Assembly (NCBI GenBank): GCA_030626025.1
Contig: DAOUPT010000006.1
Location: 1 to 64,000 of the forward strand
DNA: 64,000 nt
Reading direction: 5' to 3'
Origin: Anderseniella sp.
GTDB taxonomy: Bacteria > Pseudomonadota > Alphaproteobacteria > Rhizobiales > Aestuariivirgaceae
Shown: one piece after another, positions 1 to 64,000 of the stretch
How positions within the stretch are numbered: the first letter of the stretch is position 1
Layout of the letters: each line of letters starts with the position of its first letter
Notes under the pieces: generated by a model
The model's database searches: none
The model's input: the letters and a program-made list of their open reading frames with translations, nothing else
Told to the model about the DNA's origin: nothing
Translations under genes and position numbers: made by a program

Positions 1-1250
1 ATAAAGATAATGTGCGGATGTATGTCTGCGGTCCGACGGTCTATGACTACGCCCATATCGGCAATGCCCGCCCGATCATTGTTTTCGATGTGTTGTTCCG
101 CCTGCTGCGTCATATCTATGGCGAAAGCCATGTCACCTACGCCCGCAACATCACTGATGTTGATGACAAGATCAACGCCCGCGCCGAAAAAGAAGGTGTT
201 TCTATCGGCGAGGTAACCGAGCGCACGACAAAACAATTTCATCAAGACATTGCTGCCCTTGGCGTTTTGCTGCCCAGTGTTGAACCAGCTGCGACCGACC
301 ACATTGAGCAAATGATCGACATGATCAAGGTGCTGATTGAAAAGGGCCACGCCTATGAGGCGGACGGGCATGTGCTGTTCGATGTCCCGTCAATGCCCGA
401 ATACGGCAAGCTGTCCAACCGCACGCTCGATGAAATGATCGCCGGTGCAAGAATTGAAGTGGCATCGTATAAAAAGGACCCGTCCGATTTTATCCTGTGG
501 AAACCCTCAACCGGCAACGCCCCCGGCTGGCCCTCGCCATGGGGCACCGGCCGCCCCGGCTGGCACATCGAATGCTCGGCCATGTCCGAGCAATATCTCG
601 GCAAAACCTTCGACATCCACGGCGGCGGCATCGATCTCCAATTCCCCCACCACGAAAACGAAATAGCCCAGTCCCGCTGCGCCCATGGCACAGATGTGAT
701 GGCCAATGTCTGGATGCACAATGGCTTCCTGCAGGTCGAGGGTGAGAAGATGTCAAAGTCTTTGGGCAATTTCATTACCATCAACGAGCTGTTGCAAAAA
801 TGGCCCGGTGAAGTGTTGCGCCTCAACATGTTGCGAACCCATTATCGCCAACCGATGGACTGGACTGAAAAAGGTTTGGAAGAATCTGCCGACACCCTGA
901 AAACATGGTTTGGCCGCTGTGACATGAACGCCAAAGCCACCCTGAATGAAAAGGTTTCCGCTGCTCTCAGTGACGACCTGAATACTCCTAAAGCCATCGC
1001 CGAACTGCACCAGCTAAAGGGTGATGATCTGGCCGGCTCACTACTGGCTCTCGGCTTTTCCGGCAACCTCACTGATCCGCGCTCAGCCGTAGTGGATGAA
1101 GATAAAATAAACCACCTGATCGCCGCCCGAAAAACCGCCCGCGCCGAAAAAGACTTCGCCGAATCTGACCGCATCCGTGACGAGCTGGATGCCATGGGCA
1201 TTGTGTTGAAGGATGGTGCTGATGGAACGACTTGGGAGGTTAAGCGGTGA
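1..1250 (+). CDS. cysS: Cysteinyl-tRNA synthetase, 5' end cut off by window edge
   Basis: Class I aminoacyl-tRNA synthetase that charges tRNA-Cys in the cytoplasm. The reading frame is open from base 3, and the first visible residues ([15 protein letters not shown]) are the usual sequence just before the HIGH-type signature, seen here as HIGN. The KMSKS loop is intact at 747-761. Residues typical of the zinc site are visible as IECSAMSEQ and FPHHENE. The C-terminal end has the DALR-like helical region, ending [15 protein letters not shown] and DGTTWEVKR. About 412 residues are visible from the GTG at 12; only a short N-terminal stretch (roughly 20-40 residues by family length) lies outside the window. 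The GTG at 12 is therefore an internal valine, not the start. Confidence 0.97.
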
Positions 1251-1269
1251 GTACGAGCCAGCGGCTTTT

Positions 1270-1383
1270 CCCCCTCTGTCCGCGATGCGGATGTCTCCCC
1301 CGCAAGGGGGGAGATTGGTTTGGTGTTTACGTTCTTCAATCTCCCCCCTTGCGGGGGAGATGTCACGTAGTGACAGAGGGGGG
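1270..1383. repeat. Long imperfect palindrome of nested hairpins
   Basis: Two arms, about 1270-1316 and 1337-1383, are near-perfect reverse complements, beginning ccccctctgtc and ending gacagaggggg. Each arm contains its own small hairpins: ctcccccgcaagggggag-type in both, plus a second stem that is tccgc-gat-gcgga in the left arm and gtcac-gta-gtgac in the right arm. The second stem thus keeps its pairing while its sequence differs. This resembles the C/G-rich intergenic palindromes scattered in rhizobial genomes; the family assignment is from memory. It lies between cysS and the DUF559 gene and may act as a transcription stop as well as a repeat element. Confidence 0.75.
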
Positions 1384-1395
1384 GCGTAGCTTCAA

Positions 1396-1776
1396 ATGAC
1401 CCACCAGCCGGTTTCACAAATCCAACGCCATAATGCACGCGAAATGCGTAAATCCATGACGGATGCGGAATTGAAACTGTGGAACTGTTTGCGAGCGCAT
1501 CGGTTGATGGGTTTGGGGTTCCGGCGGCAGCTACCAATAAGCAGCTATATCGTAGATTTTGCCTGCCCCGAGCACAAACTGATAATCGAAGTTGATGGCT
1601 CAGGGCATAACGATGACAAACAGATTGAATATGATGAGCGCCGAACAACATTCCTTCAAAGTCAGGGTTGGTGTGTGATACGGCTTTGGAATAATGAAGT
1701 GCTGGATAATATTGAAAATGCATGCGCGCATATCATTGCCGTATTGCAAGAGCGTGGAGTGAAATTTGATGACTGA
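1396..1776 (+). CDS. DUF559-family endonuclease-like protein
   Basis: A 126-residue protein with the DUF559 (Vsr-like, PD-(D/E)XK superfamily) pattern: an N-terminal REMRKSMTDAELKLWNCLR helix, GFRRQLPISSYIVDFAC with the acidic D after the first strand, then LIIEVDGSGH supplying the E-V-D core, and a C-terminal VIRLWNNEVLDN strand-turn. Members are small single-domain proteins of unproven function, often in many copies per genome in alphaproteobacteria. It sits directly downstream of the palindrome at 1270-1383, overlaps the next small gene by 8 bases and has no clear ribosome site beyond a G run. The nuclease activity is inferred from the fold family only. Confidence 0.85.
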   Translation: MTHQPVSQIQRHNAREMRKSMTDAELKLWNCLRAHRLMGLGFRRQLPISSYIVDFACPEHKLIIEVDGSGHNDDKQIEYDERRTTFLQSQGWCVIRLWNNEVLDNIENACAHIIAVLQERGVKFDD

Positions 1777-1906
1777 TTATAAACCAAAAAAATCATGGCA
1801 CGACGATCTGCCATTCCCCAAACGCTGGCTCTATTACATTGCCGCAAAAATCATTGTGCTTGTTGTACTGGTCTACGTCGCCCTGCGCTGGAAAGGTCTG
1901 ATATGA
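1769..1906 (+). CDS. Small single-pass membrane protein, 45 aa
   Basis: The frame starts at an ATG that overlaps the stop of the DUF559 gene (ATGACTGA) and ends in a TGA that overlaps the next start (ATGA). The product has a charged, aromatic N-terminus (MTDYKPKKSWHDDLPFPKRW), one hydrophobic helix from about residue 21 to 40 (YYIAAKIIVLVVLVYVAL) and a short RWKGLI tail, so it is probably a single-span inner-membrane protein. The tight overlap on both sides and the clean membrane topology argue that it is real. I do not recognise a function. Confidence 0.6.
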   Translation: MTDYKPKKSWHDDLPFPKRWLYYIAAKIIVLVVLVYVALRWKGLI

Positions 1907-2400
1907 CCAGTCAAAAAAACCACACCGGCGGTTGCCAGTGCGGTGCTGTCAGGTTTCGGGTAACAACAGATCTGGGTTCGGCCTCAATCTGTCATTGCCG
2001 GATGTGCCAGAAAGCTTTTGGCGGGTTTTTTGGGCCATTGGTCAGCGTTAAAGACGGCGGGATTGAATGGACGCGTGGCGAGCCCGATCACTTTGCCAGC
2101 TCCAATTTTGTCCGGCGCGGGTTTTGTAAAAATTGTGGAACCCCACTGACTTTTGAGCATGGGGCCGATGGTGTTGAAATTGCTATTGGCGCATTTGATC
2201 AACCCGATACGATCATCCCGACCTCACAATTGGCCCACGATGCAGCAGTACCCTATTTCGATGAACTACATCAATTGCGCCAACGCGATATCAGTGATGG
2301 TGCCGCAAATAAGGGGTCTGGTGAAAAACTTGTTTCCTACCAGCACCCTGACTATGACACGCAAAACTGGCCTCCCTCTCCCTCGAAAGAAAAACCATGA
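1903..2400 (+). CDS. GFA-family (Mss4-like fold) zinc protein
   Basis: A 165-residue protein with the cysteine pattern of the GFA family: CQCGAVRF, then CHCRMCQK, then CKNCGTPL, which form two zinc sites on an Mss4-like fold. The founding member was described as glutathione-dependent formaldehyde-activating enzyme, but most relatives have no proven reaction, so only the family is claimed. I chose the ATG at 1903 (MTSQKNHTGG) because it overlaps the preceding stop as ATGA; the longer frame from 1795 adds a non-conserved tail out of keeping with the family. Its stop overlaps the start of cimA by four bases, so the run from DUF559 to cimA is probably co-translated. Confidence 0.85.
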   Translation: MTSQKNHTGGCQCGAVRFRVTTDLGSASICHCRMCQKAFGGFFGPLVSVKDGGIEWTRGEPDHFASSNFVRRGFCKNCGTPLTFEHGADGVEIAIGAFDQPDTIIPTSQLAHDAAVPYFDELHQLRQRDISDGAANKGSGEKLVSYQHPDYDTQNWPPSPSKEKP

Positions 2401-4001
2401 TCAAAGAAAAGCTCTGTCTTTATGATACCACCTTGCGCGATGGTGCCCAGACGCCTGGTATTGATTTCTCGCTTGAGGAAAAGCAGCAGATTATGGCGAT
2501 GCTGGATGAATTGGGGTTGGATTATATTGAAGGTGGCTACCCTGGTGCCAATCCGACCGATACGGCGTTGTTTGAGTTAGAGCATGAAACTGAGGCCACA
2601 TTTGCGGCCTTTGGCATGACCAAGCGGGCCGGGCGGTCGGCTGACAATGATCCGGGATTGCAGATCTTGCTGCAGGCAAAATCTGACGCCATCTGCTTTG
2701 TCGCAAAATCGTGGGATTACCATGTTCGCGTTGCCCTGAAATGCACCAACGAAGAAAACCTTGAAGGCATTGAGCAATCTGTCAAGGCGACCCTTGGCGT
2801 TGGCAAGGAGGCGCTGGTTGATTGTGAGCACTTTTTTGACGGCTATAAAGCCAACTCTGAATACGCCATCGCCTGCGCAAAAACCGCCTATGAAGCAGGC
2901 GCGCGATGGGTTGTTTTGTGCGATACCAATGGCGGTACGCTGGCCCATGAAATCGAAACCATCGTGACAGAGGTCGCCAAAGTTATCCCCGGCGATTATC
3001 TCGGTATCCACACTCATGATGATACCGGCCAGGCCGTTGCCAATACGCTTGCCGCAGTGCGGGCCGGGGTTCGTCATGTGCAGGGCACCTTGAACGGTAT
3101 CGGCGAGCGCTGCGGCAATGCTAATCTTGTCACCCTCATTCCAACATTGTTGCTGAAGCCGGAATTTGCCGACAAATTCGATCTCTCCATCTCAAAAGAC
3201 AAGCTTGCCAGCCTGACTCATCTGTCGCGAAATTTCGATGAAATGCTCAACCGCGCCCCCGACCGTCAGGCTCCCTATGTCGGGGCCAGTGCTTTTGCCA
3301 CAAAAGCTGGCATTCACGCATCTGCCATTTTAAAAGAGCCTGAAACCTATGAGCATGTCGCGCCGTCTGACGTTGGTAACACCCGACAGGTTCTGGTTTC
3401 TGATCAGGCCGGTAAATCCAACCTGCTTTCCGAACTGAAAAGAATGGGCATAGAAATTGAAAAGTCAGACCGTCGGGTTGATGATTTGTTGCGGATCATC
3501 AAGGAACGCGAAGCGCTGGGCTATGCTTATGACGGCGCCGATGCCTCGCTGGAATTGCTGGCTCGCCGCCATCTGGGCAGCATGCCGTTCTTTTTCGATG
3601 TGATCAGTTTCAAGGTCATTGTCGAACAACGCTTTGATGCCAACGGCAAGAAAATCACCGTTGCCGAGGCAATTGTCAAAGTGGTTGTCGATGGTCAGGT
3701 GCGCATGTCGGTCGGTGAAGGAAACGGCCCGATCAATGCTCTTGATGCCGCCTTGCGCAAAGACCTTGGCCGTTATCAGGAGGTCATTGATGACCTTCAA
3801 CTGGCCGATTTTAAGGTGCGGATTCTCAATGGCGGCACCAGTGCAACGACGCGGGTGCTGATAGAAAGTCGTGACTCATCGGACAAAAGCTGGTTCACCG
3901 TCGGCGTATCGGCCAATATTGTAGATGCTTCATTTCAGGCGCTGGTTGACTCGATCAATTTCAAACTGCTGTCAGACGGCGTAGTCGAGGCAGCACAATA
4001 A
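2397..4001 (+). CDS. cimA: (R)-citramalate synthase
   Basis: A 534-residue member of the isopropylmalate/homocitrate synthase superfamily, of the long citramalate synthase type that condenses pyruvate with acetyl-CoA. This opens a threonine-independent route to 2-oxobutyrate and isoleucine. The catalytic entry LYDTTLRDGAQTPG is at residues 8-21; the metal-binding HTHDDTG (from GIHTHDDTGQAVANTLAA) and the NGIGERCGN loop are present; the C-terminal 130 or so residues (VDGQVRMSVGEGNGPINALDAAL onward) form the LeuA-type dimer/allosteric domain. Length fits the family. 2-isopropylmalate synthase is less likely, given this length and the VRMSVGEG pattern. The start overlaps the GFA stop as ATGA. 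Confidence 0.93.
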   Translation: MIKEKLCLYDTTLRDGAQTPGIDFSLEEKQQIMAMLDELGLDYIEGGYPGANPTDTALFELEHETEATFAAFGMTKRAGRSADNDPGLQILLQAKSDAICFVAKSWDYHVRVALKCTNEENLEGIEQSVKATLGVGKEALVDCEHFFDGYKANSEYAIACAKTAYEAGARWVVLCDTNGGTLAHEIETIVTEVAKVIPGDYLGIHTHDDTGQAVANTLAAVRAGVRHVQGTLNGIGERCGNANLVTLIPTLLLKPEFADKFDLSISKDKLASLTHLSRNFDEMLNRAPDRQAPYVGASAFATKAGIHASAILKEPETYEHVAPSDVGNTRQVLVSDQAGKSNLLSELKRMGIEIEKSDRRVDDLLRIIKEREALGYAYDGADASLELLARRHLGSMPFFFDVISFKVIVEQRFDANGKKITVAEAIVKVVVDGQVRMSVGEGNGPINALDAALRKDLGRYQEVIDDLQLADFKVRILNGGTSATTRVLIESRDSSDKSWFTVGVSANIVDASFQALVDSINFKLLSDGVVEAAQ

Positions 4002-4092
4002 TAAAATGAATACCTGTCCCATGCCACAACCACATAGCGCTCATGCAATAACGCCTGTTGTGCCGCCGTTAAAAAACACCAGACTCTTTTAG

Positions 4093-5022
4093 ATGAGCAA
4101 AATCGCAGAATCAAATAGTTCGGTTGATGAAAACCGCGCCGAAAATCAGCTTGGTGTAATCTATGCAATGGCAGCTTTCGGCCTTTGGGCGCTTAATCCG
4201 CTGTATTTTAAGTTGCTTGCCCACATCAGTCCGTTTGAAGTGATTGCCCACCGGGCGTTCTGGTCTGTACCCTTTGGCTTGGCGATTGTGCTTTATCTAG
4301 CACGAACCAGCGATATGGCCCGGGTTTTCAGGCGACCTGATCTGATGCTCAAACTGATGATGACTGGCTTGATTATTTCCGGCAATTGGGTGTTGTTTGT
4401 CTGGGCCGTAGCGGTCGGGCTGACCATTGAAGCCAGCCTTGGCTACTTCATCAATCCGCTACTGAATGTTGTTGTCGGTTACCTTCTGCTTGGCGAGCGG
4501 CTGACCAAGGCGCAAACCACCGCCGTTGCGCTGGCCGGTATCGGTGTGGTGGTCCAGACAATCGGTGCCGGGGTCTTTCCATGGCTGGCAATTGTGTTGG
4601 CGGTGCTTTTCTCGACCTACGGTTATTTTCGAAAAACCATTGATGTTGGTCCGGTGCAGGGTTTCGTCATCGAAACCACCATGTTGCTGCCTTTTAGTAT
4701 CGGCTATGCAATCTGGCTGTTCATGCAGGGCACAGCGCAATTTGCCGGAAATTCATATGACACCTTTTTGCTGGTGATGTGTGGCCCGGTCACCGCAATT
4801 CCATTGATGTTGTTTGCCAGCGGCGCAAAACGCTTGCGTTACTCGACCATCGGCATCCTGCAATACATTGCCCCAACCGGCATGTTTCTGATCGCTGTTT
4901 ATGTTTTCAACGAGCCGGTGGGTTTCTGGAAACTGGTCAGCTTTGGGTTTATCTGGGTGGCGCTGGCCATCTATTCTTATGATTCAATCAGGCAAGAGCG
5001 CAAAAAATCAAAAGGGCTTTAG
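4093..5022 (+). CDS. rarD: RarD-type EamA transporter
   Basis: A 309-residue membrane protein of the drug/metabolite transporter superfamily. Ten hydrophobic segments are visible, arranged as two EamA halves, and the N-terminal half has the RarD signature ALNPLYFKLL followed by PFEVIAHRAFWS and GNWVLFVWAV. RarD proteins are inner-membrane permeases whose substrate is mostly unknown; the original link is to chloramphenicol sensitivity in Pseudomonas. It is preceded by 91 bases without a gene and followed after about 30 bases by the hydrolase gene on the same strand. Confidence 0.9.
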   Translation: MSKIAESNSSVDENRAENQLGVIYAMAAFGLWALNPLYFKLLAHISPFEVIAHRAFWSVPFGLAIVLYLARTSDMARVFRRPDLMLKLMMTGLIISGNWVLFVWAVAVGLTIEASLGYFINPLLNVVVGYLLLGERLTKAQTTAVALAGIGVVVQTIGAGVFPWLAIVLAVLFSTYGYFRKTIDVGPVQGFVIETTMLLPFSIGYAIWLFMQGTAQFAGNSYDTFLLVMCGPVTAIPLMLFASGAKRLRYSTIGILQYIAPTGMFLIAVYVFNEPVGFWKLVSFGFIWVALAIYSYDSIRQERKKSKGL

Positions 5023-5052
5023 TTTTTGTGGCGAGTCTGGCACATTGCGCCG

Positions 5053-5868
5053 ATGAATCTTGATATTGAATACGATAATCGCGCACGGGTTCCGCAGTTC
5101 CAGGAAATCCTTGACCAATGGCAGCGTGAGGCCCGGCAATACCGCGACACGGCCGATTGCCAGCTTGATATTGCCTATGGCGATCATGAACGCCAGAAAA
5201 CCGATGTTTTTGGCTACAAAAAAGATGACAAAAAACCACTGGTTGTTTTCATCCATGGTGGCTATTGGCAGGCCCTGGGCCGTGAAACTTTCAGTCATGT
5301 AGCCAGCGGGTTAAATCAGCGCGGTTTTGGCGTTCTGCTGCCGTCTTATCAACTGTGCCCGGCCGCTTCGATAGATGACATTATTACCGATTTACGCCTT
5401 TTGTGCGCCTGGGCCTGGCGAGAGTTTGAGCGCAAACTTGTTGTCACCGGTCACAGCGCCGGTGGGCATTTGGCAGCGGCTATGGTTGCAACCGATTGGG
5501 CCGGTTTTGATTTGCCGGACAATTTGGTCAATGCCGGTTTAGGCATTTCCGGCCTTTATGATTTACGTCCGCTGATGGCAACAAAACTCAATGAAACGCT
5601 CGGGCTGGACGAACCATCGGCTCGCAAAACCAGCCCGCTATTGTGGCCAACGCCAATTGGCAAACGCTTTGAAGCGTGGGTTGGCGGCAATGAATCAGCC
5701 GAATTTATTCGCCAGAGCGACACTGTTGCTGCTTGCTGGTCAGGGGCAGGGGCGTTAACCCATAGTGTTAAGGCACCCAACAAAAACCACTTTACTGTGA
5801 TTGGTGACCTGACCGATGCACATAGTGATATGACCAACATGATAGTCGAACTGGCCCGCAATATATGA
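5053..5868 (+). CDS. Alpha/beta hydrolase, arylformamidase (KynB)-like
   Basis: A 271-residue alpha/beta hydrolase. The oxyanion motif HGGYW (in VVFIHGGYWQALG) and the nucleophile elbow GHSAGG (in VVTGHSAGGHLAAAM) are those of the kynurenine formamidase / arylformamidase group; a late DAHSD or NKNHF histidine would complete the triad. The ATG at 5053 is preferred over the TTG at 5026, because MNLDIEYDNRARVP matches the usual family N-terminus. Its last codons overlap the start of hpnC (ATGA), so it is probably translated with the hopanoid genes. No other tryptophan-degradation gene is seen nearby. The substrate is therefore open: it could be kynurenine formamidase or an esterase recruited to this operon. 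Confidence 0.8.
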   Translation: MNLDIEYDNRARVPQFQEILDQWQREARQYRDTADCQLDIAYGDHERQKTDVFGYKKDDKKPLVVFIHGGYWQALGRETFSHVASGLNQRGFGVLLPSYQLCPAASIDDIITDLRLLCAWAWREFERKLVVTGHSAGGHLAAAMVATDWAGFDLPDNLVNAGLGISGLYDLRPLMATKLNETLGLDEPSARKTSPLLWPTPIGKRFEAWVGGNESAEFIRQSDTVAACWSGAGALTHSVKAPNKNHFTVIGDLTDAHSDMTNMIVELARNI

Positions 5869-6746
5869 GCCAAATTACCAAGACTGAAACGCCTTCTGGC
5901 CAGAGAACCGACAAGGGGGCCAGCAAAGAGGCATCCGATGAAAATTTCCCGGTCGGTTCTTTTCTGATCGCCAAAGAGTTGCGCCCTCATGTGGCGGCCT
6001 ATTATAATTTCGCCCGCGACATAGATGATATTGCCGATGATCCCGACACCCCGGCAGACCAAAAAATTGACCGGTTGAAAGCTATGGACGAGGCGTTGGC
6101 GACCGGTGAGGGGGAAGGCGAACCAACATTGGCCAAAGCCCACATTCTGCGCGCCACCATGCTTGAACGCGACATAAATCTTGCCCATGGTCGCAATCTG
6201 ATAGTGGCATTTATTCAAGATTGCGAAAAGAACCGCTATAACACTTGGGCGCAATTGATGGGCTATTGCATTAATTCGGCCAGCCCTGTCGGTCGCTTTT
6301 TGCTTGAATTGCATGGCGAGGACCCGGCCCATTTTCGCCAGTCCGATGCCCTATGCAACGCTTTGCAGGTGATCAATCATTTGCAGGACTGTAAAAAAGA
6401 TTTTGTCGATCTCGATCGATCTTATTTGCCCGGCATGTGGCTGCGGGCTGCCGGTGAAAAACCTGAAAGTGTCACCGCCGATGCCGCCAGTCCGGCCTTG
6501 CGGTCGGTGATTGACAAGTGCTTGGCGGCCACCAGAGACTTGCTGGAAGAAGCCAGATTATTGCCCGGCCTGCTGTATTCGCGACGTTTGGCCATGGAAA
6601 CGGCGGTGATTGTCGACATCGCCTACAAGCTGGTTGAGGAACTTGAAAATCGCGATCCGGTGGCCAAACGGGTCGAACTCAGTAAAGTCCAATATATCGC
6701 CAGTACCGCGACAGGGGCATGGACCGGGTTTTGGCAGCGGCCATGA
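5865..6746 (+). CDS. hpnC: Hydroxysqualene synthase HpnC
   Basis: A 293-residue all-alpha trans-isoprenyl synthase of the squalene/phytoene synthase family. HpnC converts presqualene diphosphate (made by HpnD) into hydroxysqualene. The first aspartate-rich motif is RDIDDIADDPD (about residues 51-61) and the second is in NHLQDCKKDFVDLDRSYLP; ENFPVGSFLI near the N-terminus is typical of HpnC rather than HpnD. The first 25 residues are Lys/Ser/Thr rich and poorly conserved. The gene overlaps both neighbours by four bases, placing it early in the hopanoid operon. Confidence 0.93.
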   Translation: MSQITKTETPSGQRTDKGASKEASDENFPVGSFLIAKELRPHVAAYYNFARDIDDIADDPDTPADQKIDRLKAMDEALATGEGEGEPTLAKAHILRATMLERDINLAHGRNLIVAFIQDCEKNRYNTWAQLMGYCINSASPVGRFLLELHGEDPAHFRQSDALCNALQVINHLQDCKKDFVDLDRSYLPGMWLRAAGEKPESVTADAASPALRSVIDKCLAATRDLLEEARLLPGLLYSRRLAMETAVIVDIAYKLVEELENRDPVAKRVELSKVQYIASTATGAWTGFWQRP

Positions 6747-7846
6747 TTTTCTGGCTCTGTATTTTCGCTACCGCCATCTGGCTCGGATTGGCCTTCGTCT
6801 GGCATGGGTTTTGGCGGGTTGATCAAAGACTGAGCCTTATTCCTGAAACTCTTGCCGACCATCCCTCTGTCACCGCAATCGTTCCGGCCCGCAATGAGCA
6901 GGAAACCATTGCCATCAGCGTTGGTAAATTACAGGCGCAGGAGTACAGCGGCAATTTTTCGATTGTTGTTGCCAATGATTCCAGCACCGATAACACAATC
7001 CAAATTCTGCAAAAACTGCAAGCCACCAACCAGATGTTGTCAATTGTTGATACCACAGCGCTGCCGACCGGTTGGGCCGGAAAAATGTGGGCGCTGCATC
7101 AAGGCATCAAACAGGCAGAAAACAAAGCACCTGATTATTACTGGTTGACCGATGCCGATATCGCCCATCAACCAGGTGTCCTGGCAGCATTGGTCGCCCA
7201 TGCCGAGACCAACCGGCTGGCGCTGGTTTCACAAATGGTCCGTTTGCGCTGTCAAACCATGTGGGAAAAGCTGTTGGTGCCAGCCTTTATTTTCTATTTC
7301 ACCCTGATTTACCCGTTCCGGGCCGTGAACAACCCGTCCAGCCCCATTGCTGCTGCCGCTGGCGGGTCAATCCTCATTCGTCGCGACGCGCTTGAAGGCA
7401 TTGGCGGTATTGAGGCCCTAAAAGGTGCGGTCATCGATGATTGCACGCTGGCCAGGCTGGTCAAAAACTCGGGCCGCAGCATCTGGTTGGGGTTCGGTGA
7501 GCGAAGCGAGTCGCTCAGAGGCTATGACGCGCTGGCTGACTTTTGGCAGATGGTGCAACGCTCGGCCTACACCCAACTGCGTTTTTCGCCGCTATTATTG
7601 TTGGTGGCAATCGGCGGAATTGTTGTTTCGCACCTTCTTCCGGCGTTGTTGCTGTGTTGGCCAGCCCTTATTGTTATGGCTTATATATACTGGCCGACAG
7701 TCCGGTTTTATCGCCTGTCACCCTTATGGTCACTGACTTTGCCTCTTGCGGCTGTCCTATTTGGCGCAATGACTGTTTCCTCTGCTTTGGCTCATCACCT
7801 TGGCTGGTCAAATAAATGGCGTAATCGTGAAATAGGCGCGATGTAA
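6743..7846 (+). CDS. hpnB: Hopanoid-associated glycosyltransferase HpnB
   Basis: A family 2 glycosyltransferase of 367 residues with an N-terminal membrane helix, a cytoplasmic GT-A domain and about three C-terminal membrane helices (LLLLVAIGGIVV and VIMAYIYW regions). Visible motifs are AIVPARNEQETI, VVANDSSTDNT, the DXD-like YWLTDADIAH, and AVIDDCTLA as catalytic-base region. This order matches HpnB, found in hopanoid loci; its sugar acceptor in this organism is unknown. I chose the ATG at 6743, which overlaps the hpnC stop as ATGA like its neighbours; an upstream ATG at 6719 would overlap hpnC by 28 bases. Confidence 0.88.
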   Translation: MIFWLCIFATAIWLGLAFVWHGFWRVDQRLSLIPETLADHPSVTAIVPARNEQETIAISVGKLQAQEYSGNFSIVVANDSSTDNTIQILQKLQATNQMLSIVDTTALPTGWAGKMWALHQGIKQAENKAPDYYWLTDADIAHQPGVLAALVAHAETNRLALVSQMVRLRCQTMWEKLLVPAFIFYFTLIYPFRAVNNPSSPIAAAAGGSILIRRDALEGIGGIEALKGAVIDDCTLARLVKNSGRSIWLGFGERSESLRGYDALADFWQMVQRSAYTQLRFSPLLLLVAIGGIVVSHLLPALLLCWPALIVMAYIYWPTVRFYRLSPLWSLTLPLAAVLFGAMTVSSALAHHLGWSNKWRNREIGAM

Positions 7847-7967
7847 TAAAACTGGACTTAAACATGCCATAAAGGTAATGACATTGACACTTCAATGGGT
7901 TGGCCAAAACTTGCTATAGATGCTAGATTGGTAAATTCGTGGACCGGAATTGATAAAACGAGTTAAA
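7847..7967 (+). promoter_or_regulatory. Gap before dxs, possible promoter
   Basis: This 121-base gap is the only real break inside the forward hopanoid run. It holds an extended -10-like TGCTATAGAT at 7912-7921. A perfect TTGACA stands at 7884-7889, but 25 bases upstream of TATAGA, too far for a normal sigma-70 pair; TTCAAT at 7891-7896 gives an 18-base spacing. A separate promoter for dxs-hpnD-hpnE-shc-hpnG is therefore plausible but not shown. Confidence 0.3.
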
Positions 7968-9893
7968 ATGTCAATAGAAACCCCTCTTCTTGACCAGATT
8001 GATAATCCCCGTGATTTGAAAAAACTTAAAGCTGGTCAATTATCTCAGCTGGCGAAAGAATTGCGGGCTGAAGTTATTGATGCTGCGGCAGAAACTGGCG
8101 GGCATTTTGGTGCCGGGCTAGGTGTTGTCGAACTGACCATCGCCCTGCATTATGTTTTTGATACGCCCGATGATCGATTGATCTGGGATGTCAGCCATCA
8201 GGCTTACCCGCACAAGATTTTGACCGGTCGCCGCGACCGCATTCGCAAAATCAGACAAAAAGACGGTTTGTACGGTTTTACCAAACGCACCGAGAGCGAA
8301 TATGACCCGTTTGGAACCGCGCATTCTTCAACATCAATTTCCGCCGGTTATGGCATGGCCCGTGCCCGTGATCTTATGGGCAAAAGCAATCATGTGATTT
8401 CTGTTATCGGTGATGGCGCCATGTCAGCTGGTCTGGCCTATGAAGCCATGAACAATGTCGGGGCCGACAAATCACGCCAAATTGTTATTCTTAATGACAA
8501 TGGTATGTCAATCGCCCCCGGTGTCGGAGCGCTGACCAATTATTTGTCGTGGCTGGTGTCTTCGCGCCCGTTTTTGTCCTTGCGCGATATTGCCAAGCAA
8601 CTGACCAAAAAATTCCCGCAACCATTGCAGATTGCAGCAGCGCGAGCCGATGAATATGCCCGCGGGATGGTTTTTGGCGGCACATTGTTTGAAGAACTCG
8701 GGTTCTATTATGTCGGCCCGATCAACGGCCATGATCTTGATTCACTGGTGCCGATTTTGCAAAATGTTCGCGACGCTGACATGCTCGGCCCCATCCTTGT
8801 TCACGTGGTGACGGAAAAGGGCAAGGGCCATCCGTTCAAGACCGAGACCCAGGAAAAGTACCACGCCGTCGGTAAATTCGATAAAGAGACCGGTGAATTT
8901 TTGAAGGTCAAATCGAACGCCCCAAGTTATACATCTGTTTTTGCCAACGCTCTGATCAAGGAAGCGAAAAAAGACAAGACCATTGTCGCCATTACCGCCG
9001 CCATGCCTTCAGGCACCGGCATCGACAAATTTGAAAAACATTTCCCTGACCGCACATTCGATGTGGGAATTGCCGAACAGCACGCGGTTACTTTTGCTGC
9101 TGGCATGGCAACCGAGGGCTATAAGCCTTTTGTTGCGATTTACTCAACCTTTTTGCAGCGTGCTTACGATCAAATCGTTCACGATGTCGCCCTGCAAAAT
9201 CTGCCGGTCCGCTTTGCAATTGACCGGGCAGGGCTGGTTGGTCAGGACGGGGCCACTCACGCCGGTAGTTTTGATGTGGCTTATCTCGCCTGTGTTCCCA
9301 ATATGATCATCATGGCCGCTTCTGATGAAGCAGAGCTTGTGCACATGGTGGCCACAGCCCGTTCCATTGATGACGGGCCATGCGCCTTTCGCTATCCGCG
9401 TGGCGCCGGTGTTGGTGTCAGCCTGCCAAAAGAAGGCATACCGCTGGAAATCGGCAAAGGCCGGATCATCCGTCAGGGCACCAAAGTTGCGCTGCTGTCG
9501 TTCGGTGCCCGTCTACAGGAATGTCTTAAAGCGGCTGAAGAACTCGAAGCTCAGGGGCTTTCAACAACGGTTGCCGATGCTCGCTTTGCCAAACCGCTTG
9601 ATACGCAGTTGTTGGCTGACCTGGCCAAAAATCATGAAGTGCTGGTAACCATCGAAGAAGGTTCCATCGGCGGCTTTGGCACGCAGGTTCTCCATCAGCT
9701 TGCCGCCAGCAACATGCTGCACAAGGGCTTGCGGGTAAGGCCGATGTTTTTGCCCGATCACTTCGTTATCCACGATGCACCGGGTGGCCAATATGAAGTG
9801 GCCGGTCTGCAAACTGAACATATCGTTGCCGAAGTTTTTGCCGCGTTGAATGGTGAAGCCAAAAAGATCATCGATTTTAAAGCCAAGGCCTGA
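7968..9893 (+). CDS. dxs: 1-deoxy-D-xylulose-5-phosphate synthase
   Basis: A 641-residue thiamin diphosphate enzyme that joins pyruvate and glyceraldehyde 3-phosphate in the first step of the MEP isoprenoid pathway. The TPP motif runs from GDGAMSAG (about residue 148) to NDNGMSI (about 177); the catalytic histidine region [11 protein letters not shown], the [11 protein letters not shown] loop, the [15 protein letters not shown] pyrimidine-domain segment and the C-terminal transketolase domain (LPDHFVIHD) are all present. The ATG at 7968 ([11 protein letters not shown]) is preferred to the TTG at 7950 on family alignment. Its stop overlaps the hpnD start (TGATG), so precursor supply is coupled to squalene synthesis in the operon. 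Confidence 0.97.
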
Positions 9894-10771
9894 TGGCAAG
9901 TTCATCCTGCAATACGTGCGAACCAACGATTGATCGCGACCGCATAGCCGCTCTGGTGAAAAAAGCTTCATCGTCGTTCTACTGGGCCATGCGTATTTTG
10001 CAAAAACCCAAACGCGATGCGATTTTTGCCGTCTATGCTTTTTGCCGCGCTGTAGATGATGTTGCCGACGGGCCGATAGAGCTAAGCGTAAAACACACCG
10101 CCCTTGCCGGTTGGCGCAATGAAATCAACGCCCTGTTTGACGGCACCCCGACATACTCCATTGTTCAGGCACTAAAGCAGCCATCGCGGGATTATAATTT
10201 ACGGCGTGAAGATTTTCTCGCTGTCATCGACGGTATGCAAATGGATGCCGATGGCCCGATTGTTGCTCCATCGCGGGATGAACTCGACCTGTATTGCGAC
10301 CGCGTTGCTGCTGCTGTTGGACGGCTTTGTGTCGGTATTTTCGGAGAATCGGGTGAAAAGGGTTTGACCGTCGCCTACCATCAGGGCCGGGCGCTACAAC
10401 TGACAAATATTCTGCGCGATGTGGCCGAAGATGCCAGCGAAGGCAGATTGTACCTGCCCAAAGAATATCTGGCCACTCACAACATTTCCAACCATAATCC
10501 TGAAAGCGTCATGACCCAAGCCGGATTTACCGCCCTGTGGCGCCAGCTTGCCGATGAAGCCGAAGCGCAATACGAAAAAACCTATGCCGCGCTCGCCCGG
10601 TGCGACCGCCGTAAAATGCGCGCGTCCTATATCATGGCCGACATCTACCATCTTAATCTCAAACGCATGAAAGCCTTGAGTGATGAGGAACTGGCCAATC
10701 CGCTATTGAATAAGCGGCTGGTCGGTAAATTTGAAAAACTGGCCATCGCCGTGAAATCGTTCTGGTCCTGA
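9893..10771 (+). CDS. hpnD: Presqualene diphosphate synthase HpnD
   Basis: A 292-residue squalene/phytoene synthase family enzyme that condenses two farnesyl diphosphates to presqualene diphosphate. The two aspartate motifs are CRAVDDVADG (about 51-60) and LTNILRDVAEDASEGRLYLP, and the N-terminal SSFYWAMRILPKPKR-like segment (here SSFYWAMRILQKPKRDA) is typical of HpnD. It starts on the A of the dxs stop (TGATG) and ends four bases before hpnE. Together with HpnC and HpnE it replaces the single eukaryote-like squalene synthase. Confidence 0.95.
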   Translation: MASSSCNTCEPTIDRDRIAALVKKASSSFYWAMRILQKPKRDAIFAVYAFCRAVDDVADGPIELSVKHTALAGWRNEINALFDGTPTYSIVQALKQPSRDYNLRREDFLAVIDGMQMDADGPIVAPSRDELDLYCDRVAAAVGRLCVGIFGESGEKGLTVAYHQGRALQLTNILRDVAEDASEGRLYLPKEYLATHNISNHNPESVMTQAGFTALWRQLADEAEAQYEKTYAALARCDRRKMRASYIMADIYHLNLKRMKALSDEELANPLLNKRLVGKFEKLAIAVKSFWS

Positions 10772-10774
10772 ACC

Positions 10775-12022
10775 ATGACCCGTGCCCACATCATAGGTGC
10801 CGGTCTTGCCGGTCTTTCTGCTGCCGTTCAGCTGGCCCAAAAAGGTGTCGGGATTACCCTGTATGAGCAGGCCAATCAGGCCGGTGGCCGGGCCCGGTCA
10901 TTCCATGACAGCCATCTTGACCGTACCATCGACAACGGCAATCACTTGCTGCTGTCAGGCAATTATTCAGCCCTTGATTTTCTCGCCATTATCAATGCCA
11001 GCGGGCGTCTGATTGGTCCTGACAATGCCCGTTTTGACTTTGCCGATCTTGAAACCGATGACCGCTGGACAATCAATTTCAATCGCGGTCCGGTGCCGTT
11101 GTGGGTGTTATATGAGCAAAGCCGCGTGCCGGGCACATCGATGATGGATTACGTTGCCGGTCTTAAATTGCTGACCGCCGGAAACCGTTCAGTTGCCAGC
11201 CTGTTTGGTGATCAGGGCCAGATGTACCGGCGTTTTTGGGAACCATTCTCGGTTGCGGTTCTCAATACGGAACCAAATGAGGCTGTGGCCCGTTTACTTC
11301 TGCCGGTTATCCGTGAAACGCTGGCCAAAGGTGCCGAATACTCAAAACCACTGGTGGCCAGAAACGGCTTGTCAGATACTTTTGTTGATCCGGCCCTGAA
11401 ATGGCTGGAGCGGCGCAAAGCCGACATTCGTTTTGGTCAACGGATCACCAGCCTGGAAAACGATGGCAAGCAGATTACGGCAATCAAAACTGCCCGGACA
11501 ACAGAGATTGTCGAAAAAGGTGATCTGGTCGTAGTCGCCACCCCGCCCTGGGTGACACCAACTCTGGTTGAGGGTGTGGAAGCGCCCGATGAATATGCAC
11601 CAATCGTTAATCTGCATTTTCAGGTCGATGGTTTCAGTGAGGCAAAAACCGATACGCCGATGCTGGGTCTTGTCGGCTCTCCGGCCCATTGGTTGTTTGT
11701 CCGGGATGATATCATTTCAGTCACCGTCAGCGCCGCTTATGGTCTGGTCGAAAAATCAGCCAGAGAAATCGCCGCCATCATTTGGCCCGATGTTGCCAAG
11801 GTCTTTGAACTCGATGCAAAATCAACGCCGCCGGTTCGCGTTATTAAGGAACAGCGGGCAACTTTCAGAACCACCCCGCAGCAACTGAACCGCCGCGCCC
11901 CGGCAAAAACCCCATTTAAAAACCTGGCCCTTGCCGGTGACTGGACCGACACCGGTCTTCCCGCCACCATCGAAGGTGCTATACGTTCAGGCGTAACCGC
12001 AGTAAAGACACTACAACGATGA
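10775..12022 (+). CDS. hpnE: Hydroxysqualene dehydroxylase HpnE
   Basis: A 415-residue FAD-dependent amine-oxidase/phytoene-desaturase-like protein. The N-terminal dinucleotide fold is HIIGAGLAGLSAAVQLAQ followed by GRARSF; the C-terminal FAD motif is LALAGDWTDTGLPATIEGA. HpnE reduces hydroxysqualene to squalene, the third step after HpnD and HpnC. Length and neighbours agree with the assignment. The stop overlaps the shc start (ATGA). Confidence 0.94.
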   Translation: MTRAHIIGAGLAGLSAAVQLAQKGVGITLYEQANQAGGRARSFHDSHLDRTIDNGNHLLLSGNYSALDFLAIINASGRLIGPDNARFDFADLETDDRWTINFNRGPVPLWVLYEQSRVPGTSMMDYVAGLKLLTAGNRSVASLFGDQGQMYRRFWEPFSVAVLNTEPNEAVARLLLPVIRETLAKGAEYSKPLVARNGLSDTFVDPALKWLERRKADIRFGQRITSLENDGKQITAIKTARTTEIVEKGDLVVVATPPWVTPTLVEGVEAPDEYAPIVNLHFQVDGFSEAKTDTPMLGLVGSPAHWLFVRDDIISVTVSAAYGLVEKSAREIAAIIWPDVAKVFELDAKSTPPVRVIKEQRATFRTTPQQLNRRAPAKTPFKNLALAGDWTDTGLPATIEGAIRSGVTAVKTLQR

Positions 12023-13959
12023 CCAGTTTGATTGATACAGCCCGCGCCAACGCCAAAGACGCCGCCGACCATTTGCTGGCCCGCCAGCATGATGACGGCC
12101 ATATCGTCTATGAACTGGAAGCCGATGCCACCATCCCGGCCGAGTATATTTTTCTCAATCATTTCCTTGATGATCTGGAACCGGAACTGGAAACCGAGAT
12201 GGGCGAATATTTGCGCTCCATCCAGTCCGACCGTCACGGTGGCTGGCCATTGTTCCATGATGGTGATTTCAATATCTCAGCCTCGGTCAAAGCCTATTAC
12301 GCTCTGAAAATTATCGGCGATGATATAAACGCCGATCACATGGTGCGGGCCCGCACCGCTATTTTAGGTTTTGGCGGGGCTGAAAAGGCCAATGTTTTCA
12401 CCCGCTATGCGCTGGCCCTTTTCGGCCAAGTGCCCTGGCGCGCCGTGCCAGCCATGCCGGTCGAACTGATGTTGATGCCGCGCTGGTTTCCGGTCAATAT
12501 CTGGAAGTTTTCCTATTGGTCACGAACGGTTATTGGCCCGCTGCTCATTCTGGCCTCCAAACGCCCGTTGGCCAAAAACCCGCGCCAGGTCAATTGCCCT
12601 GAGTTGTTCAAAACCCCGGTCGATCAGATCAAAATATGGAACGTTAACCCGACCGGTACCCGTTGGGGTGATTTTTTCATCGCCCTTGATAAGTTTTTGC
12701 ACCCGCTGGAAAAATACATTCTGCCTCGTCTGCCTTTCCGCAAAAGAGCCGTGCGTCGGGCCCTCGAATTTATTAACCCGCGTCTTAACGGCTATGAAGG
12801 TTTGGGCGCGATTTTCCCGGCCATGGCCAACGCCACCATGGCCTTCAATGTTCTGGGCTATGACAAAGACCATCCCGATTACGCCGTTGCGCTTGGATCG
12901 GTGCGCAAGCTGGTGGTTGAAACCCGCGACAAGCGCAAGGGCAGGGCACGCTATTGCCAACCCTGTGCCTCGCCAATCTGGGATACTTCGCTGGCCGCGC
13001 ACGCCTTGCTTGAAGCAGGAGTGGAACGCACCGACAAGCGGGTAATCGCTGCCTGCGACTGGCTGGCCAAAGAACAAATTCTCGATGTAAAAGGCGACTG
13101 GTCAGTCAATGCCCCCGACCTGCGCCCCGGCGGTTGGGCTTTCCAGTATAAAAATGACTATTACCCTGATGTCGATGACACCGCCGTCGTCGGCATGTTG
13201 CTGCACCGGGTTGATCCTGAAAAGTACAAGGAAAATATAGATCGCGCCGCTGAATGGATTGAGGGCATGCAGTCGACCAATGGCGGTTGGGGGTCCTTTG
13301 ATATCGACAATGATGCCGATTTCCTCAACTCGATTCCTTTTGCCGATCACGGCGCCTTGCTCGACCCGCCAACCGTTGATGTCGCTGCCCGCTGCCTGTC
13401 ATTTCTCGCCCAGATTGGTTATGACAAAAACCACAAAACCCTCCAGCGCGGCATTGCCTATCTCAAGGATGAGCAGGAACAGGACGGCTCATGGTTTGGC
13501 CGCTGGGGGACAAACTATGTCTATGGCACATGGTCAGCTTTATGTGCGCTTAACGCCCTGGAGCAAGATATGAAAGCTCCCTGGATACGTAACGCTGTCG
13601 ACTGGTTGAAAGCACGCCAGCGAGATGACGGTGGCTGGGGCGAAGATGGCGCAACCTATTGGGACGACCGAAAATCAGAGGTAAAAACCTCCACCCCCTC
13701 CCAAACCGCCTGGGCCTTGCTCGGCTTGATGGCCGCTGGCGAGGTCGATGAAAGCGAAGTCGACAAGGGCATCGCCTACATCAACAATCAACCCCGCGAT
13801 GGTGCCAAATGGGACGAGGAGGCTTACACCGCCGTTGGCTTTCCCCGCGTCTTCTACCTACGCTACCACGGCTATTCCGCTTTCTTCCCAACCTGGGCTC
13901 TAGGTCGCTATGCCAGTCTAAAACGAGGCAATTCGCGCAGTGTTGAGTGGGGGATGTAA
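12019..13959 (+). CDS. shc: Squalene-hopene cyclase
   Basis: A 646-residue terpene cyclase of the class II type that protonates squalene and folds it into hopene or hopanol at the inner membrane. The acid motif DVDD is at residues 384-387 (13168-13179), within YYPDVDDTAVVGML. Several QW repeats can be read (SIQSDRHGGWPLF, GMQSTNGGWGSFD, ARQRDDGGWGED, STPSQTAWALLGL), and the NGGWGSFDIDND and ARQRDDGGWGEDG blocks are standard. The length is normal. Also called hpnF. It ends nine bases before hpnG. Confidence 0.97.
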   Translation: MTSLIDTARANAKDAADHLLARQHDDGHIVYELEADATIPAEYIFLNHFLDDLEPELETEMGEYLRSIQSDRHGGWPLFHDGDFNISASVKAYYALKIIGDDINADHMVRARTAILGFGGAEKANVFTRYALALFGQVPWRAVPAMPVELMLMPRWFPVNIWKFSYWSRTVIGPLLILASKRPLAKNPRQVNCPELFKTPVDQIKIWNVNPTGTRWGDFFIALDKFLHPLEKYILPRLPFRKRAVRRALEFINPRLNGYEGLGAIFPAMANATMAFNVLGYDKDHPDYAVALGSVRKLVVETRDKRKGRARYCQPCASPIWDTSLAAHALLEAGVERTDKRVIAACDWLAKEQILDVKGDWSVNAPDLRPGGWAFQYKNDYYPDVDDTAVVGMLLHRVDPEKYKENIDRAAEWIEGMQSTNGGWGSFDIDNDADFLNSIPFADHGALLDPPTVDVAARCLSFLAQIGYDKNHKTLQRGIAYLKDEQEQDGSWFGRWGTNYVYGTWSALCALNALEQDMKAPWIRNAVDWLKARQRDDGGWGEDGATYWDDRKSEVKTSTPSQTAWALLGLMAAGEVDESEVDKGIAYINNQPRDGAKWDEEAYTAVGFPRVFYLRYHGYSAFFPTWALGRYASLKRGNSRSVEWGM

Positions 13960-13968
13960 AGTAATCTC

Positions 13969-14655
13969 ATGACAATTGCCTTAATCACCGGCCTTAAATT
14001 TGAAGCTAAACTAGCCAACGATCTGGTTAAAGAAGCCGATGCCGATACGAGTGTGCAGGTTGCCGGGCTTGGTGCGCCGTTTGCTGAGAAAATTGTGGCG
14101 GAAGCCAAACAGGCTGGGGCGATGGGTATTGTCAGTTTTGGAGTGTGTGGCGGGCTTGATCCAGCGTTGGTTCCGGGCACCGTAGTTTTGCCGGAAACCA
14201 TTTTGGCACCAGATAAAATTTCAGTGGATGTCGCTTGGCGAGATCGCTTGCTGGAATTGCTCATCGATAGTTACGACATCACCACCGGCTCGTTGCTGAC
14301 CGTAAAAAGCGCCGTTGAAACCATTGAGGGAAAAGCAACTCTGTTCAAACAAACCCGAGCCTGCGCTGTTGATATGGAAAGCGGTGTTTTGGCTCGCGAA
14401 GCGGCAAAACACGACTTGCCCTTCATTGTGGTCCGTGCGGTGCACGACCCGGCATCGCAAGCTATTCCGGTAGGCCTCAGGGATATCGTAAATAGCAATG
14501 GTCAGATAGATGGCTGGAAGCTGGTCAAGGGGTTGATTTTCAATTGGCCGGGAATGAAGGTGCTGAATCAAATGTCCAGTAACGACCAACAGGCCCGCAC
14601 CAACCTCGAAGGTCTAACCCGCCTTGCGCTTCCCGGTTTCAGTCTCGACCACTGA
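13969..14655 (+). CDS. hpnG: Adenosylhopane nucleosidase HpnG
   Basis: A 228-residue member of the nucleoside phosphorylase fold. HpnG removes adenine from adenosylhopane (the HpnH product), giving ribosyl- or phosphoribosylhopane for side-chain building. Visible family features are SFGVCGGLDPALVPGTVV, the base-binding region ACAVDMESGVLAREA with the conserved M-E, and VVRAVHDPA. It closes the forward hopanoid run. Its 3' end overlaps the 3' end of hpnH on the other strand by 42 bases, so the two operons meet tail to tail. Confidence 0.92.
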   Translation: MTIALITGLKFEAKLANDLVKEADADTSVQVAGLGAPFAEKIVAEAKQAGAMGIVSFGVCGGLDPALVPGTVVLPETILAPDKISVDVAWRDRLLELLIDSYDITTGSLLTVKSAVETIEGKATLFKQTRACAVDMESGVLAREAAKHDLPFIVVRAVHDPASQAIPVGLRDIVNSNGQIDGWKLVKGLIFNWPGMKVLNQMSSNDQQARTNLEGLTRLALPGFSLDH

Positions 14656-15750
14656 TTGCTCTTCAACGATCTTTTCAAACATATACTCAGCCGGGCGCTG
14701 GTTTGACAGGTCGATTTCCGGGGCCATCGGGCCTTCAGTATCAACACCTTTGAGAAACACTTTTAAAGCTTTGAGCGGGTGGGCCACGGTGTCGGCAACC
14801 GCTGTTGGTTCAAATCCGCAATGGACCATGCAATCGGCACATTTTTCATATTTCCCGGTGCCATATGAATCCCAGTCAGTGTTTTCCATAAGTTCCTTGA
14901 AGGTTTTTACATACCCCTCACCAACAAGGTAGCAGGGTTTCTGCCAGCCAAACACACTCAGGGTCGGATTGCCCCATGGCGTGCATTCATATTGCTGGTT
15001 GCCGGCCAGAAAATCCAGAAACAGGCTCGACTGGTTAAACATCCATTTGCGACCCTTTTCACGACCAAGCCGGAATACGTCACGGAACAGGTTTTTGGTC
15101 TGGGTGCGTTTGAGGAAGTATTCCTGACCATCGGCTCGCTCATAGGCATAGCCCGGTGAAATGGTAATACTCTCGACACCCAGCGTCATGACAAAATCAA
15201 AAAACTCAGCCATCGCATCAGGCTTGGCATTGTTGAATAACGTCGCGTTGATCGTAACCCGAAAGCCTTTCTCTACGGCCAGTTTGATCGCTTCAATGGC
15301 AATCTTGAAGGTGCCTTTTTGCGCTACGGCACGGTCATGTTCTTCTTCAAGCCCGTCAAGATGGACCGAAAATGTTAAATAAGGCGAGGGCGTGTAATCC
15401 TTCATACGCTTTTTCAACAGCAGCGCATTGGTGCACAGATAAACAAATTTCTTGCGTGCCACGATGCCGGCAACAATGGCTGGCATTTCCTTGTGAATGA
15501 GCGGTTCGCCACCGGGGATGGATACAATCGGTGCACCACATTCATCCACCGCATCAAGACATTCCTGGGTCGAGAGGCGCTTGGCCAGAATGGGTTCGGG
15601 ATAGTCAATCTTGCCACAACCGGGACAGGCCAGATTGCATTTGAACAATGGCTCAAGCATCAGTACCAGCGGATAGCGTTTGGTGCCGGTAATTTTCTGC
15701 TTCATGATATAGGCGCCAACACGGGCCTGTTGTATGAGGGGAACTGCCAT
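14614..15750 (-). CDS. hpnH: Adenosyl-hopene transferase HpnH (radical SAM)
   Basis: A 378-residue radical SAM protein that adds the 5'-deoxyadenosyl group to diploptene, the first step of the extended hopanoid side chain. The cluster motif is C38-NLA-C42-PG-C45 in FKCNLACPGCGKIDYP; downstream are a GGEP segment (SIPGGEPLIH) and a SPASM-like cysteine set near the C-terminus (CADCMVHCGFEPTA). The ATG at 15750 (MAVPLIQQARVGAY) fits the family start better than the TTG at 15771. It is the last gene of the reverse operon hpnO-hpnN-hpnH, 96 bases after hpnN. Confidence 0.95.
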   Translation of the reverse strand: MAVPLIQQARVGAYIMKQKITGTKRYPLVLMLEPLFKCNLACPGCGKIDYPEPILAKRLSTQECLDAVDECGAPIVSIPGGEPLIHKEMPAIVAGIVARKKFVYLCTNALLLKKRMKDYTPSPYLTFSVHLDGLEEEHDRAVAQKGTFKIAIEAIKLAVEKGFRVTINATLFNNAKPDAMAEFFDFVMTLGVESITISPGYAYERADGQEYFLKRTQTKNLFRDVFRLGREKGRKWMFNQSSLFLDFLAGNQQYECTPWGNPTLSVFGWQKPCYLVGEGYVKTFKELMENTDWDSYGTGKYEKCADCMVHCGFEPTAVADTVAHPLKALKVFLKGVDTEGPMAPEIDLSNQRPAEYMFEKIVEEQSVVETETGKRKAG

Positions 15751-15846
15751 TTGGTCTCTTTGTAGGTTCAAATTTTAACTTGCTGAGAAGTAGCCATTTA
15801 ATTCATTAGCGTCAATAGCATGCCTTGCGGCTTTTTACCTGTCGGA

Positions 15847-18486
15847 TTACCCTTGTTCCTTTGCCACCGGCCCGTGCCCGATTGTCCAGGCAATGAATTG
15901 CGGCAACACAATCAGCGTGGTTATTAGGGTGATAATGATGGCAATTGTAAGAAGTTCGCCCATTGATGAAGTGCCCTTGTGCGAAGACAGCCACAAGGTG
16001 CCAAAAGACCCGATGGTGGTCATGGCTGAAATCAGTACCGCGCGCGGTGTTGTAGTGTCGACTACCTGTCTCTTTGCCCCGTCTTCACGGGCCCGCATGA
16101 CATAATGGATAGCCGAATCAACCCCCAGGCCGAGCAGCAACGGCAAGACAATAACGTTGGCAAAATTAAACGGTGATTTGAAAATCACCGTATAGGCGAT
16201 CAGTAACAGGGCTGACAAAAGCAGCGGTGCTAGTACCAGTGTGATTGAAACCGCTGATCGCAGGACCGGAATAAGAACCAGTAAAACCAGACCAAATGCG
16301 ATGATACTGGCCAGTCGCATGGCATTGGAAACCACATCGGCCGCGCCGGTAATTTCCACCGGTGTTCCGGTGACATTGGGAGCCAGTTGGCGAACCTCTT
16401 TAACAAAGGCCCGCAAGGCTTTTTCATCGCCCAGATTATTGCGCGGAATAACTTCGATCCGCCAGCGGCCATCGCCGGTCACATAGCGTCTGGCAATATC
16501 AACATCGAGCGTTTCAACAGTCAGCGGTTCAGTAACCGCCATCAACGCCAGTTTTTGCACCAGACTGGGGAATTGTATAAAAATGTCGCGCTCGAGCAGT
16601 CGTATTGCTTCATCACTGGCAGGCTTTGGCCGGTTAAGCACAACCAGTGCCCGACGCAGATTTGCAGCTTCCGCACGTAAATTTTTAGGTGTTTTTTCCA
16701 GCAGTTCGATTTTCAGCAGTGCTTTTTCAACCTGGCCAAGTGCCGCGCGACGCTGCTTGGCCGTAAGAGGCGTTGGCGGCGCAGGTTGATCGGGAACAAT
16801 GCCGTATAATGAGCGAAGTCTGGCCAGTTTGACTTCCTGTCGGGCCGGTAAAAAACTGTCCACCCAACGCACCGACTTGACACTGTCAAGCTGTTGCAGC
16901 CTGGGCACCAATTGCTCGGCAGTCTCGGCATCTTTTACAATAATCTGTGCCGCATAGGCTTCACCGGGCTGGTTTTTCAAAATTTCCTTAAAGGCGATAA
17001 CCGACGGCGCATTGGGATCTTTCAGGTTTACCGGATCACCGTCAAACTGAACATCACGCAGCAAAAAGATTGCAGCAACAGCGACCAGAACCGTAAAGAT
17101 CGTCGTGCCAAGCCGTAAATGATGCCAGACCGGTTTTGACAAAACCGGCTTGTTGTGCAGATGCTTTTCTGTCGGCGTGATATCCATTTTGGCCAATACC
17201 GCCGGAATAAGTGTCAGGGAAGCGGCAAGAGCAACGACAATGCCGCCAGCCGCAATAATACCCAATTGCGCCATGCCGACAAAGTCACTGGGAATGAAGG
17301 CCAAAAAAGCCAGAGATGTTGTTAATGTACACAGTGCCAGGGCTGGTCCGGCATGATGGGCAGCCGCCGCAATGGCCGGTAAGTTATCACGGCCGCGTAT
17401 CCGCTCTTCCCAATAGCGCAAGACCGTATGAATGGCGTAATCAATACCAAGGCCGATAAACAACACTGCAAAGGCAACCGAAATCATGTTCAGCGAGCCA
17501 ACCGCCAAGGTGGCAAAGCCGATATTGGTCATGAAGCCGAGGATCAGCAAAGACAAGGCCGGGACAATCAAACGGGTGACCGGCATGCCGAGCCAGATGA
17601 CGATGGTAACAAGCACAAAGGAAACCATCCCGGCAAGCGCCGCCCCTTGAGTCACTGATTGAAACTCTTCCCCGTTAAGGGCAGCTTCGCCGGTCAGCGA
17701 GAGCTTTATGGCACCTGATCGGGTCACTTCCGGGTCGGAGATGATATGCTTGGCTTCTTTAAGCGCCGCTTCGGAAGGGTCAATAAGAGAAAAATCCAGC
17801 ACCGGCTTAACTGAAATAAACCAGCGTTTGGGTTCTTGACCAATTTTGCCGGTAACAGTTGCCGACCAGTCTAATAACCGGTCGCGGTTCTTGATACGGG
17901 CGGTCACAGTTTTCTTTGTTTCACGCAAAAACCCGCCCAGCGAGTCCAGAGCGTCGGGCGCTCTGCCTGCTGCAATTGCCGGTGCTAGTTGGTTGAGTAT
18001 TCGGGCAAGACCAACAAGGTTGGGTGACGCAGATAGTATTTTCAGCACCCCGGCGCTCTTTTTGGTTTTGTTGACAATGTCTTCGATGTCGCTTTCCGGT
18101 AGATACAAGATACCATAGCGGTCGAAAAATGCGCCCAATCCCGGCGCATAGACGTCTGAGAAAAGGTCTTTACGTGAGGCAAAAGATTCCACTAAAGCCC
18201 GGCTGGCCTCGCGTGCCTGTTCCCCATCGGGTGCCTCAACCACAACAATAAAGTTGTTGTCGCTGGTTGGAAAAGACTGGGTAAAATCGGCAAAAGCCTT
18301 GCGGAAAGGTAGATCGTCGGCGATCATTTTGCCCGGATCAGTGTTTATCTCCAGACTGGTGAACGCCAAAACCATCGACAGCACAGCAATCGTCAACCAG
18401 CCGATCAAAACCTTGCCGCCGTGAAGAGCACTGTAGCCGGCAATGTGGCCATAAATATTTATCGGTGTGGTGTGTTTTTTGTTCAC
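15847..18486 (-). CDS. hpnN: Hopanoid RND (MMPL) transporter HpnN
   Basis: An 879-residue RND-superfamily membrane protein that in other alphaproteobacteria carries hopanoids to the outer membrane. Two MMPL halves are visible, each with a large periplasmic loop after the first helix and a helix 4 motif: GLGIDYAIHTVLRYWEE in the first half and GLGVDSAIHYVMRAREDG in the second. I set the start at the GTG at 18486, which overlaps the hpnO stop as GTGA and gives a short cytoplasmic tail before IGWLTIAVLSMVLAFTSL. The longer frame to 18549 would overlap hpnO by 67 bases. Confidence 0.93.
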   Translation of the reverse strand: MNKKHTTPINIYGHIAGYSALHGGKVLIGWLTIAVLSMVLAFTSLEINTDPGKMIADDLPFRKAFADFTQSFPTSDNNFIVVVEAPDGEQAREASRALVESFASRKDLFSDVYAPGLGAFFDRYGILYLPESDIEDIVNKTKKSAGVLKILSASPNLVGLARILNQLAPAIAAGRAPDALDSLGGFLRETKKTVTARIKNRDRLLDWSATVTGKIGQEPKRWFISVKPVLDFSLIDPSEAALKEAKHIISDPEVTRSGAIKLSLTGEAALNGEEFQSVTQGAALAGMVSFVLVTIVIWLGMPVTRLIVPALSLLILGFMTNIGFATLAVGSLNMISVAFAVLFIGLGIDYAIHTVLRYWEERIRGRDNLPAIAAAAHHAGPALALCTLTTSLAFLAFIPSDFVGMAQLGIIAAGGIVVALAASLTLIPAVLAKMDITPTEKHLHNKPVLSKPVWHHLRLGTTIFTVLVAVAAIFLLRDVQFDGDPVNLKDPNAPSVIAFKEILKNQPGEAYAAQIIVKDAETAEQLVPRLQQLDSVKSVRWVDSFLPARQEVKLARLRSLYGIVPDQPAPPTPLTAKQRRAALGQVEKALLKIELLEKTPKNLRAEAANLRRALVVLNRPKPASDEAIRLLERDIFIQFPSLVQKLALMAVTEPLTVETLDVDIARRYVTGDGRWRIEVIPRNNLGDEKALRAFVKEVRQLAPNVTGTPVEITGAADVVSNAMRLASIIAFGLVLLVLIPVLRSAVSITLVLAPLLLSALLLIAYTVIFKSPFNFANVIVLPLLLGLGVDSAIHYVMRAREDGAKRQVVDTTTPRAVLISAMTTIGSFGTLWLSSHKGTSSMGELLTIAIIITLITTLIVLPQFIAWTIGHGPVAKEQG

Positions 18487-19883
18487 GACTTGCTGCCTTT
18501 TGGGGACCCGGCCAGGGCATTTTTTGCAATACGGGTCAGGCTTTCCCACGCCGGTCCGGGGAATCTGTGCAGGTCTTGCATAACTTTTTCAAACCCGTCC
18601 ATGAACCAGTCAATGTCACTTTCATTGAAAGTCAGCGGTGGAATGAGCTTTATCGTCGTCATCTTGTTACCAGCCACCTGGGTCAAAATTTTATGGTCCT
18701 GCAGCAGTGGAATAGTGATCGCCTGACAAAACAAATCCTCGTTGATTTTATTGACCGTCGCCCAGGCAGTTTTCAGTTTTAGCGATTTGGGTTTGCCAAA
18801 CTCGATGGCCAGCATCAAACCGCGCCAGCGTACATCGGCAATAAATTCATATTTGTCCTTGAGGGCGAGCAGCCGCTGGCCGAGCAGATCGCCCATTCGG
18901 GCTGCATTTTCAATCAGGTTTTCATCATCAAGAACGCTGAGTGTCGCCAGACCGGCGGTCATGGCAAAATTGGATTTACCGAAAGTTGATGAGTGAACCA
19001 CGGCCCGATCAAGCGATGAAAAGGTCTTGCCAAACACCTTTTCCGTCATCACCACCGCTGCGATTGGCACATAACCACCCGAAAGTGATTTGGACACAAT
19101 GACAACGTCAGGCTTAACGTCTTTCTCGTGATGCAGGGCAATAAATTTGCCGGTGCGGCCGATGCCGCTTTGCACTTCATCGGCGATAAACAGGCTACCA
19201 TGTTCGTGGCACAGCTTTGAAGCTTCAGCCAGAAAGCCTGCTGGTGGCATATTTACGCCCTTGCCCTGTACCGGTTCAATAAAAAATGCCGCCACATCGC
19301 CCTTGGACAGTTCACGCTCCAGGGCCGCAATATCTCCAAGCGGGATTTTGCGCGAGGCAGCCAGATCACCGAAGTTTTCCTTAAAAACCTCACTGCCATT
19401 CATCGCCAAAGCACCGGTGGTCAGGCCGTGAAATGCGCAAGAAGCATAGAGCACGGTATTTCGGCCGGTGGCGCGACGGGCAAATTTGATGGCGGTTTCG
19501 TTGGCCTCAGCCCCGGTCGAGCAAAAATAGACCTTGTTGAGGCCATAGCCGATGCGTTGTTTTAATTCGCGCGCCAGCACACCACACAACACAGGTGTTT
19601 CCATTTGCACCAGACTGGAATAATCGGCCTCGATAAAATCGGTCAGTGCTTTTTGTACAACCGGGTGATTGCGCCCGATATTAAACATGCCATAACCGGC
19701 CAACATGTCGAGATACTTGTCGCCGTTACTGTCAAACAGATAACTGCCCTTGCCGCGCACATAGGTTTTGTCAAATCCGATAATTTTCAACGCTTTGGCA
19801 AATTTCGAATTCACGTGTTCGCCATACATGGCGTTGTCACGCGAGAGGTTTTCCGCCATCAGGGTTTTAATGTCAAAAGGCAT
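18483..19883 (-). CDS. hpnO: Class III aminotransferase HpnO (aminobacteriohopanetriol)
   Basis: A 466-residue PLP-dependent class III aminotransferase. It has the cofactor and fold motifs VYFCSTGAEANETAIKFAR, AFHGLTTGAL, LFIADEVQSGIGRTG and the lysine segment VIVSKSLSGGYVPIA. Inside a hopanoid locus and followed by hpnN and hpnH, this is HpnO, which aminates ribosylhopane-derived aldehyde to give aminobacteriohopanetriol; an ornithine or acetylornithine aminotransferase is the sequence-only alternative. It is the first gene of the reverse operon and is divergent from the padR-type gene. Confidence 0.88.
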   Translation of the reverse strand: MPFDIKTLMAENLSRDNAMYGEHVNSKFAKALKIIGFDKTYVRGKGSYLFDSNGDKYLDMLAGYGMFNIGRNHPVVQKALTDFIEADYSSLVQMETPVLCGVLARELKQRIGYGLNKVYFCSTGAEANETAIKFARRATGRNTVLYASCAFHGLTTGALAMNGSEVFKENFGDLAASRKIPLGDIAALERELSKGDVAAFFIEPVQGKGVNMPPAGFLAEASKLCHEHGSLFIADEVQSGIGRTGKFIALHHEKDVKPDVVIVSKSLSGGYVPIAAVVMTEKVFGKTFSSLDRAVVHSSTFGKSNFAMTAGLATLSVLDDENLIENAARMGDLLGQRLLALKDKYEFIADVRWRGLMLAIEFGKPKSLKLKTAWATVNKINEDLFCQAITIPLLQDHKILTQVAGNKMTTIKLIPPLTFNESDIDWFMDGFEKVMQDLHRFPGPAWESLTRIAKNALAGSPKGSKS

Positions 19884-20007
19884 GAAATAAGCGTCCGCCG
19901 TCAGTTCTGATTATTGCTTTGCCACAGTCGATAGAGGCGAGTGGCATTAGTGCCGTTTTATAGCATTGATTCAAACAATCCACATGTAAAACAGTCACAT
20001 TTTAATC

Positions 20008-20070
20008 ATATGCTTGTTGAGCATATATCTTTTCGATATATGCTTGAATGATATATATCAAAGTGATATA
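20008..20070. promoter_or_regulatory. Cluster of AT-rich dyads, candidate PadR operators
   Basis: Between the divergent hpnO and padR genes are three consecutive dyads: atatgct-tgttg-agcatat (20008-20026), atatatc-ttttc-gatatat (20023-20041) and the perfect 12-mer tgatatatatca (20049-20060), followed by a further half tgatata at 20064. PadR proteins commonly bind AT-rich palindromes in their own promoter, so self-control of padR and the efflux genes is likely. Whether hpnO is also controlled cannot be told. A strong gagg ribosome site (20095-20099) follows before padR. Confidence 0.6.
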
Positions 20071-20106
20071 GAAATATAAGAGAATTTGATCGTAGAGGAA
20101 TTACCC

Positions 20107-20664
20107 ATGAATGTGCGCACATTATGTCTTGGGATTTTGACATTTCAGGAAGCATCGGGATATGAGATCAAAAAGATGGTGGAAGACGAAGTTTTCAGCC
20201 ACTTTATTGATGCCAGTTACGGCTCGATTTATCCTGCTTTAACAAAAATGATGAATGAAGGTCTGGTGTCCGTGCGGGCTGAAGAGCAGGCCGGCAAACC
20301 CGACAAGAAGGTCTACAGCATCAGCCAGACCGGGCGTCAGGAACTTGCCAATGCCCTTGCGGTTGATCCGGCTGAAGACAAGTTTAAATCCGAATTTCTG
20401 TTTCAGGTGATGATGCGCGAATTCCTGCCAAAATCCCACATTGCTGATATTTATGATGCCCAGATGCAGTATCTGCGTGATGAACTCGAGCATATAGAAA
20501 CAAGCGCTTGTAATTGTCCTGCTGGCGTCACTAACCATCAAGGAATGGAATTTGTCGCGGGCTATGGCAAAGCATGCCTTTCTGCCGGGTTGAAATATCT
20601 CGAAGAACACAAACAGGAAATTATTGAACCGGTTGTGGCAAAACTCAAAGCGGTCGAAAGTTAA
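20107..20664 (+). CDS. PadR-family transcriptional regulator
   Basis: A 185-residue regulator with the PadR winged helix at the N-terminus: LGILTFQEASGYEIKKM, the FIDASYGSIYPALTKM recognition region and the wing KPDKKVYSISQTGRQELANAL. A C-terminal region of about 90 residues with helices and a short cysteine pair (SACNCPAG) probably forms the dimer or sensing part (Vir-type C-terminal domain). The ATG at 20107, six bases after gagga, is chosen over the TTG at 20086. It is followed after 11 bases by the efflux adaptor and most likely represses that operon until a ligand binds. Confidence 0.88.
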   Translation: MNVRTLCLGILTFQEASGYEIKKMVEDEVFSHFIDASYGSIYPALTKMMNEGLVSVRAEEQAGKPDKKVYSISQTGRQELANALAVDPAEDKFKSEFLFQVMMREFLPKSHIADIYDAQMQYLRDELEHIETSACNCPAGVTNHQGMEFVAGYGKACLSAGLKYLEEHKQEIIEPVVAKLKAVES

Positions 20665-20675
20665 GGTCTTTTATT

Positions 20676-21767
20676 ATGAAAAGCTCGTATTTGTGGGCAG
20701 GCCTCATCGGCGCGATAATCGTCAGCTGGTTTGTGTCCGGCAATCTTGTCGCCCTCGGTTTGCAGGAAAAACCTGATCAAAAACCGGTTGTGGTGGCATC
20801 GCCAAAGAAAAAAGAAAAACTGTTTAAGGTCGAAGCGCGGTTGTTCGGAGCAAAAATGCGCCAGACCTCTCTCATGGTGCGCGGCCGCACCCAGGTTGAA
20901 AAACAGGTATCGGTTCTCGCGCGCACCACTGGCATTGTTGAGCAAGCTGATTTTGAAGAGGGTGACACGATCAGGACCGGCGATTTGTTATGTCGGCTTG
21001 ATTTGCGTGATCGCAAAGCCCGTCTGGCTCAGGCAAAGGCTCAATTGGCCAGCCGCCAGCGTGACTATGAAGCGGCCCGCCAGTTGTACAAGAAAAAGTT
21101 TGCCTCCGCTGCAAAAATGGCCTCTGATCGCGCCCGTTTCGATGCGGCGTTGGCGGCAGTGGAACAAATCGAACTGGAAATCGGATACACCAACATCAAG
21201 GCCCCGATCAACGGCATAATCACCGGTTTTGAGGGCGAAAAAGGCCAGTTTTTGCAGGCAGGAAAACCCTGCGCCGTTATTTCAGTGTTTAATCCGCTAT
21301 TGGTGGTCATACAGGTTGGTGAGCGTGATATTAACAGCGTAAAGCTAAACCACAAAGCCAGCGCCCGTTTGGTGACCGGCAGCAACGTTACCGGCAAAGT
21401 CAGTTATATTTCTCCCACCGCTGATGTTGCCACCAGAACCTTCAAGATCGAAATATCGGTCAGCAACCCCGATAACAAACTGCGCGACGGCATAACCGCC
21501 GAGGTCTCTCTTCCGCTTGCACCGGTAAAAGCTCATTTGATACCAGCCGGTGTCATCGGTCTTGATGATGATGGCCAGATTGGTGTTCGCACCATAATCG
21601 AGAGCAACAAGGTAAAATTTGTTCCGGTCAAACTGGTTGGTCAAACCCGCAGCGGCACATGGGTGCAAGGCTTGCCGGATGAAGTAACAATCATTATCAC
21701 CGGTCAAGATTATGTGCTTTCGGGCCAAACTGTTGATGTGGTTTTTTCAGCTGAGTCTGCTTCATGA
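20676..21767 (+). CDS. RND efflux periplasmic adaptor (membrane fusion protein)
   Basis: A 363-residue protein with an N-terminal membrane anchor (LWAGLIGAIIVSWFVSGNLVAL) and the adaptor order: lipoyl half (VSVLARTTGIVEQADFEEGDTIRTGDLLCRLD), alpha hairpin (RKARLAQAKAQLASRQRDYEAARQ region), second lipoyl half (ITGFEGEKGQFLQAGKPCAVI), beta barrel and C-terminal beta domain. It links the inner-membrane pump to an outer-membrane channel, which is not in the window. The stop overlaps the permease start (ATGA). Confidence 0.92.
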   Translation: MKSSYLWAGLIGAIIVSWFVSGNLVALGLQEKPDQKPVVVASPKKKEKLFKVEARLFGAKMRQTSLMVRGRTQVEKQVSVLARTTGIVEQADFEEGDTIRTGDLLCRLDLRDRKARLAQAKAQLASRQRDYEAARQLYKKKFASAAKMASDRARFDAALAAVEQIELEIGYTNIKAPINGIITGFEGEKGQFLQAGKPCAVISVFNPLLVVIQVGERDINSVKLNHKASARLVTGSNVTGKVSYISPTADVATRTFKIEISVSNPDNKLRDGITAEVSLPLAPVKAHLIPAGVIGLDDDGQIGVRTIIESNKVKFVPVKLVGQTRSGTWVQGLPDEVTIIITGQDYVLSGQTVDVVFSAESAS

Positions 21768-24700
21768 TCACCGCCCTTGAACAGATTTTACGCCGCCCGC
21801 GGGTGGTGCTGACCATCATGGTGGTGCTGGTGGTTGCCGGTATCGCCAGCTACATTTCCCTGCCCAAGGAAGCCCGTCCCAACATTGAAGTGCCGGTTTA
21901 TTATGTCGCCATCCCGTTGCAGGGGGTATCGCCTGAAGACGCCGAGCGTCTGCTGGTCAAGCCGATGGAAGAAAAACTGCGCGGCCTTGATGGTATCAAG
22001 GAAATTACCGGCATCGCCTCGCAAGGGTTTGCGGCAATTATTGTCGAGTTTGAGGCCGAGATCGATACCCGGAAAGCTTCTCGTGATGTGCGCGAAAAGG
22101 TTGATCTGGCAAAAGCCGAACTACCTTCAGGTGCTGAAGACCCGGTGGTCAGCGAAGTAAACCTCAATCTGTTCCCGACCCTGCTTGTCGCCTTGTCCGG
22201 TGATGTGCCAGAGCGAACCCTGTTTCGCCATGCCAAACAATTGCAGGAACAAATCGAAACAATCCCTTCGGTCCTTGAGGCCAATCTGACCGGCCAGCGT
22301 GAAGAGCTGCTTGAGGTCAATATTGATGAATTGAAGTTGGAAGCCTACAAGGTTTCTCAACTCGAACTGATCACCGCCGTGACCCGCAATAACCGTCTGG
22401 TTGCCGCTGGTGCGATTGATGCCGGCAAGGGGCGTTTCAACGTCAAGGTTCCCGGACTTTTTGCCACCGCACAAGATGTTTTTTCCGTACCGATAAAAGT
22501 CAACGGTGATGCCGTTGTCACTCTCGGTGATATTGCCGATATCAGACGCACCTTCAAGGATGCAACAGGCTATTCGCGCATCAATGGTCGCCCGGCCATT
22601 GCCATTTCGATCGTCAAACGTCTTGGTGAAAACATTGTTGCTACCAATCAGCAGGTCAAGGACATCGTTAAAAAGACCACCGCTGACTGGTCCGACAAGG
22701 TTCACGTTGATTTTGCCCTCGATGAATCGCAAATGATTTTTGAAGTTTTGGGCTCCCTGCAGTCGTCTATCCTGACCGCCATTGCGCTGGTTATGGTGAT
22801 TTGCGTTGCCGCTCTTGGCATGCGCTCGGCATTGATGGTCGGGCTGGCTATTCCGACTTCATTCATGCTCGGATTTTTGATTGTCAACCTGATGGGCAAT
22901 TCGATCAACAACATGCTGATGTTCGGCATGGTGCTGACCGTTGGCATGCTGGTTGATGGTGCTATTGTGATAACCGAATATGCTGATCGAAAAATGTCTG
23001 ATGGCGTCCATCGCAGCGAAGCCTATATTCTGGCCGCCAAGCGCATGTTCTGGCCGGTGGTCTCTTCAACTGCCACAACGCTTGCTGCCTTCCTGCCGAT
23101 GTTATTCTGGCCCGGTGTTACCGGTAAATTCATGTCCAACCTGCCGGTTACAGTGATTATCGTTTTGTCAGCATCGCTGGTTACCGCAATGGTTTTCCTG
23201 CCGGTGATCGGGCGTTATTTCGGCAAGGTCGAAAAGCCCGGTGATGCGAATTTGCATGCGATATCAACCGGTGAAACCGGCAATTTGCGAGATCTTGGCG
23301 GGTTGACCGGCATCTATGTTCGAATGTTGTCGGGTATGATCAAGTTCCCGCTATTTGTCACCACCATCGCGCTCGGCCTAATTGTCACAACCTTTGTCAT
23401 CTTTCCAAAATACAGCAACGGCGTGACGTTTTTTGTTGATACCGAAGTTGATCAGGCCATTGTTTATGTTCGCGCCCGTGGCAACCTTTCCGTTGATGAG
23501 AAACTGCGCCTGACCAGAAAAGTCGAAAACAAACTTCTGTCCATTGATGGCATCGAAACCGTGGCAACGACCGTTGGCGGCGGCGGTGCTGGCGGTCCAA
23601 AGATCGGTAGTGGCGGCGGGCTGGATAAGCCCAAGGATGTTATTGGTCAAATGACCATTGAATTGGGTGATTTTAGCACCCGTCGACGTGGCGCGGTAAT
23701 TTTGCGTGAAGCGCGCCAGAAAACCGCTAACATGGCCGGTCTGATTGTCGAAATCAAAAAACGTGAAGACGGTCCACCGAGCGGCAAGGATATTCGTTTA
23801 CAGGTGCGCGCCAGCGATGCGGTTACCACCAACAAGGTGGCAAAACAGGTGCGGGCTCACCTTGAGAAAAATATCACCGGTCTGGTCGATATTACCGATG
23901 AAACACCGCTGCCCGGTATCGAATGGACATTGGTTGTCGATCGCAAGGAAGCCGGTCGCTATGGCACCGATATATCATCGGTTGGCGCGATTATCCAACT
24001 GGTGACCAATGGTATTCTGGTTGGCACCTATCGCCCCGATGATTCAACCGACGAGGTCGACATTCGGGTCCGCCTGCCCAGAAACGAACGCTCGCTCGAA
24101 CGCATTCAGAATATGCGGATCAGGACCCCCAATGGCATGGTGCCCCTATCCAACTTTGTCACCAGACAGGTAAAACCGGCCGTTGACAGCATTATCCGCA
24201 AAGACGGTCTGGTCTCGGTTTATGTCAAGGCAAATGCCGCTGAAGGTATTGATCCTGATAACAAGATTGCCGAGCTTGACACCTGGCTGAAAGCTCAAAA
24301 CTGGCCGGCTGATGTAAAGTTTCGTTTTCGTGGCGGCGATGAAAACAAAAAGAAAAGCCAGGCCTTTTTAACCAAAGCCATGCTGGCCAGCATCTTTTTG
24401 ATGTTCATTATTCTAGTCACCCAGTTCAATAGTTTTTATCACGCCATGCTCACCCTTTCGACGCTGGTGATGTCGGTTTCTGGGGTTTTGATCGGCATGA
24501 TGGTCACCGGCCAGTCGTTCTCGGTGATTATGACTGGTACTGGTATTATCGCGCTGGCGGGAATTGTCGTTAACAATGCCATCGTACTGATTGATACCTA
24601 TCATGTGCAACTGGGTGAAGGTGTGCCGGTTCGAGAAGCTGTACTGCGCACCGCAGCCCAACGCCTGCGTCCGGTTTTGCTGACCACCATCACCACCATT

Positions 24701-25000
24701 TTCGGCCTGCTACCAATGATCTTCCAGATCAACCTTGGCTGGTTTGAGCGCACCGTGGCTATCGGCTCGCTCAGTTCAAACTGGTGGGTGCAACTGGCCA
24801 CCGCCATCAGTTTTGGTCTGGCCTTTGCAACCTTGCTGACATTGTTCCTGACCCCGGTCTTGCTGGCCGCACCAACTGTGTGGAAAGATATGTTTGTCAG
24901 ACTGTTCCAGCGGTTTAAAAAACAGCCGCAAGCGGCAACAAAACCGGGCAATGACAACAAAAAAGGTCAAGCCGGTACTTTGGTTGAGGCTGCTGAATAG
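21764..25000 (+). CDS. RND efflux permease, AcrB/HAE-like
   Basis: A 1078-residue RND permease with twelve membrane helices in two halves and two large periplasmic domains. The N-terminus (RPRVVLTIMVVLVVAGIASYISLPKEARPNIEVP) and the first porter domain are typical. Helix 4 carries GMLVDGAIVITEYADR, so only one of the two aspartates usual in proton-driven AcrB proteins is present (D-G instead of D-D); helix 10 has GIVVNNAIVLIDTY. A glycine-rich loop GGGGAGGPKIGSGGG lies in the second periplasmic domain. Together with the adaptor and PadR-type gene it forms one operon. Substrate unknown; proximity to hopanoid genes may be coincidental. Confidence 0.93.
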   Translation: MITALEQILRRPRVVLTIMVVLVVAGIASYISLPKEARPNIEVPVYYVAIPLQGVSPEDAERLLVKPMEEKLRGLDGIKEITGIASQGFAAIIVEFEAEIDTRKASRDVREKVDLAKAELPSGAEDPVVSEVNLNLFPTLLVALSGDVPERTLFRHAKQLQEQIETIPSVLEANLTGQREELLEVNIDELKLEAYKVSQLELITAVTRNNRLVAAGAIDAGKGRFNVKVPGLFATAQDVFSVPIKVNGDAVVTLGDIADIRRTFKDATGYSRINGRPAIAISIVKRLGENIVATNQQVKDIVKKTTADWSDKVHVDFALDESQMIFEVLGSLQSSILTAIALVMVICVAALGMRSALMVGLAIPTSFMLGFLIVNLMGNSINNMLMFGMVLTVGMLVDGAIVITEYADRKMSDGVHRSEAYILAAKRMFWPVVSSTATTLAAFLPMLFWPGVTGKFMSNLPVTVIIVLSASLVTAMVFLPVIGRYFGKVEKPGDANLHAISTGETGNLRDLGGLTGIYVRMLSGMIKFPLFVTTIALGLIVTTFVIFPKYSNGVTFFVDTEVDQAIVYVRARGNLSVDEKLRLTRKVENKLLSIDGIETVATTVGGGGAGGPKIGSGGGLDKPKDVIGQMTIELGDFSTRRRGAVILREARQKTANMAGLIVEIKKREDGPPSGKDIRLQVRASDAVTTNKVAKQVRAHLEKNITGLVDITDETPLPGIEWTLVVDRKEAGRYGTDISSVGAIIQLVTNGILVGTYRPDDSTDEVDIRVRLPRNERSLERIQNMRIRTPNGMVPLSNFVTRQVKPAVDSIIRKDGLVSVYVKANAAEGIDPDNKIAELDTWLKAQNWPADVKFRFRGGDENKKKSQAFLTKAMLASIFLMFIILVTQFNSFYHAMLTLSTLVMSVSGVLIGMMVTGQSFSVIMTGTGIIALAGIVVNNAIVLIDTYHVQLGEGVPVREAVLRTAAQRLRPVLLTTITTIFGLLPMIFQINLGWFERTVAIGSLSSNWWVQLATAISFGLAFATLLTLFLTPVLLAAPTVWKDMFVRLFQRFKKQPQAATKPGNDNKKGQAGTLVEAAE

Positions 25001-25082
25001 GGTTGGGCAACATTTGTCGCAAAAATGTGTTATGCTGCACTTTCCAAAACAGTACTTGTTAACAAATACCTGGAGGAAAAAA

Positions 25083-25520
25083 ATGACAGTAGCGAACATC
25101 CTTGGGCATAAATCGGGCGCCGAGCTCATCTCCTGCAAGCCATCTGACAGCATTGAACAGGTTGCCCGACGATTGTCCAAGCACCGGATCGGCGCGGTGT
25201 TTATTGTCGATGATAAAGATGATTTGGTCGGCATCGTTTCAGAACGCGATATCGTCCGCAACATGGCCAGCGATGGCGCAGGAGTGCTCAGCAACACCGC
25301 TGCTGATATTATGACCAGCGAGGTCGTGACCTGTCTGCCAAGCGATACGGTTACCATGCTTATGGGCCTGATGACCGAGAACCGGGTCCGTCACATTCCA
25401 GTGGTGGTTGATGGTAAAATCGAAGGCGTTGTATCTATTGGCGATGTGGTTAAAGCCCGTATTGCCGCCGCTGAACGCGAAGCAGCCGAAATGATGCAAT
25501 ACATATCTTCAGGCGTTTAA
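25083..25520 (+). CDS. CBS-domain pair protein
   Basis: A 145-residue protein made of two CBS domains, with SIEQVARRLSKHRIGAVFIVDD, LVGIVSERDIVR, ADIMTSEVVTCLPSDTV and MTENRVRHIPVVVDGKIEGVVSIGDVVKAR. Stand-alone CBS pairs bind adenine nucleotides and act as energy or redox sensors, but no partner can be named here. The ATG at 25083 follows a strong ggagg site (25072-25076); longer upstream frames run into the permease gene and are not used. A hairpin repeat follows the stop directly. Confidence 0.88.
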   Translation: MTVANILGHKSGAELISCKPSDSIEQVARRLSKHRIGAVFIVDDKDDLVGIVSERDIVRNMASDGAGVLSNTAADIMTSEVVTCLPSDTVTMLMGLMTENRVRHIPVVVDGKIEGVVSIGDVVKARIAAAEREAAEMMQYISSGV

Positions 25521-25521
25521 G

Positions 25522-25566
25522 GCGTGTCTCCCAAAAGTGGACACCGGTTTTGGGGTAAAGACACGC
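25522..25566. repeat. Intergenic hairpin repeat, copy 1
   Basis: An outer stem gcgtgtct/agacacgc (8 bp, perfect) encloses an inner stem cccaaaa/ttttggg (7 bp) and an 11-base loop gtggacaccgg. The same architecture recurs at 61551-61593 with different stem sequences but almost the same loop. The core AAAAGTG...CGGTTTT is one I associate with repeated intergenic elements of rhizobia (from memory). It lies between the convergent CBS and pssA genes and may also stop transcription in both directions. Confidence 0.7.
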
Positions 25567-25579
25567 TTTAAAACAAAGA

Positions 25580-26395
25580 CTAACTACTCTCTTTGAGATC
25601 AGCTTTTTTGTGACGGTTATAGCTGCGCCAGCCGATTGGCAGCATGACCAGATATCCAAGAACGGTCAGTGTTAAAAGCTGCCAGGGGTAGCTGATCAAA
25701 AGGACTGTAAACAATACACTGCCTGCTAAAATTGGCAGCACCAGATCACGGTCAACCCGCTGGCCGAAGCCTTTGCCTGAAAATGTCGGAATTTTGCTGA
25801 TAATCAAAAAGGCGACAAAGGCAACAAACACCAGAATATAAGGTGCGGCAGCTTTGGTGTCGGTAATGATACCCAAAAACCCCAGATACATCGGCAACAT
25901 GACCAACGCAGCACCAGCCGGTGCGGGAACCCCGGTAAAAAATTTAACCGCCCATGCGGGCTTGTCAGGGTCTTCCAGGGCAACATTAAATCGGGCCAGA
26001 CGCAAGGCCATTGCCACCACCAGTGCCAGTGCCACCACCCAGCCGAGATTTTTCAGCGAGTTCAGCGACCACATGTAAATCAACAGGGCAGGTGTTACAC
26101 CAAAATTGACGAAATCTGCCAGTGAATCCAGTTCAGCGCCAAATCGGCTGGCCCCTTTGAGAAGGCGGGCAACCCGGCCGTCAAGTGCATCAAGCACCGT
26201 TGCAACGATAATGGCTGAAACAGCCAACTCAAACCGTCCGTCCATGGCCCAGCGAATGGAAGTAACCCCCAGACATAGCGCCAGCAGCGTAATTGCATTG
26301 GGCAGCAAAAACTTCAACGGAATGGTCTTGAACCGCTTCAGGCGTTGCTGGCGCGGTGTCTCGGTGTCGTTGGATGTATCGTCAAAAGGATCCAT
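25580..26395 (-). CDS. pssA: CDP-diacylglycerol-serine O-phosphatidyltransferase
   Basis: A 271-residue integral membrane CDP-alcohol phosphatidyltransferase making phosphatidylserine. The signature D-G-x2-A-R-x8-G-x3-D-x3-D is seen as ATVLDALDGRVARLLKGASRFGAELDSLADFVNFG, split over the catalytic helices. Six to eight hydrophobic segments follow. The ATG at 26395 (MDPFDDTSND) is used; the longer frame to 26464 would overlap psd by 62 bases. It lies seven bases downstream of psd and the two act in sequence toward phosphatidylethanolamine. Confidence 0.93.
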   Translation of the reverse strand: MDPFDDTSNDTETPRQQRLKRFKTIPLKFLLPNAITLLALCLGVTSIRWAMDGRFELAVSAIIVATVLDALDGRVARLLKGASRFGAELDSLADFVNFGVTPALLIYMWSLNSLKNLGWVVALALVVAMALRLARFNVALEDPDKPAWAVKFFTGVPAPAGAALVMLPMYLGFLGIITDTKAAAPYILVFVAFVAFLIISKIPTFSGKGFGQRVDRDLVLPILAGSVLFTVLLISYPWQLLTLTVLGYLVMLPIGWRSYNRHKKADLKESS

Positions 26396-26402
26396 GTCAG
26401 AC

Positions 26403-27101
26403 CTAACTTGTTCTTCCGGTTCGATGTTTGTGATCGCTTGATATATCGGCGAGAACCGTTTCACCCGCGACCGCTTTCTGACCTACACATACCAGAGCTT
26501 CGTGACCTTTCGGTAAATAGACGTCCACACGACTGCCAAAGCGGATCAAACCAAAGCGTTGACCGGCCAAAAGCTGGTCGCCTTCATTGACAAATTTGAC
26601 AATCCGCCGGGCCACCAGACCGGCAATTTGCACAAAACCGATTTTGATACCGTCTTCGGTTTCTACCGTCAGGGCCTGGCGCTCATTGTGTTCACTGGCT
26701 TTATCGAGCTCGGCATTGATAAATTTCCCGGGAATATAGGAGATTTTATCAATTCTGCCATCAATCGGCGAGCGGTTTACATGCACATCAAAGACATTCA
26801 TGAACACCGAAATCCGCACCGCTTCGTCGTCATCAAGGGCCAGTTCAGGTGGAACCTTGACGGTTTCAATCATGCTGACATGACCATCTGCCGGTGAAAT
26901 GATCAGGCCTTTCTGTATCGGTGTAACCCGCTCGGGGTCGCGAAAAAAGTATACACACCACAAGGTTAAAATGACCCCGATCCAGCCAAACATTTCAGGC
27001 AGCCACAAAAACATCGCCAATGCCAGTGCGGCAAAGATGGCGATAAAGCGGTAACCTTCCTTGTGAATGGGGACAAAGATCGAGGATATGGATTCAATCA
27101 C
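26403..27101 (-). CDS. psd: Phosphatidylserine decarboxylase proenzyme
   Basis: A 232-residue short (archaeal/rhizobial type) Psd. The self-cleavage site that makes the pyruvoyl group is the G-S of [11 protein letters not shown] near the C-terminus; earlier blocks [27 protein letters not shown] and [14 protein letters not shown] are family-typical. The N-terminus has membrane-associated hydrophobic segments ([18 protein letters not shown] and [15 protein letters not shown]). It converts phosphatidylserine to phosphatidylethanolamine and forms an operon with pssA. Confidence 0.95.
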
Positions 27102-27143
27102 AGCAGATGCTCCTAAGACAAAATATTTCTGGCCTGTTTAACG

Positions 27144-27172
27144 CAAAAACCCCTCCCGGCAAAGGGAAGGGT
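27144..27172 (-). terminator. Rho-independent terminator after ybjQ-like gene
   Basis: On the minus strand the sequence reads cccttccc-tttgcc-gggagggg-ttttt: an eight-pair stem with one G-U, a six-base loop and a T run. It lies just after the stop of the YbjQ-like gene and before psd, so it separates the two transcription units. Confidence 0.8.
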
Positions 27173-27197
27173 CTTTAAATTTGCTATTGCGCCAGCT

Positions 27198-27623
27198 TTA
27201 GTGGCGATATGCTGACCCGCCTGTAGCCGCCATTGGACGGTCATAGAGGTGGAACAGGTCTTCGACATTGTCGTTTGCAGATGCAAAATCAGTTGCCGTG
27301 TCCTGTTTTGGCTGACAGCGAACTGCTGTGCCCATGACAGTGACCATGAAAACACCAGCTGTGATTTCTGTAATCTGCTCATTCAGGCCGATTACAGCGG
27401 TGGCACCGGCGTTTTTTGCAGACTTTGTCATTTCAACCATGGCTTCTTTTTTGATTTCTTCCAAAGCCTTGTCAAAATCAAGCATGCCGTTTTGTTTAAC
27501 AGAACGGATACCGCCCTGGTAAGTTTTCATGATACGGCGACGCCACGTCGTGGACGCACGGACCATGCCTAAAGTTTCGACGATATCTTGATCGCCCAGT
27601 GTGTTGGTTGTCGTTACAATCAT
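27198..27623 (-). CDS. YbjQ/UPF0145 heavy-metal-binding-domain protein
   Basis: A 141-residue protein whose first 105 residues match the YbjQ family: MIVTTTNTLGDQDIVETLGMVRAST, then a helix with KALEEIKKEAMVEMTKSAKNAGATAVIGL and the strand VFMVTVMGTAVRC. The family forms pentameric rings, and its functional name (heavy-metal-binding) is not backed by a known reaction. The extra 35-residue tail is acidic and polar and looks disordered. It stands alone between a terminator and a 231-base gap (27624-27854) in which I see no gene or clear motif. Confidence 0.82.
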   Translation of the reverse strand: MIVTTTNTLGDQDIVETLGMVRASTTWRRRIMKTYQGGIRSVKQNGMLDFDKALEEIKKEAMVEMTKSAKNAGATAVIGLNEQITEITAGVFMVTVMGTAVRCQPKQDTATDFASANDNVEDLFHLYDRPMAATGGSAYRH

Positions 27624-27854
27624 AACGCTCTCCCCTTATTATGTTAACGCCCGGCTATCTTGCCGTGGTCATCAACCTGTTAGAAACGAATATTTTGTCG
27701 TTCCGCCGATCGGTTCTCATCCGTTCGGTGATGCCACAATGGCCCACACAGGTTAACAACAGTGTTTACAAATCATATTTGGCTCAAATTTGAAGCGAAT
27801 TTGGTCCTGTTTCGATTTTAACGGTTAACGAGGTATTTTTAACAAGATAAGATT

Positions 27855-29744
27855 TTATCTAATTTGCGGCACAACTGGCTGAATTATGCCGGTTTCCTGA
27901 TTTTCTGCCAATAATCGCCGTGCCTCATCAGCTTCCAACTGACGGTTCCACATATCGGCATAAACGCCTTGTTTGTCCAGCAGGTCGGCGTGTTTGCCAC
28001 GTTCGACGACCTCACCGGCAACCAACACCAGAATTTCATCGGCATCAACCACTGTAGAAAGTCGGTGAGCGATAACCAGCGTGGTGCGATCTTTTGAAAC
28101 CATGCCAAGGGCTGACTGAATTTCCTGCTCGGTCAATGTATCAAGAGCTGAAGTTGCCTCATCCAGAATAAGGATTGGCGGCGCTTTCAAAATCGTCCGG
28201 GCGATTGCCACCCGCTGTTTCTCGCCGCCCGACAGTTTCAGACCCCGTTCTCCAACAAGTGCATCATAGCCCTCGGGAAGTTTCAGGACGAAATCATGTA
28301 CCTGCGCCATTTTTGCCGCTTCTTTGATTTCTTCATTACTGGCACCGGGGCGACCGTAGCCGATATTATAAAGGATGGTATCATTAAACAGCACCGTATC
28401 TTGTGGCACCATGCCAATTGCAGCGCGCAGGCTGCCTTGCGTGGTTTTGGCGATGTCCTGGCCATCAATACGAATTTCACCACTGGCCAGATTGTAAAAC
28501 CGGTAGAGAATACGTGAGATGGTTGATTTACCAGCACCCGATGGCCCGACAATCGCTGTCGTGCTGCCCGCCGGTACTTTGAACGAAACGTTCTTGAGGA
28601 TATCTCGGGCAGGATCGTAAGAAAAGCAGACATTATCGAACTCTATATCACCGTTTGGAACAACAAGGTCCTTGGCACCGGCAACATCTTGTACGTCAGG
28701 GGAAACATCCATCAGCGAAAACATGGTTTCCACATCAATCAACCCCTGTTTGATGTCACGATACACGGTACCCAGAAAATTAAGCGGCAGATAAAGCTGG
28801 ATCATGAAGGCGTTGATCAGCACAAAATCACCGACTGTCAGCACGCCCTGTTCAACACTTTGGGCTGCCAATATCATACAAATTGTCATGCCAATGGTAA
28901 AAATCAGCGCCTGACCCGAGTTAAGCACCGTCAGTGAGGTCCAGGTTTTAACCGCTGCTGCTTCATATTTTTTCATCGAAACTTCAAAGCGGTCAGCTTC
29001 ATGCTGCTCGTTGCCGAAGTATTTCACTGTCTCGTAATTCAACAGACTGTCAACCGCTTTGGTGTTGGCTTCGGTGTCTGCTTCATTCATGGCCCGGCGA
29101 ATGGCAATCCGCCATTCGGTCATTAAAAAGGTAAAGCCAACATAAAGTATGACCGTCACAGCTGTAATCGCTGCATAAATCCAGCCGTAATTCCAGGCAA
29201 GAATGCCGCAAACAAAGGTCAGTTCGATCATCGTCGGAAACGAGTTGAACAGCGAGAACCGCAAAATCACATCAATGCCCTTGGTGCCGCGCTCAATCAC
29301 CCGCGTCAGACCACCGGTTCGCCGTTCAAGATGGAATCTCAGCGATAACCGGTGCATGTGATTAAAGGTGCGGATGGCCAGATCACGCACCGCACTTTGC
29401 CCGACCTTGGCAAACAACCCGTCACGAATTTGCGTCATGACAATCATCATCACCCGGCCAAAACCATAGGCGATGACCAGAAATATCGGCACCAGCATCA
29501 GCGAATAAACCGATACCGCCGCACCGCCATTGGTCAGCGAGTCGACCGCGTATTTAAAACTGAATGGCGTCACCACCGTAATGACTTTGGCAAATAGCAG
29601 CGCGATTAATGCGGCAATGACCCGGGTTTTGAGATCGCTGCGCCCGGTTGGCCACAAATATGGCAGGATCGCCAGCAAGGTTTTGATCTGACTTCCTTCG
29701 CTGTATTCAATGCTGGGGTCAGATTGTCTGGAAGGTGGGGACAT
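27855..29744 (-). CDS. Atm1-type ABC exporter (ABCB7-like)
   Basis: A 629-residue half transporter: a six-helix membrane domain (about 35-330) and a C-terminal ATPase. The nucleotide domain shows Walker A GPSGAGKSTI, Q-loop MVPQDTVLFNDT, signature LSGGEKQRVAIAR, Walker B PPILILDEATSALD and the H-loop VIAHRLST. The membrane domain has the Atm1-family RMMMIVMTQIRDGLFAKV-like segment and the TEANTKAVDSLLNYETVKYFGNE motif, which is diagnostic. Bacterial Atm1 exports glutathione conjugates or metal-glutathione species, the counterpart of mitochondrial Atm1 in iron-sulfur metabolism. Confidence 0.93.
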   Translation of the reverse strand: MSPPSRQSDPSIEYSEGSQIKTLLAILPYLWPTGRSDLKTRVIAALIALLFAKVITVVTPFSFKYAVDSLTNGGAAVSVYSLMLVPIFLVIAYGFGRVMMIVMTQIRDGLFAKVGQSAVRDLAIRTFNHMHRLSLRFHLERRTGGLTRVIERGTKGIDVILRFSLFNSFPTMIELTFVCGILAWNYGWIYAAITAVTVILYVGFTFLMTEWRIAIRRAMNEADTEANTKAVDSLLNYETVKYFGNEQHEADRFEVSMKKYEAAAVKTWTSLTVLNSGQALIFTIGMTICMILAAQSVEQGVLTVGDFVLINAFMIQLYLPLNFLGTVYRDIKQGLIDVETMFSLMDVSPDVQDVAGAKDLVVPNGDIEFDNVCFSYDPARDILKNVSFKVPAGSTTAIVGPSGAGKSTISRILYRFYNLASGEIRIDGQDIAKTTQGSLRAAIGMVPQDTVLFNDTILYNIGYGRPGASNEEIKEAAKMAQVHDFVLKLPEGYDALVGERGLKLSGGEKQRVAIARTILKAPPILILDEATSALDTLTEQEIQSALGMVSKDRTTLVIAHRLSTVVDADEILVLVAGEVVERGKHADLLDKQGVYADMWNRQLEADEARRLLAENQETGIIQPVVPQIR

Positions 29745-29838
29745 TAAGGGAGCCGATTGCTGGAAGGATCAAGCTATACTATTTAAGCGATGCCTGACAC
29801 ATTACAATGGCCTGTGGAACGGTTAGTGGAAAAATGGT

Positions 29839-31668
29839 TTAATTGGCAGCAGCGTTTTTCTTAACTCCGTCCTTCTCGATAACAGCATTAAGCGGCTCAC
29901 GCTGGTCCGGCTCAATAGAGCCGGTGGAGGTTGCACCGGGCGTAGTTAAAATCTGCCCGGGGTAAATCCGGTGCGGGTTTTTAATCTGCTTTTTATTGGC
30001 TTGATAAATCGTCGTATAGGCAATGCCCTTGCCATAAATCACCCGCGAGATATTCCACAAATTGTTGCCCGGCTGAATGACAACATGGGCAACCAGTTCA
30101 GGTTTTTCTTTTTTCGGCTGATTGGTTGCGACCCGAGCAGGTGTTGCCGGTGGCGTAGGCTTTGCTGGCGGGGCAGCGGCTTTGACAGGAGCAGGCGTTG
30201 TTATGGCCGCCTGCTTTTGCGGCGCAGGCAATGCTGGGGCCTTTGTGGTTGCAGGAGCTTGCGCAGTTGCAATAACGGCGTCGGTAACCGCCTTGGCAGT
30301 TTTGACCGGCTCCTTAACCGGTTGTGGTGTTTTTTCAACAGCGACAGTTTTAACAACGACTGGCGCTTTTGCCACTTTGGCCGGTGTTTCTACCTCGGCT
30401 GAAACCGCCAGCTTGGTTGGTTTGCGGGTGCTCAACAATGCTGCCACCTTGACCGGGTCAGCCCGCACAAATGGAACAGCGGTGCGTTGGGCAACTTTGC
30501 CCTTTACATCAACTTGATCGGCCCGCAATTCATGGGTGCCTGTCTTAATCTGTTCGCGCCCGCGAAACACCCAATTCCCGTCTTTGCCAACAACGGATTC
30601 CCCGACAAACTGGTTGTCGACATAAAGCCGGATGGTTTTACCGGCTGTTGCCTTGCCTGAGAAAACAATGTCACCACGGTCATTATAGTCGACCGTGCCA
30701 AAGGTCAGTTTGGCTGATTTGGTTGGCGTGGCTAATTTGTCAGGAACTGTGACCGGGGCAACATCTTTTTTAACCGGCAGCGTTTGAGGGGCAACCGTTT
30801 CAGGAGGCGTTGACACAACCACCTCATCACCGCCCGGCTGGATTTTTGTATCACCGGTTGGTAATTTACTGGCTTTAGCAGCTTTTGGGTCCTGCTGTAA
30901 AACCGGAGCAGATTGCGGCGTTGGCAGGCTGGCCATTTTCTCACGCAATTTTGGCGGCAGTTCCAATTGAGTTTTCAGCGCCGGCGCTGCGAATACTGGT
31001 ACCGCATCCGGTGTTTGCAGGACACGGGTTGGCGCATCGGCTTTGGAAACCACGATCAAAGGTTTGTCCTTGGCATTGTCGGGCATCGCAATAAATATCG
31101 ACTGCTTGGAGCGCACGGTCTTTTTGTTTTTTCCGGTTGCCTCGACAATGAGTTCATGGCTGCCCTTTGGTACCAGTTGATCAGGTACAAAAACCCAGTC
31201 ACCCTTGTCATTGGCTTTCGATGTGCCAATGACCTTGCCATTTAGTTTCAAGGAAACGTCAGCGCCTGGTGCCGCTTTGCCAACCACCACAGCCCCGCCG
31301 TCTTCTTCAATGCGTACAATATCAAAAGTCGGGGCAACGACGCCAGATACAACCGGGTCCGGTTTTGCCTCTTGCTTTTTCTCTTGCCTGGTTTGCGGCG
31401 GATTAAACTTGGGAGCCGTTGGTGCCTTGGCTTCAATTTTTTGTTTGGGTGGCAGACTGGCCAGTTTTGTTACCGGTTTTTCAGGGGCCAATTTTTCAGG
31501 TACCGGCGTTTCTGTAGTCTTGATCTGCGGCTCGGGGATCACGAGTGGAGTTCTCTCAACCACAACCGGTATTTTTGAAGGCTGGTTCTTGGTTTGTTGC
31601 ACCACAACCAGCCCTGCAAGTGTTGTCACCGACAGGCCTACAAAAACTATTAGTGGATTAACAGCCAT
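29839..31668 (-). CDS. Membrane-anchored Ala/Pro/Lys-rich protein with Ig-like modules and C-terminal LysM
   Basis: A 609-residue protein with an N-terminal membrane anchor or uncleaved signal (LIVFVGLSVTTLAGLVVVQQ), long low-complexity stretches rich in Ala, Pro, Lys and Val, and two similar beta modules. The first runs from FDIVRIEEDGGAVVVGKAAPG to about 80 residues on; the second from DYNDRGDIVFSGKATAGKT. Both share the order G-x-A-P/T-G-x-V-x-L, then K-G/D-W-V-F, then G-x-HEL. A LysM domain (HVVIQPGNNLWNISRVIYGKG) near the C-terminus binds peptidoglycan. Probably envelope-associated; no precise role can be given. Similar LysM/Ig-like proteins are common in Hyphomicrobiales. Confidence 0.8.
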   Translation of the reverse strand: MAVNPLIVFVGLSVTTLAGLVVVQQTKNQPSKIPVVVERTPLVIPEPQIKTTETPVPEKLAPEKPVTKLASLPPKQKIEAKAPTAPKFNPPQTRQEKKQEAKPDPVVSGVVAPTFDIVRIEEDGGAVVVGKAAPGADVSLKLNGKVIGTSKANDKGDWVFVPDQLVPKGSHELIVEATGKNKKTVRSKQSIFIAMPDNAKDKPLIVVSKADAPTRVLQTPDAVPVFAAPALKTQLELPPKLREKMASLPTPQSAPVLQQDPKAAKASKLPTGDTKIQPGGDEVVVSTPPETVAPQTLPVKKDVAPVTVPDKLATPTKSAKLTFGTVDYNDRGDIVFSGKATAGKTIRLYVDNQFVGESVVGKDGNWVFRGREQIKTGTHELRADQVDVKGKVAQRTAVPFVRADPVKVAALLSTRKPTKLAVSAEVETPAKVAKAPVVVKTVAVEKTPQPVKEPVKTAKAVTDAVIATAQAPATTKAPALPAPQKQAAITTPAPVKAAAPPAKPTPPATPARVATNQPKKEKPELVAHVVIQPGNNLWNISRVIYGKGIAYTTIYQANKKQIKNPHRIYPGQILTTPGATSTGSIEPDQREPLNAVIEKDGVKKNAAAN

Positions 31669-31856
31669 CCAAAATCTCTCACCTTGTGGCAGTTGGTCTG
31701 ATCAAAGACCACCACCAGAATCTCTCCCCCCGTGTTTTGCAATTAAAGCATGTGAGGGCGGTTGGTTCAATACACATATGAGCAGCGATAAAAATGCCGC
31801 ACTCTGGTGAATCGGGTGCTTGACGAAGGGCTGGCAAACAAGCCACAAGGGAATGT

Positions 31857-32456
31857 ATGGAAAAGATTCGAAAATTATGTGTGTATTGCGGTTCAGGACC
31901 AGGTGTTGACCCGGAATATATGGCGGCAGCCAGAACCCTTGGCAAAGCAATGGCAAAAGCCGATATTGGTCTGGTCTATGGCGGTGGCAGTCTGGGTCTG
32001 ATGGGTGAAACAGCCAGAGCAGTGCTGGAGGCTGGTGGTCATGTCACCGGCATTATTCCTGAATTCCTGATCAAGCAGGAAATGATGCTTGAGGAGGTGC
32101 AGGACCTTGTGGTGACCACCAACATGCACGAGCGCAAAATGACCATGTTTGAAAGAGCTGATGGTTTTGTCGCCTTGCCAGGTGGCATTGGCACGCTGGA
32201 AGAACTGGTCGAGGTTTCAACCTGGGCTCAGTTAGGACAACACAACAAACCGATCATTGTTGCCAATGTCAATGATTATTGGGGACCGTTTATCCAGCTG
32301 CTGGACCACATGCGTGAGGAACAATTTATCCGGGTTGGTATGGCGGTACATTTTGAAGTGGTAAAAACCGCTAAAGACATTGTCCCCCGGTTCAAAACCC
32401 GCCTGCGTCAGCAAAGCCCGCAAGCTGTCGGAAAACCAATCGATAAATTCGCATAA
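31857..32456 (+). CDS. LOG-family (TIGR00730-type) Rossmann protein
   Basis: A 199-residue protein with both LOG-family signatures: VYGGGSLGLMG (GGGxxGLMG, ribose-phosphate binding) and LPGGIGTLEELVE (PGGxGTxxE, catalytic glutamate). Members hydrolyse nucleoside 5'-monophosphates at the glycosidic bond, including cytokinin riboside phosphates, so it is a probable nucleotide phosphoribohydrolase; the physiological substrate in bacteria is usually unclear. It is divergent from the LysM gene and convergent with the secreted nuclease-fold gene. Confidence 0.9.
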   Translation: MEKIRKLCVYCGSGPGVDPEYMAAARTLGKAMAKADIGLVYGGGSLGLMGETARAVLEAGGHVTGIIPEFLIKQEMMLEEVQDLVVTTNMHERKMTMFERADGFVALPGGIGTLEELVEVSTWAQLGQHNKPIIVANVNDYWGPFIQLLDHMREEQFIRVGMAVHFEVVKTAKDIVPRFKTRLRQQSPQAVGKPIDKFA

Positions 32457-32469
32457 AACGCGATACGCT

Positions 32470-32937
32470 TCAGGAAGCCGAAATCCGGGTTGCAACAATT
32501 GTCCCGTCCGGACGTGTTGCGCCCCAAAGGCCGAGCTTGCGTTTTTTCGATCGCTCCTGCTTGGCAAAATAGCGTGCCGGTGCGTTTGAAGAAGGAACGG
32601 CCCAACCGGCGTGAATCAATCCATAAGCCAGATCATACCCGCCTGCGGTGCAGGTGAATTTGCCCGACGGGTTTTGGTTGCAAATAACATTTGCCCCGGC
32701 GACCAGGTCTTTCAGACCGGCAGTGGCCAGTACACCGCAATCCAGCGGGCGGTTTTTCCAGGTACATGAGCTTCCCGGCTTGAGGCTGTGAATGTGATCA
32801 AGCCGCACGGTCTTGTTGTTGACTATCATTGTCGTGCTGTTGAGTACCCGCGGCGGGCCCGATATTGTTTCACCGGCATTAGCCGGAAAAGAGAAAAAAG
32901 ACATGGCGACCACAATCGCAGCGAACAGTTGTTTCAT
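32470..32937 (-). CDS. Secreted thermonuclease-fold protein, probably inactive as nuclease
   Basis: A 155-residue protein with a signal peptide (MKQLFAAIVVAMSFFSFPANA, cut after ANA). The body resembles a small staphylococcal-nuclease (SNase/TNase) OB fold: a strand TMIVNNKTVRLDHIHSL at the place of the usual RLxGIDAPE, later a helix with cysteines and GLIHAGWAVPSS followed by YFAKQERSKKRKLGLWG, which is the standard SNase ending. The acidic residue of the DAPE motif is missing (here HSLKPG), so nuclease activity is doubtful. Four cysteines (SSC, LDC, ICN, FTC) suggest disulfides. I chose the ATG at 32937 because it starts the signal peptide; the longer frame adds a 47-residue tail with no family match. 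Confidence 0.7.
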   Translation of the reverse strand: MKQLFAAIVVAMSFFSFPANAGETISGPPRVLNSTTMIVNNKTVRLDHIHSLKPGSSCTWKNRPLDCGVLATAGLKDLVAGANVICNQNPSGKFTCTAGGYDLAYGLIHAGWAVPSSNAPARYFAKQERSKKRKLGLWGATRPDGTIVATRISAS

Positions 32938-32959
32938 ATGAACCTCAAAAAAAGACCAC

Positions 32960-32993
32960 AAAAAACCCCCGGCGACACAAGGCCGCCGGAGGT
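32960..32993 (-). terminator. Rho-independent terminator after CNPC-P460 gene
   Basis: The minus strand reads ctccggcg-gccttgtgt-cgccgggg followed by g and a six-T run: eight pairs (one G-T wobble), a nine-base loop and a T tract. It lies 27 bases after the CNPC-P460 stop and before the start of the nuclease-fold gene, so that gene needs its own promoter or read-through. Confidence 0.82.
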
Positions 32994-33019
32994 GAATATA
33001 GTGTATTCGTTGGCAAGGT

Positions 33020-34243
33020 TTACTTGCGATACTCGTCCGGCAGGAACAACATGAAGTCGTTGTCTTCGCCACCTTCATGGCAATCGTGACAGAACTTCAA
33101 TCCACCGGAGTTTTTACCCTTTGTAATGCCAAACAGATTGCCGCCCGGCATAATCATGGCATAACGCCAGTCACCGGTAGCCTTGTTCCAGCCCTTGGTC
33201 ATTTTTTCCATCAGGAAAAGCGGACCCATTGTCGCCTGACCATTGCCGCCAACGGTAAAGCTTGGTTTGGCAAGCGTAGAGCCGGTTGGCATTTTGGTGG
33301 TTTTATCATAGCGGCCATAGGCTTTGGCACCAATCTTGTTGGCATAGTTTTGAACAAAACGTCCGCCATGGGTATCAGAGCGATAGCCGGTTTTGGAGAA
33401 CCGTTTCCAGCCACCCCATTTTTTGGCCGACCAGTGACCGGTGCTGTTATAGGCCTTTTGCAGTTTTGGTTTCAGACAATCATACAAGGCATCCATTTCA
33501 GCCGCTGACAATTCAACTTCCGGCGCTGCTGCACAAGGGTTGCATGGATTTTTAGCCGCACAAGGGTTGCAAGGGTTGCAAGCTTTTTTGGCGGCACACG
33601 GGTTGCATGGGTTACACGGCTTTTTAGCGGCGCACGGGTTGCAAGGGTTGCAAGCTTTTTTGGCGGCACAGGGGTTGCAAGGGTTACAGGCTTTTTTAGC
33701 CGCACATGGGTTGCAAGGATTGCAGGCCTTTTTGGCTGCACAAGGATTACAGGCGGCAGCTTTTTTCATACGTGGCACGTAACAAGATGTCTTTGCCGCT
33801 GCACCGCCGCCGGCAGCACATGGGTTGCACGGATTGCAAGCGCCAGCCGCACACGGATTACAAGGATTTTTAGCCGCACATGGGTTGCACGGGTTACAGG
33901 CTTTTTTAGCCGCACAAGGGTTGCACGGGTTACAGGTTTTTTTAGCTGCACAAGGGTTGCAAGGGTTACAGGCTTTTTTAGCTGCACAAGGATTGCAAGG
34001 GTTACAGGCTTTTTTAGCTGCACAAGGATTGCAAGGGTTACACGCCTTTTTAGCTGCACATGGATTGCAAGGGTTACAGGCCTTTTTGGCTGCGCACGGA
34101 TTGCAGGGGCTGCATGAGGCAGCAAAAGCGCTGGGTAGATTTGAAACTGTTCCGACGGTCAGACCTACTGCACCGGCCACCAGGCCAAGAGCAAGAGGTA
34201 CAACCGCAGCTGTAGACAATAGTTGTTTTTTAAAGGATTTCAT
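33020..34243 (-). CDS. Secreted CNPC-repeat protein fused to a cytochrome P460-like domain
   Basis: A 407-residue protein in three parts. Residues 1-42 are a signal peptide ([20 protein letters not shown], ending SAFA). Residues 44-239 are about sixteen units of the type [12 protein letters not shown] in two blocks, split by a linker [20 protein letters not shown]; roughly 46 cysteines lie here. Residues 240-407 resemble the cytochrome P460 family: [26 protein letters not shown] (Lys326 stands where P460 proteins carry the haem-linked or a nearby lysine, an inference), [23 protein letters not shown] and a C-terminal haem c site C385-HDC-H389. P460 enzymes oxidise hydroxylamine or bind NO; the substrate here is unknown. 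A strong aggaggg site precedes the ATG. I know no described role for the repeat. Confidence 0.85.
33527..34114 (-). repeat. Tandem 36-bp coding repeats (CNPC units) in the P460 fusion
   Basis: The DNA for residues 44-239 is a tandem array of near-identical 36-base units coding [12 protein letters not shown], with shortened or altered units at the ends of the two blocks (…[13 protein letters not shown]). Most differences between units are third-position changes such as tgt/tgc or aac/aat, while the protein motif is kept. The array is prone to unit gain and loss, so its exact length could vary between strains or be misassembled. Confidence 0.85.
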
Positions 34244-34265
34244 TATTCCCTCCTGGACTGAGTTG

Positions 34266-34295
34266 AAAAAGGCAAACGAGGTGTTCCCGTTTGCC
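34266..34295 (-). terminator. Rho-independent terminator between the two CNPC genes
   Basis: The minus strand reads ggcaaacg-ggaacacct-cgtttgcc-ttttt: a perfect eight-pair stem, nine-base loop and five Ts. It lies 20 bases after the stop of the small CNPC gene and just before the ribosome site of the P460 fusion, so it may reduce the second gene's expression or mark two units. Confidence 0.8.
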
Positions 34296-34315
34296 CGTTT
34301 TGTTTTTTTATTTAC

Positions 34316-34801
34316 TTAGCTTGCTGAGCAAGGGTTTTTCTTTTTAGCCGCGCAAGGGTTGCACGGATTGCACTTTTTGGCAGCGCATGGATTGCAAGGG
34401 TTGCAGGCTTTTTTAGCTGCACACGGGTTGCAAGGGTTGCAGGCTTTTTTAGCTGCACAGGGGTTGCAAGGATTACAGGCCGCTGCAACTTTTATGATGG
34501 CATCAGCATTTGGCAAGGAAGACTGACAAGGGTTTTTCTTTTTTGCTGCGCAAGGATTGCAAGGGTTACATTTTTTAGCCGCACAAGGGTTGCAAGGATT
34601 GCACTTTTTAGCTGCACATGGATTGCAGGGGTTACATTTTTTGGCTGCACAAGGATTGCAAGGATTACAGGCCGATGCGGCAAAAACCATGTCGGCACTT
34701 GCGGTAAGGCCAGCCGTAAGAGCAATGCCTCCGGTTGCAAGGCCCAAAGCGATTGGTAATGCAGCGACGGTTGAAAGCAGTTTTGTTTTGTTAGACTTCA
34801 T
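34316..34801 (-). CDS. Secreted CNPC-repeat protein, repeats only
   Basis: A 161-residue protein that is a paralogue of the upstream part of the P460 fusion. The signal peptides are alike (MKSNKTKLLSTVAALPIALGL against [21 protein letters not shown]), ending VFA-ASA. The mature part is two blocks of four units [11 protein letters not shown](A), each block closing with KKKNPC, joined by a linker QSSLPNADAIIKVAAA; 26 of 161 residues are cysteine. There is no C-terminal domain. A ggaggg ribosome site precedes the ATG. The 184 bases upstream (34802-34985) hold a TTGACA on the minus strand (34914-34919) but no convincing -10 partner. Function unknown; metal binding or disulfide cross-linking in the periplasm are possible. 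Confidence 0.85.
   Translation of the reverse strand: MKSNKTKLLSTVAALPIALGLATGGIALTAGLTASADMVFAASACNPCNPCAAKKCNPCNPCAAKKCNPCNPCAAKKCNPCNPCAAKKKNPCQSSLPNADAIIKVAAACNPCNPCAAKKACNPCNPCAAKKACNPCNPCAAKKCNPCNPCAAKKKNPCSAS
34319..34669 (-). repeat. Tandem 33/36-bp coding repeats in the small CNPC gene
   Basis: Eight units of 33 or 36 bases code [11 protein letters not shown] with or without a following alanine. The array is a duplication in itself: both halves run four units and end in KKKNPC. The unit sequence is nearly the same as in the neighbouring gene, so gene conversion or unit exchange between the two arrays is possible. Confidence 0.85.
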
Positions 34802-34985
34802 GTTTCATTTCCCTCCGTTATGACACGGGATTTTGATTGAGTTGGTCTGCCGGAATTTACCCCCGGCGGCTTAATCGACACGATTACACTAGGGGCAATG
34901 GCAAAAATAGTGTTGTCAATTTCTGTAAAAACCCTTCACGTTAGTGTGAGTGTGGGCAAAGTTTTAGTGACTTTTCACTTTGCTT

Positions 34986-35840
34986 TCAGGGAGTTTCACG
35001 CACCAACCGAAAACCAACAAGAATATGTTTGAGAAAGTCAGGACGACTGTGACCTGCCGCTGTCCGGCAAACCCCGCACCCTTTGTCATCCCATGAGCCG
35101 CCTTTTACCCTGTGGCGGGCTGCTCCAACAGGAGTTGATGTCCATTCAAACACCTGTCCGGCTCCATCAAGTAACCCGAAAGGGCTGGCCGCCTCCGGAA
35201 ACATTCCAACCGCCAACGTGTCAAACGGCCCGTGGTCGTGGCTGTTGAGTTTTTCAGGCTGAAATACATTGCCCCATGGAAAATAACGCCCGTCAGTTCC
35301 CCGCACAGCTTTTTCCCATTCTTTTTCACTGGGAAGTCGCCATTTTTGTCCGGTTTTTACCGACAACCAGCCCGCATAAGCCTGCGCATCGCCAAAAGAT
35401 ATCAGCACCACCGGGTGATCGCGGCGTTTTGCCGGGGCCTGCCGACCGGCCCAATTATGCCTTTGGGCTCGTTTGTAGGGATGGATCAACCCGTAGCCAG
35501 CCCATGTATCGGCCCCGACCCAGGGGCGACGATGGCGGGTTTCAGACAGGAACAATTCATATTGGGCATTGGTAATGACGGTTCGGGTGATTTCAAATAC
35601 CGGTAAAAATAACTCCTGGCGTTTGGCTTCACCATCATACCAACCCTGCTTGCGGGTTACAGAATGGCCATAAGCTTTTTCATCTAGTTGATAACCATAT
35701 TCGCGCTCGGCGGCATTAGAACCGAAAATGAACTTTCCGGCCTTGACCATCACAACGTCAGGGGCTTCAAATGCAAACCCACAGGTTAAATTGGCCACCA
35801 CGCTGATAAAAACACAGATGCTGGCAATTAAAACTCTCAC
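34986..35840 (-). CDS. Periplasmic FGE/SUMF1-like (formylglycine-generating-enzyme family) protein
   Basis: A 284-residue protein with an N-terminal signal (VLIASICVFISVVANLTCGFA) and a full FGE-sulfatase (SUMF1) domain. Family blocks are VMVKAGKFIFGSNA, FEITRTVITNAQYELFL, HPVVLISFGDAQAYAGWLS, WRLPSEKEWEKAVRGTDGR, YFPWGN, PFGLLDGAGQVFEWTST and the end block KGGSW...GFRLV. In true FGE two copper-binding cysteines lie in that end block; here C255 fits the second one, the first is replaced, and a new CGVC pair (C255, C258) is present. It may therefore be a modified oxidase or a non-enzymatic relative. The GTG start at 35840 overlaps the upstream stop (GTGA), and the CNPC genes follow downstream. 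Confidence 0.85.
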   Translation of the reverse strand: MRVLIASICVFISVVANLTCGFAFEAPDVVMVKAGKFIFGSNAAEREYGYQLDEKAYGHSVTRKQGWYDGEAKRQELFLPVFEITRTVITNAQYELFLSETRHRRPWVGADTWAGYGLIHPYKRAQRHNWAGRQAPAKRRDHPVVLISFGDAQAYAGWLSVKTGQKWRLPSEKEWEKAVRGTDGRYFPWGNVFQPEKLNSHDHGPFDTLAVGMFPEAASPFGLLDGAGQVFEWTSTPVGAARHRVKGGSWDDKGCGVCRTAAGHSRPDFLKHILVGFRLVRETP

Positions 35841-36592
35841 GCAGTTTGCTGTATCGGCGCGGTGGCTTCCAGTGCGTTATTTACCGCTTCAACCTGGTCG
35901 ACAATGTTAATCGGCAAAAATGAAGTCATCTCCAGTTTGCGGTCTTCGTAAATGTCTGTGCCCATATGCAATGCGGCCCAGTTTTTCAGTGTCTTGTCAC
36001 GCTCGAGCAACAAAGCCTCAATCTGGGGCCGGAACAATGCCAGCAACGCTGTCATCCATTGATTGGTCGCCAGACAAGGGAAGGTGTGATCCATTTTGAA
36101 ATCATCAAGCATGGCAATGGTGTCTTGCGCCGTATAAAAGCTTTCATCGGTCACCCAGCGGTTGACGGTGAACAGTGAAATCGGCTGGCCCGGCTTGTTC
36201 ATTGCAATAGCAATCAAATGGGCCAGCGCATCATTGCCCGATGGAATGGTTGCCTCACCTTTATAATCAATGGGCTTTAACCCTTTGGCCATACCTTTGG
36301 CCCGCAGGAATGTGTGAAAATGTCCATGCTCACCCCCTTCAGGCCGATGCGAGTGATAATAGTATTGAGAATGGGTCCCGCCGTCATAGACATCACCGGA
36401 TGGATAATGATCAAACTCATAAAACGTGCCCTGATGGGCCAGACACTGACCAACAACATTGGCACTGGCTTTATCAAGCAACCGCTGACACTCGTTCACT
36501 ATCTCACCGGCTTGCGCCATTTTCAAAAGACGGTCGCGGCTTTGCCCCGCTAACACAGCTTCAGTGTCAAACTTAATCGATGTAATACTCAT
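35837..36592 (-). CDS. Conserved histidine-rich protein, probably DUF6969 family
   Basis: A 251-residue cytoplasmic-looking protein without signal peptide. The striking part is GDVYDGGTHSQYYYHSHRPE followed by GGEHGHFHTFLR, which puts six histidines within about 25 residues in a pattern suited to metal binding. Later conserved-looking blocks are LFTVNRWVTDESFY and FPCLATNQWMTALLALF. I recall this HGHFHTFLR pattern from the DUF6969 family, with no known function. The ATG at 36592 has a good aggag site seven bases upstream; the longer frame to 36724 lacks one. It heads a two-gene unit with the FGE-like gene (GTGA overlap). Confidence 0.75.
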   Translation of the reverse strand: MSITSIKFDTEAVLAGQSRDRLLKMAQAGEIVNECQRLLDKASANVVGQCLAHQGTFYEFDHYPSGDVYDGGTHSQYYYHSHRPEGGEHGHFHTFLRAKGMAKGLKPIDYKGEATIPSGNDALAHLIAIAMNKPGQPISLFTVNRWVTDESFYTAQDTIAMLDDFKMDHTFPCLATNQWMTALLALFRPQIEALLLERDKTLKNWAALHMGTDIYEDRKLEMTSFLPINIVDQVEAVNNALEATAPIQQTA

Positions 36593-36741
36593 GGCCTGAT
36601 CTCCTAACAGATTTACAATGTGGCGCGAAAACAACGATTGTTCAAGACTTTGTGAATATGCCCACACATTTCGCCAACCCTGCCTGCTCGCTATGTCGGC
36701 AACATTGATCTGGCGCACTATCACCGATATTTGAACAGACG

Positions 36742-37209
36742 TTAAACCGGATACCCCGTCCAGGGTTTAACCGTCCGCAACGCGAGGGAAGATTGTATCC
36801 GCGCAACATTAGGCAATCGGGCCAGCCGCTCGCGGTGGATTTCTTCATAATGCCGGGTTGAACGGGCAGCGATTCGCAACATGTAATCAGCCTGACCGGA
36901 CATCAAATGGCATTGCAGAATTTCCGGAATGGCGTTGACTGCTTTTTCGAACTCTTCAAGCTCTCCCTCACTTAACCGGGTCAGTGACACCTCGACAAAA
37001 AACTCCATAGGATAACCAATCACATGCCGGTCCAGTATTGCCTCATAACCAAGAATGGCTCCAGCTTCCTCCAGCAACCTGATGCGGCGGTGGCAGGCCG
37101 AGGTCGAAAGCCCGGCCTTGTCGGCCAGAATGTTCAGCGACTGACGGCTATCGCGCTGCAGCATCGAAAGGAGCATCTTATCGATTTTATCGAATTTGTC
37201 TAATTTCAT
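36742..37209 (-). CDS. Lrp/AsnC-family regulator
   Basis: A 155-residue regulator: an N-terminal helix-turn-helix (DKIDKMLLSMLQRDSRQSLNILADKAGLSTSACHRRIRLLEEAGAI, read in segments) and a C-terminal RAM/AsnC ligand domain (FVEVSLTRLSEGELEEFEKAV, LMSGQADYMLRI). It is divergent from alanine dehydrogenase, and the 135-base gap is very AT-rich with A- and T-tracts, as Lrp-type sites often are. By analogy with AldR-type proteins it probably controls ald in response to alanine or another amino acid. This is inferred from position. Confidence 0.9.
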   Translation of the reverse strand: MKLDKFDKIDKMLLSMLQRDSRQSLNILADKAGLSTSACHRRIRLLEEAGAILGYEAILDRHVIGYPMEFFVEVSLTRLSEGELEEFEKAVNAIPEILQCHLMSGQADYMLRIAARSTRHYEEIHRERLARLPNVARIQSSLALRTVKPWTGYPV

Positions 37210-37344
37210 CCGGTTTAGATAGCATAAATTAGAAAAATTTACAAAAAAATCGACATTCCACAGGCAACTTCCGAATTTTTTTTCAAAAGATTTTCCCTAT
37301 GCTCGGGCAATCATTTTCATGCGACCATGCAACGGAGAAAAGAC

Positions 37345-38463
37345 ATGCAACTCGGCGTACCAAAAGAGATAAAAGTAAAAGAATTTCGTGTTGGCATGAC
37401 CCCAACCGCAGTTCGCGAACTAACCAGCCGTGGCCATCAGGTGATGGTTGAAACCAATGCCGGTGTCGGTATTGGCATGACCGATGCAGACTATGAAGCA
37501 GCCGGTGCAACCATTTCAGCCGATGCCAAAACGATCTTTGAAAAATGCGAAATGATCATCAAGGTCAAGGAACCCCAAGCAGTTGAACGGGCCATGCTGC
37601 GTGAAGGTCAATTGCTATTTACTTATTTGCACTTGGCACCCGATCCTGATCAAACCAAAGATCTGGTTGATAGCGGTGCAACCTGCATTGCTTATGAAAC
37701 GGTTACCAGCCCGTCAGGTGGTCTGCCCTTGCTGGCCCCGATGTCAGAAGTGGCCGGGCGTCTTTCCATTCAGGCCGGTGCCTATCATCTTGAAAAACCT
37801 CATGGTGGCCACGGTCTTTTGCTCGGCGGCGTGCCTGGTGTTGAACCGGCAAAAGTTGTAGTGATTGGCGGCGGTATGGTTGGTCGTCACGCAGCCCACA
37901 TTGCCATGGGCATGGGTGCAGATGTCTGGGTAATTGATCGCAACGTCGATGTCATGCGTGACCTCTGGCATCAGTTCGGCCGCAACCTCAACACAGTTTA
38001 TTCCACTGCCGATGCCATCGAAGAGCATTGCGTGCGGGCTGATCTGGTTATCGGTGGTGTGCTTTTGCCCGGTGCTGCAGCGCCCAAGCTGATCACCCGT
38101 GATCTGGTTAAAAAAATGAAACCCGGTTCGGTGATTGTCGATGTGGCTATTGATCAGGGCGGTTGCTGTGAAACCTCAAAAGCAACAACCCATGATGACC
38201 CGATCTTTGTGGTTGATGATGTCATTCACTATTGTGTTGCCAATATGCCAGGCGGTGTTCCCAAAACATCAACCTATGCCCTCAACAACGCCACCCTGCC
38301 ATTCATTATTTCTTTGGCAAATAAAGGCTGGCGCAAAGCCTGTCAGGATGACCCACATCTGCTGGCCGGCCTCAATGTTCATGCTGGCAAGGTGACCTAC
38401 AAAGCGGTTGCTGACGCATTGGGTTATGAATTTCAAGATCCCAACGACGCTGTAAAAGCCTGA
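37345..38463 (+). CDS. ald: Alanine dehydrogenase
   Basis: A 372-residue NAD-dependent enzyme that interconverts L-alanine and pyruvate plus ammonium. The N-terminal MQLGVPKEIKVKEFRVGMTP, the substrate lysine region IIKVKEPQ, FTYLHLA, the NAD fold VVVIGGGMVGRHAAHIAMGMGA and the VDVAIDQGGCCETSKATTHDDP signature are all present. The ATG at 37345 follows a cggag site; six upstream codons from 37327 are not used. With xsc, a TauE-type exporter and pta nearby, a likely role is regenerating pyruvate from the alanine made by a taurine-pyruvate aminotransferase, which is not in the window. Confidence 0.96.
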   Translation: MQLGVPKEIKVKEFRVGMTPTAVRELTSRGHQVMVETNAGVGIGMTDADYEAAGATISADAKTIFEKCEMIIKVKEPQAVERAMLREGQLLFTYLHLAPDPDQTKDLVDSGATCIAYETVTSPSGGLPLLAPMSEVAGRLSIQAGAYHLEKPHGGHGLLLGGVPGVEPAKVVVIGGGMVGRHAAHIAMGMGADVWVIDRNVDVMRDLWHQFGRNLNTVYSTADAIEEHCVRADLVIGGVLLPGAAAPKLITRDLVKKMKPGSVIVDVAIDQGGCCETSKATTHDDPIFVVDDVIHYCVANMPGGVPKTSTYALNNATLPFIISLANKGWRKACQDDPHLLAGLNVHAGKVTYKAVADALGYEFQDPNDAVKA

Positions 38464-38476
38464 TCAAACACTATTT

Positions 38477-38507
38477 CTGTCATGCCGGTTTGATATCGGC
38501 ATGACAG
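38477..38507. repeat. GTCATGCC-type palindrome, copy 1
   Basis: ctgtcatgccg-gtttgatat-cggcatgacag is a perfect 11-pair inverted repeat with a nine-base loop in the gap between the convergent ald and GNAT genes. A related element is found at 48178-48206. It lacks a T run but could stop transcription from both sides. Confidence 0.75.
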
Positions 38508-38510
38508 GGT

Positions 38511-38536
38511 CTGGCCTGCGATTTCCGCAAGGCCAG
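38511..38536 (-). terminator. Hairpin directly after the GNAT stop codon
   Basis: On the minus strand ctggcct-tgcggaaatcgc-aggccag forms a seven-pair stem with a further gcg/cgc pairing inside the loop. It abuts the stop codon of the GNAT gene and lies next to the palindrome at 38477-38507. There is no T run, so it is only a possible terminator. Confidence 0.45.
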
Positions 38537-39835
38537 TTACTTCAACAGGACAAGTGCCAGCTTGCGCAAGAAACTAGTATTCTTGATTTTCTCCTTGGTC
38601 CACAAAAGCAACCGCCTGCCGGCATACTCCAGCCGACCGAGGTTTGAGTGTGGTACAGCAACAGTCACAAGTTGTGTTGTATCGTTGCTCCAGTCTTTCT
38701 TGTAGAATTCATCGCCAATAGTCATATCGAAACGCTTTAACTTGCGTGAATGGCTCCAGTCAAACAACTGATACAGCAACAACAGTCCCGGTGAATGCTG
38801 ACCAAACTCTTGCCGCTCAAACCCGCAGACCTGATAGTAAAATGTGTCATGGTGAACAAACCCGAACACACTGGCGACCAGCTTGCCGCCGCAGCGGAGT
38901 TCGAACTGATGCGTGTTTTTCTGCATGCCGTCATCGGCAACCAGCGCGTGATAAAACCTGGCAACATCAGGTGTGTCCATCCGGTGTAAAGTACCAGCAT
39001 CATTCAGGTTGGTAATTTTCAGGGCCAGCAATTGGCTCATATGTTCCTGGCGTTTTGCTGGATCGGTAACTTCGATAAGTTCAACATCCCCTTTTTTTGC
39101 GAGTTTGCGTAAGCGGCGTTCTATATTGTTTGCAGTTTTGTTGCTACGCAGCAGGCGGGCACATTGAGACCAGTTTTCAGCCTGAGGAAAATTGAGGGCA
39201 TGAGTACTGCTGGTGCAATTAAAGTGCGCCAGGTGGGTCATAGGGTTTTTCACACCAATAATACTGACCGGCTGCCGGTCCAGCCAAACCAGATCAATTT
39301 TGCATTCAATAGTGGCCAGAATGTCTTTCCAAACAACCTCAAAGCCTGCCGTGCTGAGGCTAGCGGCAAAGTCATCCTGAACCAGTGGGGCCAGATAATC
39401 GGCCATGCCATCGCCGATAAAACTCACAACTGTGCCAAAACGACCCTTTTTGAGACACAGGGGAGCCAGCATCAGTATCTCGCCGGTCACATCGCGCACG
39501 ACAACCATATGGAGACGGACACCGTCTTTTTTCCCAACGGTTTCATACCATGTCCGGCAAAAAGAAAATCTTTGATAAATGAAGCACGCTGCGTTGTTTT
39601 CAAATTGCAGCCACAAGTCTTTTACCTCATCAAAGCTGCGATAAACTTCCATCTGTAAGTCCTTAAAATCATTGGTTTTCTGCCGATTAGGAGAAAAGTT
39701 TCCATGATTTGATCCGATCTCGCGGTTCAAAGCAGAAAGTTTTGCCAGTACAACCGGTTCACGGGCGTTCCAGTTGCAGTCAGTGCTGGTTTTATCACTA
39801 ATACTGTATGACCGTTCAAATGCTTTGCTGTACAT
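38537..39835 (-). CDS. GNAT-fold protein, CelD/BcsL type
   Basis: A 432-residue protein of the CelD/BcsL (FemAB-related) acetyltransferase group. After a 60-residue variable N-terminus comes DEVKDLWLQFENNAACFIYQ followed by FCRTWYETVG, then the first GNAT fold, a helix-rich section RLLRSNKTANNIERRLRKLAKKGDVELIEV, and the second fold with HQFELRCGGKLVASVFGFVH, FYYQVCGFERQEFGQHSPG and MTIGDEFYKKDW, all typical. Relatives are linked to exopolysaccharide or cellulose synthesis, but no such gene is nearby. Substrate unknown. Confidence 0.82.
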   Translation of the reverse strand: MYSKAFERSYSISDKTSTDCNWNAREPVVLAKLSALNREIGSNHGNFSPNRQKTNDFKDLQMEVYRSFDEVKDLWLQFENNAACFIYQRFSFCRTWYETVGKKDGVRLHMVVVRDVTGEILMLAPLCLKKGRFGTVVSFIGDGMADYLAPLVQDDFAASLSTAGFEVVWKDILATIECKIDLVWLDRQPVSIIGVKNPMTHLAHFNCTSSTHALNFPQAENWSQCARLLRSNKTANNIERRLRKLAKKGDVELIEVTDPAKRQEHMSQLLALKITNLNDAGTLHRMDTPDVARFYHALVADDGMQKNTHQFELRCGGKLVASVFGFVHHDTFYYQVCGFERQEFGQHSPGLLLLYQLFDWSHSRKLKRFDMTIGDEFYKKDWSNDTTQLVTVAVPHSNLGRLEYAGRRLLLWTKEKIKNTSFLRKLALVLLK

Positions 39836-39906
39836 AATTTATTCCAAACTATTATCCAGACCGCGGTTCGATTTTAAGTGTATCTGACAACCACCATGCA
39901 AGTTTG

Positions 39907-39975
39907 GGGCCAGCTGGCCCTTAACTGGAGGGATTCAAGATTGATAACTGGCACCTTTTCGAAATTGTCAATTTC
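39907..39975. promoter_or_regulatory. Two dyads in the xsc leader
   Basis: The 194-base gap before xsc has a perfect palindrome gggccagctggccc (39907-39920) and a perfect dyad gaaattg-t-caatttc (39961-39975), 55 bases before the start codon. Either could be an operator for a sulfonate- or taurine-responsive regulator. No -35/-10 pair is clear. The ribosome site is aaaggg at 40016-40021. Confidence 0.4.
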
Positions 39976-40029
39976 AGCTAGCGTGGTCTCAAGAAATTTT
40001 TTAAAAAATTATTACAAAGGGTTACCGCC

Positions 40030-41805
40030 ATGAAAATGACAACAGAAGAAGCATTCGTAAAAGTGCTGCAGATGCATGGCATCGAGCACGGGTTTGGAAT
40101 TATCGGCTCGGCCTTTATGCCGATTTCCGATTTGTTTCCCAAGGCGGGTATTACCTTTTGGGATGTGGCACATGAAACCAATGGTGGCCTGATTTGTGAC
40201 GGTTATACCCGCACCACCGGCAAAATGGCCATGGCCATTGCCCAGAACGGCCCCGGCATTACCGGTTTTGTCACCCCGATTAAAACCGCTTACTGGAACC
40301 ACACCCCGATGTTGCTGGTGACGCCACAAGCTGCCAATAAAACCATCGGTCAGGGCGGTTTTCAGGAAGTCGAACAAATGGCGCTGTTCCGTGACATGGT
40401 TTGCTATCAGGAAGAAGTGCGTGATCCATCGCGGATGGCCGAAGTGCTCAACCGGGTGATTAACAAGGCGTTACGCGGCTCAGCCCCGGCCCAAATCAAC
40501 GTGCCGCGCGATATGTGGACCCAGGTGATTGATATCGAACTACCTCAGTCGGTCAGTTTTGAACGCCCGGCCGGTGGTGCCGAGGCAATCACCAAGGCAG
40601 CAGCTTTGTTGTCGAATGCCAAATTCCCGGTCATTTTGTCGGGTGCCGGTGTGGTTATCGGTGGCGCCATTGATGATTGCGTGGCACTGGCTGAAAAGCT
40701 CGATGCACCGGTTTGTAGTGGCTATCAGCACAATGACAGTTTCCCCGGCAGCCATCCGCTTGCCGCCGGACCGCTTGGCTACAACGGTTCCAAAGCAGCG
40801 ATGGAGTTAATCTCTCAAGCCGATGTGGTGCTGGCTCTCGGCACCCGGCTTAATCCGTTTTCGACCTTGCCTGGTTATGGCATTGATTACTGGCCCCAGA
40901 ATGCTGAAATCATTCAGGTCGATATTAATATCGACCGCATTGGTCTGACCAAAAAAGTCTCGGTTGGTATTTGTGGCGATGCCCAAAAAGTTGCCCAAAG
41001 CATTCTGGCGCAACTATCCAGCACTGCCGGTGACGCTGGTCGCGAGGAACGCAAAACCCTTATCCACCAAACCAAGTCGTCCTGGTTGCAGGCGCTGTCA
41101 AGCATGGACCATGAGGATGATGATCCCGGCACCTCTTGGAATGCGGATTCACGTGTTCGCGATGCCGAGCGTATGTCACCACGCCAGGCATGGCGCGCCA
41201 TTCAGGCCGGTCTGCCCAAGGAAGCGATTATCTCCAGCGATATCGGCAACAACTGCGCCATTGGTAATGCCTATCCAACTTTTGAAGAGGGCCGCAAATA
41301 TCTGGCTCCCGGCCTGTTCGGGCCTTGTGGTTACGGATTTCCGGCCATTATTGGTGCAAAAATCGGTTGTCCGGATGTGCCGGTCGTTGGTTTTGCCGGT
41401 GACGGTGCTTTCGGTATCTCAATGAATGAAATGACCTCGGTCGGTCGCGATGAATGGCCAGCAGTAACCATGGTGATTTTCCGCAACTACCAATGGGGTG
41501 CTGAAAAACGCAACACCACATTATGGTACAGCAACAACTTCGTTGGCACCGAACTTGATCCGCACCTAAGCTACGCCCGTGTCGCTGAAGGTTGCGGTCT
41601 CAAAGGGGTTACGGTCAACACTCAAGCTGAACTGACGCAGGCGCTGGAAACAGCCTGTGCCGCCCAAAAAGACGGCGTCACCACCTTCATCGAAGTCATC
41701 CTCAATCAGGAACTCGGCGAACCCTTCCGCCGCGATGCCATGACCGCCCCGGTCGAAGTCGCCGGTATCGACCCGGCCGACATGAAGCCCCAAAAAGGTG
41801 CTTGA
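40030..41805 (+). CDS. xsc: Sulfoacetaldehyde acetyltransferase
   Basis: A 591-residue thiamin diphosphate enzyme that converts sulfoacetaldehyde and phosphate into acetyl phosphate and sulfite, the key C-S bond cleavage of taurine, isethionate and choline-sulfonate-type catabolism. The start MKMTTEEAFVKVLQMHGIEH and the blocks FGIIGSAFMPISDLFP, WDVAHETNGGLICDGYTR, QNGPGITGFVTPIKTAYWNH and NKTIGQGGFQEVEQM are Xsc hallmarks that set it apart from acetolactate synthase. The TPP motif is GFAGDGAFGISMNEM ... NYQWGAEKRN. Length is normal. It is followed by a long hairpin at 41820-41862. Confidence 0.97.
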   Translation: MKMTTEEAFVKVLQMHGIEHGFGIIGSAFMPISDLFPKAGITFWDVAHETNGGLICDGYTRTTGKMAMAIAQNGPGITGFVTPIKTAYWNHTPMLLVTPQAANKTIGQGGFQEVEQMALFRDMVCYQEEVRDPSRMAEVLNRVINKALRGSAPAQINVPRDMWTQVIDIELPQSVSFERPAGGAEAITKAAALLSNAKFPVILSGAGVVIGGAIDDCVALAEKLDAPVCSGYQHNDSFPGSHPLAAGPLGYNGSKAAMELISQADVVLALGTRLNPFSTLPGYGIDYWPQNAEIIQVDINIDRIGLTKKVSVGICGDAQKVAQSILAQLSSTAGDAGREERKTLIHQTKSSWLQALSSMDHEDDDPGTSWNADSRVRDAERMSPRQAWRAIQAGLPKEAIISSDIGNNCAIGNAYPTFEEGRKYLAPGLFGPCGYGFPAIIGAKIGCPDVPVVGFAGDGAFGISMNEMTSVGRDEWPAVTMVIFRNYQWGAEKRNTTLWYSNNFVGTELDPHLSYARVAEGCGLKGVTVNTQAELTQALETACAAQKDGVTTFIEVILNQELGEPFRRDAMTAPVEVAGIDPADMKPQKGA

Positions 41806-41819
41806 TTGATTAACAGTAT

Positions 41820-41862
41820 CCATGAGCAAATCGACCAGCAAATTGCTGTGATTTGCTCATGG
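41820..41862. terminator. Long hairpin after xsc
   Basis: ccatgagcaaatc and gatttgctcatgg form a perfect 13-pair stem around a 17-base loop that has its own small agcaa/ttgct pairing. It starts 15 bases after the xsc stop. There is no immediate T run, although a gttttta tract follows about 35 bases later. Most likely a terminator or mRNA 3' stabiliser. Confidence 0.6.
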
Positions 41863-41927
41863 AATCGCGATGTTGTAGTCTCTGATTCGTTGTTTTTATA
41901 AAAACATCATTGTCAGGGGGATATGAC

Positions 41928-43559
41928 ATGACCAAATCTTTAAAATTCGGCACAAGCTTTGCTGTTGCACTGACCATGCAGGCCGCATCACAAAACACCT
42001 ATGCGCAAAAAGCCAGTCAGGTGCCGCAGGTTGAGGTGGTGCAGGCGGCCATTGGCACCATTTTGAACTCGCCGGGTCGTTTGCCCTTTCATCTGCAACG
42101 GGTGCGCAAGGCGCTGACCGCCCATTACGTCACCAATGGTGCTCCGTCTTACTGGGTCCATAGCCCTTCCCATGTTTCGCAATTTGTCCAGCGCATGATG
42201 CTTGCCGATGACGATGGCCTTAAACCGGCTGATTATCCCGCCGACTATTTGCTTAATCTGAAGGGCAGTATTGCCCCCGGCGACCCGATTGCAGCCGCCT
42301 TTACCGAGTTGACTTTTTCCTCGTTCTTTATTCGATATGCTGCTGACGTTAAAACCGGCCGCTTTGTGCCCCAAAAGATTGACCCCGAACTGTTCCAGCC
42401 CAAACGCCGGATCAATAAATTGTCCTTGCTGACCGCCATGCAAAAAGCCAAAGCACCGGGAAAAGTGCTGGACAATTACGCTCCTCACAACCGCCATTAC
42501 CGGGCCCTCAAACCATTGCTCAATCGCTATCGCCTGCTGGTTGATCGCGGCGGCTGGAAAACAATCCCCAACGGCAAGACTCTCAAACCGGGTATGTCTG
42601 ATGAACGCATTCCGCTGATCCGAGCCCGTTTGGAAAAGTCTGGAGACCTTGCTCCCTCATCAACCGCAACGCCTCAATTGTACAGCAACGATCTGGCTGC
42701 GGCTGTAAAATCTTACCAGCGCCGGGTTGGTCTCAATGATGAAGGTATTATTGGCAAGCTAAGCTTGATCCAGATGAACATTTCAGCCCGTGAACGCCTG
42801 CGCCAGATCGCCATCAATATGGAGCGTTGGCGCTGGATGCCCGAAAATCTTGGCGTCAATCACATCATGGTCAACATCGCTGCTTTTGAACTCTATAGAG
42901 TTGCGAAAAACAAGCTGGTCGAGACAATCAATGTGGTTGTTGGTAAAAAATATCACCAGACGCCGGTGTTTTCCGACAAGATGGAATACGTGGTGCTCAA
43001 CCCGACATGGACGGTGCCCTATTCAATCGCCACCAAGGAAATTTTGCCTAAATTGCAAAACAATCCGGCTTATCTCAAAGCAGACTTTGAAGTGCTGCGG
43101 GGTGGCCAACCGGTTGATTCTTACTCGATTGACTGGTCGCAATATTCCACCAGAAACTTCCCTTATGTGTTTCGCCAGAAACCGGGACCAAAAAACGCTC
43201 TTGGCCAGGTCAAATTCATCCTGCCCAACAAGCACGCCATCTATCTGCATGACACCCCGTCCAAATCCTTGTTCGGGCAAAAAAATCGGGCCTTTTCTCA
43301 TGGTTGTGTGCGGGTCTATAAACCGGTCAATTTTGCCGATAAAATCCTTAGCACGGTTCCCGGCTGGTCGCCAAACCGCATTCGTCAGGTGCTGGAAAGC
43401 CGTGAGCTGACTCGGGTAAATCTGCCCAAACACCTGCCCGTCCATATTGTTTATGCCACCGTCTGGGCTGGCAAAAACGGTGCCATAAACTTCCGTCCTG
43501 ACATCTATGGCCGCGACAGAAAACTATACCGCGCCCTGTTCGCCAAACCGACATCATAA
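41928..43559 (+). CDS. L,D-transpeptidase, YcbB/LdtD-like
   Basis: A 543-residue exported protein with an N-terminal signal (FGTSFAVALTMQAASQNTYA). It follows the YcbB layout: an N-terminal scaffold domain (about 60-240), a peptidoglycan-binding motif (YSNDLAAAVKSYQRRVGLNDEGIIGKLSLIQMN, read in parts) and a C-terminal YkuD catalytic domain with IYLHDTPSKSLFG and the active-site SHGCVRVY, where the cysteine is the nucleophile. It cross-links peptidoglycan by 3-3 bonds or attaches proteins to it. The ATG at 41928 after a gggg site is used. Confidence 0.92.
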   Translation: MTKSLKFGTSFAVALTMQAASQNTYAQKASQVPQVEVVQAAIGTILNSPGRLPFHLQRVRKALTAHYVTNGAPSYWVHSPSHVSQFVQRMMLADDDGLKPADYPADYLLNLKGSIAPGDPIAAAFTELTFSSFFIRYAADVKTGRFVPQKIDPELFQPKRRINKLSLLTAMQKAKAPGKVLDNYAPHNRHYRALKPLLNRYRLLVDRGGWKTIPNGKTLKPGMSDERIPLIRARLEKSGDLAPSSTATPQLYSNDLAAAVKSYQRRVGLNDEGIIGKLSLIQMNISARERLRQIAINMERWRWMPENLGVNHIMVNIAAFELYRVAKNKLVETINVVVGKKYHQTPVFSDKMEYVVLNPTWTVPYSIATKEILPKLQNNPAYLKADFEVLRGGQPVDSYSIDWSQYSTRNFPYVFRQKPGPKNALGQVKFILPNKHAIYLHDTPSKSLFGQKNRAFSHGCVRVYKPVNFADKILSTVPGWSPNRIRQVLESRELTRVNLPKHLPVHIVYATVWAGKNGAINFRPDIYGRDRKLYRALFAKPTS

Positions 43560-43568
43560 GGGAAAAAA

Positions 43569-44378
43569 TCAAAGTCCACCGATGGTGAACGATTCTGGCT
43601 GGAGGATAGCAACCTTGATTTCGCGGGTCGGTGACAGCAATTCGCCGGTTTTTATTTCGACCAGCTCAACACCCAGATGTAGCGGTGCATTACGGCTCGA
43701 AGATAGAACCAGAGCGACATTTGCCAGATCGCCCGGTTGCAAAACCCACACCCCGTCGGGGCGTCGCGTACCAGCAGTGAGAACCGCATCGCCCGGCACG
43801 TTGCTGATTTTCACTTCCAGCAGGGCGGCGTCGGTGCCCGATTTCAAGGCAAGCTTCAATGGAATACCGGCATCAATCGTACCCGAGGCATCAGCCACAA
43901 CAAGGCTGGCAGTTTTTACCGGTTTAACGATCTTGCCCGCCGCTGTTTTCGCAAATGCTTTATGATCCTGCTTGTCGATATTTTCTGGCAGAACCACATG
44001 CCGCAAGCTGGCCAGTGCCTGATTGAATTTTTGTCCAAGCTGCGTCTCCCCGCCCTGATGCGAAAGACCGTAAAGTCCAAGACCAAAGCCCAAAAACAAC
44101 GCCAGCGACGAGGCAAAGGCCAGATTGCGGACCATGCGTCCGCCAGCAATTTGCGCGTGGTGGTGATCGCCGGCTTCAGGTCTGTCGCTGGTTTGGTTGG
44201 CATAATAACCATCAAGCAAGGCTTCTAATTCCCGCCTCGACAGTCGCGTGCCTCTTGTGTCGTTCTCTAAAGTCTGCCGACGTTCCTCTATCACCAGACC
44301 CAGCGGTTTTCTCAAATCGATATTTTCGTCTTTTAAAAATGTCGGGTCGGGTTTTGTTGTTGAATTTGTTTCGCTCAT
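43569..44378 (-). CDS. Unknown single-span membrane protein
   Basis: A 269-residue protein with a hydrophilic N-terminus (1-83; RLSRRELEALLDGYYANQ and a DHHHAQ patch), one membrane helix at about 84-105 (NLAFASSLALFLGFGLGLYGL) and a beta-rich periplasmic domain (about 150-269: GIPLKLALKSGTDAALLEVKI, VLTAGTRRPDGVWVLQPGDLAN, LHLGVELVEIKTGEL). The last part resembles an Ig-like or fibronectin-like fold by strand pattern only. I do not recognise a family. It is convergent with the L,D-transpeptidase gene, nine bases apart. Confidence 0.65.
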   Translation of the reverse strand: MSETNSTTKPDPTFLKDENIDLRKPLGLVIEERRQTLENDTRGTRLSRRELEALLDGYYANQTSDRPEAGDHHHAQIAGGRMVRNLAFASSLALFLGFGLGLYGLSHQGGETQLGQKFNQALASLRHVVLPENIDKQDHKAFAKTAAGKIVKPVKTASLVVADASGTIDAGIPLKLALKSGTDAALLEVKISNVPGDAVLTAGTRRPDGVWVLQPGDLANVALVLSSSRNAPLHLGVELVEIKTGELLSPTREIKVAILQPESFTIGGL

Positions 44379-44478
44379 GGTAGATCCCTCTCAAACTGCA
44401 AATTGCTCCCGGCCACAAGCGCAATTTTCAGGACAACAAAGTCGCCAGTGTGACGAAATCAGGCGGGATCAAGGCCAT

Positions 44479-45231
44479 TCAAAGGAAAGATTTTGCCAGA
44501 CCGGCACAGCTAAGCCCGATCAGCAGAATAATCACCATGCGTCGAAAACTTTTTGGTGGTGTGGCAAAAAAATGTCGCGAGCCAAGGTAAACCCCAAGAA
44601 ACATCGCTGGAAAAAGCGCCACTGCGGTCAGGACAATATCGCTGGAAAACTTGTCGTGATAAGCCATGATGCCAATGCCAACGATATCAAGAGCAAAGAG
44701 ATAGCCGATCATATTGGCCCGAAAGCTTGTTGGCTGAGCATTTTGCGCGGTGAGAAAAAGCCCGACCGGCAAGCCGCCAATCGCAGCGCTGTTGGCAAAA
44801 CCCGAACCGACCCCGACCAGCAATTGCCCGATTGTTCCGGGCCGTCGCTTGAGTGACCAGCCGCTTAGCAGCACAAGGCAAAGGCCCAAAATCAGCAGGC
44901 TGATAATGATGCGAACCACACCGATGTCCAGCGCAACCAATAAGGCCACCCCGATTGGCATGCCGATAACCGCGCCAGCCAGCAATCTGCCGACCTGCGG
45001 CTTGTCGATATGCGGCCAGGCATTTTTTATTTGAAAAGCCGAGGCGCAGATTTCAAAAATCATCACCATGACGATAATCACCAGCGGCTCCATAATCATT
45101 GCCATGGCCGAAACCACAATGGCTGAAAACCCGAAACCGGAAAAGCCGCGCACAAACCCGGCGGCAAAGACCACCAGAGCCAGCGCGCTCAAGGCAAAAC
45201 CATCAGGAACGGCTGGGAACAAGCCGTACAT
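44479..45231 (-). CDS. TauE/SafE-family anion exporter
   Basis: A 250-residue permease with about eight hydrophobic helices and the TauE/SafE start pattern FAAGFVRGFSGFGFSAIVV, repeated in the second half as VGSGFANSAAIGGLPVGLFL. Members export sulfite or sulfoacetate, or take up organic anions. Next to pta and in the same region as xsc, sulfite export after sulfoacetaldehyde cleavage is the likely role. I set the start at the ATG at 45231, whose A lies in the pta stop (TAATG); a GTG at 45240 is the alternative. Confidence 0.85.
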   Translation of the reverse strand: MYGLFPAVPDGFALSALALVVFAAGFVRGFSGFGFSAIVVSAMAMIMEPLVIIVMVMIFEICASAFQIKNAWPHIDKPQVGRLLAGAVIGMPIGVALLVALDIGVVRIIISLLILGLCLVLLSGWSLKRRPGTIGQLLVGVGSGFANSAAIGGLPVGLFLTAQNAQPTSFRANMIGYLFALDIVGIGIMAYHDKFSSDIVLTAVALFPAMFLGVYLGSRHFFATPPKSFRRMVIILLIGLSCAGLAKSFL

Positions 45232-46154
45232 TATTTGCACATCAGATTGGCCAATGCCACAGAAGCAAGCCGCGCCGCAACCGGATCAGCCCGGCTGGTC
45301 AGAACCAGCGGTACCTTTGCCCCCATTACCACCCCGGCAGAACATGCTCCCATCATATGCACCATCGCCTTAAACAACGCGTTACCGGCAACAATTTCCG
45401 GCACCACAATAATATCAGCCGCCCCGGCCACCGGATCACTAATACCCTTGATTTTGGCAGCCGTTGCCGAAACACAAAGATCAAAGGCCAGCGGCCCGCA
45501 AAAATCCGCATCAGCAACATTTTCTTTGGCCCAGTCGGCCAGCTGGCGCGCCGCAATGCTTGAGGGGATGTGTTCATTGGGTGTTTCCGTTGCCGACAGA
45601 AACGCAACTTTTGGCCTGACAATACCAAGCTGACCGGCAACCTTGATGGCATTGGTGATGATCGATTTTTGTGTGGTGAAATCAGGCGCCGCATTGACCG
45701 CCGCATCGGTGATCAAAAGCGGTTTATCGTCGTCGGGAAAGGTCCCCGCAAAGGTCATTGAAAACACATGGGTCAACCGCTCATCGGTACGCAAACCTGC
45801 ATCCCGATTTAAAATCGCCCGCAGATATTCATCCGTATGGATGTGACCCTTCATCAGTATATCAAGCTCACCGCGTCCGGCAGCTTGTGCTGCCAAAGTT
45901 GCCGCCTCGTGCTCATCACCCGCCGCGACAATCTCAAAATCATCGACAGACCACTTCAACTCATCGGCACAGCGCTTTATCTGCTCTGTATCGCCATACA
46001 AAATCGGTACCATCAACCCGGCCTCAAAAGCATCCCTGACACTTTCCAGAACAACGTTCTTGCCAGCATTAACAACCCCGACCCGTCGCGGTGGATTGTC
46101 TTTTACAGCATCAAGAAGTGAGGGCGGACATTGCGGTTCGGGAATGTTTTTCAT
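45231..46154 (-). CDS. pta: Phosphate acetyl/butyryltransferase
   Basis: A 307-residue PTA_PTB family enzyme. Visible blocks are VGVVNAGKNVVLESVRDAFEAG, GELDILMKGHIHTDEYL, HVFSMTFAGTFPDDDKPLLITDAAVNAAP, KSIITNAIKVAGQLGI and PEIVAGNALFKAMVHMMGACSAGVVMGAKVPLVLTSRAD. It most likely converts the acetyl phosphate made by Xsc into acetyl-CoA; this short Pta type is commonly found with xsc in alphaproteobacteria. Phosphate butyryltransferase is the sequence alternative. It is translationally coupled to the TauE-type gene. Confidence 0.9.
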   Translation of the reverse strand: MKNIPEPQCPPSLLDAVKDNPPRRVGVVNAGKNVVLESVRDAFEAGLMVPILYGDTEQIKRCADELKWSVDDFEIVAAGDEHEAATLAAQAAGRGELDILMKGHIHTDEYLRAILNRDAGLRTDERLTHVFSMTFAGTFPDDDKPLLITDAAVNAAPDFTTQKSIITNAIKVAGQLGIVRPKVAFLSATETPNEHIPSSIAARQLADWAKENVADADFCGPLAFDLCVSATAAKIKGISDPVAGAADIIVVPEIVAGNALFKAMVHMMGACSAGVVMGAKVPLVLTSRADPVAARLASVALANLMCK

Positions 46155-46301
46155 CCAAAATTTATAACCTGATTTGCATCAGGTGTCTTGTTTCATTTTA
46201 AATCCAGCGCCTGCAAACCAGCACCGTAACCTTGAATGTTCACAGGCCCTAGCATACAACAAATACCCTGTTGTTTAATAAATTTGGAAAACCGTGCTCG
46301 T

Positions 46302-46805
46302 ATGGATCAAGCAAATGAGGCATTTGGAATCGCTGTGGATTATGCCAGCAACCAAATTATTTGGTATCAGCTTAATGGAACTGTGAAGCTGTATCTGTTT
46401 CGATCAGCTGGCGTGATTTCCATTCTTGCAACGATTCTGGTTACCTATCTGTCAGCGACATTGGACAATGAAAAGCCAACTTTGTTCGGTTTTCGAAAGA
46501 ATGTTCTCATCGCTGTATTAGCGGCATCAAGCGCGATGGTCATTTCACTTTCGAGTTTTTTTGGTTGGAAGTCGTCGTGGGAAAGCCACCGGCTGGCACA
46601 GTTTCAACTTGAAGCATTAATTGTTGAATCCAGAATTCAAAAACTGAAAATAGAGAAAAATGGCACCGACACAGAGCTGTTTGAACTCGCACACTCATTA
46701 TCAACGAGAGTTAGAGAAATAGTCTCAGAAGAGACCATCAAATACTACAAAAGTGTAACCAGCGCGAGCCGTGTTCCAGAGCTAAAGAAGCCGAAGAAGA
46801 AATAA
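46302..46805 (+). CDS. Two-span membrane protein, SLATT/DUF4231-like
   Basis: A 167-residue protein. After QIIWYQLNGTVKLYLFRSAGV come two membrane helices (about 36-53 and 66-86) joined by a short loop, then FFGWKSSWESHRLAQFQLEALIVES, a helical charged stretch and a Lys-rich end. The W-Y ... two helices ... W-x-x-H/Y-R-x-A-x-x-x-x-L order is that of the SLATT (DUF4231) superfamily, proposed in the literature to be pore-forming effectors in bacterial conflict systems. No partner sensor or nucleotidyltransferase gene is adjacent, and its base composition is more AT-rich than its neighbours. The ATG at 46302 gives the family-like length. Confidence 0.65.
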   Translation: MDQANEAFGIAVDYASNQIIWYQLNGTVKLYLFRSAGVISILATILVTYLSATLDNEKPTLFGFRKNVLIAVLAASSAMVISLSSFFGWKSSWESHRLAQFQLEALIVESRIQKLKIEKNGTDTELFELAHSLSTRVREIVSEETIKYYKSVTSASRVPELKKPKKK

Positions 46806-46870
46806 GTCGAATCTAATTTTGCAAAATTGATCGATGTTGCGACAAATCACCATTTGATTTGACTGCTGTT

Positions 46871-47419
46871 TTAGCTTGTGAATTCCGTCAGCAGATCCTT
46901 CGCAATTCGGTCAAAAACTTCAATGCCCGACAGGTTTTTAGCTAGAATGAGGGCGCCTTGCAGGCTGGCGATGATGTGTTCAGCCCGCGCTTGTCGTCGG
47001 GGTTGTGGAACGCTCGGGGGTAAAGCTGCGCGCATCCATTCTACATTGGCGGTTAAGAACACCCCAACCGCGCTGGCAACCTCGACCGGCAGACCACTTT
47101 TTTCCGCCCCCAGAATGCCGCACAAACAAACATCGCCATGGGCTACAAAAGCTGCCCGGTACAGTGAGCACAGGGCCTGTATTTTTTCATCAACCGTCGC
47201 CAACCCGGCTGACATTTCCTCCAGCTTGCTAAAAAAGCTGTCTGAATAGCGCCCGACCAGCGCTACAGCCAAATCTTCTTTGCGGCGGAAATGATAATGG
47301 ACGCTGGAACTTTTAATGCCCAGGTCATCGGCCAGGTCGCGAAAGCTCATGGCGTGATAACCATCCGAGCGGATACGACATTCCGCGGCATTCATAAGTC
47401 GATCAATTGTTTCTGTCAC
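46871..47419 (-). CDS. TetR-family regulator
   Basis: A 182-residue regulator with the TetR N-terminal helix-turn-helix (TETIDRLMNAAECRIRSDGYHAMSFRDLADDLGIKSSSVHYHFRRKEDL, in segments) and an all-helical ligand domain with a C-x-C pair (GDVCLCGILG), which recalls the AcuR/YcdC-like group with reactive-electrophile sensing. I chose the GTG at 47419 instead of the TTG at 47494, because the latter would place one of the two operator-like dyads inside the gene. It is divergent from the GST gene and probably controls it. Confidence 0.85.
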   Translation of the reverse strand: MTETIDRLMNAAECRIRSDGYHAMSFRDLADDLGIKSSSVHYHFRRKEDLAVALVGRYSDSFFSKLEEMSAGLATVDEKIQALCSLYRAAFVAHGDVCLCGILGAEKSGLPVEVASAVGVFLTANVEWMRAALPPSVPQPRRQARAEHIIASLQGALILAKNLSGIEVFDRIAKDLLTEFTS

Positions 47420-47442
47420 ATCAATGTCTCTGTTATTTTTTT

Positions 47443-47512
47443 CTACCTGCAGATAGATAGGCTTGACATAGCCGATTTGCCTTGTATAAAGCAACTATCT
47501 ACTGATAGATAG
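47443..47512. promoter_or_regulatory. Two matching dyads, candidate TetR operators
   Basis: ctatcta-ctga-tagatag (47495-47512) is a perfect 7-4-7 inverted repeat. ctacctg-caga-tagatag (47443-47460) has the same spacing and right arm with a weaker left arm. Both lie between the divergent TetR and GST genes, one near each start, so the regulator probably represses both. Confidence 0.65.
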
Positions 47513-47536
47513 ATAAGCTAACAAAGGAATTTCAAA

Positions 47537-48160
47537 ATGAAAGTTTATGAATATCAGGGCTTCCCCAACCCGGCCCGCATCCGCATCACACTGGCAGAAT
47601 TAGGCATGACCGATGAGGTTGAATTCATCACCATCGATGTCCCCAAAGGCGAACACAAGCAGCCAGACTTTGTTAAAAAGAACCCGTTCCCGGCCGTTCC
47701 GGTGCTGGAACTTGACGATGGCACCACGCTGGCTGAATGTACCGCCATCACCGAATATCTCGATCACCTTGGTGACGGCCCGACCGCCTTGACCGGCAAA
47801 ACCGCAAAACAGCGCGCCATCACCCACATGATGCAACGCCGGGCAGAATCAGCCCTGCTGGACGCGGTTGCGGCCTACTTCCACCATGCCACGCCCGGCC
47901 TTGGACCTAACGTTGAAGAGTTCCAGAGCAAGGAATGGGGAATGCACCAGCGCGACAAAGCCGTAAAAGGCATGGCCTATTTCGACGGCGTCCTGAAATC
48001 CCAACCCTTCATCGCCGGAGACGAATTCTCAATGGCCGATATCACTGCAATTACCGGGCTGAATTTTGCCGATGCGGTGGGAATCGATACCCCTGAGGAT
48101 TGTACCAACCTGCTGGCCTGGCGCAAAAAGGTAAGTGAACGCCCAAGCGTTGCAGGATAG
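47537..48160 (+). CDS. Glutathione S-transferase
   Basis: A 207-residue GST: an N-terminal thioredoxin fold (MKVYEYQGFPNPARIRITLAEL, with P-A-R and NPFPAVPVLELDDGTTLAECTAITEYLD, the second part holding the cis-proline and glutathione-contacting E-C) and a helical C-terminal domain with FSMADITAITGLNFAD. It conjugates or reduces electrophiles with glutathione. Adjacent to a TetR regulator with matching operators, so probably inducible by a toxic compound. A GTCATGCC palindrome follows. Confidence 0.92.
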   Translation: MKVYEYQGFPNPARIRITLAELGMTDEVEFITIDVPKGEHKQPDFVKKNPFPAVPVLELDDGTTLAECTAITEYLDHLGDGPTALTGKTAKQRAITHMMQRRAESALLDAVAAYFHHATPGLGPNVEEFQSKEWGMHQRDKAVKGMAYFDGVLKSQPFIAGDEFSMADITAITGLNFADAVGIDTPEDCTNLLAWRKKVSERPSVAG

Positions 48161-48177
48161 AACTGGATCATAAATCA

Positions 48178-48206
48178 GTCATGCCCGGAATAAATCCGGG
48201 CATGAC
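48178..48206. repeat. GTCATGCC-type palindrome, copy 2
   Basis: gtcatgcccgga-ataaa-tccgggcatgac is a perfect 12-pair inverted repeat with a five-base loop, followed at once by a small aggtc/gacct repeat. The outer half GTCATGCC is shared with the element at 38477-38507. It lies 18 bases after the GST stop. Confidence 0.75.
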
Positions 48207-48252
48207 AGGTCAGGGACCTAAGCGTAGTTTTTAAACAGAAAGAATAATAATC

Positions 48253-48936
48253 ATGTTGATCAATGCCGACTTTGATAAACGAGCAGCAGTCCATGCCGAC
48301 CCCATAAACTGGATATCCACCCGGATGCAGGGCGTTGACAGGCACATGCTCGACCGTATTGGTGCCGAATCCGGCCACGCAACAACAATCGTCCGCTACG
48401 CCCCAGGCAGCAGCTTTTCAGCTCACACTCACGCAGGCGGCGAAGAATTCATCGCCCTGGACGGCATATTTCAGGACGAACACGGTGATTACCCGTCCGG
48501 CACCTATGTCCGCAACCCGCCAACCTCAAGCCACATCCCGCGCTCAGATGATGGTTGTACAATCTTTGTAAAACTCTGGCAGTTCGAATCCAAAGACCGC
48601 ACCCAAATCAGCATCGATACAACAAAGACCCCCTTCAATCCTGACCCACAAAATCCCGCCATAAAAACAATGCCACTTTTCCGCGATGAGCGTGAAGACG
48701 TCCGTCTCGAAAAATGGCAAGCCGACCAAACCATAAATCTCACCGCTCCAGACGGCATGGAAATTTTGGTACTTGAAGGAGAATTCAAAGAGGCGGGCGA
48801 AACCTTCACCAAACACTCATGGTTACGATTGCCAAGGGGTCACAAAACCACAGCAACCGCTGGTCAGGCTGGTGCTCGACTGTGGGTCAAACGGGGAAAC
48901 CTCGCCCAGACATCAAAACAGACACCACAAGACTAA
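48253..48936 (+). CDS. Double cupin, ChrR-like C-terminal domain type
   Basis: A 227-residue protein with two cupin halves. The first has the metal motif SSFSAHTHAGGEEFIALDG (H-x-H-x4-E) and the second, without the histidines, EILVLEGEFKEAGETFTKHSWLRLPRG. This is the fold of the ChrR anti-sigma C-terminal cupin, which senses singlet oxygen or organic peroxide, but the zinc-binding anti-sigma N-terminal domain is absent here. It may be a stand-alone anti-oxidant or dioxygenase-like cupin. It follows the GST gene on the same strand after 92 bases and could share its stress role. Confidence 0.82.
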   Translation: MLINADFDKRAAVHADPINWISTRMQGVDRHMLDRIGAESGHATTIVRYAPGSSFSAHTHAGGEEFIALDGIFQDEHGDYPSGTYVRNPPTSSHIPRSDDGCTIFVKLWQFESKDRTQISIDTTKTPFNPDPQNPAIKTMPLFRDEREDVRLEKWQADQTINLTAPDGMEILVLEGEFKEAGETFTKHSWLRLPRGHKTTATAGQAGARLWVKRGNLAQTSKQTPQD

Positions 48937-48955
48937 GCGGACCAGCCCTAACCCT

Positions 48956-49594
48956 TTACGGATAAAGCCGGGTCTTTTCCCATTCGCCATCAACTGCGTC
49001 CCGGCGAAAGACAATCCGGTCGTGCAGGCGGAAAGGGCGGTCGTGCCAGAACTCTATCGACAGCGGTTTGACCCGAAAGCCTGACCAGTGCGGCGGCCGG
49101 GGGATGGCACCGATGGCGTGCCGGGCTGCGTATTTGGCGATGGATTTTTCCAGCGCGAAACGGCTCTCGAGTGGTCGTGACTGGTCCGAGGCCCAGGCAC
49201 CGATGCGGCTGTCGCGAGCCCGAGAGGCAAAATAGGCATCAGCCTCTTCGTCGCAGACCGTTTCCACCAGACCGCGAATTCGCACTTGCCGCCGCAGCGA
49301 CTTCCAGTGAAAATTCAACGCCACTTTGCCGTGCTCCAAAATCTCGCGCCCTTTCTGGCTTTCGAAATTGGTATAAAAAACAAAGCCTGTTTCATCAAAA
49401 CCTTTTAGCAATACCATCCGCACATTGGGCATGCCGTCTTCATCAACGCTGGCCACACTCATCGCATTGTGGTCATTGGGTTCGGATTTCTCGGCATCCT
49501 TTAGCCAGTCGGCAAACAGCTCAAAAGGCGCATCGGCGTCGGTAAAGCCCACAGCAGCAGTTATGATTTTGAGAATTTCGTCAGTATTGGCCAT
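48956..49594 (-). CDS. pdxH: Pyridoxamine 5'-phosphate oxidase
   Basis: A 212-residue FMN flavoprotein that oxidises pyridoxine or pyridoxamine phosphate to pyridoxal 5'-phosphate. Conserved blocks are [63 protein letters not shown] and the C-terminal EWEKTRLYP. Its length and end match the family exactly. It stands divergent from fabI. Confidence 0.96.
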
Positions 49595-49679
49595 TGAAAC
49601 CGGTCTCGCAAATAGGTATGTGTAACGACCTTAACATAGTAACTTCCCCTGATACTGCAATCTAAAACTGGCTATAAAT

Positions 49680-49710
49680 TCTGTCACAGACTGTAACAAA
49701 ATGTGACAGA
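49680..49710. promoter_or_regulatory. TCTGTCACA dyad upstream of fabI
   Basis: tctgtcaca (49680-49688) and tgtgacaga (49702-49710) form a perfect nine-base inverted repeat with a 13-base spacer in the 198-base gap between pdxH and fabI, about 85 bases before fabI. It looks like an operator for a dimeric regulator; the regulator is unknown. Confidence 0.5.
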
Positions 49711-49792
49711 TCAGGCCGGTGGATGTGCAGTAAAATTAGTGTAGATTGCCCTTTCGCGGGCGAACTTAAAACGGATCAAAAGAAGAAAAAAT

Positions 49793-50617
49793 ATGACAAA
49801 CACCGGAAACTTGATGGCGGGCAAACGTGGCCTGATTATGGGCGTTGCCAACCAGCGTTCAATCGCTTGGGGCATTGCCAAAGCCTGCGCCAATCAGGGG
49901 GCTGAACTGGCCTTTACTTATCAGGGCGACGCACTGAAAAAACGGGTTGAACCGCTGGCCGCCTCAATCGATTCCGAAATTGTCCTACCCTGCGATGTCA
50001 CCGATGCAGCCTCGATCGATGCCACCTTTGCTGCCATAGAAGAAAAATGGGGCAAGCTTGATTTCGTCGTCCACGGCATCGCTTTTTCCGACAAGGACGA
50101 ACTGACCGGCCGCTATGTCGATACCACTTCGGCCAACTTTGATCGCACCCTGTCGATCTCCTGCTATTCCTTTACCGCCATTGCCCAACGGGCCGAAAAA
50201 CTGATGACCGATGGCGGCTCGCTGATCACCCTGACCTATTACGGTGCTGAAAAATGGATGCCTCATTATAACGTCATGGGCGTTGCCAAGGCAGCACTGG
50301 AAGCCTCGGTGCGTTATCTGGCTGCTGACCTTGGCGAGAAAAACATCCGTGTTAACGCCATTTCCGCCGGCCCGATTAAAACCCTGGCCGCTTCCGGTAT
50401 TGGTGATTTCCGCTATATCCTGAAATGGAACGAATACAACTCCCCCATGCGCCGTACTGTAACCATCGAAGAGGTTGGTGATACCGGCCTCTACCTGGCT
50501 TCAGATTTAAGCCGCAGCGTGACCGGCGAAATTCTCCACGTGGATGCCGGTTATCACATCGTTGGCATGAAAAACCCGTCCGCCCCTGATATTTCGGTGG
50601 TTAAAAAAGGTGACTGA
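49793..50617 (+). CDS. fabI: Enoyl-[acyl-carrier-protein] reductase (NADH) FabI
   Basis: A 274-residue short-chain dehydrogenase of the FabI subgroup, which does the last reduction of each fatty acid elongation cycle. The NADH fold is GKRGLIMGVANQRSIAWGIAKA; the active site pair is in TYYGAEKWMPHYNVMGVAKAAL, with the Tyr-x6-Lys spacing that sets FabI apart from other SDRs; ISAGPIKTLAASGIGDF follows. Its stop overlaps the phosphatase start by eight bases. Confidence 0.95.
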   Translation: MTNTGNLMAGKRGLIMGVANQRSIAWGIAKACANQGAELAFTYQGDALKKRVEPLAASIDSEIVLPCDVTDAASIDATFAAIEEKWGKLDFVVHGIAFSDKDELTGRYVDTTSANFDRTLSISCYSFTAIAQRAEKLMTDGGSLITLTYYGAEKWMPHYNVMGVAKAALEASVRYLAADLGEKNIRVNAISAGPIKTLAASGIGDFRYILKWNEYNSPMRRTVTIEEVGDTGLYLASDLSRSVTGEILHVDAGYHIVGMKNPSAPDISVVKKGD

Positions 50618-51206
50618 CCAGACGCCGCCGATTTACTTCATCCGCCACGGCCAGACTGACTGGAACGCGGCGCGAAAAGTGCAGGGCCAAACCGATATTC
50701 CCCTCAATGAAACCGGTCACGGTCAGGCCCGCGACGTGGCCCGTGCTTTGGCCGAGCTCGAACCGGACCCTAAAAAATTCCAGTTCTATGCCTCACCGCT
50801 CACTCGCACCCGGCAAACCATGGACCACGTGCTCAAAGCTTATGGCATCAGCGAGCAGCACGTCCTGTTCGAAGACCGCCTGCGCGAAGTCTCCTTTGGT
50901 GAGCGCGAAGGCTGGACCTGGCCTGAACTCAACGCCGATGGCATTGAACCGCGAGTTGACCCGGAAAGCTATTTCCACTGGCGCCCCGAAGGCGGTGAAA
51001 GCTACGCCGATGTCGCAGCCCGGGTAAGAGACTGGCTCGCATCGGTCACCAAACCTTCAATAGTCGTCGCCCACGGCGGCGTAAGCCGCGTATTCCGAGG
51101 CATATTATTGGGCCAGACCGGCGCAGAATACGTCGGCTTGAAAGTCCCGCAGACCAAGTTTTTCAAGGTTGAGAGCGGTGAGATTGAGTGGTTTAAAGCG
51201 CGGTGA
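50610..51206 (+). CDS. Histidine phosphatase superfamily protein
   Basis: A 198-residue protein of the phosphoglycerate mutase-like fold. The catalytic YFIRHGQTDWNAARKVQGQTDIPLNETG (RHG plus arginine pocket), SPLTRTRQTM, FEDRLREVSFGEREG with the acid residue and the second histidine in SIVVAHGGVSRVFRG are complete. A phosphatase for small phospho-metabolites is more likely than a glycolytic mutase. It starts at a GTG inside the fabI end (GTGACTGA), so it is translated with fabI. Confidence 0.88.
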   Translation: MTDQTPPIYFIRHGQTDWNAARKVQGQTDIPLNETGHGQARDVARALAELEPDPKKFQFYASPLTRTRQTMDHVLKAYGISEQHVLFEDRLREVSFGEREGWTWPELNADGIEPRVDPESYFHWRPEGGESYADVAARVRDWLASVTKPSIVVAHGGVSRVFRGILLGQTGAEYVGLKVPQTKFFKVESGEIEWFKAR

Positions 51207-51238
51207 TAACAGGATTAAGCTGGCTTTATGTAGGGATG

Positions 51239-51514
51239 CTATTTAGGCTTTTTTGCCATGCCAGTTTTCTTCTTTAAAAAGAAGTTCAGCCAAACAGAGA
51301 ATGCATAAGAGACTGCTGTGGCGGCTAAAACAAATTTTCCAAAACCAACTAGCGCATCATCATGCCCATGGTTAACACCAGACAGTAGAAGTAGTATCAA
51401 AGGTATTGGTAGTACCAGAAAGATGAAGGAGATTTTTGGAAACTTATAAAACAATGGAAAACCAAGCGGAATAAAAGGAGTGCCAAACAAAGTAACAAAT
51501 AATAATAACATCAT
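51239..51514 (-). CDS. Small three-span membrane protein, unknown
   Basis: A 91-residue protein with three hydrophobic segments (LLLFVTLFGTPFIPLGFPLF, ISFIFLVLPIPLILLLL, FVLAATAVSYAFSVWLNFFL) and a basic tail KKKTGMAKKPK. The loop VNHGHDDA is the only polar part. No family is recognised. It is the only gene on this strand between fabI and aroC, and its codon and base use are more AT-rich than those around it. Confidence 0.5.
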   Translation of the reverse strand: MMLLLFVTLFGTPFIPLGFPLFYKFPKISFIFLVLPIPLILLLLSGVNHGHDDALVGFGKFVLAATAVSYAFSVWLNFFLKKKTGMAKKPK

Positions 51515-51888
51515 GGTTTTCCTTCCAATGAACTCATTACGTCAAGACTAAGATACACGCTAATTTTAACACGAGTTAGAAGATTGTGCCGTAACAATGT
51601 GTTTACGTGTCAGGTGATCCGGTCTCAGTCGCACCGTCGTTGCTAGTGATCTTCCGACTGTATTTTTAAAGTAGCGTGAGAACCCGCAGCCGGACGAGCG
51701 AAGCGAGGACCCCGGCGCCCCAGCGCCGCCCTCCCGGAGGCCCGACCGAAGGGAGGATCAGCCGTGAGGGGAATAAAATCAGCCGTGAGGGATACTAGCA
51801 GCGTAGCGATATCATTTTCTTTGATATCGACACACACCGCCAAGCCGCGTATTACTACCCACGAATTTACCAGCGAGAACCAGCACCC
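51515..51888. other. Gap with nested GC-rich hairpins and a direct repeat
   Basis: This 374-base gap before aroC has no convincing gene. From 51690 to 51760 it is very G+C rich, with nested inverted repeats (ggcgc-ccca-gcgcc; ccctcc...gggagg; ctcccggag), like the rhizobial palindromic elements. A 14-base direct repeat atcagccgtgaggg follows at 51757-51770 and 51778-51791, then gatatc...gatatc (51807-51830 area). Frames inside it are Ala/Arg/Gly-rich shadows of the repeat. Confidence 0.5.
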
Positions 51889-52977
51889 ATGTCACATAAC
51901 AGTTTCGGCCATCTTTTCCGCATCACTACATTTGGCGAAAGCCACGGGGTGGCGATTGGTTGTGTGGTTGACGGGTGTCCTCCCGGCTTGGCGCTAACAG
52001 AAGCTGACATTCAGGGTTTTCTCGACAAGCGCAAACCGGGCCAGTCGAAATATACCACCCAGCGCCAGGAAGCTGATCAGGTGAAAATCCTGTCCGGGGT
52101 GTTTGAGGATGATCGCACCAATGGTCAGGTGACCACCGGCACGCCAATTTGCCTGATGATCGAAAACACCGATCAGCGCTCAAAAGACTATAGTGACATC
52201 CGCGACAAATACCGTCCTGGCCATGCCGACTTCACCTATGATGCCAAATACGGCGTTCGTGATTATCGCGGCGGTGGCCGGTCTTCAGCCCGCGAAACCG
52301 CCTCACGGGTTGCCGGTGGCGCGGTGGCCCGCAAGGTGCTGGACGGGATTTTCATTCGCGGCGCGCTGGTGCAGGTCGGACCCCATAAGGTCAATCGCGA
52401 CAATTGGGACTGGAATGAGATCAATAACAATCCGTTCTTTTGCCCCGATGCACAGGCAGCAAGCCAATGGGCCGATTATCTTGATGGCATTCGCAAATCC
52501 GGCTCGTCAATCGGTGCTGTGGTTGAGGTGGTGGCATCGGGCGTGCCCGCCGGTTGGGGCGCGCCGGTCTATGGCAAACTTGATCAGGATTTATCCTCGG
52601 CGATGATGAGCATCAACGCCTCCAAGGCGGTTGAGATCGGGGCCGGGTTTGGAGCTGCCTGTCTGACCGGTGAAGAAAACGCCGACCAAATTCGCATGGT
52701 CGATGGCAAGCCGCAATTTCAATCCAACCATGCCGGCGGTATTCTGGGCGGCATCTCAAGTGGCCAGGACATCGTCGTGCGCTTTGCCGTCAAACCCACA
52801 TCGTCAATACTAACACCGCGCAAATCAGTGACCGCCGACGGGCAGGACACCGACATCATCACCAAGGGCCGCCATGACCCCTGCGTTGGCATCCGCGCCG
52901 TGCCGGTGGGCGAGGCAATGATGGCGCTGGTGCTGGCTGATCACAAATTGCGGCACCGGGCTCAAATAGGCGATTAG
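51889..52977 (+). CDS. aroC: Chorismate synthase
   Basis: A 362-residue FMN-dependent enzyme that makes chorismate from EPSP, the last common step to aromatic amino acids. The N-terminal [20 protein letters not shown], then [37 protein letters not shown] (read in parts), and [22 protein letters not shown] and [17 protein letters not shown] are all family signatures. Four bases separate it from the pseudouridine synthase gene. Confidence 0.98.
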
Positions 52978-52981
52978 GCGA

Positions 52982-53638
52982 ATGAGGCCATTTGTCTACA
53001 AACCGCCTGCCGAACCCTGGTTGACTGTCGTCCATCAGGATGATGATTTGCTGGTGCTCGACAAGCCAAGCGGTCTGTTGAGTGTGCCGGGCAAGGCGCT
53101 CGAGCATGGTGATTGTCTGGAACGCCGGGCGCAAGGATCATACCCGCAGTGCCGCATTGTCCACCGACTCGATATGGATACTTCGGGTATTCTGGTGCTG
53201 GCCATGAACGCCAAAGCCCACCGTCATCTCGGCCTGCAGTTCGAACGTCGCCATGTTAAAAAAACCTATCTGGCCCGAGTTTGGGGCGTGATGGAAAAGG
53301 ACAGCGGCACCGTTGATTTGCCACTGATCTGCGACTGGCCCAACCGCCCCCGCCAGATGGTAGATCACCAGCGCGGCAAGCCTTCGCAAACCGATTGGCA
53401 GGTGTTGCAGCAAGAGACCAATGCAACCTGTGTGGAACTGACCCCGCGAACCGGCCGCTCACATCAATTGCGCGTTCACCTGTTAAGTCTTGGTCATCCG
53501 ATTCTCGGCGATAATATCTATGCCCATCGCCAAGCGTTATTGGCGGCTGACAGATTGCAGCTTCATGCGCAAAAACTGACACTGTTTCACCCTTCCGACG
53601 GACGGACCTGCGAGTTTTTCAGTGAATGCCCGTTTTAA
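52982..53638 (+). CDS. rluA: RluA-type pseudouridine synthase
   Basis: A 218-residue RNA pseudouridine synthase without the S4 domain, as in RluA, which modifies 23S rRNA U746 and tRNA U32 in E. coli. The catalytic motif is IVHRLDMDTSGILVLA with the active aspartate; LLVLDKPSGLLSVPG, RTGRSHQLRVHLLSLGHPILGDNIYA and LQLHAQKLTLFHP are standard. The length agrees with RluA more than with RluC or RluD. The RNA target in this organism is inferred. Confidence 0.87.
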   Translation: MRPFVYKPPAEPWLTVVHQDDDLLVLDKPSGLLSVPGKALEHGDCLERRAQGSYPQCRIVHRLDMDTSGILVLAMNAKAHRHLGLQFERRHVKKTYLARVWGVMEKDSGTVDLPLICDWPNRPRQMVDHQRGKPSQTDWQVLQQETNATCVELTPRTGRSHQLRVHLLSLGHPILGDNIYAHRQALLAADRLQLHAQKLTLFHPSDGRTCEFFSECPF

Positions 53639-54519
53639 TCTGAGCTGCCGACTTGCGTTGCAACAACCCACCAGTCAGGGTGTTCACCGGCAATTGCCGT
53701 CGCCGCATCTTCGGCCTCTCTCGGGCTGTTAAACAGTCCAAAACAGGTGGTGCCTGAACCGGACATGCGAGCCAGTTGGCAGGCGGGGGCTTGCTCAAGC
53801 GCTACGATGGTCTGGCCAATATCAGGCGTCAGCGCGATGGCGGCTTTCTGTAAATCATTGCGGGTTTGACCTAGCCATTCAATCCAGTCATTGCCGGGCA
53901 AATCGCCCATCGTAGAAAACGCCGCTTGGCCAATCGGTAACGAAAGTTGTTTAAACACCGCAGGCGTTGAAACGCCAATTCCGCAATTAACCAGAACACA
54001 ATCAAGGACCGGAAAATGATCAATGTTGACCAGCTCTTCCCCGATACCACGCATCCGGCACGATGCATCGTTCAAACACACCGGCACATCAGCACCAAGC
54101 GACAGGGCGATGGCGCTGAGCCTGTCGGCATTAATATCAATCTGCCAAAGCTCGATCAGCCCGTTCAACGCCGCTGCTGCATCTGCTGACCCGCCGCCAA
54201 TACCCGACGACACCGGCAGGTTTTTCTGCAACCGAAAGGCTGTCGGGGGCAGGGGGCTTGCCATCGCATCAGACAAATGCCGATAAGCCTGCAACACCAG
54301 ATTATCATCATCTACCCGCAGACCATCGCCAAACGGTCCGGCAATCTCAAGGCTGGTTTGATCAGCCGGTGCGATGTGCAATTGGTCGCCAATGTCGGCA
54401 AAAACAACAAGGCTATCGAGAAGATGAAACCCGTCGGTCCGCCTGCCGGTCACATGCAGTGCCAGATTGATCTTGGCTTTAGCCGTATATTGAACAGGCT
54501 CGCCAGAGCGCTTGATCAC
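53635..54519 (-). CDS. ispE: 4-diphosphocytidyl-2-C-methyl-D-erythritol kinase
   Basis: A 294-residue GHMP kinase, fourth step of the MEP isoprenoid pathway. The substrate end AKAKINLALHVTGRRTDGFH and the ATP loop PVSSGIGGGSADAAAAL are conserved, and the C-terminal RMSGSGTTCFGLF closes the fold. It is the second MEP gene here after dxs, though 44 kb away. Its GTG start overlaps the TPR gene stop (GTGA), so the two are co-translated, and its 3' end overlaps the rluA end by four bases. Confidence 0.96.
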   Translation of the reverse strand: MIKRSGEPVQYTAKAKINLALHVTGRRTDGFHLLDSLVVFADIGDQLHIAPADQTSLEIAGPFGDGLRVDDDNLVLQAYRHLSDAMASPLPPTAFRLQKNLPVSSGIGGGSADAAAALNGLIELWQIDINADRLSAIALSLGADVPVCLNDASCRMRGIGEELVNIDHFPVLDCVLVNCGIGVSTPAVFKQLSLPIGQAAFSTMGDLPGNDWIEWLGQTRNDLQKAAIALTPDIGQTIVALEQAPACQLARMSGSGTTCFGLFNSPREAEDAATAIAGEHPDWWVVATQVGSSD

Positions 54520-56234
54520 GACTTGTCAGCCGCGTCGCTTGATGCGTTGTTGTCGCTCATGCCATTCTTGATCTTGTCCAAAATCTTGGCCAGCGCTTTT
54601 TTCTCCGGCTTGCTGTCACGGGCATGAGCCCATTGAAAACCAGCCTCAAGTTTGCGCCCGACCTTCCAGTAGGCATCGCCCAGATGGTCATTGATCGTCG
54701 GATCGCCCGGACGCAATTTTACCGCCCGCTCAAGCCGCTTGACCGCTTCCTCATATTTGCCAAGCCGGTAATGAGCCCAGCCGACAGAGTCAATAATAAA
54801 GCCATCGCGCGGTCTAAGGGCTGCTGCCTGCTCAACCATCTCAAGGGCTTCATCAAGGTTCTCGCCACGGTCAATCCACGAATAGCCCAGATAATTGAGC
54901 ACCGATGGCTGGGACGGGCGCAACTTCAACGCCATTTGAAAATCAGGTTCGGCCCGGCTCCATTGTCCGGCCCGCTCATGCGACATGCCACGATAATAAT
55001 AAACCGCCCAGTGTTGGCGCTTTTTTTCTTTGACCCGAGCCAGCGCCAGGCTCAAAGCCTCTGCCGCCTCAACCCACTTTTCACGGCCATACAAAATACT
55101 GCCCTTGGTGCTCCAGGCCTGAAAATTATCAGGCTCGCGGGCAATCAGCCCATCCAGTCGAACAATGGCTTCGTCCTGACGGTCGAGATTATCGAGATTG
55201 TTGGCGATCTGAATAGTGACATTGCTGTACAGCGGCGACGTTGGACCCACCGCAGAAAACGCATCAATCGCCTTCTCGTACTGTTTGATGCTTTCATACA
55301 CTTCAGCCAGAAGCACCTGGGCCACAGGCAGTTTGGGACGCATATACAAACTAAGCCGGGCATAAATCAGTGCAACATTTGCGCTCTTGCGGCCAGACAG
55401 TGCGCCAGCCAGCGAGAACAGAACCTCAAACATCCCGTCTCGTGGCCGGGAAATTTTTTGCGGTGCTGGCTTATTGGCATCAAGAGCAGCCAGCCTTTGA
55501 ACGATGATTGGGTTGCGCTCTGTAAGGGTCAGATAGTTGGTAAAAATCTTCCGTGCCTCTTCCTTGCGCCCGGCTCGCCACAAGAAGCTGCCATAGCTGT
55601 CCACCAGTCGCAACGAATTACCTGCCTTGCTCATTGCAGATTTGAAGCTCTTTTCCGCCTGGGCGCTATTGCCAAGATAGTCAGCGATATAAGCCTTGTG
55701 AGCTGCCTTGAATTTTGCCAGGTTTCCCTGATCATCCAATTTGTCCAGCGCCGCAAAAGCTTGTTTGTTTTTATTTGACGCGGCATATGTCCAGGCAATC
55801 AAAACCGAAGAGGTCAGCGCCCCGATCCGGTTCGGAGCAGCCTTGGAAAAATGCTTGCGGGCCGCTGTATAATTGTTGGCTATGACCTTGTTTAGCCCCA
55901 AAACAAAGCGGGCAAGTTGGTGGTCGGGCCTGTTTATTACAATCTGTTCGGCAAGCTCGATCGCCCGTGGCAGCTCTCCAGTGGTGACATTTAAAACAAA
56001 TGCCCGCTCTAAAAGGACCTGATCGGTGGTGTTTTCGCCATAGGCACGGCTGTAATATTGCGCAGCCACGTCAAAATCTTTCTGGCGTGCCGCTGCCCTG
56101 CCAATCAGATAATTACTGGCATGGGAGGAAAATCCGATATCCTTGCCGCCATTGGTTGCAATAGCAGTTTGACTTGAAAGGAAAGTCCCTGTTGTCAGAA
56201 ACAGGCTGATTATGAGTGCTTTTGATTTTTTCAT
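54516..56234 (-). CDS. Secreted tetratricopeptide repeat protein
   Basis: A 572-residue protein with a signal peptide (ALIISLFLTTGTFLSSQTAIA) followed by TPR units over nearly the whole length. Clear ones are YLIGRAAARQKDFDVAAQYYSRAYG, FQAWSTKGSILYGREKWVEAAEAL, VYYYRGMSHERAGQWSRAEPDF, VLNYLGYSWIDRGENLDEALEMVEQAA and the last pair WAHYRLGKYEEAVKRLERAV (given in parts). This layout is common in alphaproteobacteria just before ispE. It is probably a periplasmic or membrane-bound scaffold; no partner is known. Confidence 0.88.
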   Translation of the reverse strand: MKKSKALIISLFLTTGTFLSSQTAIATNGGKDIGFSSHASNYLIGRAAARQKDFDVAAQYYSRAYGENTTDQVLLERAFVLNVTTGELPRAIELAEQIVINRPDHQLARFVLGLNKVIANNYTAARKHFSKAAPNRIGALTSSVLIAWTYAASNKNKQAFAALDKLDDQGNLAKFKAAHKAYIADYLGNSAQAEKSFKSAMSKAGNSLRLVDSYGSFLWRAGRKEEARKIFTNYLTLTERNPIIVQRLAALDANKPAPQKISRPRDGMFEVLFSLAGALSGRKSANVALIYARLSLYMRPKLPVAQVLLAEVYESIKQYEKAIDAFSAVGPTSPLYSNVTIQIANNLDNLDRQDEAIVRLDGLIAREPDNFQAWSTKGSILYGREKWVEAAEALSLALARVKEKKRQHWAVYYYRGMSHERAGQWSRAEPDFQMALKLRPSQPSVLNYLGYSWIDRGENLDEALEMVEQAAALRPRDGFIIDSVGWAHYRLGKYEEAVKRLERAVKLRPGDPTINDHLGDAYWKVGRKLEAGFQWAHARDSKPEKKALAKILDKIKNGMSDNNASSDAADKS

Positions 56235-56384
56235 CTAACTTCCCGATTCGGCGTTTATATCTAGAACAAAATAATAATAGACAATTTTGCTGGCGTATAC
56301 TCACAATTCTCGTGTAGTGTCAGCTATCAAAAACATAGCGATGTTTATTTAGCATGTTTCCCAACAAGTCAGATTGTAAATTTA

Positions 56385-57299
56385 ATGAACTCCAATGCGT
56401 CTGTTATAGCAGAAATTCCAACTGTTAAAGATTACGTTCTTTTAACACTTCTGGCAGCGGTCTGGGGGGCAAGCTTTATGCTCATCAAAGTAGCGGTCGA
56501 AACAATTCCGGCCGTGCCCATGACCGCCGGACGCCTGACAATTGCAACCATTGTGATGTTTGCACTGGTTCTGGCATCGCGGCAAAAGTTTCCCCGCGGT
56601 GTGAAGGTTTGGGCAATGATGGCTGTGGTAGCGGTTTTGGGCAACGCTGCTCCCTTTGCCCTGATTTCTTGGGGCGAGGAAAGCGTTGATAGCGGATTGG
56701 CAGCAATCATGATGGCAGTGATGCCGCTCACCACGCTTCTTCTGGCTCACATCTTTACAGCTGATGAAAAGCTCAACCGCTGGAAGCTGGCCGGTGTCAT
56801 GTTCGGCTTTGTTGGGCTGGTGGTGTTGATGGGGCCGGAAAGGCTGCTCACTTTGGGTGATGACGTGGTTCGTCAACTGGCCATTGTTCTGGCCGCTGTT
56901 TGTTATGGCATAACCAGTTTGGTTGTAAAATTTATAAAGGGTGTGCCAGCTCGCGCATTAACCGCTGGTGTCATGCTGATTTCCATGTTGATCATGGTGC
57001 CTTTCAGTTTTGTGGCTTTCGATCTGAGCCAGGTTTCCCCCTCAGCCTCTTCAATAATCGCGACTATCATTCTCGGGGTTTTTCAAACTGCGCTTGCCGG
57101 TATTGGAGCCTATTTCATTATTCACAAACTCGGCGCGACGTTCTTTTCTCAGTTAAACTTTATAGTCCCGCTGTTTGGCGTCTTGTTTGGTTTCATATTC
57201 CTGTCCGAAAATCCTGGGTTTTATGCCTTGCTGGCGCTGGCAATAATTCTGGCCGGTATCGGTTTGGCGCGATATGGAATTCACAAATCGTTGCAGTGA
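56385..57299 (+). CDS. EamA/DMT-family transporter
   Basis: A 304-residue permease with ten predicted helices as two EamA repeats. The first starts YVLLTLLAAVWGASFMLIKVAVETIPAVPMTAGRL, the second in LAIVLAAVCYGITSLVVKF, and it ends in FIVPLFGVLFGFIFLSENP and LALAIILAGIGLARYG. Substrate unknown; relatives export amino acids or metabolites. It is divergent from the TPR gene and 54 bases ahead of the MBL-fold gene. Confidence 0.9.
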   Translation: MNSNASVIAEIPTVKDYVLLTLLAAVWGASFMLIKVAVETIPAVPMTAGRLTIATIVMFALVLASRQKFPRGVKVWAMMAVVAVLGNAAPFALISWGEESVDSGLAAIMMAVMPLTTLLLAHIFTADEKLNRWKLAGVMFGFVGLVVLMGPERLLTLGDDVVRQLAIVLAAVCYGITSLVVKFIKGVPARALTAGVMLISMLIMVPFSFVAFDLSQVSPSASSIIATIILGVFQTALAGIGAYFIIHKLGATFFSQLNFIVPLFGVLFGFIFLSENPGFYALLALAIILAGIGLARYGIHKSLQ

Positions 57300-57353
57300 T
57301 TTTGCATTTCAACTGTGATACATTCACATTCAAATATGTTTACAGGGAGAAAA

Positions 57354-58334
57354 ATGATGATGAAATCGGTTTCAAGGCGCAGTGTTTTAGCGGGTGGTTC
57401 AAGCCTGATTGCCGCGCCATTTGTTTTGCCTGGCCTGACATCGCTAGCTGATGCCAAGGCCCCCATGCTGGGTGCGCAACGGCCCAATCACTATCGCTTC
57501 AAATTTGGCAAGATGGAAATTACCACCATCAATGACGGGGCGTTCTATCTCGGTGGCCCGTTCCCGATTTTTGGCACCGATCAATTTCCCGAAGATGTCG
57601 AAGAACTGGCAGTTGCCAATCATCTGCCGCCCAAGCGCATGGAAATTGGTTTTTCACCGGTCATTATCAATACCGGCAATGAACTGATATTATTTGATAC
57701 CGGCAACGGTGATCGGCGTGGTGAAAGTGCTGGACATTTGCAGGCAGCCATGAAGATCGCCGGTTTCACTGCTGACCAGATAGATATTGTCGTCCTCAGT
57801 CATTTTCATGCCGACCACATTGGCGGCGTCATGGCCGGTGGCAAGCTGGCGTTTCCTAATGCCCGCTATATTACCGGTGAAGTTGAGAGCAATTTCTGGT
57901 TGCATCCTGATCAGGAAGGTGGCCGGACCGGCAATACCCACAAATTGGCTATGATCAATGTCAAACCAGTGGCTGATAACACCACCTTCATCAAGGATGG
58001 AGCAACAATTGCTTCGGGTATCACGTCACTGTTTGCCCCTGGCCATACGCCGGGCCACATGGCTTTTCATATTGAAAGCGAAGGAAAACGTATTTTCCTT
58101 GGTGCCGATTTTTGTAATCACTATGTCATGTCACTGCAAAACCCCGATTGGCATATGGCTTTTGATATGGAAAAAGAACAGGCTGGCCAAACTCGCCGCA
58201 AACTGCTTGATATGCTGGCCACTGAAAAAATACCCTTCACCAGCTACCACATGCCGTTTCCAGCTGTCGGCTATGTGGAGAAAAAGGACGACGGCTTTGT
58301 TTATGTGCCCGCCAGTTATCAATTAAATCTCTGA
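57354..58334 (+). CDS. Exported MBL-fold metallohydrolase
   Basis: A 326-residue protein with a twin-arginine-like leader (SVSRRSVLAGGSSLIAAPFVLPG) and a metallo-beta-lactamase fold. The metal motif is VVLSHFHADHIGGVMAG, with further ligands in FAPGHTPGHMAFHIES, ADFCNHY and the final TSYHMPFPAVGYV. Members are lactonases or hydrolases acting in the periplasm, so the substrate cannot be named. The ATG at 57354, preceded by an aggga site, gives the leader. Its 3' end overlaps the next minus-strand gene by 12 bases. Confidence 0.87.
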   Translation: MMMKSVSRRSVLAGGSSLIAAPFVLPGLTSLADAKAPMLGAQRPNHYRFKFGKMEITTINDGAFYLGGPFPIFGTDQFPEDVEELAVANHLPPKRMEIGFSPVIINTGNELILFDTGNGDRRGESAGHLQAAMKIAGFTADQIDIVVLSHFHADHIGGVMAGGKLAFPNARYITGEVESNFWLHPDQEGGRTGNTHKLAMINVKPVADNTTFIKDGATIASGITSLFAPGHTPGHMAFHIESEGKRIFLGADFCNHYVMSLQNPDWHMAFDMEKEQAGQTRRKLLDMLATEKIPFTSYHMPFPAVGYVEKKDDGFVYVPASYQLNL

Positions 58335-58910
58335 TTTGCGCCAATTGAGATAGTCGGCTTTGGTATCAACATCATAACGGGTGTTGGCGTAGCCGACTTT
58401 CAAACCCTGGGCATTGTCCAGCGTGTCGGCCAGCGCATGCTCACTCGACCAGCGGACATTTTCGAAAATGGCCGGTATGCGTGGAGACCGCTGTGCGCCA
58501 ACCAGCCAATACCCGCCATCACCGGCAGAACCAAACACCAGATCATTTGATCCCAATTGCCGGAAAGCACCTGCAACGTCGTTTGCAGTGATGAATGGAA
58601 TATCCGTGCCGATGATAACAACCGGTCCCGGAGGCACAATATCAAAAATTCGTTGCATGCGCTCGCCAAGATTGCCCGGCCCTTGCGGGAAAGGCGTCAC
58701 GTTCGCAGGCCAGTGATGTTCATAAAAAGCAGTGTCGGGTGCAACAGCAGCCAAGGTTTTCCAGCGCTGATCAGGCGCCAGAGTCCGCATGGTGCTGGAC
58801 ATCAGATGTCGATAAACCCCGGTGGCCCGCGCTACGCCGATGCTTTTGGCAAGGCGTGATTTAACCCGTCCGGCCACCGGCTGCTTGGCCATGATCACCA
58901 GATGCTTCAT
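58323..58910 (-). CDS. TIGR04282/DUF2064-type nucleotidyl- or glycosyltransferase-like protein
   Basis: A 195-residue GT-A-fold protein with IMAKQPVAGRVKSRLAKSIG, GPGNLGERMQRIFD, VVIIGTDIPFITANDV and LVFGSAGDGGYWLVGA, the pattern of the family tagged as arsenosugar biosynthesis glycosyltransferase (DUF2064). The actual activity in bacteria is not settled. It overlaps the preceding family 2 glycosyltransferase by four bases (ATGA), which is the usual pair for this family. No arsenic methylase is seen in the window. Confidence 0.85.
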   Translation of the reverse strand: MKHLVIMAKQPVAGRVKSRLAKSIGVARATGVYRHLMSSTMRTLAPDQRWKTLAAVAPDTAFYEHHWPANVTPFPQGPGNLGERMQRIFDIVPPGPVVIIGTDIPFITANDVAGAFRQLGSNDLVFGSAGDGGYWLVGAQRSPRIPAIFENVRWSSEHALADTLDNAQGLKVGYANTRYDVDTKADYLNWRKSEI

Positions 58911-59584
58911 TGATATCTATCCAGAATTTTGTCCGGCGCGATACCGGCAAACCACAACATCAGACATTTCGCATTACGCGCCATCCGCACGATGTAACCA
59001 TCGCGTTTGTAGCGTTCGGCACTTGTGGTGGCAGTGGTTTGAAAATAGTGCAGTCGCGAGCGGCCAATGCGCCTGATGATATCCACATCTTCCATCAGCA
59101 CCAACGGCTTGAACCCTCCAATCTCGTCATATAGATGACGTGAAATCAGCAATCCCTGATCACCGTAGGGCAGGGAAAAGAGCTTGCAACGCAGTTTGAC
59201 AATTGTCTCCAATATTCGCGCCCGCCGTCGCCGGTCATCAAGCGCAAAACGAAACACGGCGGCTTTATGCCTGTCATTGTCGCGGATAAATTCACCAACC
59301 TCATCAATCCAGCTTTCGGCCAAAACCGTGTCGGAATGTAAAAACAGCAACCAGTCTGCCTTGGCCGACTTGCCACCCTGAACCAATTGCGGGCCGCGCC
59401 CTTTTTCAGTCGTGATAACATTAGCCCCGGCCTCATCGACAATGGCCAGCGTCTCATCCCCGGAGCCACCATCAATCACCACCAGTTCCTTGACCAGACC
59501 GACAATCGCACCGGGAACGAGGGCGCTTAGAGTTCCAGGCAAATGGCTGGCCGCATTCAGCGTTGGGATGATTATAGAAAGCAT
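58907..59584 (-). CDS. TIGR04283-type family 2 glycosyltransferase
   Basis: A 225-residue GT2 protein with IIIPTLNAASHLPGTLSAL, ELVVIDGGSGDETL, GRGPQLVQGG, LLFLHSDTVLAESW (DXD-like) and LVLMEDVDIIRRIGRSRL. This is the partner family of the DUF2064 protein in so-called arsenosugar or related glycolipid loci. The ATG at 59584 (MLSIIIPTLN) is used rather than 59605. It starts the two-gene minus-strand unit. Confidence 0.87.
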   Translation of the reverse strand: MLSIIIPTLNAASHLPGTLSALVPGAIVGLVKELVVIDGGSGDETLAIVDEAGANVITTEKGRGPQLVQGGKSAKADWLLFLHSDTVLAESWIDEVGEFIRDNDRHKAAVFRFALDDRRRRARILETIVKLRCKLFSLPYGDQGLLISRHLYDEIGGFKPLVLMEDVDIIRRIGRSRLHYFQTTATTSAERYKRDGYIVRMARNAKCLMLWFAGIAPDKILDRYQ

Positions 59585-59666
59585 GACAGGCTGATAGCAT
59601 ATCATGCCGCCGGAGGTGAAATAAATATGTTCTTGTAATGTTCTCGTTTTGCGTTATGTTTGATCC

Positions 59667-60797
59667 ATGGAATCACTTGCTATCAAACAATCCAGACTAG
59701 GTCTGAAATCGCCGCGCCCTTTTAATCCAATGCTGGTGCCGGGGCACAGTCGCGGCCGTGGTGCCCGCTCAAACGTGTCAGGTCGTCATGAACGGATACA
59801 ACGTTCAATATTTGATGATGGCTGGAACAGTATTGAAGAACTACCCAGACTCAAAACAACTGTCAGCGTGGAAAAAGCCAAATCGATTATCAGTAAAAAC
59901 CAGTCTCCCGATTTATGGTTTGATCGTTCGGTTAACCCTTACCGGGGTTGTGAACACGGCTGTGTTTATTGTTACGCCCGCCCGAGCCATGCTCATATGG
60001 GCCTGTCGCCGGGGTTGGATTTCGAGGCCAAACTGTTTGCCAAAACCAATGCCGCAGATGTGTTGCGCCAAACCTTTTGTAAAAAGAGCTATCAACCCAA
60101 AACCATCATGTTGGGTTCCAATACAGATGTCTATCAACCGATTGAACGACAATATCGCCTGACCAGAGAAATTCTTGAGGTCATGCTGGAGTTTTCCCAC
60201 CCCGTTGCCATTGTTACCAAATCAGCATCGATTTTGCGGGATCTGGATTTATTGAAAGCGTTAGCTGAAAAGAATTTGGTCAAAGTGGCCATTTCAATCA
60301 CCAGTCTTGATCACAAACTATCAAGGTCTATAGAGCCAAGAGCTTCCGCACCGGGCAAACGTCTGCAAGCAATGGAAATGCTGGCAAAATCGGGCGTTCC
60401 AACAAGCGCTCTGGTCGCACCAGTTATTCCTGCGGTAAATGATCATGAGATTGAAAAAATTCTTGGCGCGGTTTCAGTAACCGGTGCCAGCGAGGCCGGT
60501 TTTACCATGTTGCGACTGCCCGCCGAAGTGCGTCCGCAATTTAAAGAATGGCTGATGGCTGAAATGCCGGATCGCGCTGCCCATGTGATTTCACTGGTGC
60601 GCAGTTTGCATGATGGCAAAGACTACGATTCAAGCTGGGGGCAGCGCCGTCGTGGCAGCGGTCCCTATGCATGGTCCATCGCCCGCCGGTTCGAGTTGGC
60701 GGCAAAACGTCTGAAACTTAATCTTTCACCGGTAAAATTAGCAACTGACAGATTCACTAGACCACCACAAATTGGCGAACAACTGCCACTATTCTAA
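59667..60797 (+). CDS. PA0069-family (SplB-like) radical SAM protein
   Basis: A 376-residue radical SAM protein. The cluster motif is C-EHG-C-VY-C in NPYRGCEHGCVYCYARPSH, preceded by WFDRSVNPYRG, as in spore-photoproduct-lyase-like proteins; MLGSNTDVYQPIERQYRLTR and AISITSLDHKLSRSIEPRA follow. The family is widespread in proteobacteria and its substrate is unknown. The C-terminal QLPLF resembles a beta-clamp-binding peptide (QLxLF), which would fit a DNA-linked task; this point is inference. Confidence 0.9.
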   Translation: MESLAIKQSRLGLKSPRPFNPMLVPGHSRGRGARSNVSGRHERIQRSIFDDGWNSIEELPRLKTTVSVEKAKSIISKNQSPDLWFDRSVNPYRGCEHGCVYCYARPSHAHMGLSPGLDFEAKLFAKTNAADVLRQTFCKKSYQPKTIMLGSNTDVYQPIERQYRLTREILEVMLEFSHPVAIVTKSASILRDLDLLKALAEKNLVKVAISITSLDHKLSRSIEPRASAPGKRLQAMEMLAKSGVPTSALVAPVIPAVNDHEIEKILGAVSVTGASEAGFTMLRLPAEVRPQFKEWLMAEMPDRAAHVISLVRSLHDGKDYDSSWGQRRRGSGPYAWSIARRFELAAKRLKLNLSPVKLATDRFTRPPQIGEQLPLF

Positions 60798-60817
60798 AAA
60801 TGTTCTAAAAGCAGGAC

Positions 60818-61456
60818 ATGAACCAAATTGATTCGAAAAAGCAAAAACCGGATTTTTCTTTTGAAACGGTCCACCTTGATGCCGGGCGTAGTCCGGTTGC
60901 CGGTGTAGATGAGGCCGGGCGAGGCCCGTGGGCCGGACCGGTGGTGGCTGCAGCCGTTATACTCGACCGGGACAATATCCCCGAAGGGCTGAATGATTCG
61001 AAAAAACTGACTGAAGCGCGACGTGAGGTATTATTTGATCAAATTCGCGAAACGTCCGAGTTTGGCATCGGCATTATTGAGGCATCTGAAATCGATCGGA
61101 TCAATATTCTCCAGGCAACTCTGCAAGCCATGAGCAATGCAATTGCAGAGTTGCCCCGTCCACCGATGGTCGCGCTGATTGATGGCAACAAGGCCCCGCC
61201 ATTGGAATACCAAAGCGAGACTATCAAAAAGGGCGATGCCCGCTCGCTTTCAATCGCTGCTGCTTCAATCATCGCAAAAGTCACCCGCGACCGCATGATG
61301 AAAGAACTCGATCTACAATTTCCCGGTTATAGTTTTGCCCGTCACAAAGGCTATGGCACGGCTATTCATGCCGCTGCCCTTGAAAAACTTGGCCCGTGCC
61401 CGCAACACCGCAAGTCCTTTGCCCCGATCAGAGCGTTGTTGCTCAAGTCAAAATGA
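60818..61456 (+). CDS. rnhB: Ribonuclease HII
   Basis: A 212-residue enzyme that removes ribonucleotides from DNA. The first catalytic block is VAGVDEAGRGPWAGPVVAAAV (Asp-Glu pair), then LNDSKKLTEARRE, IIEASEIDRINILQATLQAM, ALIDGNKAPP and the last acidic site with IAAASIIAKVTRDR and HKGYGTAIHAAAL. Its length is normal; the first 25 residues are variable. The gene stop is at the GACTC (GANTC) site that opens the ccrM leader. Confidence 0.96.
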   Translation: MNQIDSKKQKPDFSFETVHLDAGRSPVAGVDEAGRGPWAGPVVAAAVILDRDNIPEGLNDSKKLTEARREVLFDQIRETSEFGIGIIEASEIDRINILQATLQAMSNAIAELPRPPMVALIDGNKAPPLEYQSETIKKGDARSLSIAAASIIAKVTRDRMMKELDLQFPGYSFARHKGYGTAIHAAALEKLGPCPQHRKSFAPIRALLLKSK

Positions 61457-61532
61457 CTCGAGTTTATCAATCCTGTTAACCATAAAACCCAAACAGGGTT
61501 CCCTCAGGACTCGCCAGACTCCATTGTGATTC
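61455..61532 (+). promoter_or_regulatory. ccrM leader with four GANTC sites and a CtrA half-site
   Basis: GANTC occurs at 61455-61459 (gactc), 61508-61512 (gactc), 61517-61521 (gactc) and 61528-61532 (gattc), three of them within 25 bases. TTAACCAT, the CtrA half-site of Caulobacter, is at 61476-61483. In Caulobacter and relatives ccrM is turned on by CtrA and shut off by methylation of GANTC sites in its own promoter, so the same loop is suggested here. The distance to the ATG at 61623 is 90 bases. Confidence 0.65.
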
Positions 61533-61550
61533 TTGTGAGTTGAGTTAAGT

Positions 61551-62729
<1,179 letters not shown>

Positions 62730-62741
62730 GTCGACGTCGGA

Positions 62742-63758
62742 CTAACCCTTTAGAACGTCAGACCCAAACGCTTCGACCAATACTTTTTTCATCACCGTCG
62801 GTAGAGCCTTGCCTGCCAGTTGATTTAGAGCCACCCATTCATGGGTGCTTGAGTCACGAATTTCAGCTTCGTTGATTGTGTCACTGGTAATAACTTCCAG
62901 CATCAGGTGAAAATGGGTAAAGGTGTGTTCAATCATTTTAACCGCGGTTGATTCGCCCTCAAGCCATTCGCTGCAAGGCACCTCGAGCATGCCGCCCAGC
63001 AAGCCTTTTACCGGTCGCCGCCGCAGCAAAACAGCGCCATCTTCACGCTGAACCACAAAAGCTTTCCCGCAACGGGTTGGCCTCGGTTTTTTCGGTATTT
63101 TGCGTGGCAAAGTGCTGGCGATACCTTTCTTCAACCCCCGGCACTCTGTTGCAAGCGGGCAGATGGTGCAATTTGGCGACCGCGGCGTACACACCGTTGC
63201 ACCAAGGTCCATCATGGCCTGGGCAAAATCACCAGCCCGTTGTTGCGGCACAAGAACAATGGCCCTCTTGTGGATCAAAGGTTTTGAATCAGGTAGCGGT
63301 GCCTCAATCGCATAGTAACGCGATAAAACCCGTTCAACATTGCCGTCCACCGCTGCAACCGACTGGTCAAAGGCAATCGCAGCAATCGCTCCGCCCGTGT
63401 AAGGACCGATACCCGGCAACTTTTGCAACTCAACAATAGTTTGAGGGAAAAACCCACCATGCTGGCCAGCAATGATTTTTGCGCAGGCATGCAGATTTCG
63501 CGCCCGGGCATAATAACCAAGCCCGGCCCATGCTGCCAGAATATCGTTGAGTTCAGCGCCTGCCATTGTATCGACATCAGGCCAGAGCCGCAGGAATTTC
63601 AAAAAATAACTTTTAACCGTCGCAACCGTGGTTTGCTGCAACATAATTTCAGACAGCCAGACGTGGTAAGGGTCCGGCACCTGTCCGTATGCGGCTCGCC
63701 AGGGCAATTCACGGCGGTGCTTGTCATACCAGGTCAGTATTTTATGCTGAAAATCCAA
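62742..63758 (-). CDS. mutY: A/G-specific adenine glycosylase
   Basis: A 338-residue MutY that removes adenine paired with 8-oxoguanine. The helix-hairpin-helix is LPGIGPYTGGAIAAIAF, followed by the catalytic aspartate in AVDGNVERVLSRYYA. The 4Fe-4S site is C-x6-C-x2-C-x5-C in CTPRSPNCTICPLATEC. WYDKHRRELPWRAAYG at the N-terminus and a NUDIX-like C-terminal domain (VLLRRRPVKGLLGGMLEVPCSEW) complete the layout. It is convergent with ccrM and divergent from the DUF721 gene. Confidence 0.97.
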   Translation of the reverse strand: MDFQHKILTWYDKHRRELPWRAAYGQVPDPYHVWLSEIMLQQTTVATVKSYFLKFLRLWPDVDTMAGAELNDILAAWAGLGYYARARNLHACAKIIAGQHGGFFPQTIVELQKLPGIGPYTGGAIAAIAFDQSVAAVDGNVERVLSRYYAIEAPLPDSKPLIHKRAIVLVPQQRAGDFAQAMMDLGATVCTPRSPNCTICPLATECRGLKKGIASTLPRKIPKKPRPTRCGKAFVVQREDGAVLLRRRPVKGLLGGMLEVPCSEWLEGESTAVKMIEHTFTHFHLMLEVITSDTINEAEIRDSSTHEWVALNQLAGKALPTVMKKVLVEAFGSDVLKG

Positions 63759-63880
63759 AGGAAACGCCTACATTAAAAAATTGAAAGTATCATTCCCAGT
63801 GCTTGCACGCTAGAATGTTATCAGGCAGCCCACAGTTTTAAACTATAACAGCTGCGCAATTGGTCATTTAAGGTGCCGTG

Positions 63881-64000
63881 ATGAAGGCAGTCGGGAAACA
63901 TTTCGCCAAGGTTGCTGAGAAAGCCTACGCCCGTCACGGTACAGCCTGGGCCGGACTTTTAAGCAATTGGCGCAGCATTGTCGGTGAACCGCTTTGTGAT
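63881..64000 (+). CDS. DUF721 (DciA-like) protein, 3' end cut off by window edge
   Basis: Forty codons are visible from the ATG at 63881 to the window end, all open: MKAVGKHFAKVAEKAY, then HGTAWAGLLSNWRSIVGEPL. The pattern W-R-S-I-V-G is that of DUF721, the family of DciA, the bacterial helicase loader or operator. In Hyphomicrobiales this gene commonly stands divergent from mutY. A GTG at 63878 is a possible alternative start. The rest of the gene lies outside the window. Confidence 0.75.
   Translation, partial: MKAVGKHFAKVAEKAYARHGTAWAGLLSNWRSIVGEPLCD

Follow-up and report, generated by a model that had tools for sequence, protein, structure and literature searches.

Several described systems share parts with the locus analysed here. 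Bufferins are secreted, copper-binding cysteine proteins modified by MNIO enzymes, and natural, if rare, Buf1-Cytochrom_C-FGE-sulfatase fusions exist (PMC12452194). The enzyme FGE (SUMF1) works with a Cu(I) bis-thiolate (PMC12123546); cytochromes P460/c'-beta combine their fold with a CxxCH motif and a lysine at the haem cross-link position (PMC11928373). SoxAX-SoxYZ supplies the idea of a cysteine carrier, in the form of the SoxY swinging arm, and bacterial metallothioneins combine a high cysteine content with CxxC motifs.

The module described here, located in a window of 64,000 nucleotides (the whole stretch of DNA that was analysed), resembles each of these in part. Like bufferins, whose precursor genes can occur in tandem, it encodes exported Cys-rich proteins, and the Buf1/cytochrome/FGE fusions join the same kinds of parts. 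However, it has CNPC arrays rather than Buf1, Buf2 or EGKCG patterns and DUF6969 rather than the MNIO partner set; MNIO (PF05114) is absent from its own genome and present in 18 of 61 module genomes, in none of them listed beside an array. Given the absence of MNIO, we rejected membership of the bufferins. The module's haem protein has the fold, the CxxCH and the lysine of cytochromes P460/c'-beta, but adds Cys arrays and a segment that probably docks on the haem domain, and has Gly at the distal carboxylate position. Its FGE-like protein shares with FGE the PF03781 fold and two cysteines in the C-terminal part, but these form a CGxC pair, and we find no sulfatase link and no CxPxR substrate. 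Some relatives carry a SoxA/TsdA-type haem on their arrays, yet there is no Sox operon, the arrays are many-Cys polymers rather than a swinging arm, and most alphaproteobacteria use P460. Unlike bacterial metallothioneins, finally, the arrays are far longer, undergo export, are joined to haem domains and come with dedicated neighbours. We found nothing on CNPCNPC, the CNPC motif or DUF6969 in open-licence papers, nor any description of such a gene set, of which the first-pass annotation had likewise known none. The module looks like a system, so far undescribed, that deals with metals or sulfur beyond the cell membrane; it parallels the newly described bufferins without the bufferin enzyme.

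The five genes all lie on the minus strand. In the order of transcription, they encode DUF6969 (35837-36592; 251 aa, no signal peptide), an exported protein of the FGE superfamily (34986-35840; 284 aa), a short CNPC-array protein (34316-34801; 161 aa, 26 Cys), a fusion of CNPC arrays to a P460 haem domain (33020-34243; 407 aa, 49 Cys) and an exported protein with a putative, degenerate SNase fold and four conserved Cys (32470-32937). The stop codon of the DUF6969 gene and the start codon of the FGE-like gene overlap by four bases (GTGA, 35837-35840), suggesting translational coupling. The first-pass annotation had placed the five minus-strand genes and read the coupled pair correctly. It had also proposed a five-gene module, which proves to be real and recurrent but not a single transcription unit: a strong intrinsic terminator separates the two array genes 3' of the short one (34270-34296, minus strand; a hairpin followed by TTTTT, -16.8 kcal/mol, z=-4.2) and another strong one lies 3' of the fusion gene (32965-32993, minus strand; a 12-bp stem plus T tract, z=-4.0), which rules out one operon for all five genes. 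Neither a riboswitch nor a known RNA was found in 31500-38500. PADLOC anti-phage defence models did not match the module, and a defence system was therefore rejected.

Do the same neighbours recur near CNPCNPC arrays more often than expected by chance, as the first-pass annotation suggested should be checked? For DUF6969 and FGE they clearly do. When the neighbours of 119 CNPCNPC stretches were clustered without supervision, DUF6969 (42 loci) and FGE (20 loci) emerged as the top two families. Across a sample of 385 alphaproteobacterial genomes, DUF6969 is present in 32 of 35 genomes with CNPCNPC arrays compared to 57 of 350 without (odds 55, p=1e-19) and in 30 of 32 genomes with an FGE orthologue (p=4e-19); it is also found in 19 of 20 CNPC-bearing families. 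An array gene lies within 6 kb in 33 of 59 DUF6969-anchored loci, when about 0.7% would be expected for each. DUF6969 and FGE genes are paired in relatives too, 34 of 47 pairs lying within 200 bp and 40 of 47 on the same strand, many with the same overlap or close spacing. Two further genomes (L303, L304) have all five genes in identical order; L307 and L308 have them with one added gene. The recurrent core is the DUF6969-FGE pair plus the two array genes, with the SNase-like gene present in a subset only; more generally, the core consists of an exported poly-Cys array, usually fused to a c-type haem, with DUF6969 and, in alphaproteobacteria, an exported FGE-like protein. Around 9% of the sampled alphaproteobacterial genomes carry the module, as do some gammaproteobacteria, Entotheonella and others; its many carriers include bacteria of the sea and of soil. 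There is a second context in which short arrays occur without adjacent DUF6969 or FGE. Outside the core, neighbours are unrelated, and those that do recur are periplasmic or redox proteins (cytochrome c, YeeE, DUF302). One extra neighbour, 'CUP', appears cupredoxin-like by eye; since it has neither a Pfam match nor a credible PDB match, we make no copper claim on it. DUF6969 is a widespread family without known function or recognisable fold relative in the PDB, and the module places it in a genetic context for the first time. Direct tests are possible because cultured carriers exist (Aestuariispira insulae CECT 8488, Denitrobaculum tricleocarpae R148, Parvularcula lutaonensis and Halospina denitrificans).

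The linkage of arrays, DUF6969 and FGE is a matter of gene content and order; the chemistry of the module we infer. Its best reading is a periplasmic poly-thiol/haem system that has its own dedicated partner proteins and serves thiophiles, be they copper-like metals or sulfane sulfur. All 20 CNPCNPC sites in the genome fall inside the two adjacent array genes, whose products had earlier been described as exported tandem-repeat proteins; the reversed control pattern has none. Both have signal-peptide-like N-termini (short protein, 34679-34801, with the family motif LLST...P...G; fusion protein, 34121-34243, beginning [16 protein letters not shown]; minus strand), followed in the fusion protein by two array blocks, the first (33800-34114) built from a 12-aa unit ([12 protein letters not shown]), 12 being the commonest unit spacing in arrays, and the second at 33524-33748. 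In the AF2 model the arrays are disordered (pLDDT 30-40), which is weak evidence given that repeats align poorly; on the same, equally weak grounds a Buf_EGKCG-like beta-helix was rejected. What we observe, then, are c-type haems, unrelated to one another across the family, tethered to what appear to be disordered Cys polymers. The arrays may be disordered periplasmic poly-thiols that carry thiophilic species, copper-like soft metal ions being the likeliest cargo, with the tethered haem allowing electron exchange between array thiols and periplasmic redox partners. Outside the membrane, the FGE-like protein would bind copper and serve the arrays as a thiol oxidase or in their maturation, and DUF6969, with its invariant His cluster, would act on or sense their precursors before export. 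A thiol/metal role is suggested by the 26 and 49 cysteines in CxxCxxC arrays, by the preservation of this architecture in a locus where CGAC replaces CNPC (L226), by the Cu(I) bis-thiolate chemistry of FGE and by bufferin fusions, which combine the same three ingredients. As an explanation of the whole module we favour it only tentatively, at somewhat below an even chance.

Several observations speak against copper in particular. A Pfam scan of 96 flanking ORFs revealed no recurrent copper efflux, copper sensor or multicopper oxidase family, and we rejected a copper operon on these grounds. The FGE-like protein (PF03781, E=3e-37) has a conserved CGxC (C255-G-V-C258; GC[GA]xC in 51 of 52 readable family members, with one further member masked by N) and lacks the copper-binding pair of canonical FGE, whose cysteines are five residues apart. 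The lone substrate-like motif probably forms a structural disulfide, and six genomes with fusion proteins have no FGE, as detailed below. The first-pass annotation's reading of the locus as a periplasmic metal/haem or cysteine-modification system remains plausible and is partly supported, but DUF6969 is presumably cytoplasmic, the FGE pair is non-canonical, the substrate-like motif is better explained structurally and sulfur competes with copper.

Imagine that the arrays carried sulfur instead, as a many-armed SoxYZ onto whose cysteines the haem oxidatively loads sulfide or thiosulfate, with YeeE and DUF302 moving or processing the sulfur. Some array proteins of other lineages (gammaproteobacteria, Entotheonella and some alphaproteobacteria) are indeed fused to a SoxA/TsdA-type cytochrome c rather than P460: PF21342 (SoxA/TsdA haem) scores above cut-off in array proteins of L119, L102, L290 and L058, and SoxA TIGR04484 reaches E=3e-7 in L119, below cut-off. 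Among 105 DUF6969 loci, 13 have YeeE (PF04143) nearby and 7 have DUF302; together with the SoxA/TsdA-type haem, they favour sulfur over copper in part of the family. However, neither flanks the window's module, whose array protein has no SoxA/TsdA domain. P460, the commoner fusion partner, has no known sulfur chemistry, and SoxYZ, SoxB and rhodanese do not recur among module neighbours. We consider a sulfur carrier doubtful.

A different scenario puts DUF6969 centre stage: as a new metalloenzyme it would recognise LLST...P...G and modify cysteines prior to Sec export in RiPP-like fashion, with FGE finishing the job outside. As the first reading had it, the protein is a His-rich member of the DUF6969 family (PF22308, E=1.2e-77; 260.5 bits against a gathering score of 27), with His62, 80, 82, 91, 93 and 125 invariant in an alignment of 38 homologues, and it is presumably cytoplasmic because it lacks a signal peptide. 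Its AF2 model is confident (pLDDT 92.9), and attempts to assign its fold by homology failed, with no match in the PDB by sequence or by Foldseek (best E=2, TM<0.2) and none in a viral library. DUF6969 accompanies arrays even where the two are unlinked (G177), the N-terminal motif is family-specific (59 of 186 array proteins versus 18 of some 9,400 other frames, among them several truncated family members), and bufferins set a precedent for exported, enzyme-modified Cys proteins (PMC12452194). On the other hand, no Cys modification is known for the arrays, and 57 of 89 DUF6969 genomes are array-free, so that the family must have at least one other role. Overall, we judge this scenario unlikely. 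The same goes for its boldest form, which we would not expect to hold, in which DUF6969 is a new-fold, multi-His enzyme that modifies array cysteines, and FGE completes the process to yield a haem-wired poly-thiol polymer of new post-translational chemistry; if true, this would make the module the first of a class of periplasmic carriers for metal or sulfur that are RiPP-like and new.

Might the haem domain be the business end, binding or turning over NO, hydroxylamine or peroxide, with the arrays as a thiol reservoir against nitrosative or oxidative stress? The domain (33020-33523, minus strand) had been called P460-like and is a true P460/c'-beta fold by homologue alignment and by the match of its model to solved P460 structures (Foldseek 6hiu, McP460, E=5e-6); on its own it falls below the Pfam cut-off, which close relatives pass (PF16694). 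The haem site is C385-HD-C388-H389 (33077-33091), and the invariant Lys326 (33266-33268) sits at the haem cross-link position when aligned to 7s5o. Gly351, however, occupies the distal carboxylate position (we are moderately sure of this, as it aligns beside an insertion), and since that carboxylate is required for hydroxylamine oxidation, the alignment leads us to reject a hydroxylamine oxidase. Moreover, other lineages swap the haem for a SoxA-type one while keeping arrays and DUF6969, and NO-metabolism genes do not recur among module neighbours, making a stress sink rather improbable.

The fusion protein also contains a CxVPR insert around Cys154 (33749-33796, minus strand; [10 protein letters not shown]), modelled as a strand plus helix (pLDDT 93 for residues 151-160); among 69 complete P460 proteins with arrays, 60 have this insert. 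If CxVPR were a shifted CxPxR, FGE might convert its cysteine into formylglycine: Arg is at +4 in 56 of 60, FGE adjoins the fusion gene at many loci, and CxVPR-less fusion genomes (G022, G245, G353, G442, G519) have no FGE orthologue. Yet Pro is at +3 rather than +2, no CxPxR occurs near FGE, and six genomes that encode CxVPR fusion proteins (G202, G208, G261, G286, G412, G484) have no FGE. The CxVPR cysteine co-occurs with a helix-1 cysteine of the haem domain in 60 of 60 proteins (three regex misses were read by eye), and in 19 of 20 both are absent. Since the insert is also modelled as docked, it probably docks on the haem domain through a disulfide to helix 1 (predicted pair C154-C256) and should thus be a poor FGE substrate; we set the formylglycine idea aside as highly improbable.

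That the genes are merely accidental neighbours we regard as practically refuted for DUF6969, FGE and arrays by enrichment and repeated synteny, even though DUF6969 and arrays are also found apart. No Pfam family matches the SNase-like protein of the window itself, but PF00565 does match 5 of the 15 relatives aligned with it (best E=2e-6). The catalytic Asp, Arg and Glu of SNase are not among the family's invariant columns and, by eye, are replaced in the window's copy, while four cysteines (C58, C67, C86 and C96) are invariant throughout the family.

All five minus-strand genes that the first-pass annotation had placed at 32470-36592 are present in the window as described. The gene proposed to be DUF6969-like matches Pfam PF22308 (E=1e-77), its FGE-like neighbour matches FGE-sulfatase (PF03781, E=3e-37), and the translational overlap claimed for this upstream pair is borne out by a GTGA common to the DUF6969 stop codon and the FGE gene start. 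Next come a short array protein (161 residues, 26 cysteines) and an array/P460 fusion protein (407 residues, 49 cysteines), in which most successive CNPC units are spaced by 12 residues; an SNase-like gene completes the set. A whole-genome pattern search finds all 20 of the genome's CNPCNPC sites within the two array genes, and the reversed control pattern has no match in the same genome. Because a strong intrinsic terminator lies 3' of each array gene (two in total), the set is not one operon but is split into a minimum of two or three transcription units. Beside it (37327-41805 and 36742-37209) lie alanine dehydrogenase (TIGR00518), a divergent Lrp-type regulator and sulfoacetaldehyde acetyltransferase Xsc (TIGR03457, above cut-off), likely a taurine/sulfonate degradation cluster that is not conserved near other copies of the module.

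The first-pass annotation suggested testing whether the neighbours recur near arrays elsewhere, and they do. Scanning 84,980 species genomes for CNPCNPCA yielded at least 119 stretches, those listed being mostly alphaproteobacterial (Rhodospirillales, Kiloniellaceae, Sneathiellales, Hyphomicrobiales), with Granulosicoccaceae, Hahella, Halospina, Vreelandella, Entotheonella, Poribacteria and a few more as other carriers. When the remaining ORFs of the 119 listed stretches were clustered without prior labels, DUF6969 (at least 42 loci) and FGE-like proteins (at least 20 loci) emerged as the top two neighbour families. Across 385 evenly drawn alphaproteobacterial genomes, CNPCNPC occurs in 35, DUF6969 in 89 and an FGE orthologue in 32; ignoring phylogeny, DUF6969 is found in 32 of the 35 CNPC genomes versus 57 of the 350 without CNPC (p=1e-19) and in 30 of the 32 FGE genomes (p=4e-19), and CNPC is found in 21 of the 32 FGE genomes (p=9e-18). 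DUF6969 is present in 19 of the 20 CNPC-bearing families in this sample. Looser searches of the 57 DUF6969 genomes without CNPCNPC turned up, in roughly one in four, either additional arrays or a P460 protein of the same clade; nearly all the genomes with FGE are among them. Of 59 loci collected with DUF6969 as the only anchor, 33 contain an array gene no more than 6 kb away (expectation about 0.7% each); the 60 regions retrieved were the better-scoring share of about 100 DUF6969 places, a choice that may favour close relatives. Close DUF6969-FGE pairs share a strand in 40 of 47 cases and lie at most 200 bp apart in 34. The exact five-gene order recurs in two loci from other genomes (L303, L304) and, with one added gene, in two more (L307, L308); a genome of the same family (G022) has DUF6969 and a P460 array protein without FGE.

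The P460-like haem domain reported previously is upheld: the AlphaFold2 model of the fusion protein matches Methylococcus cytochrome P460 (6hiu, E=5e-6) and c'-beta structures, and relatives score above the Pfam P460 cut-off. Model confidence exceeds 90 over most of the haem domain, reaches 93 for the short CxVPR-bearing insert between the array blocks, and is low (30-40) for both blocks and the signal region. We took the c'-beta structure 7s5o as the alignment reference for the family and read the result with the residue table of a P460 review (PMC11928373). In this single, weak alignment, both checkpoints of which fit a constant numbering offset of 20, invariant Lys326 lines up with the residue that forms the heme cross-link and Gly351 with the catalytic carboxylate, predicting a cross-linked haem without hydroxylamine oxidation. 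An N-terminal LLST...P...G motif is a family-specific mark of the module's array and P460 proteins, occurring in 59 of 186 array proteins; only 18 of the roughly 9,400 other frames have it, and several of these 18 are truncated family members. Array-free P460-like proteins near DUF6969 (L233:8592-9728, L218:4763-5884) lack CxxCH and share the LLSS signal segment.

CxPxR is the motif whose Cys FGE converts (PMC12123546), so we weighed CxVPR as an FGE substrate. Among 60 complete proteins, however, the CxVPR Cys co-occurs with one in haem-domain helix 1 in 57 by pattern matching, and in all 60 once the three misses are inspected by eye; of 20 other proteins, 19 lack both residues. These coupled cysteines and the docked insert in the model counter the substrate reading and favour a disulfide bond within the protein (C154-C256 in the window's copy). 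The insert is kept even where repeats became CGAC, as in the fusion protein at L226:10848-12146, which has CGAC/CGACGAC arrays in place of CNPC and retains the P460 domain. Of the 52 members of the FGE-like family that can be read at the relevant place, 51 have the conserved CGxC; L012, the single clear exception, is without CxVPR as well.

Conservation of DUF6969 is high. Six of its histidines are invariant (His62, 80, 82, 91, 93 and 125), and the confident model (pLDDT 92.9, pTM 0.91) puts them on neighbouring predicted strands or in loops close by. Foldseek retrieved no counterpart (best E=2 in the PDB, 0.19 among viral models), and it is in the sense of these two libraries that the predicted fold would be new.

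How might these parts work together? The array proteins would be exported, their arrays acting as poly-thiol binders of soft metals or sulfur, with the haem providing redox wiring and DUF6969 and FGE contributing to maturation. That the arrays handle copper is suggested by FGE chemistry and by a parallel with bufferins, among which natural Buf1/Cytochrom_C/FGE fusions (PMC12452194) unite ingredients also found in the module. That they instead handle sulfur is suggested by the company they keep elsewhere: in gammaproteobacteria, Entotheonella and some alphaproteobacteria, arrays bear a SoxA/TsdA-type cytochrome c (PF21342) rather than P460, often again with DUF6969 adjacent, and of 105 distinct DUF6969 loci 13 have YeeE and 7 have DUF302 nearby. 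The same 105 loci have cytochrome c genes near 26, a cupredoxin-like protein near 18 and SNase-like genes near 10. A bufferin cluster proper is ruled out, because the genome has no MNIO. The open-licence papers searched make no mention of CNPCNPC, a CNPC motif or DUF6969, and we rate the combination of parts as outside known kinds; its final function may prove familiar, for example metal buffering.

Among 96 additional neighbours scanned with Pfam, no other family recurred except DUF2336 and scattered housekeeping genes. A c-type cytochrome gene adjoins DUF6969 in 22 loci (L188, L196-L247), on the opposite strand every time. Poribacterial NPC arrays carry a YceI domain (PF04264; L019:4218-5108, L063:4520-5557), apparently an independent use of the array. 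In a second recurrent context, with no adjoining DUF6969 or FGE, a short CNPC gene sits between a histidine kinase and a pair encoding an FAD disulfide-reductase-like enzyme and a TVP38-like protein (L017, L020, L033, L059, L091, L111, L124, L294). DUF6969 must have a role wider than the array module, because it occurs without arrays on Azospirillum plasmids (L313, L315), adjoining a DUF2336 protein and an Mla-type ABC transporter, and has more distant homologues on Sinorhizobium and Burkholderia plasmids. Finally, the plus strand opposite the CNPC arrays holds long open frames at 33825-34319 and 33540-33782 with [12 protein letters not shown] repeats; these are by-products of the CNPC repeats that an annotation could mistake for genes.
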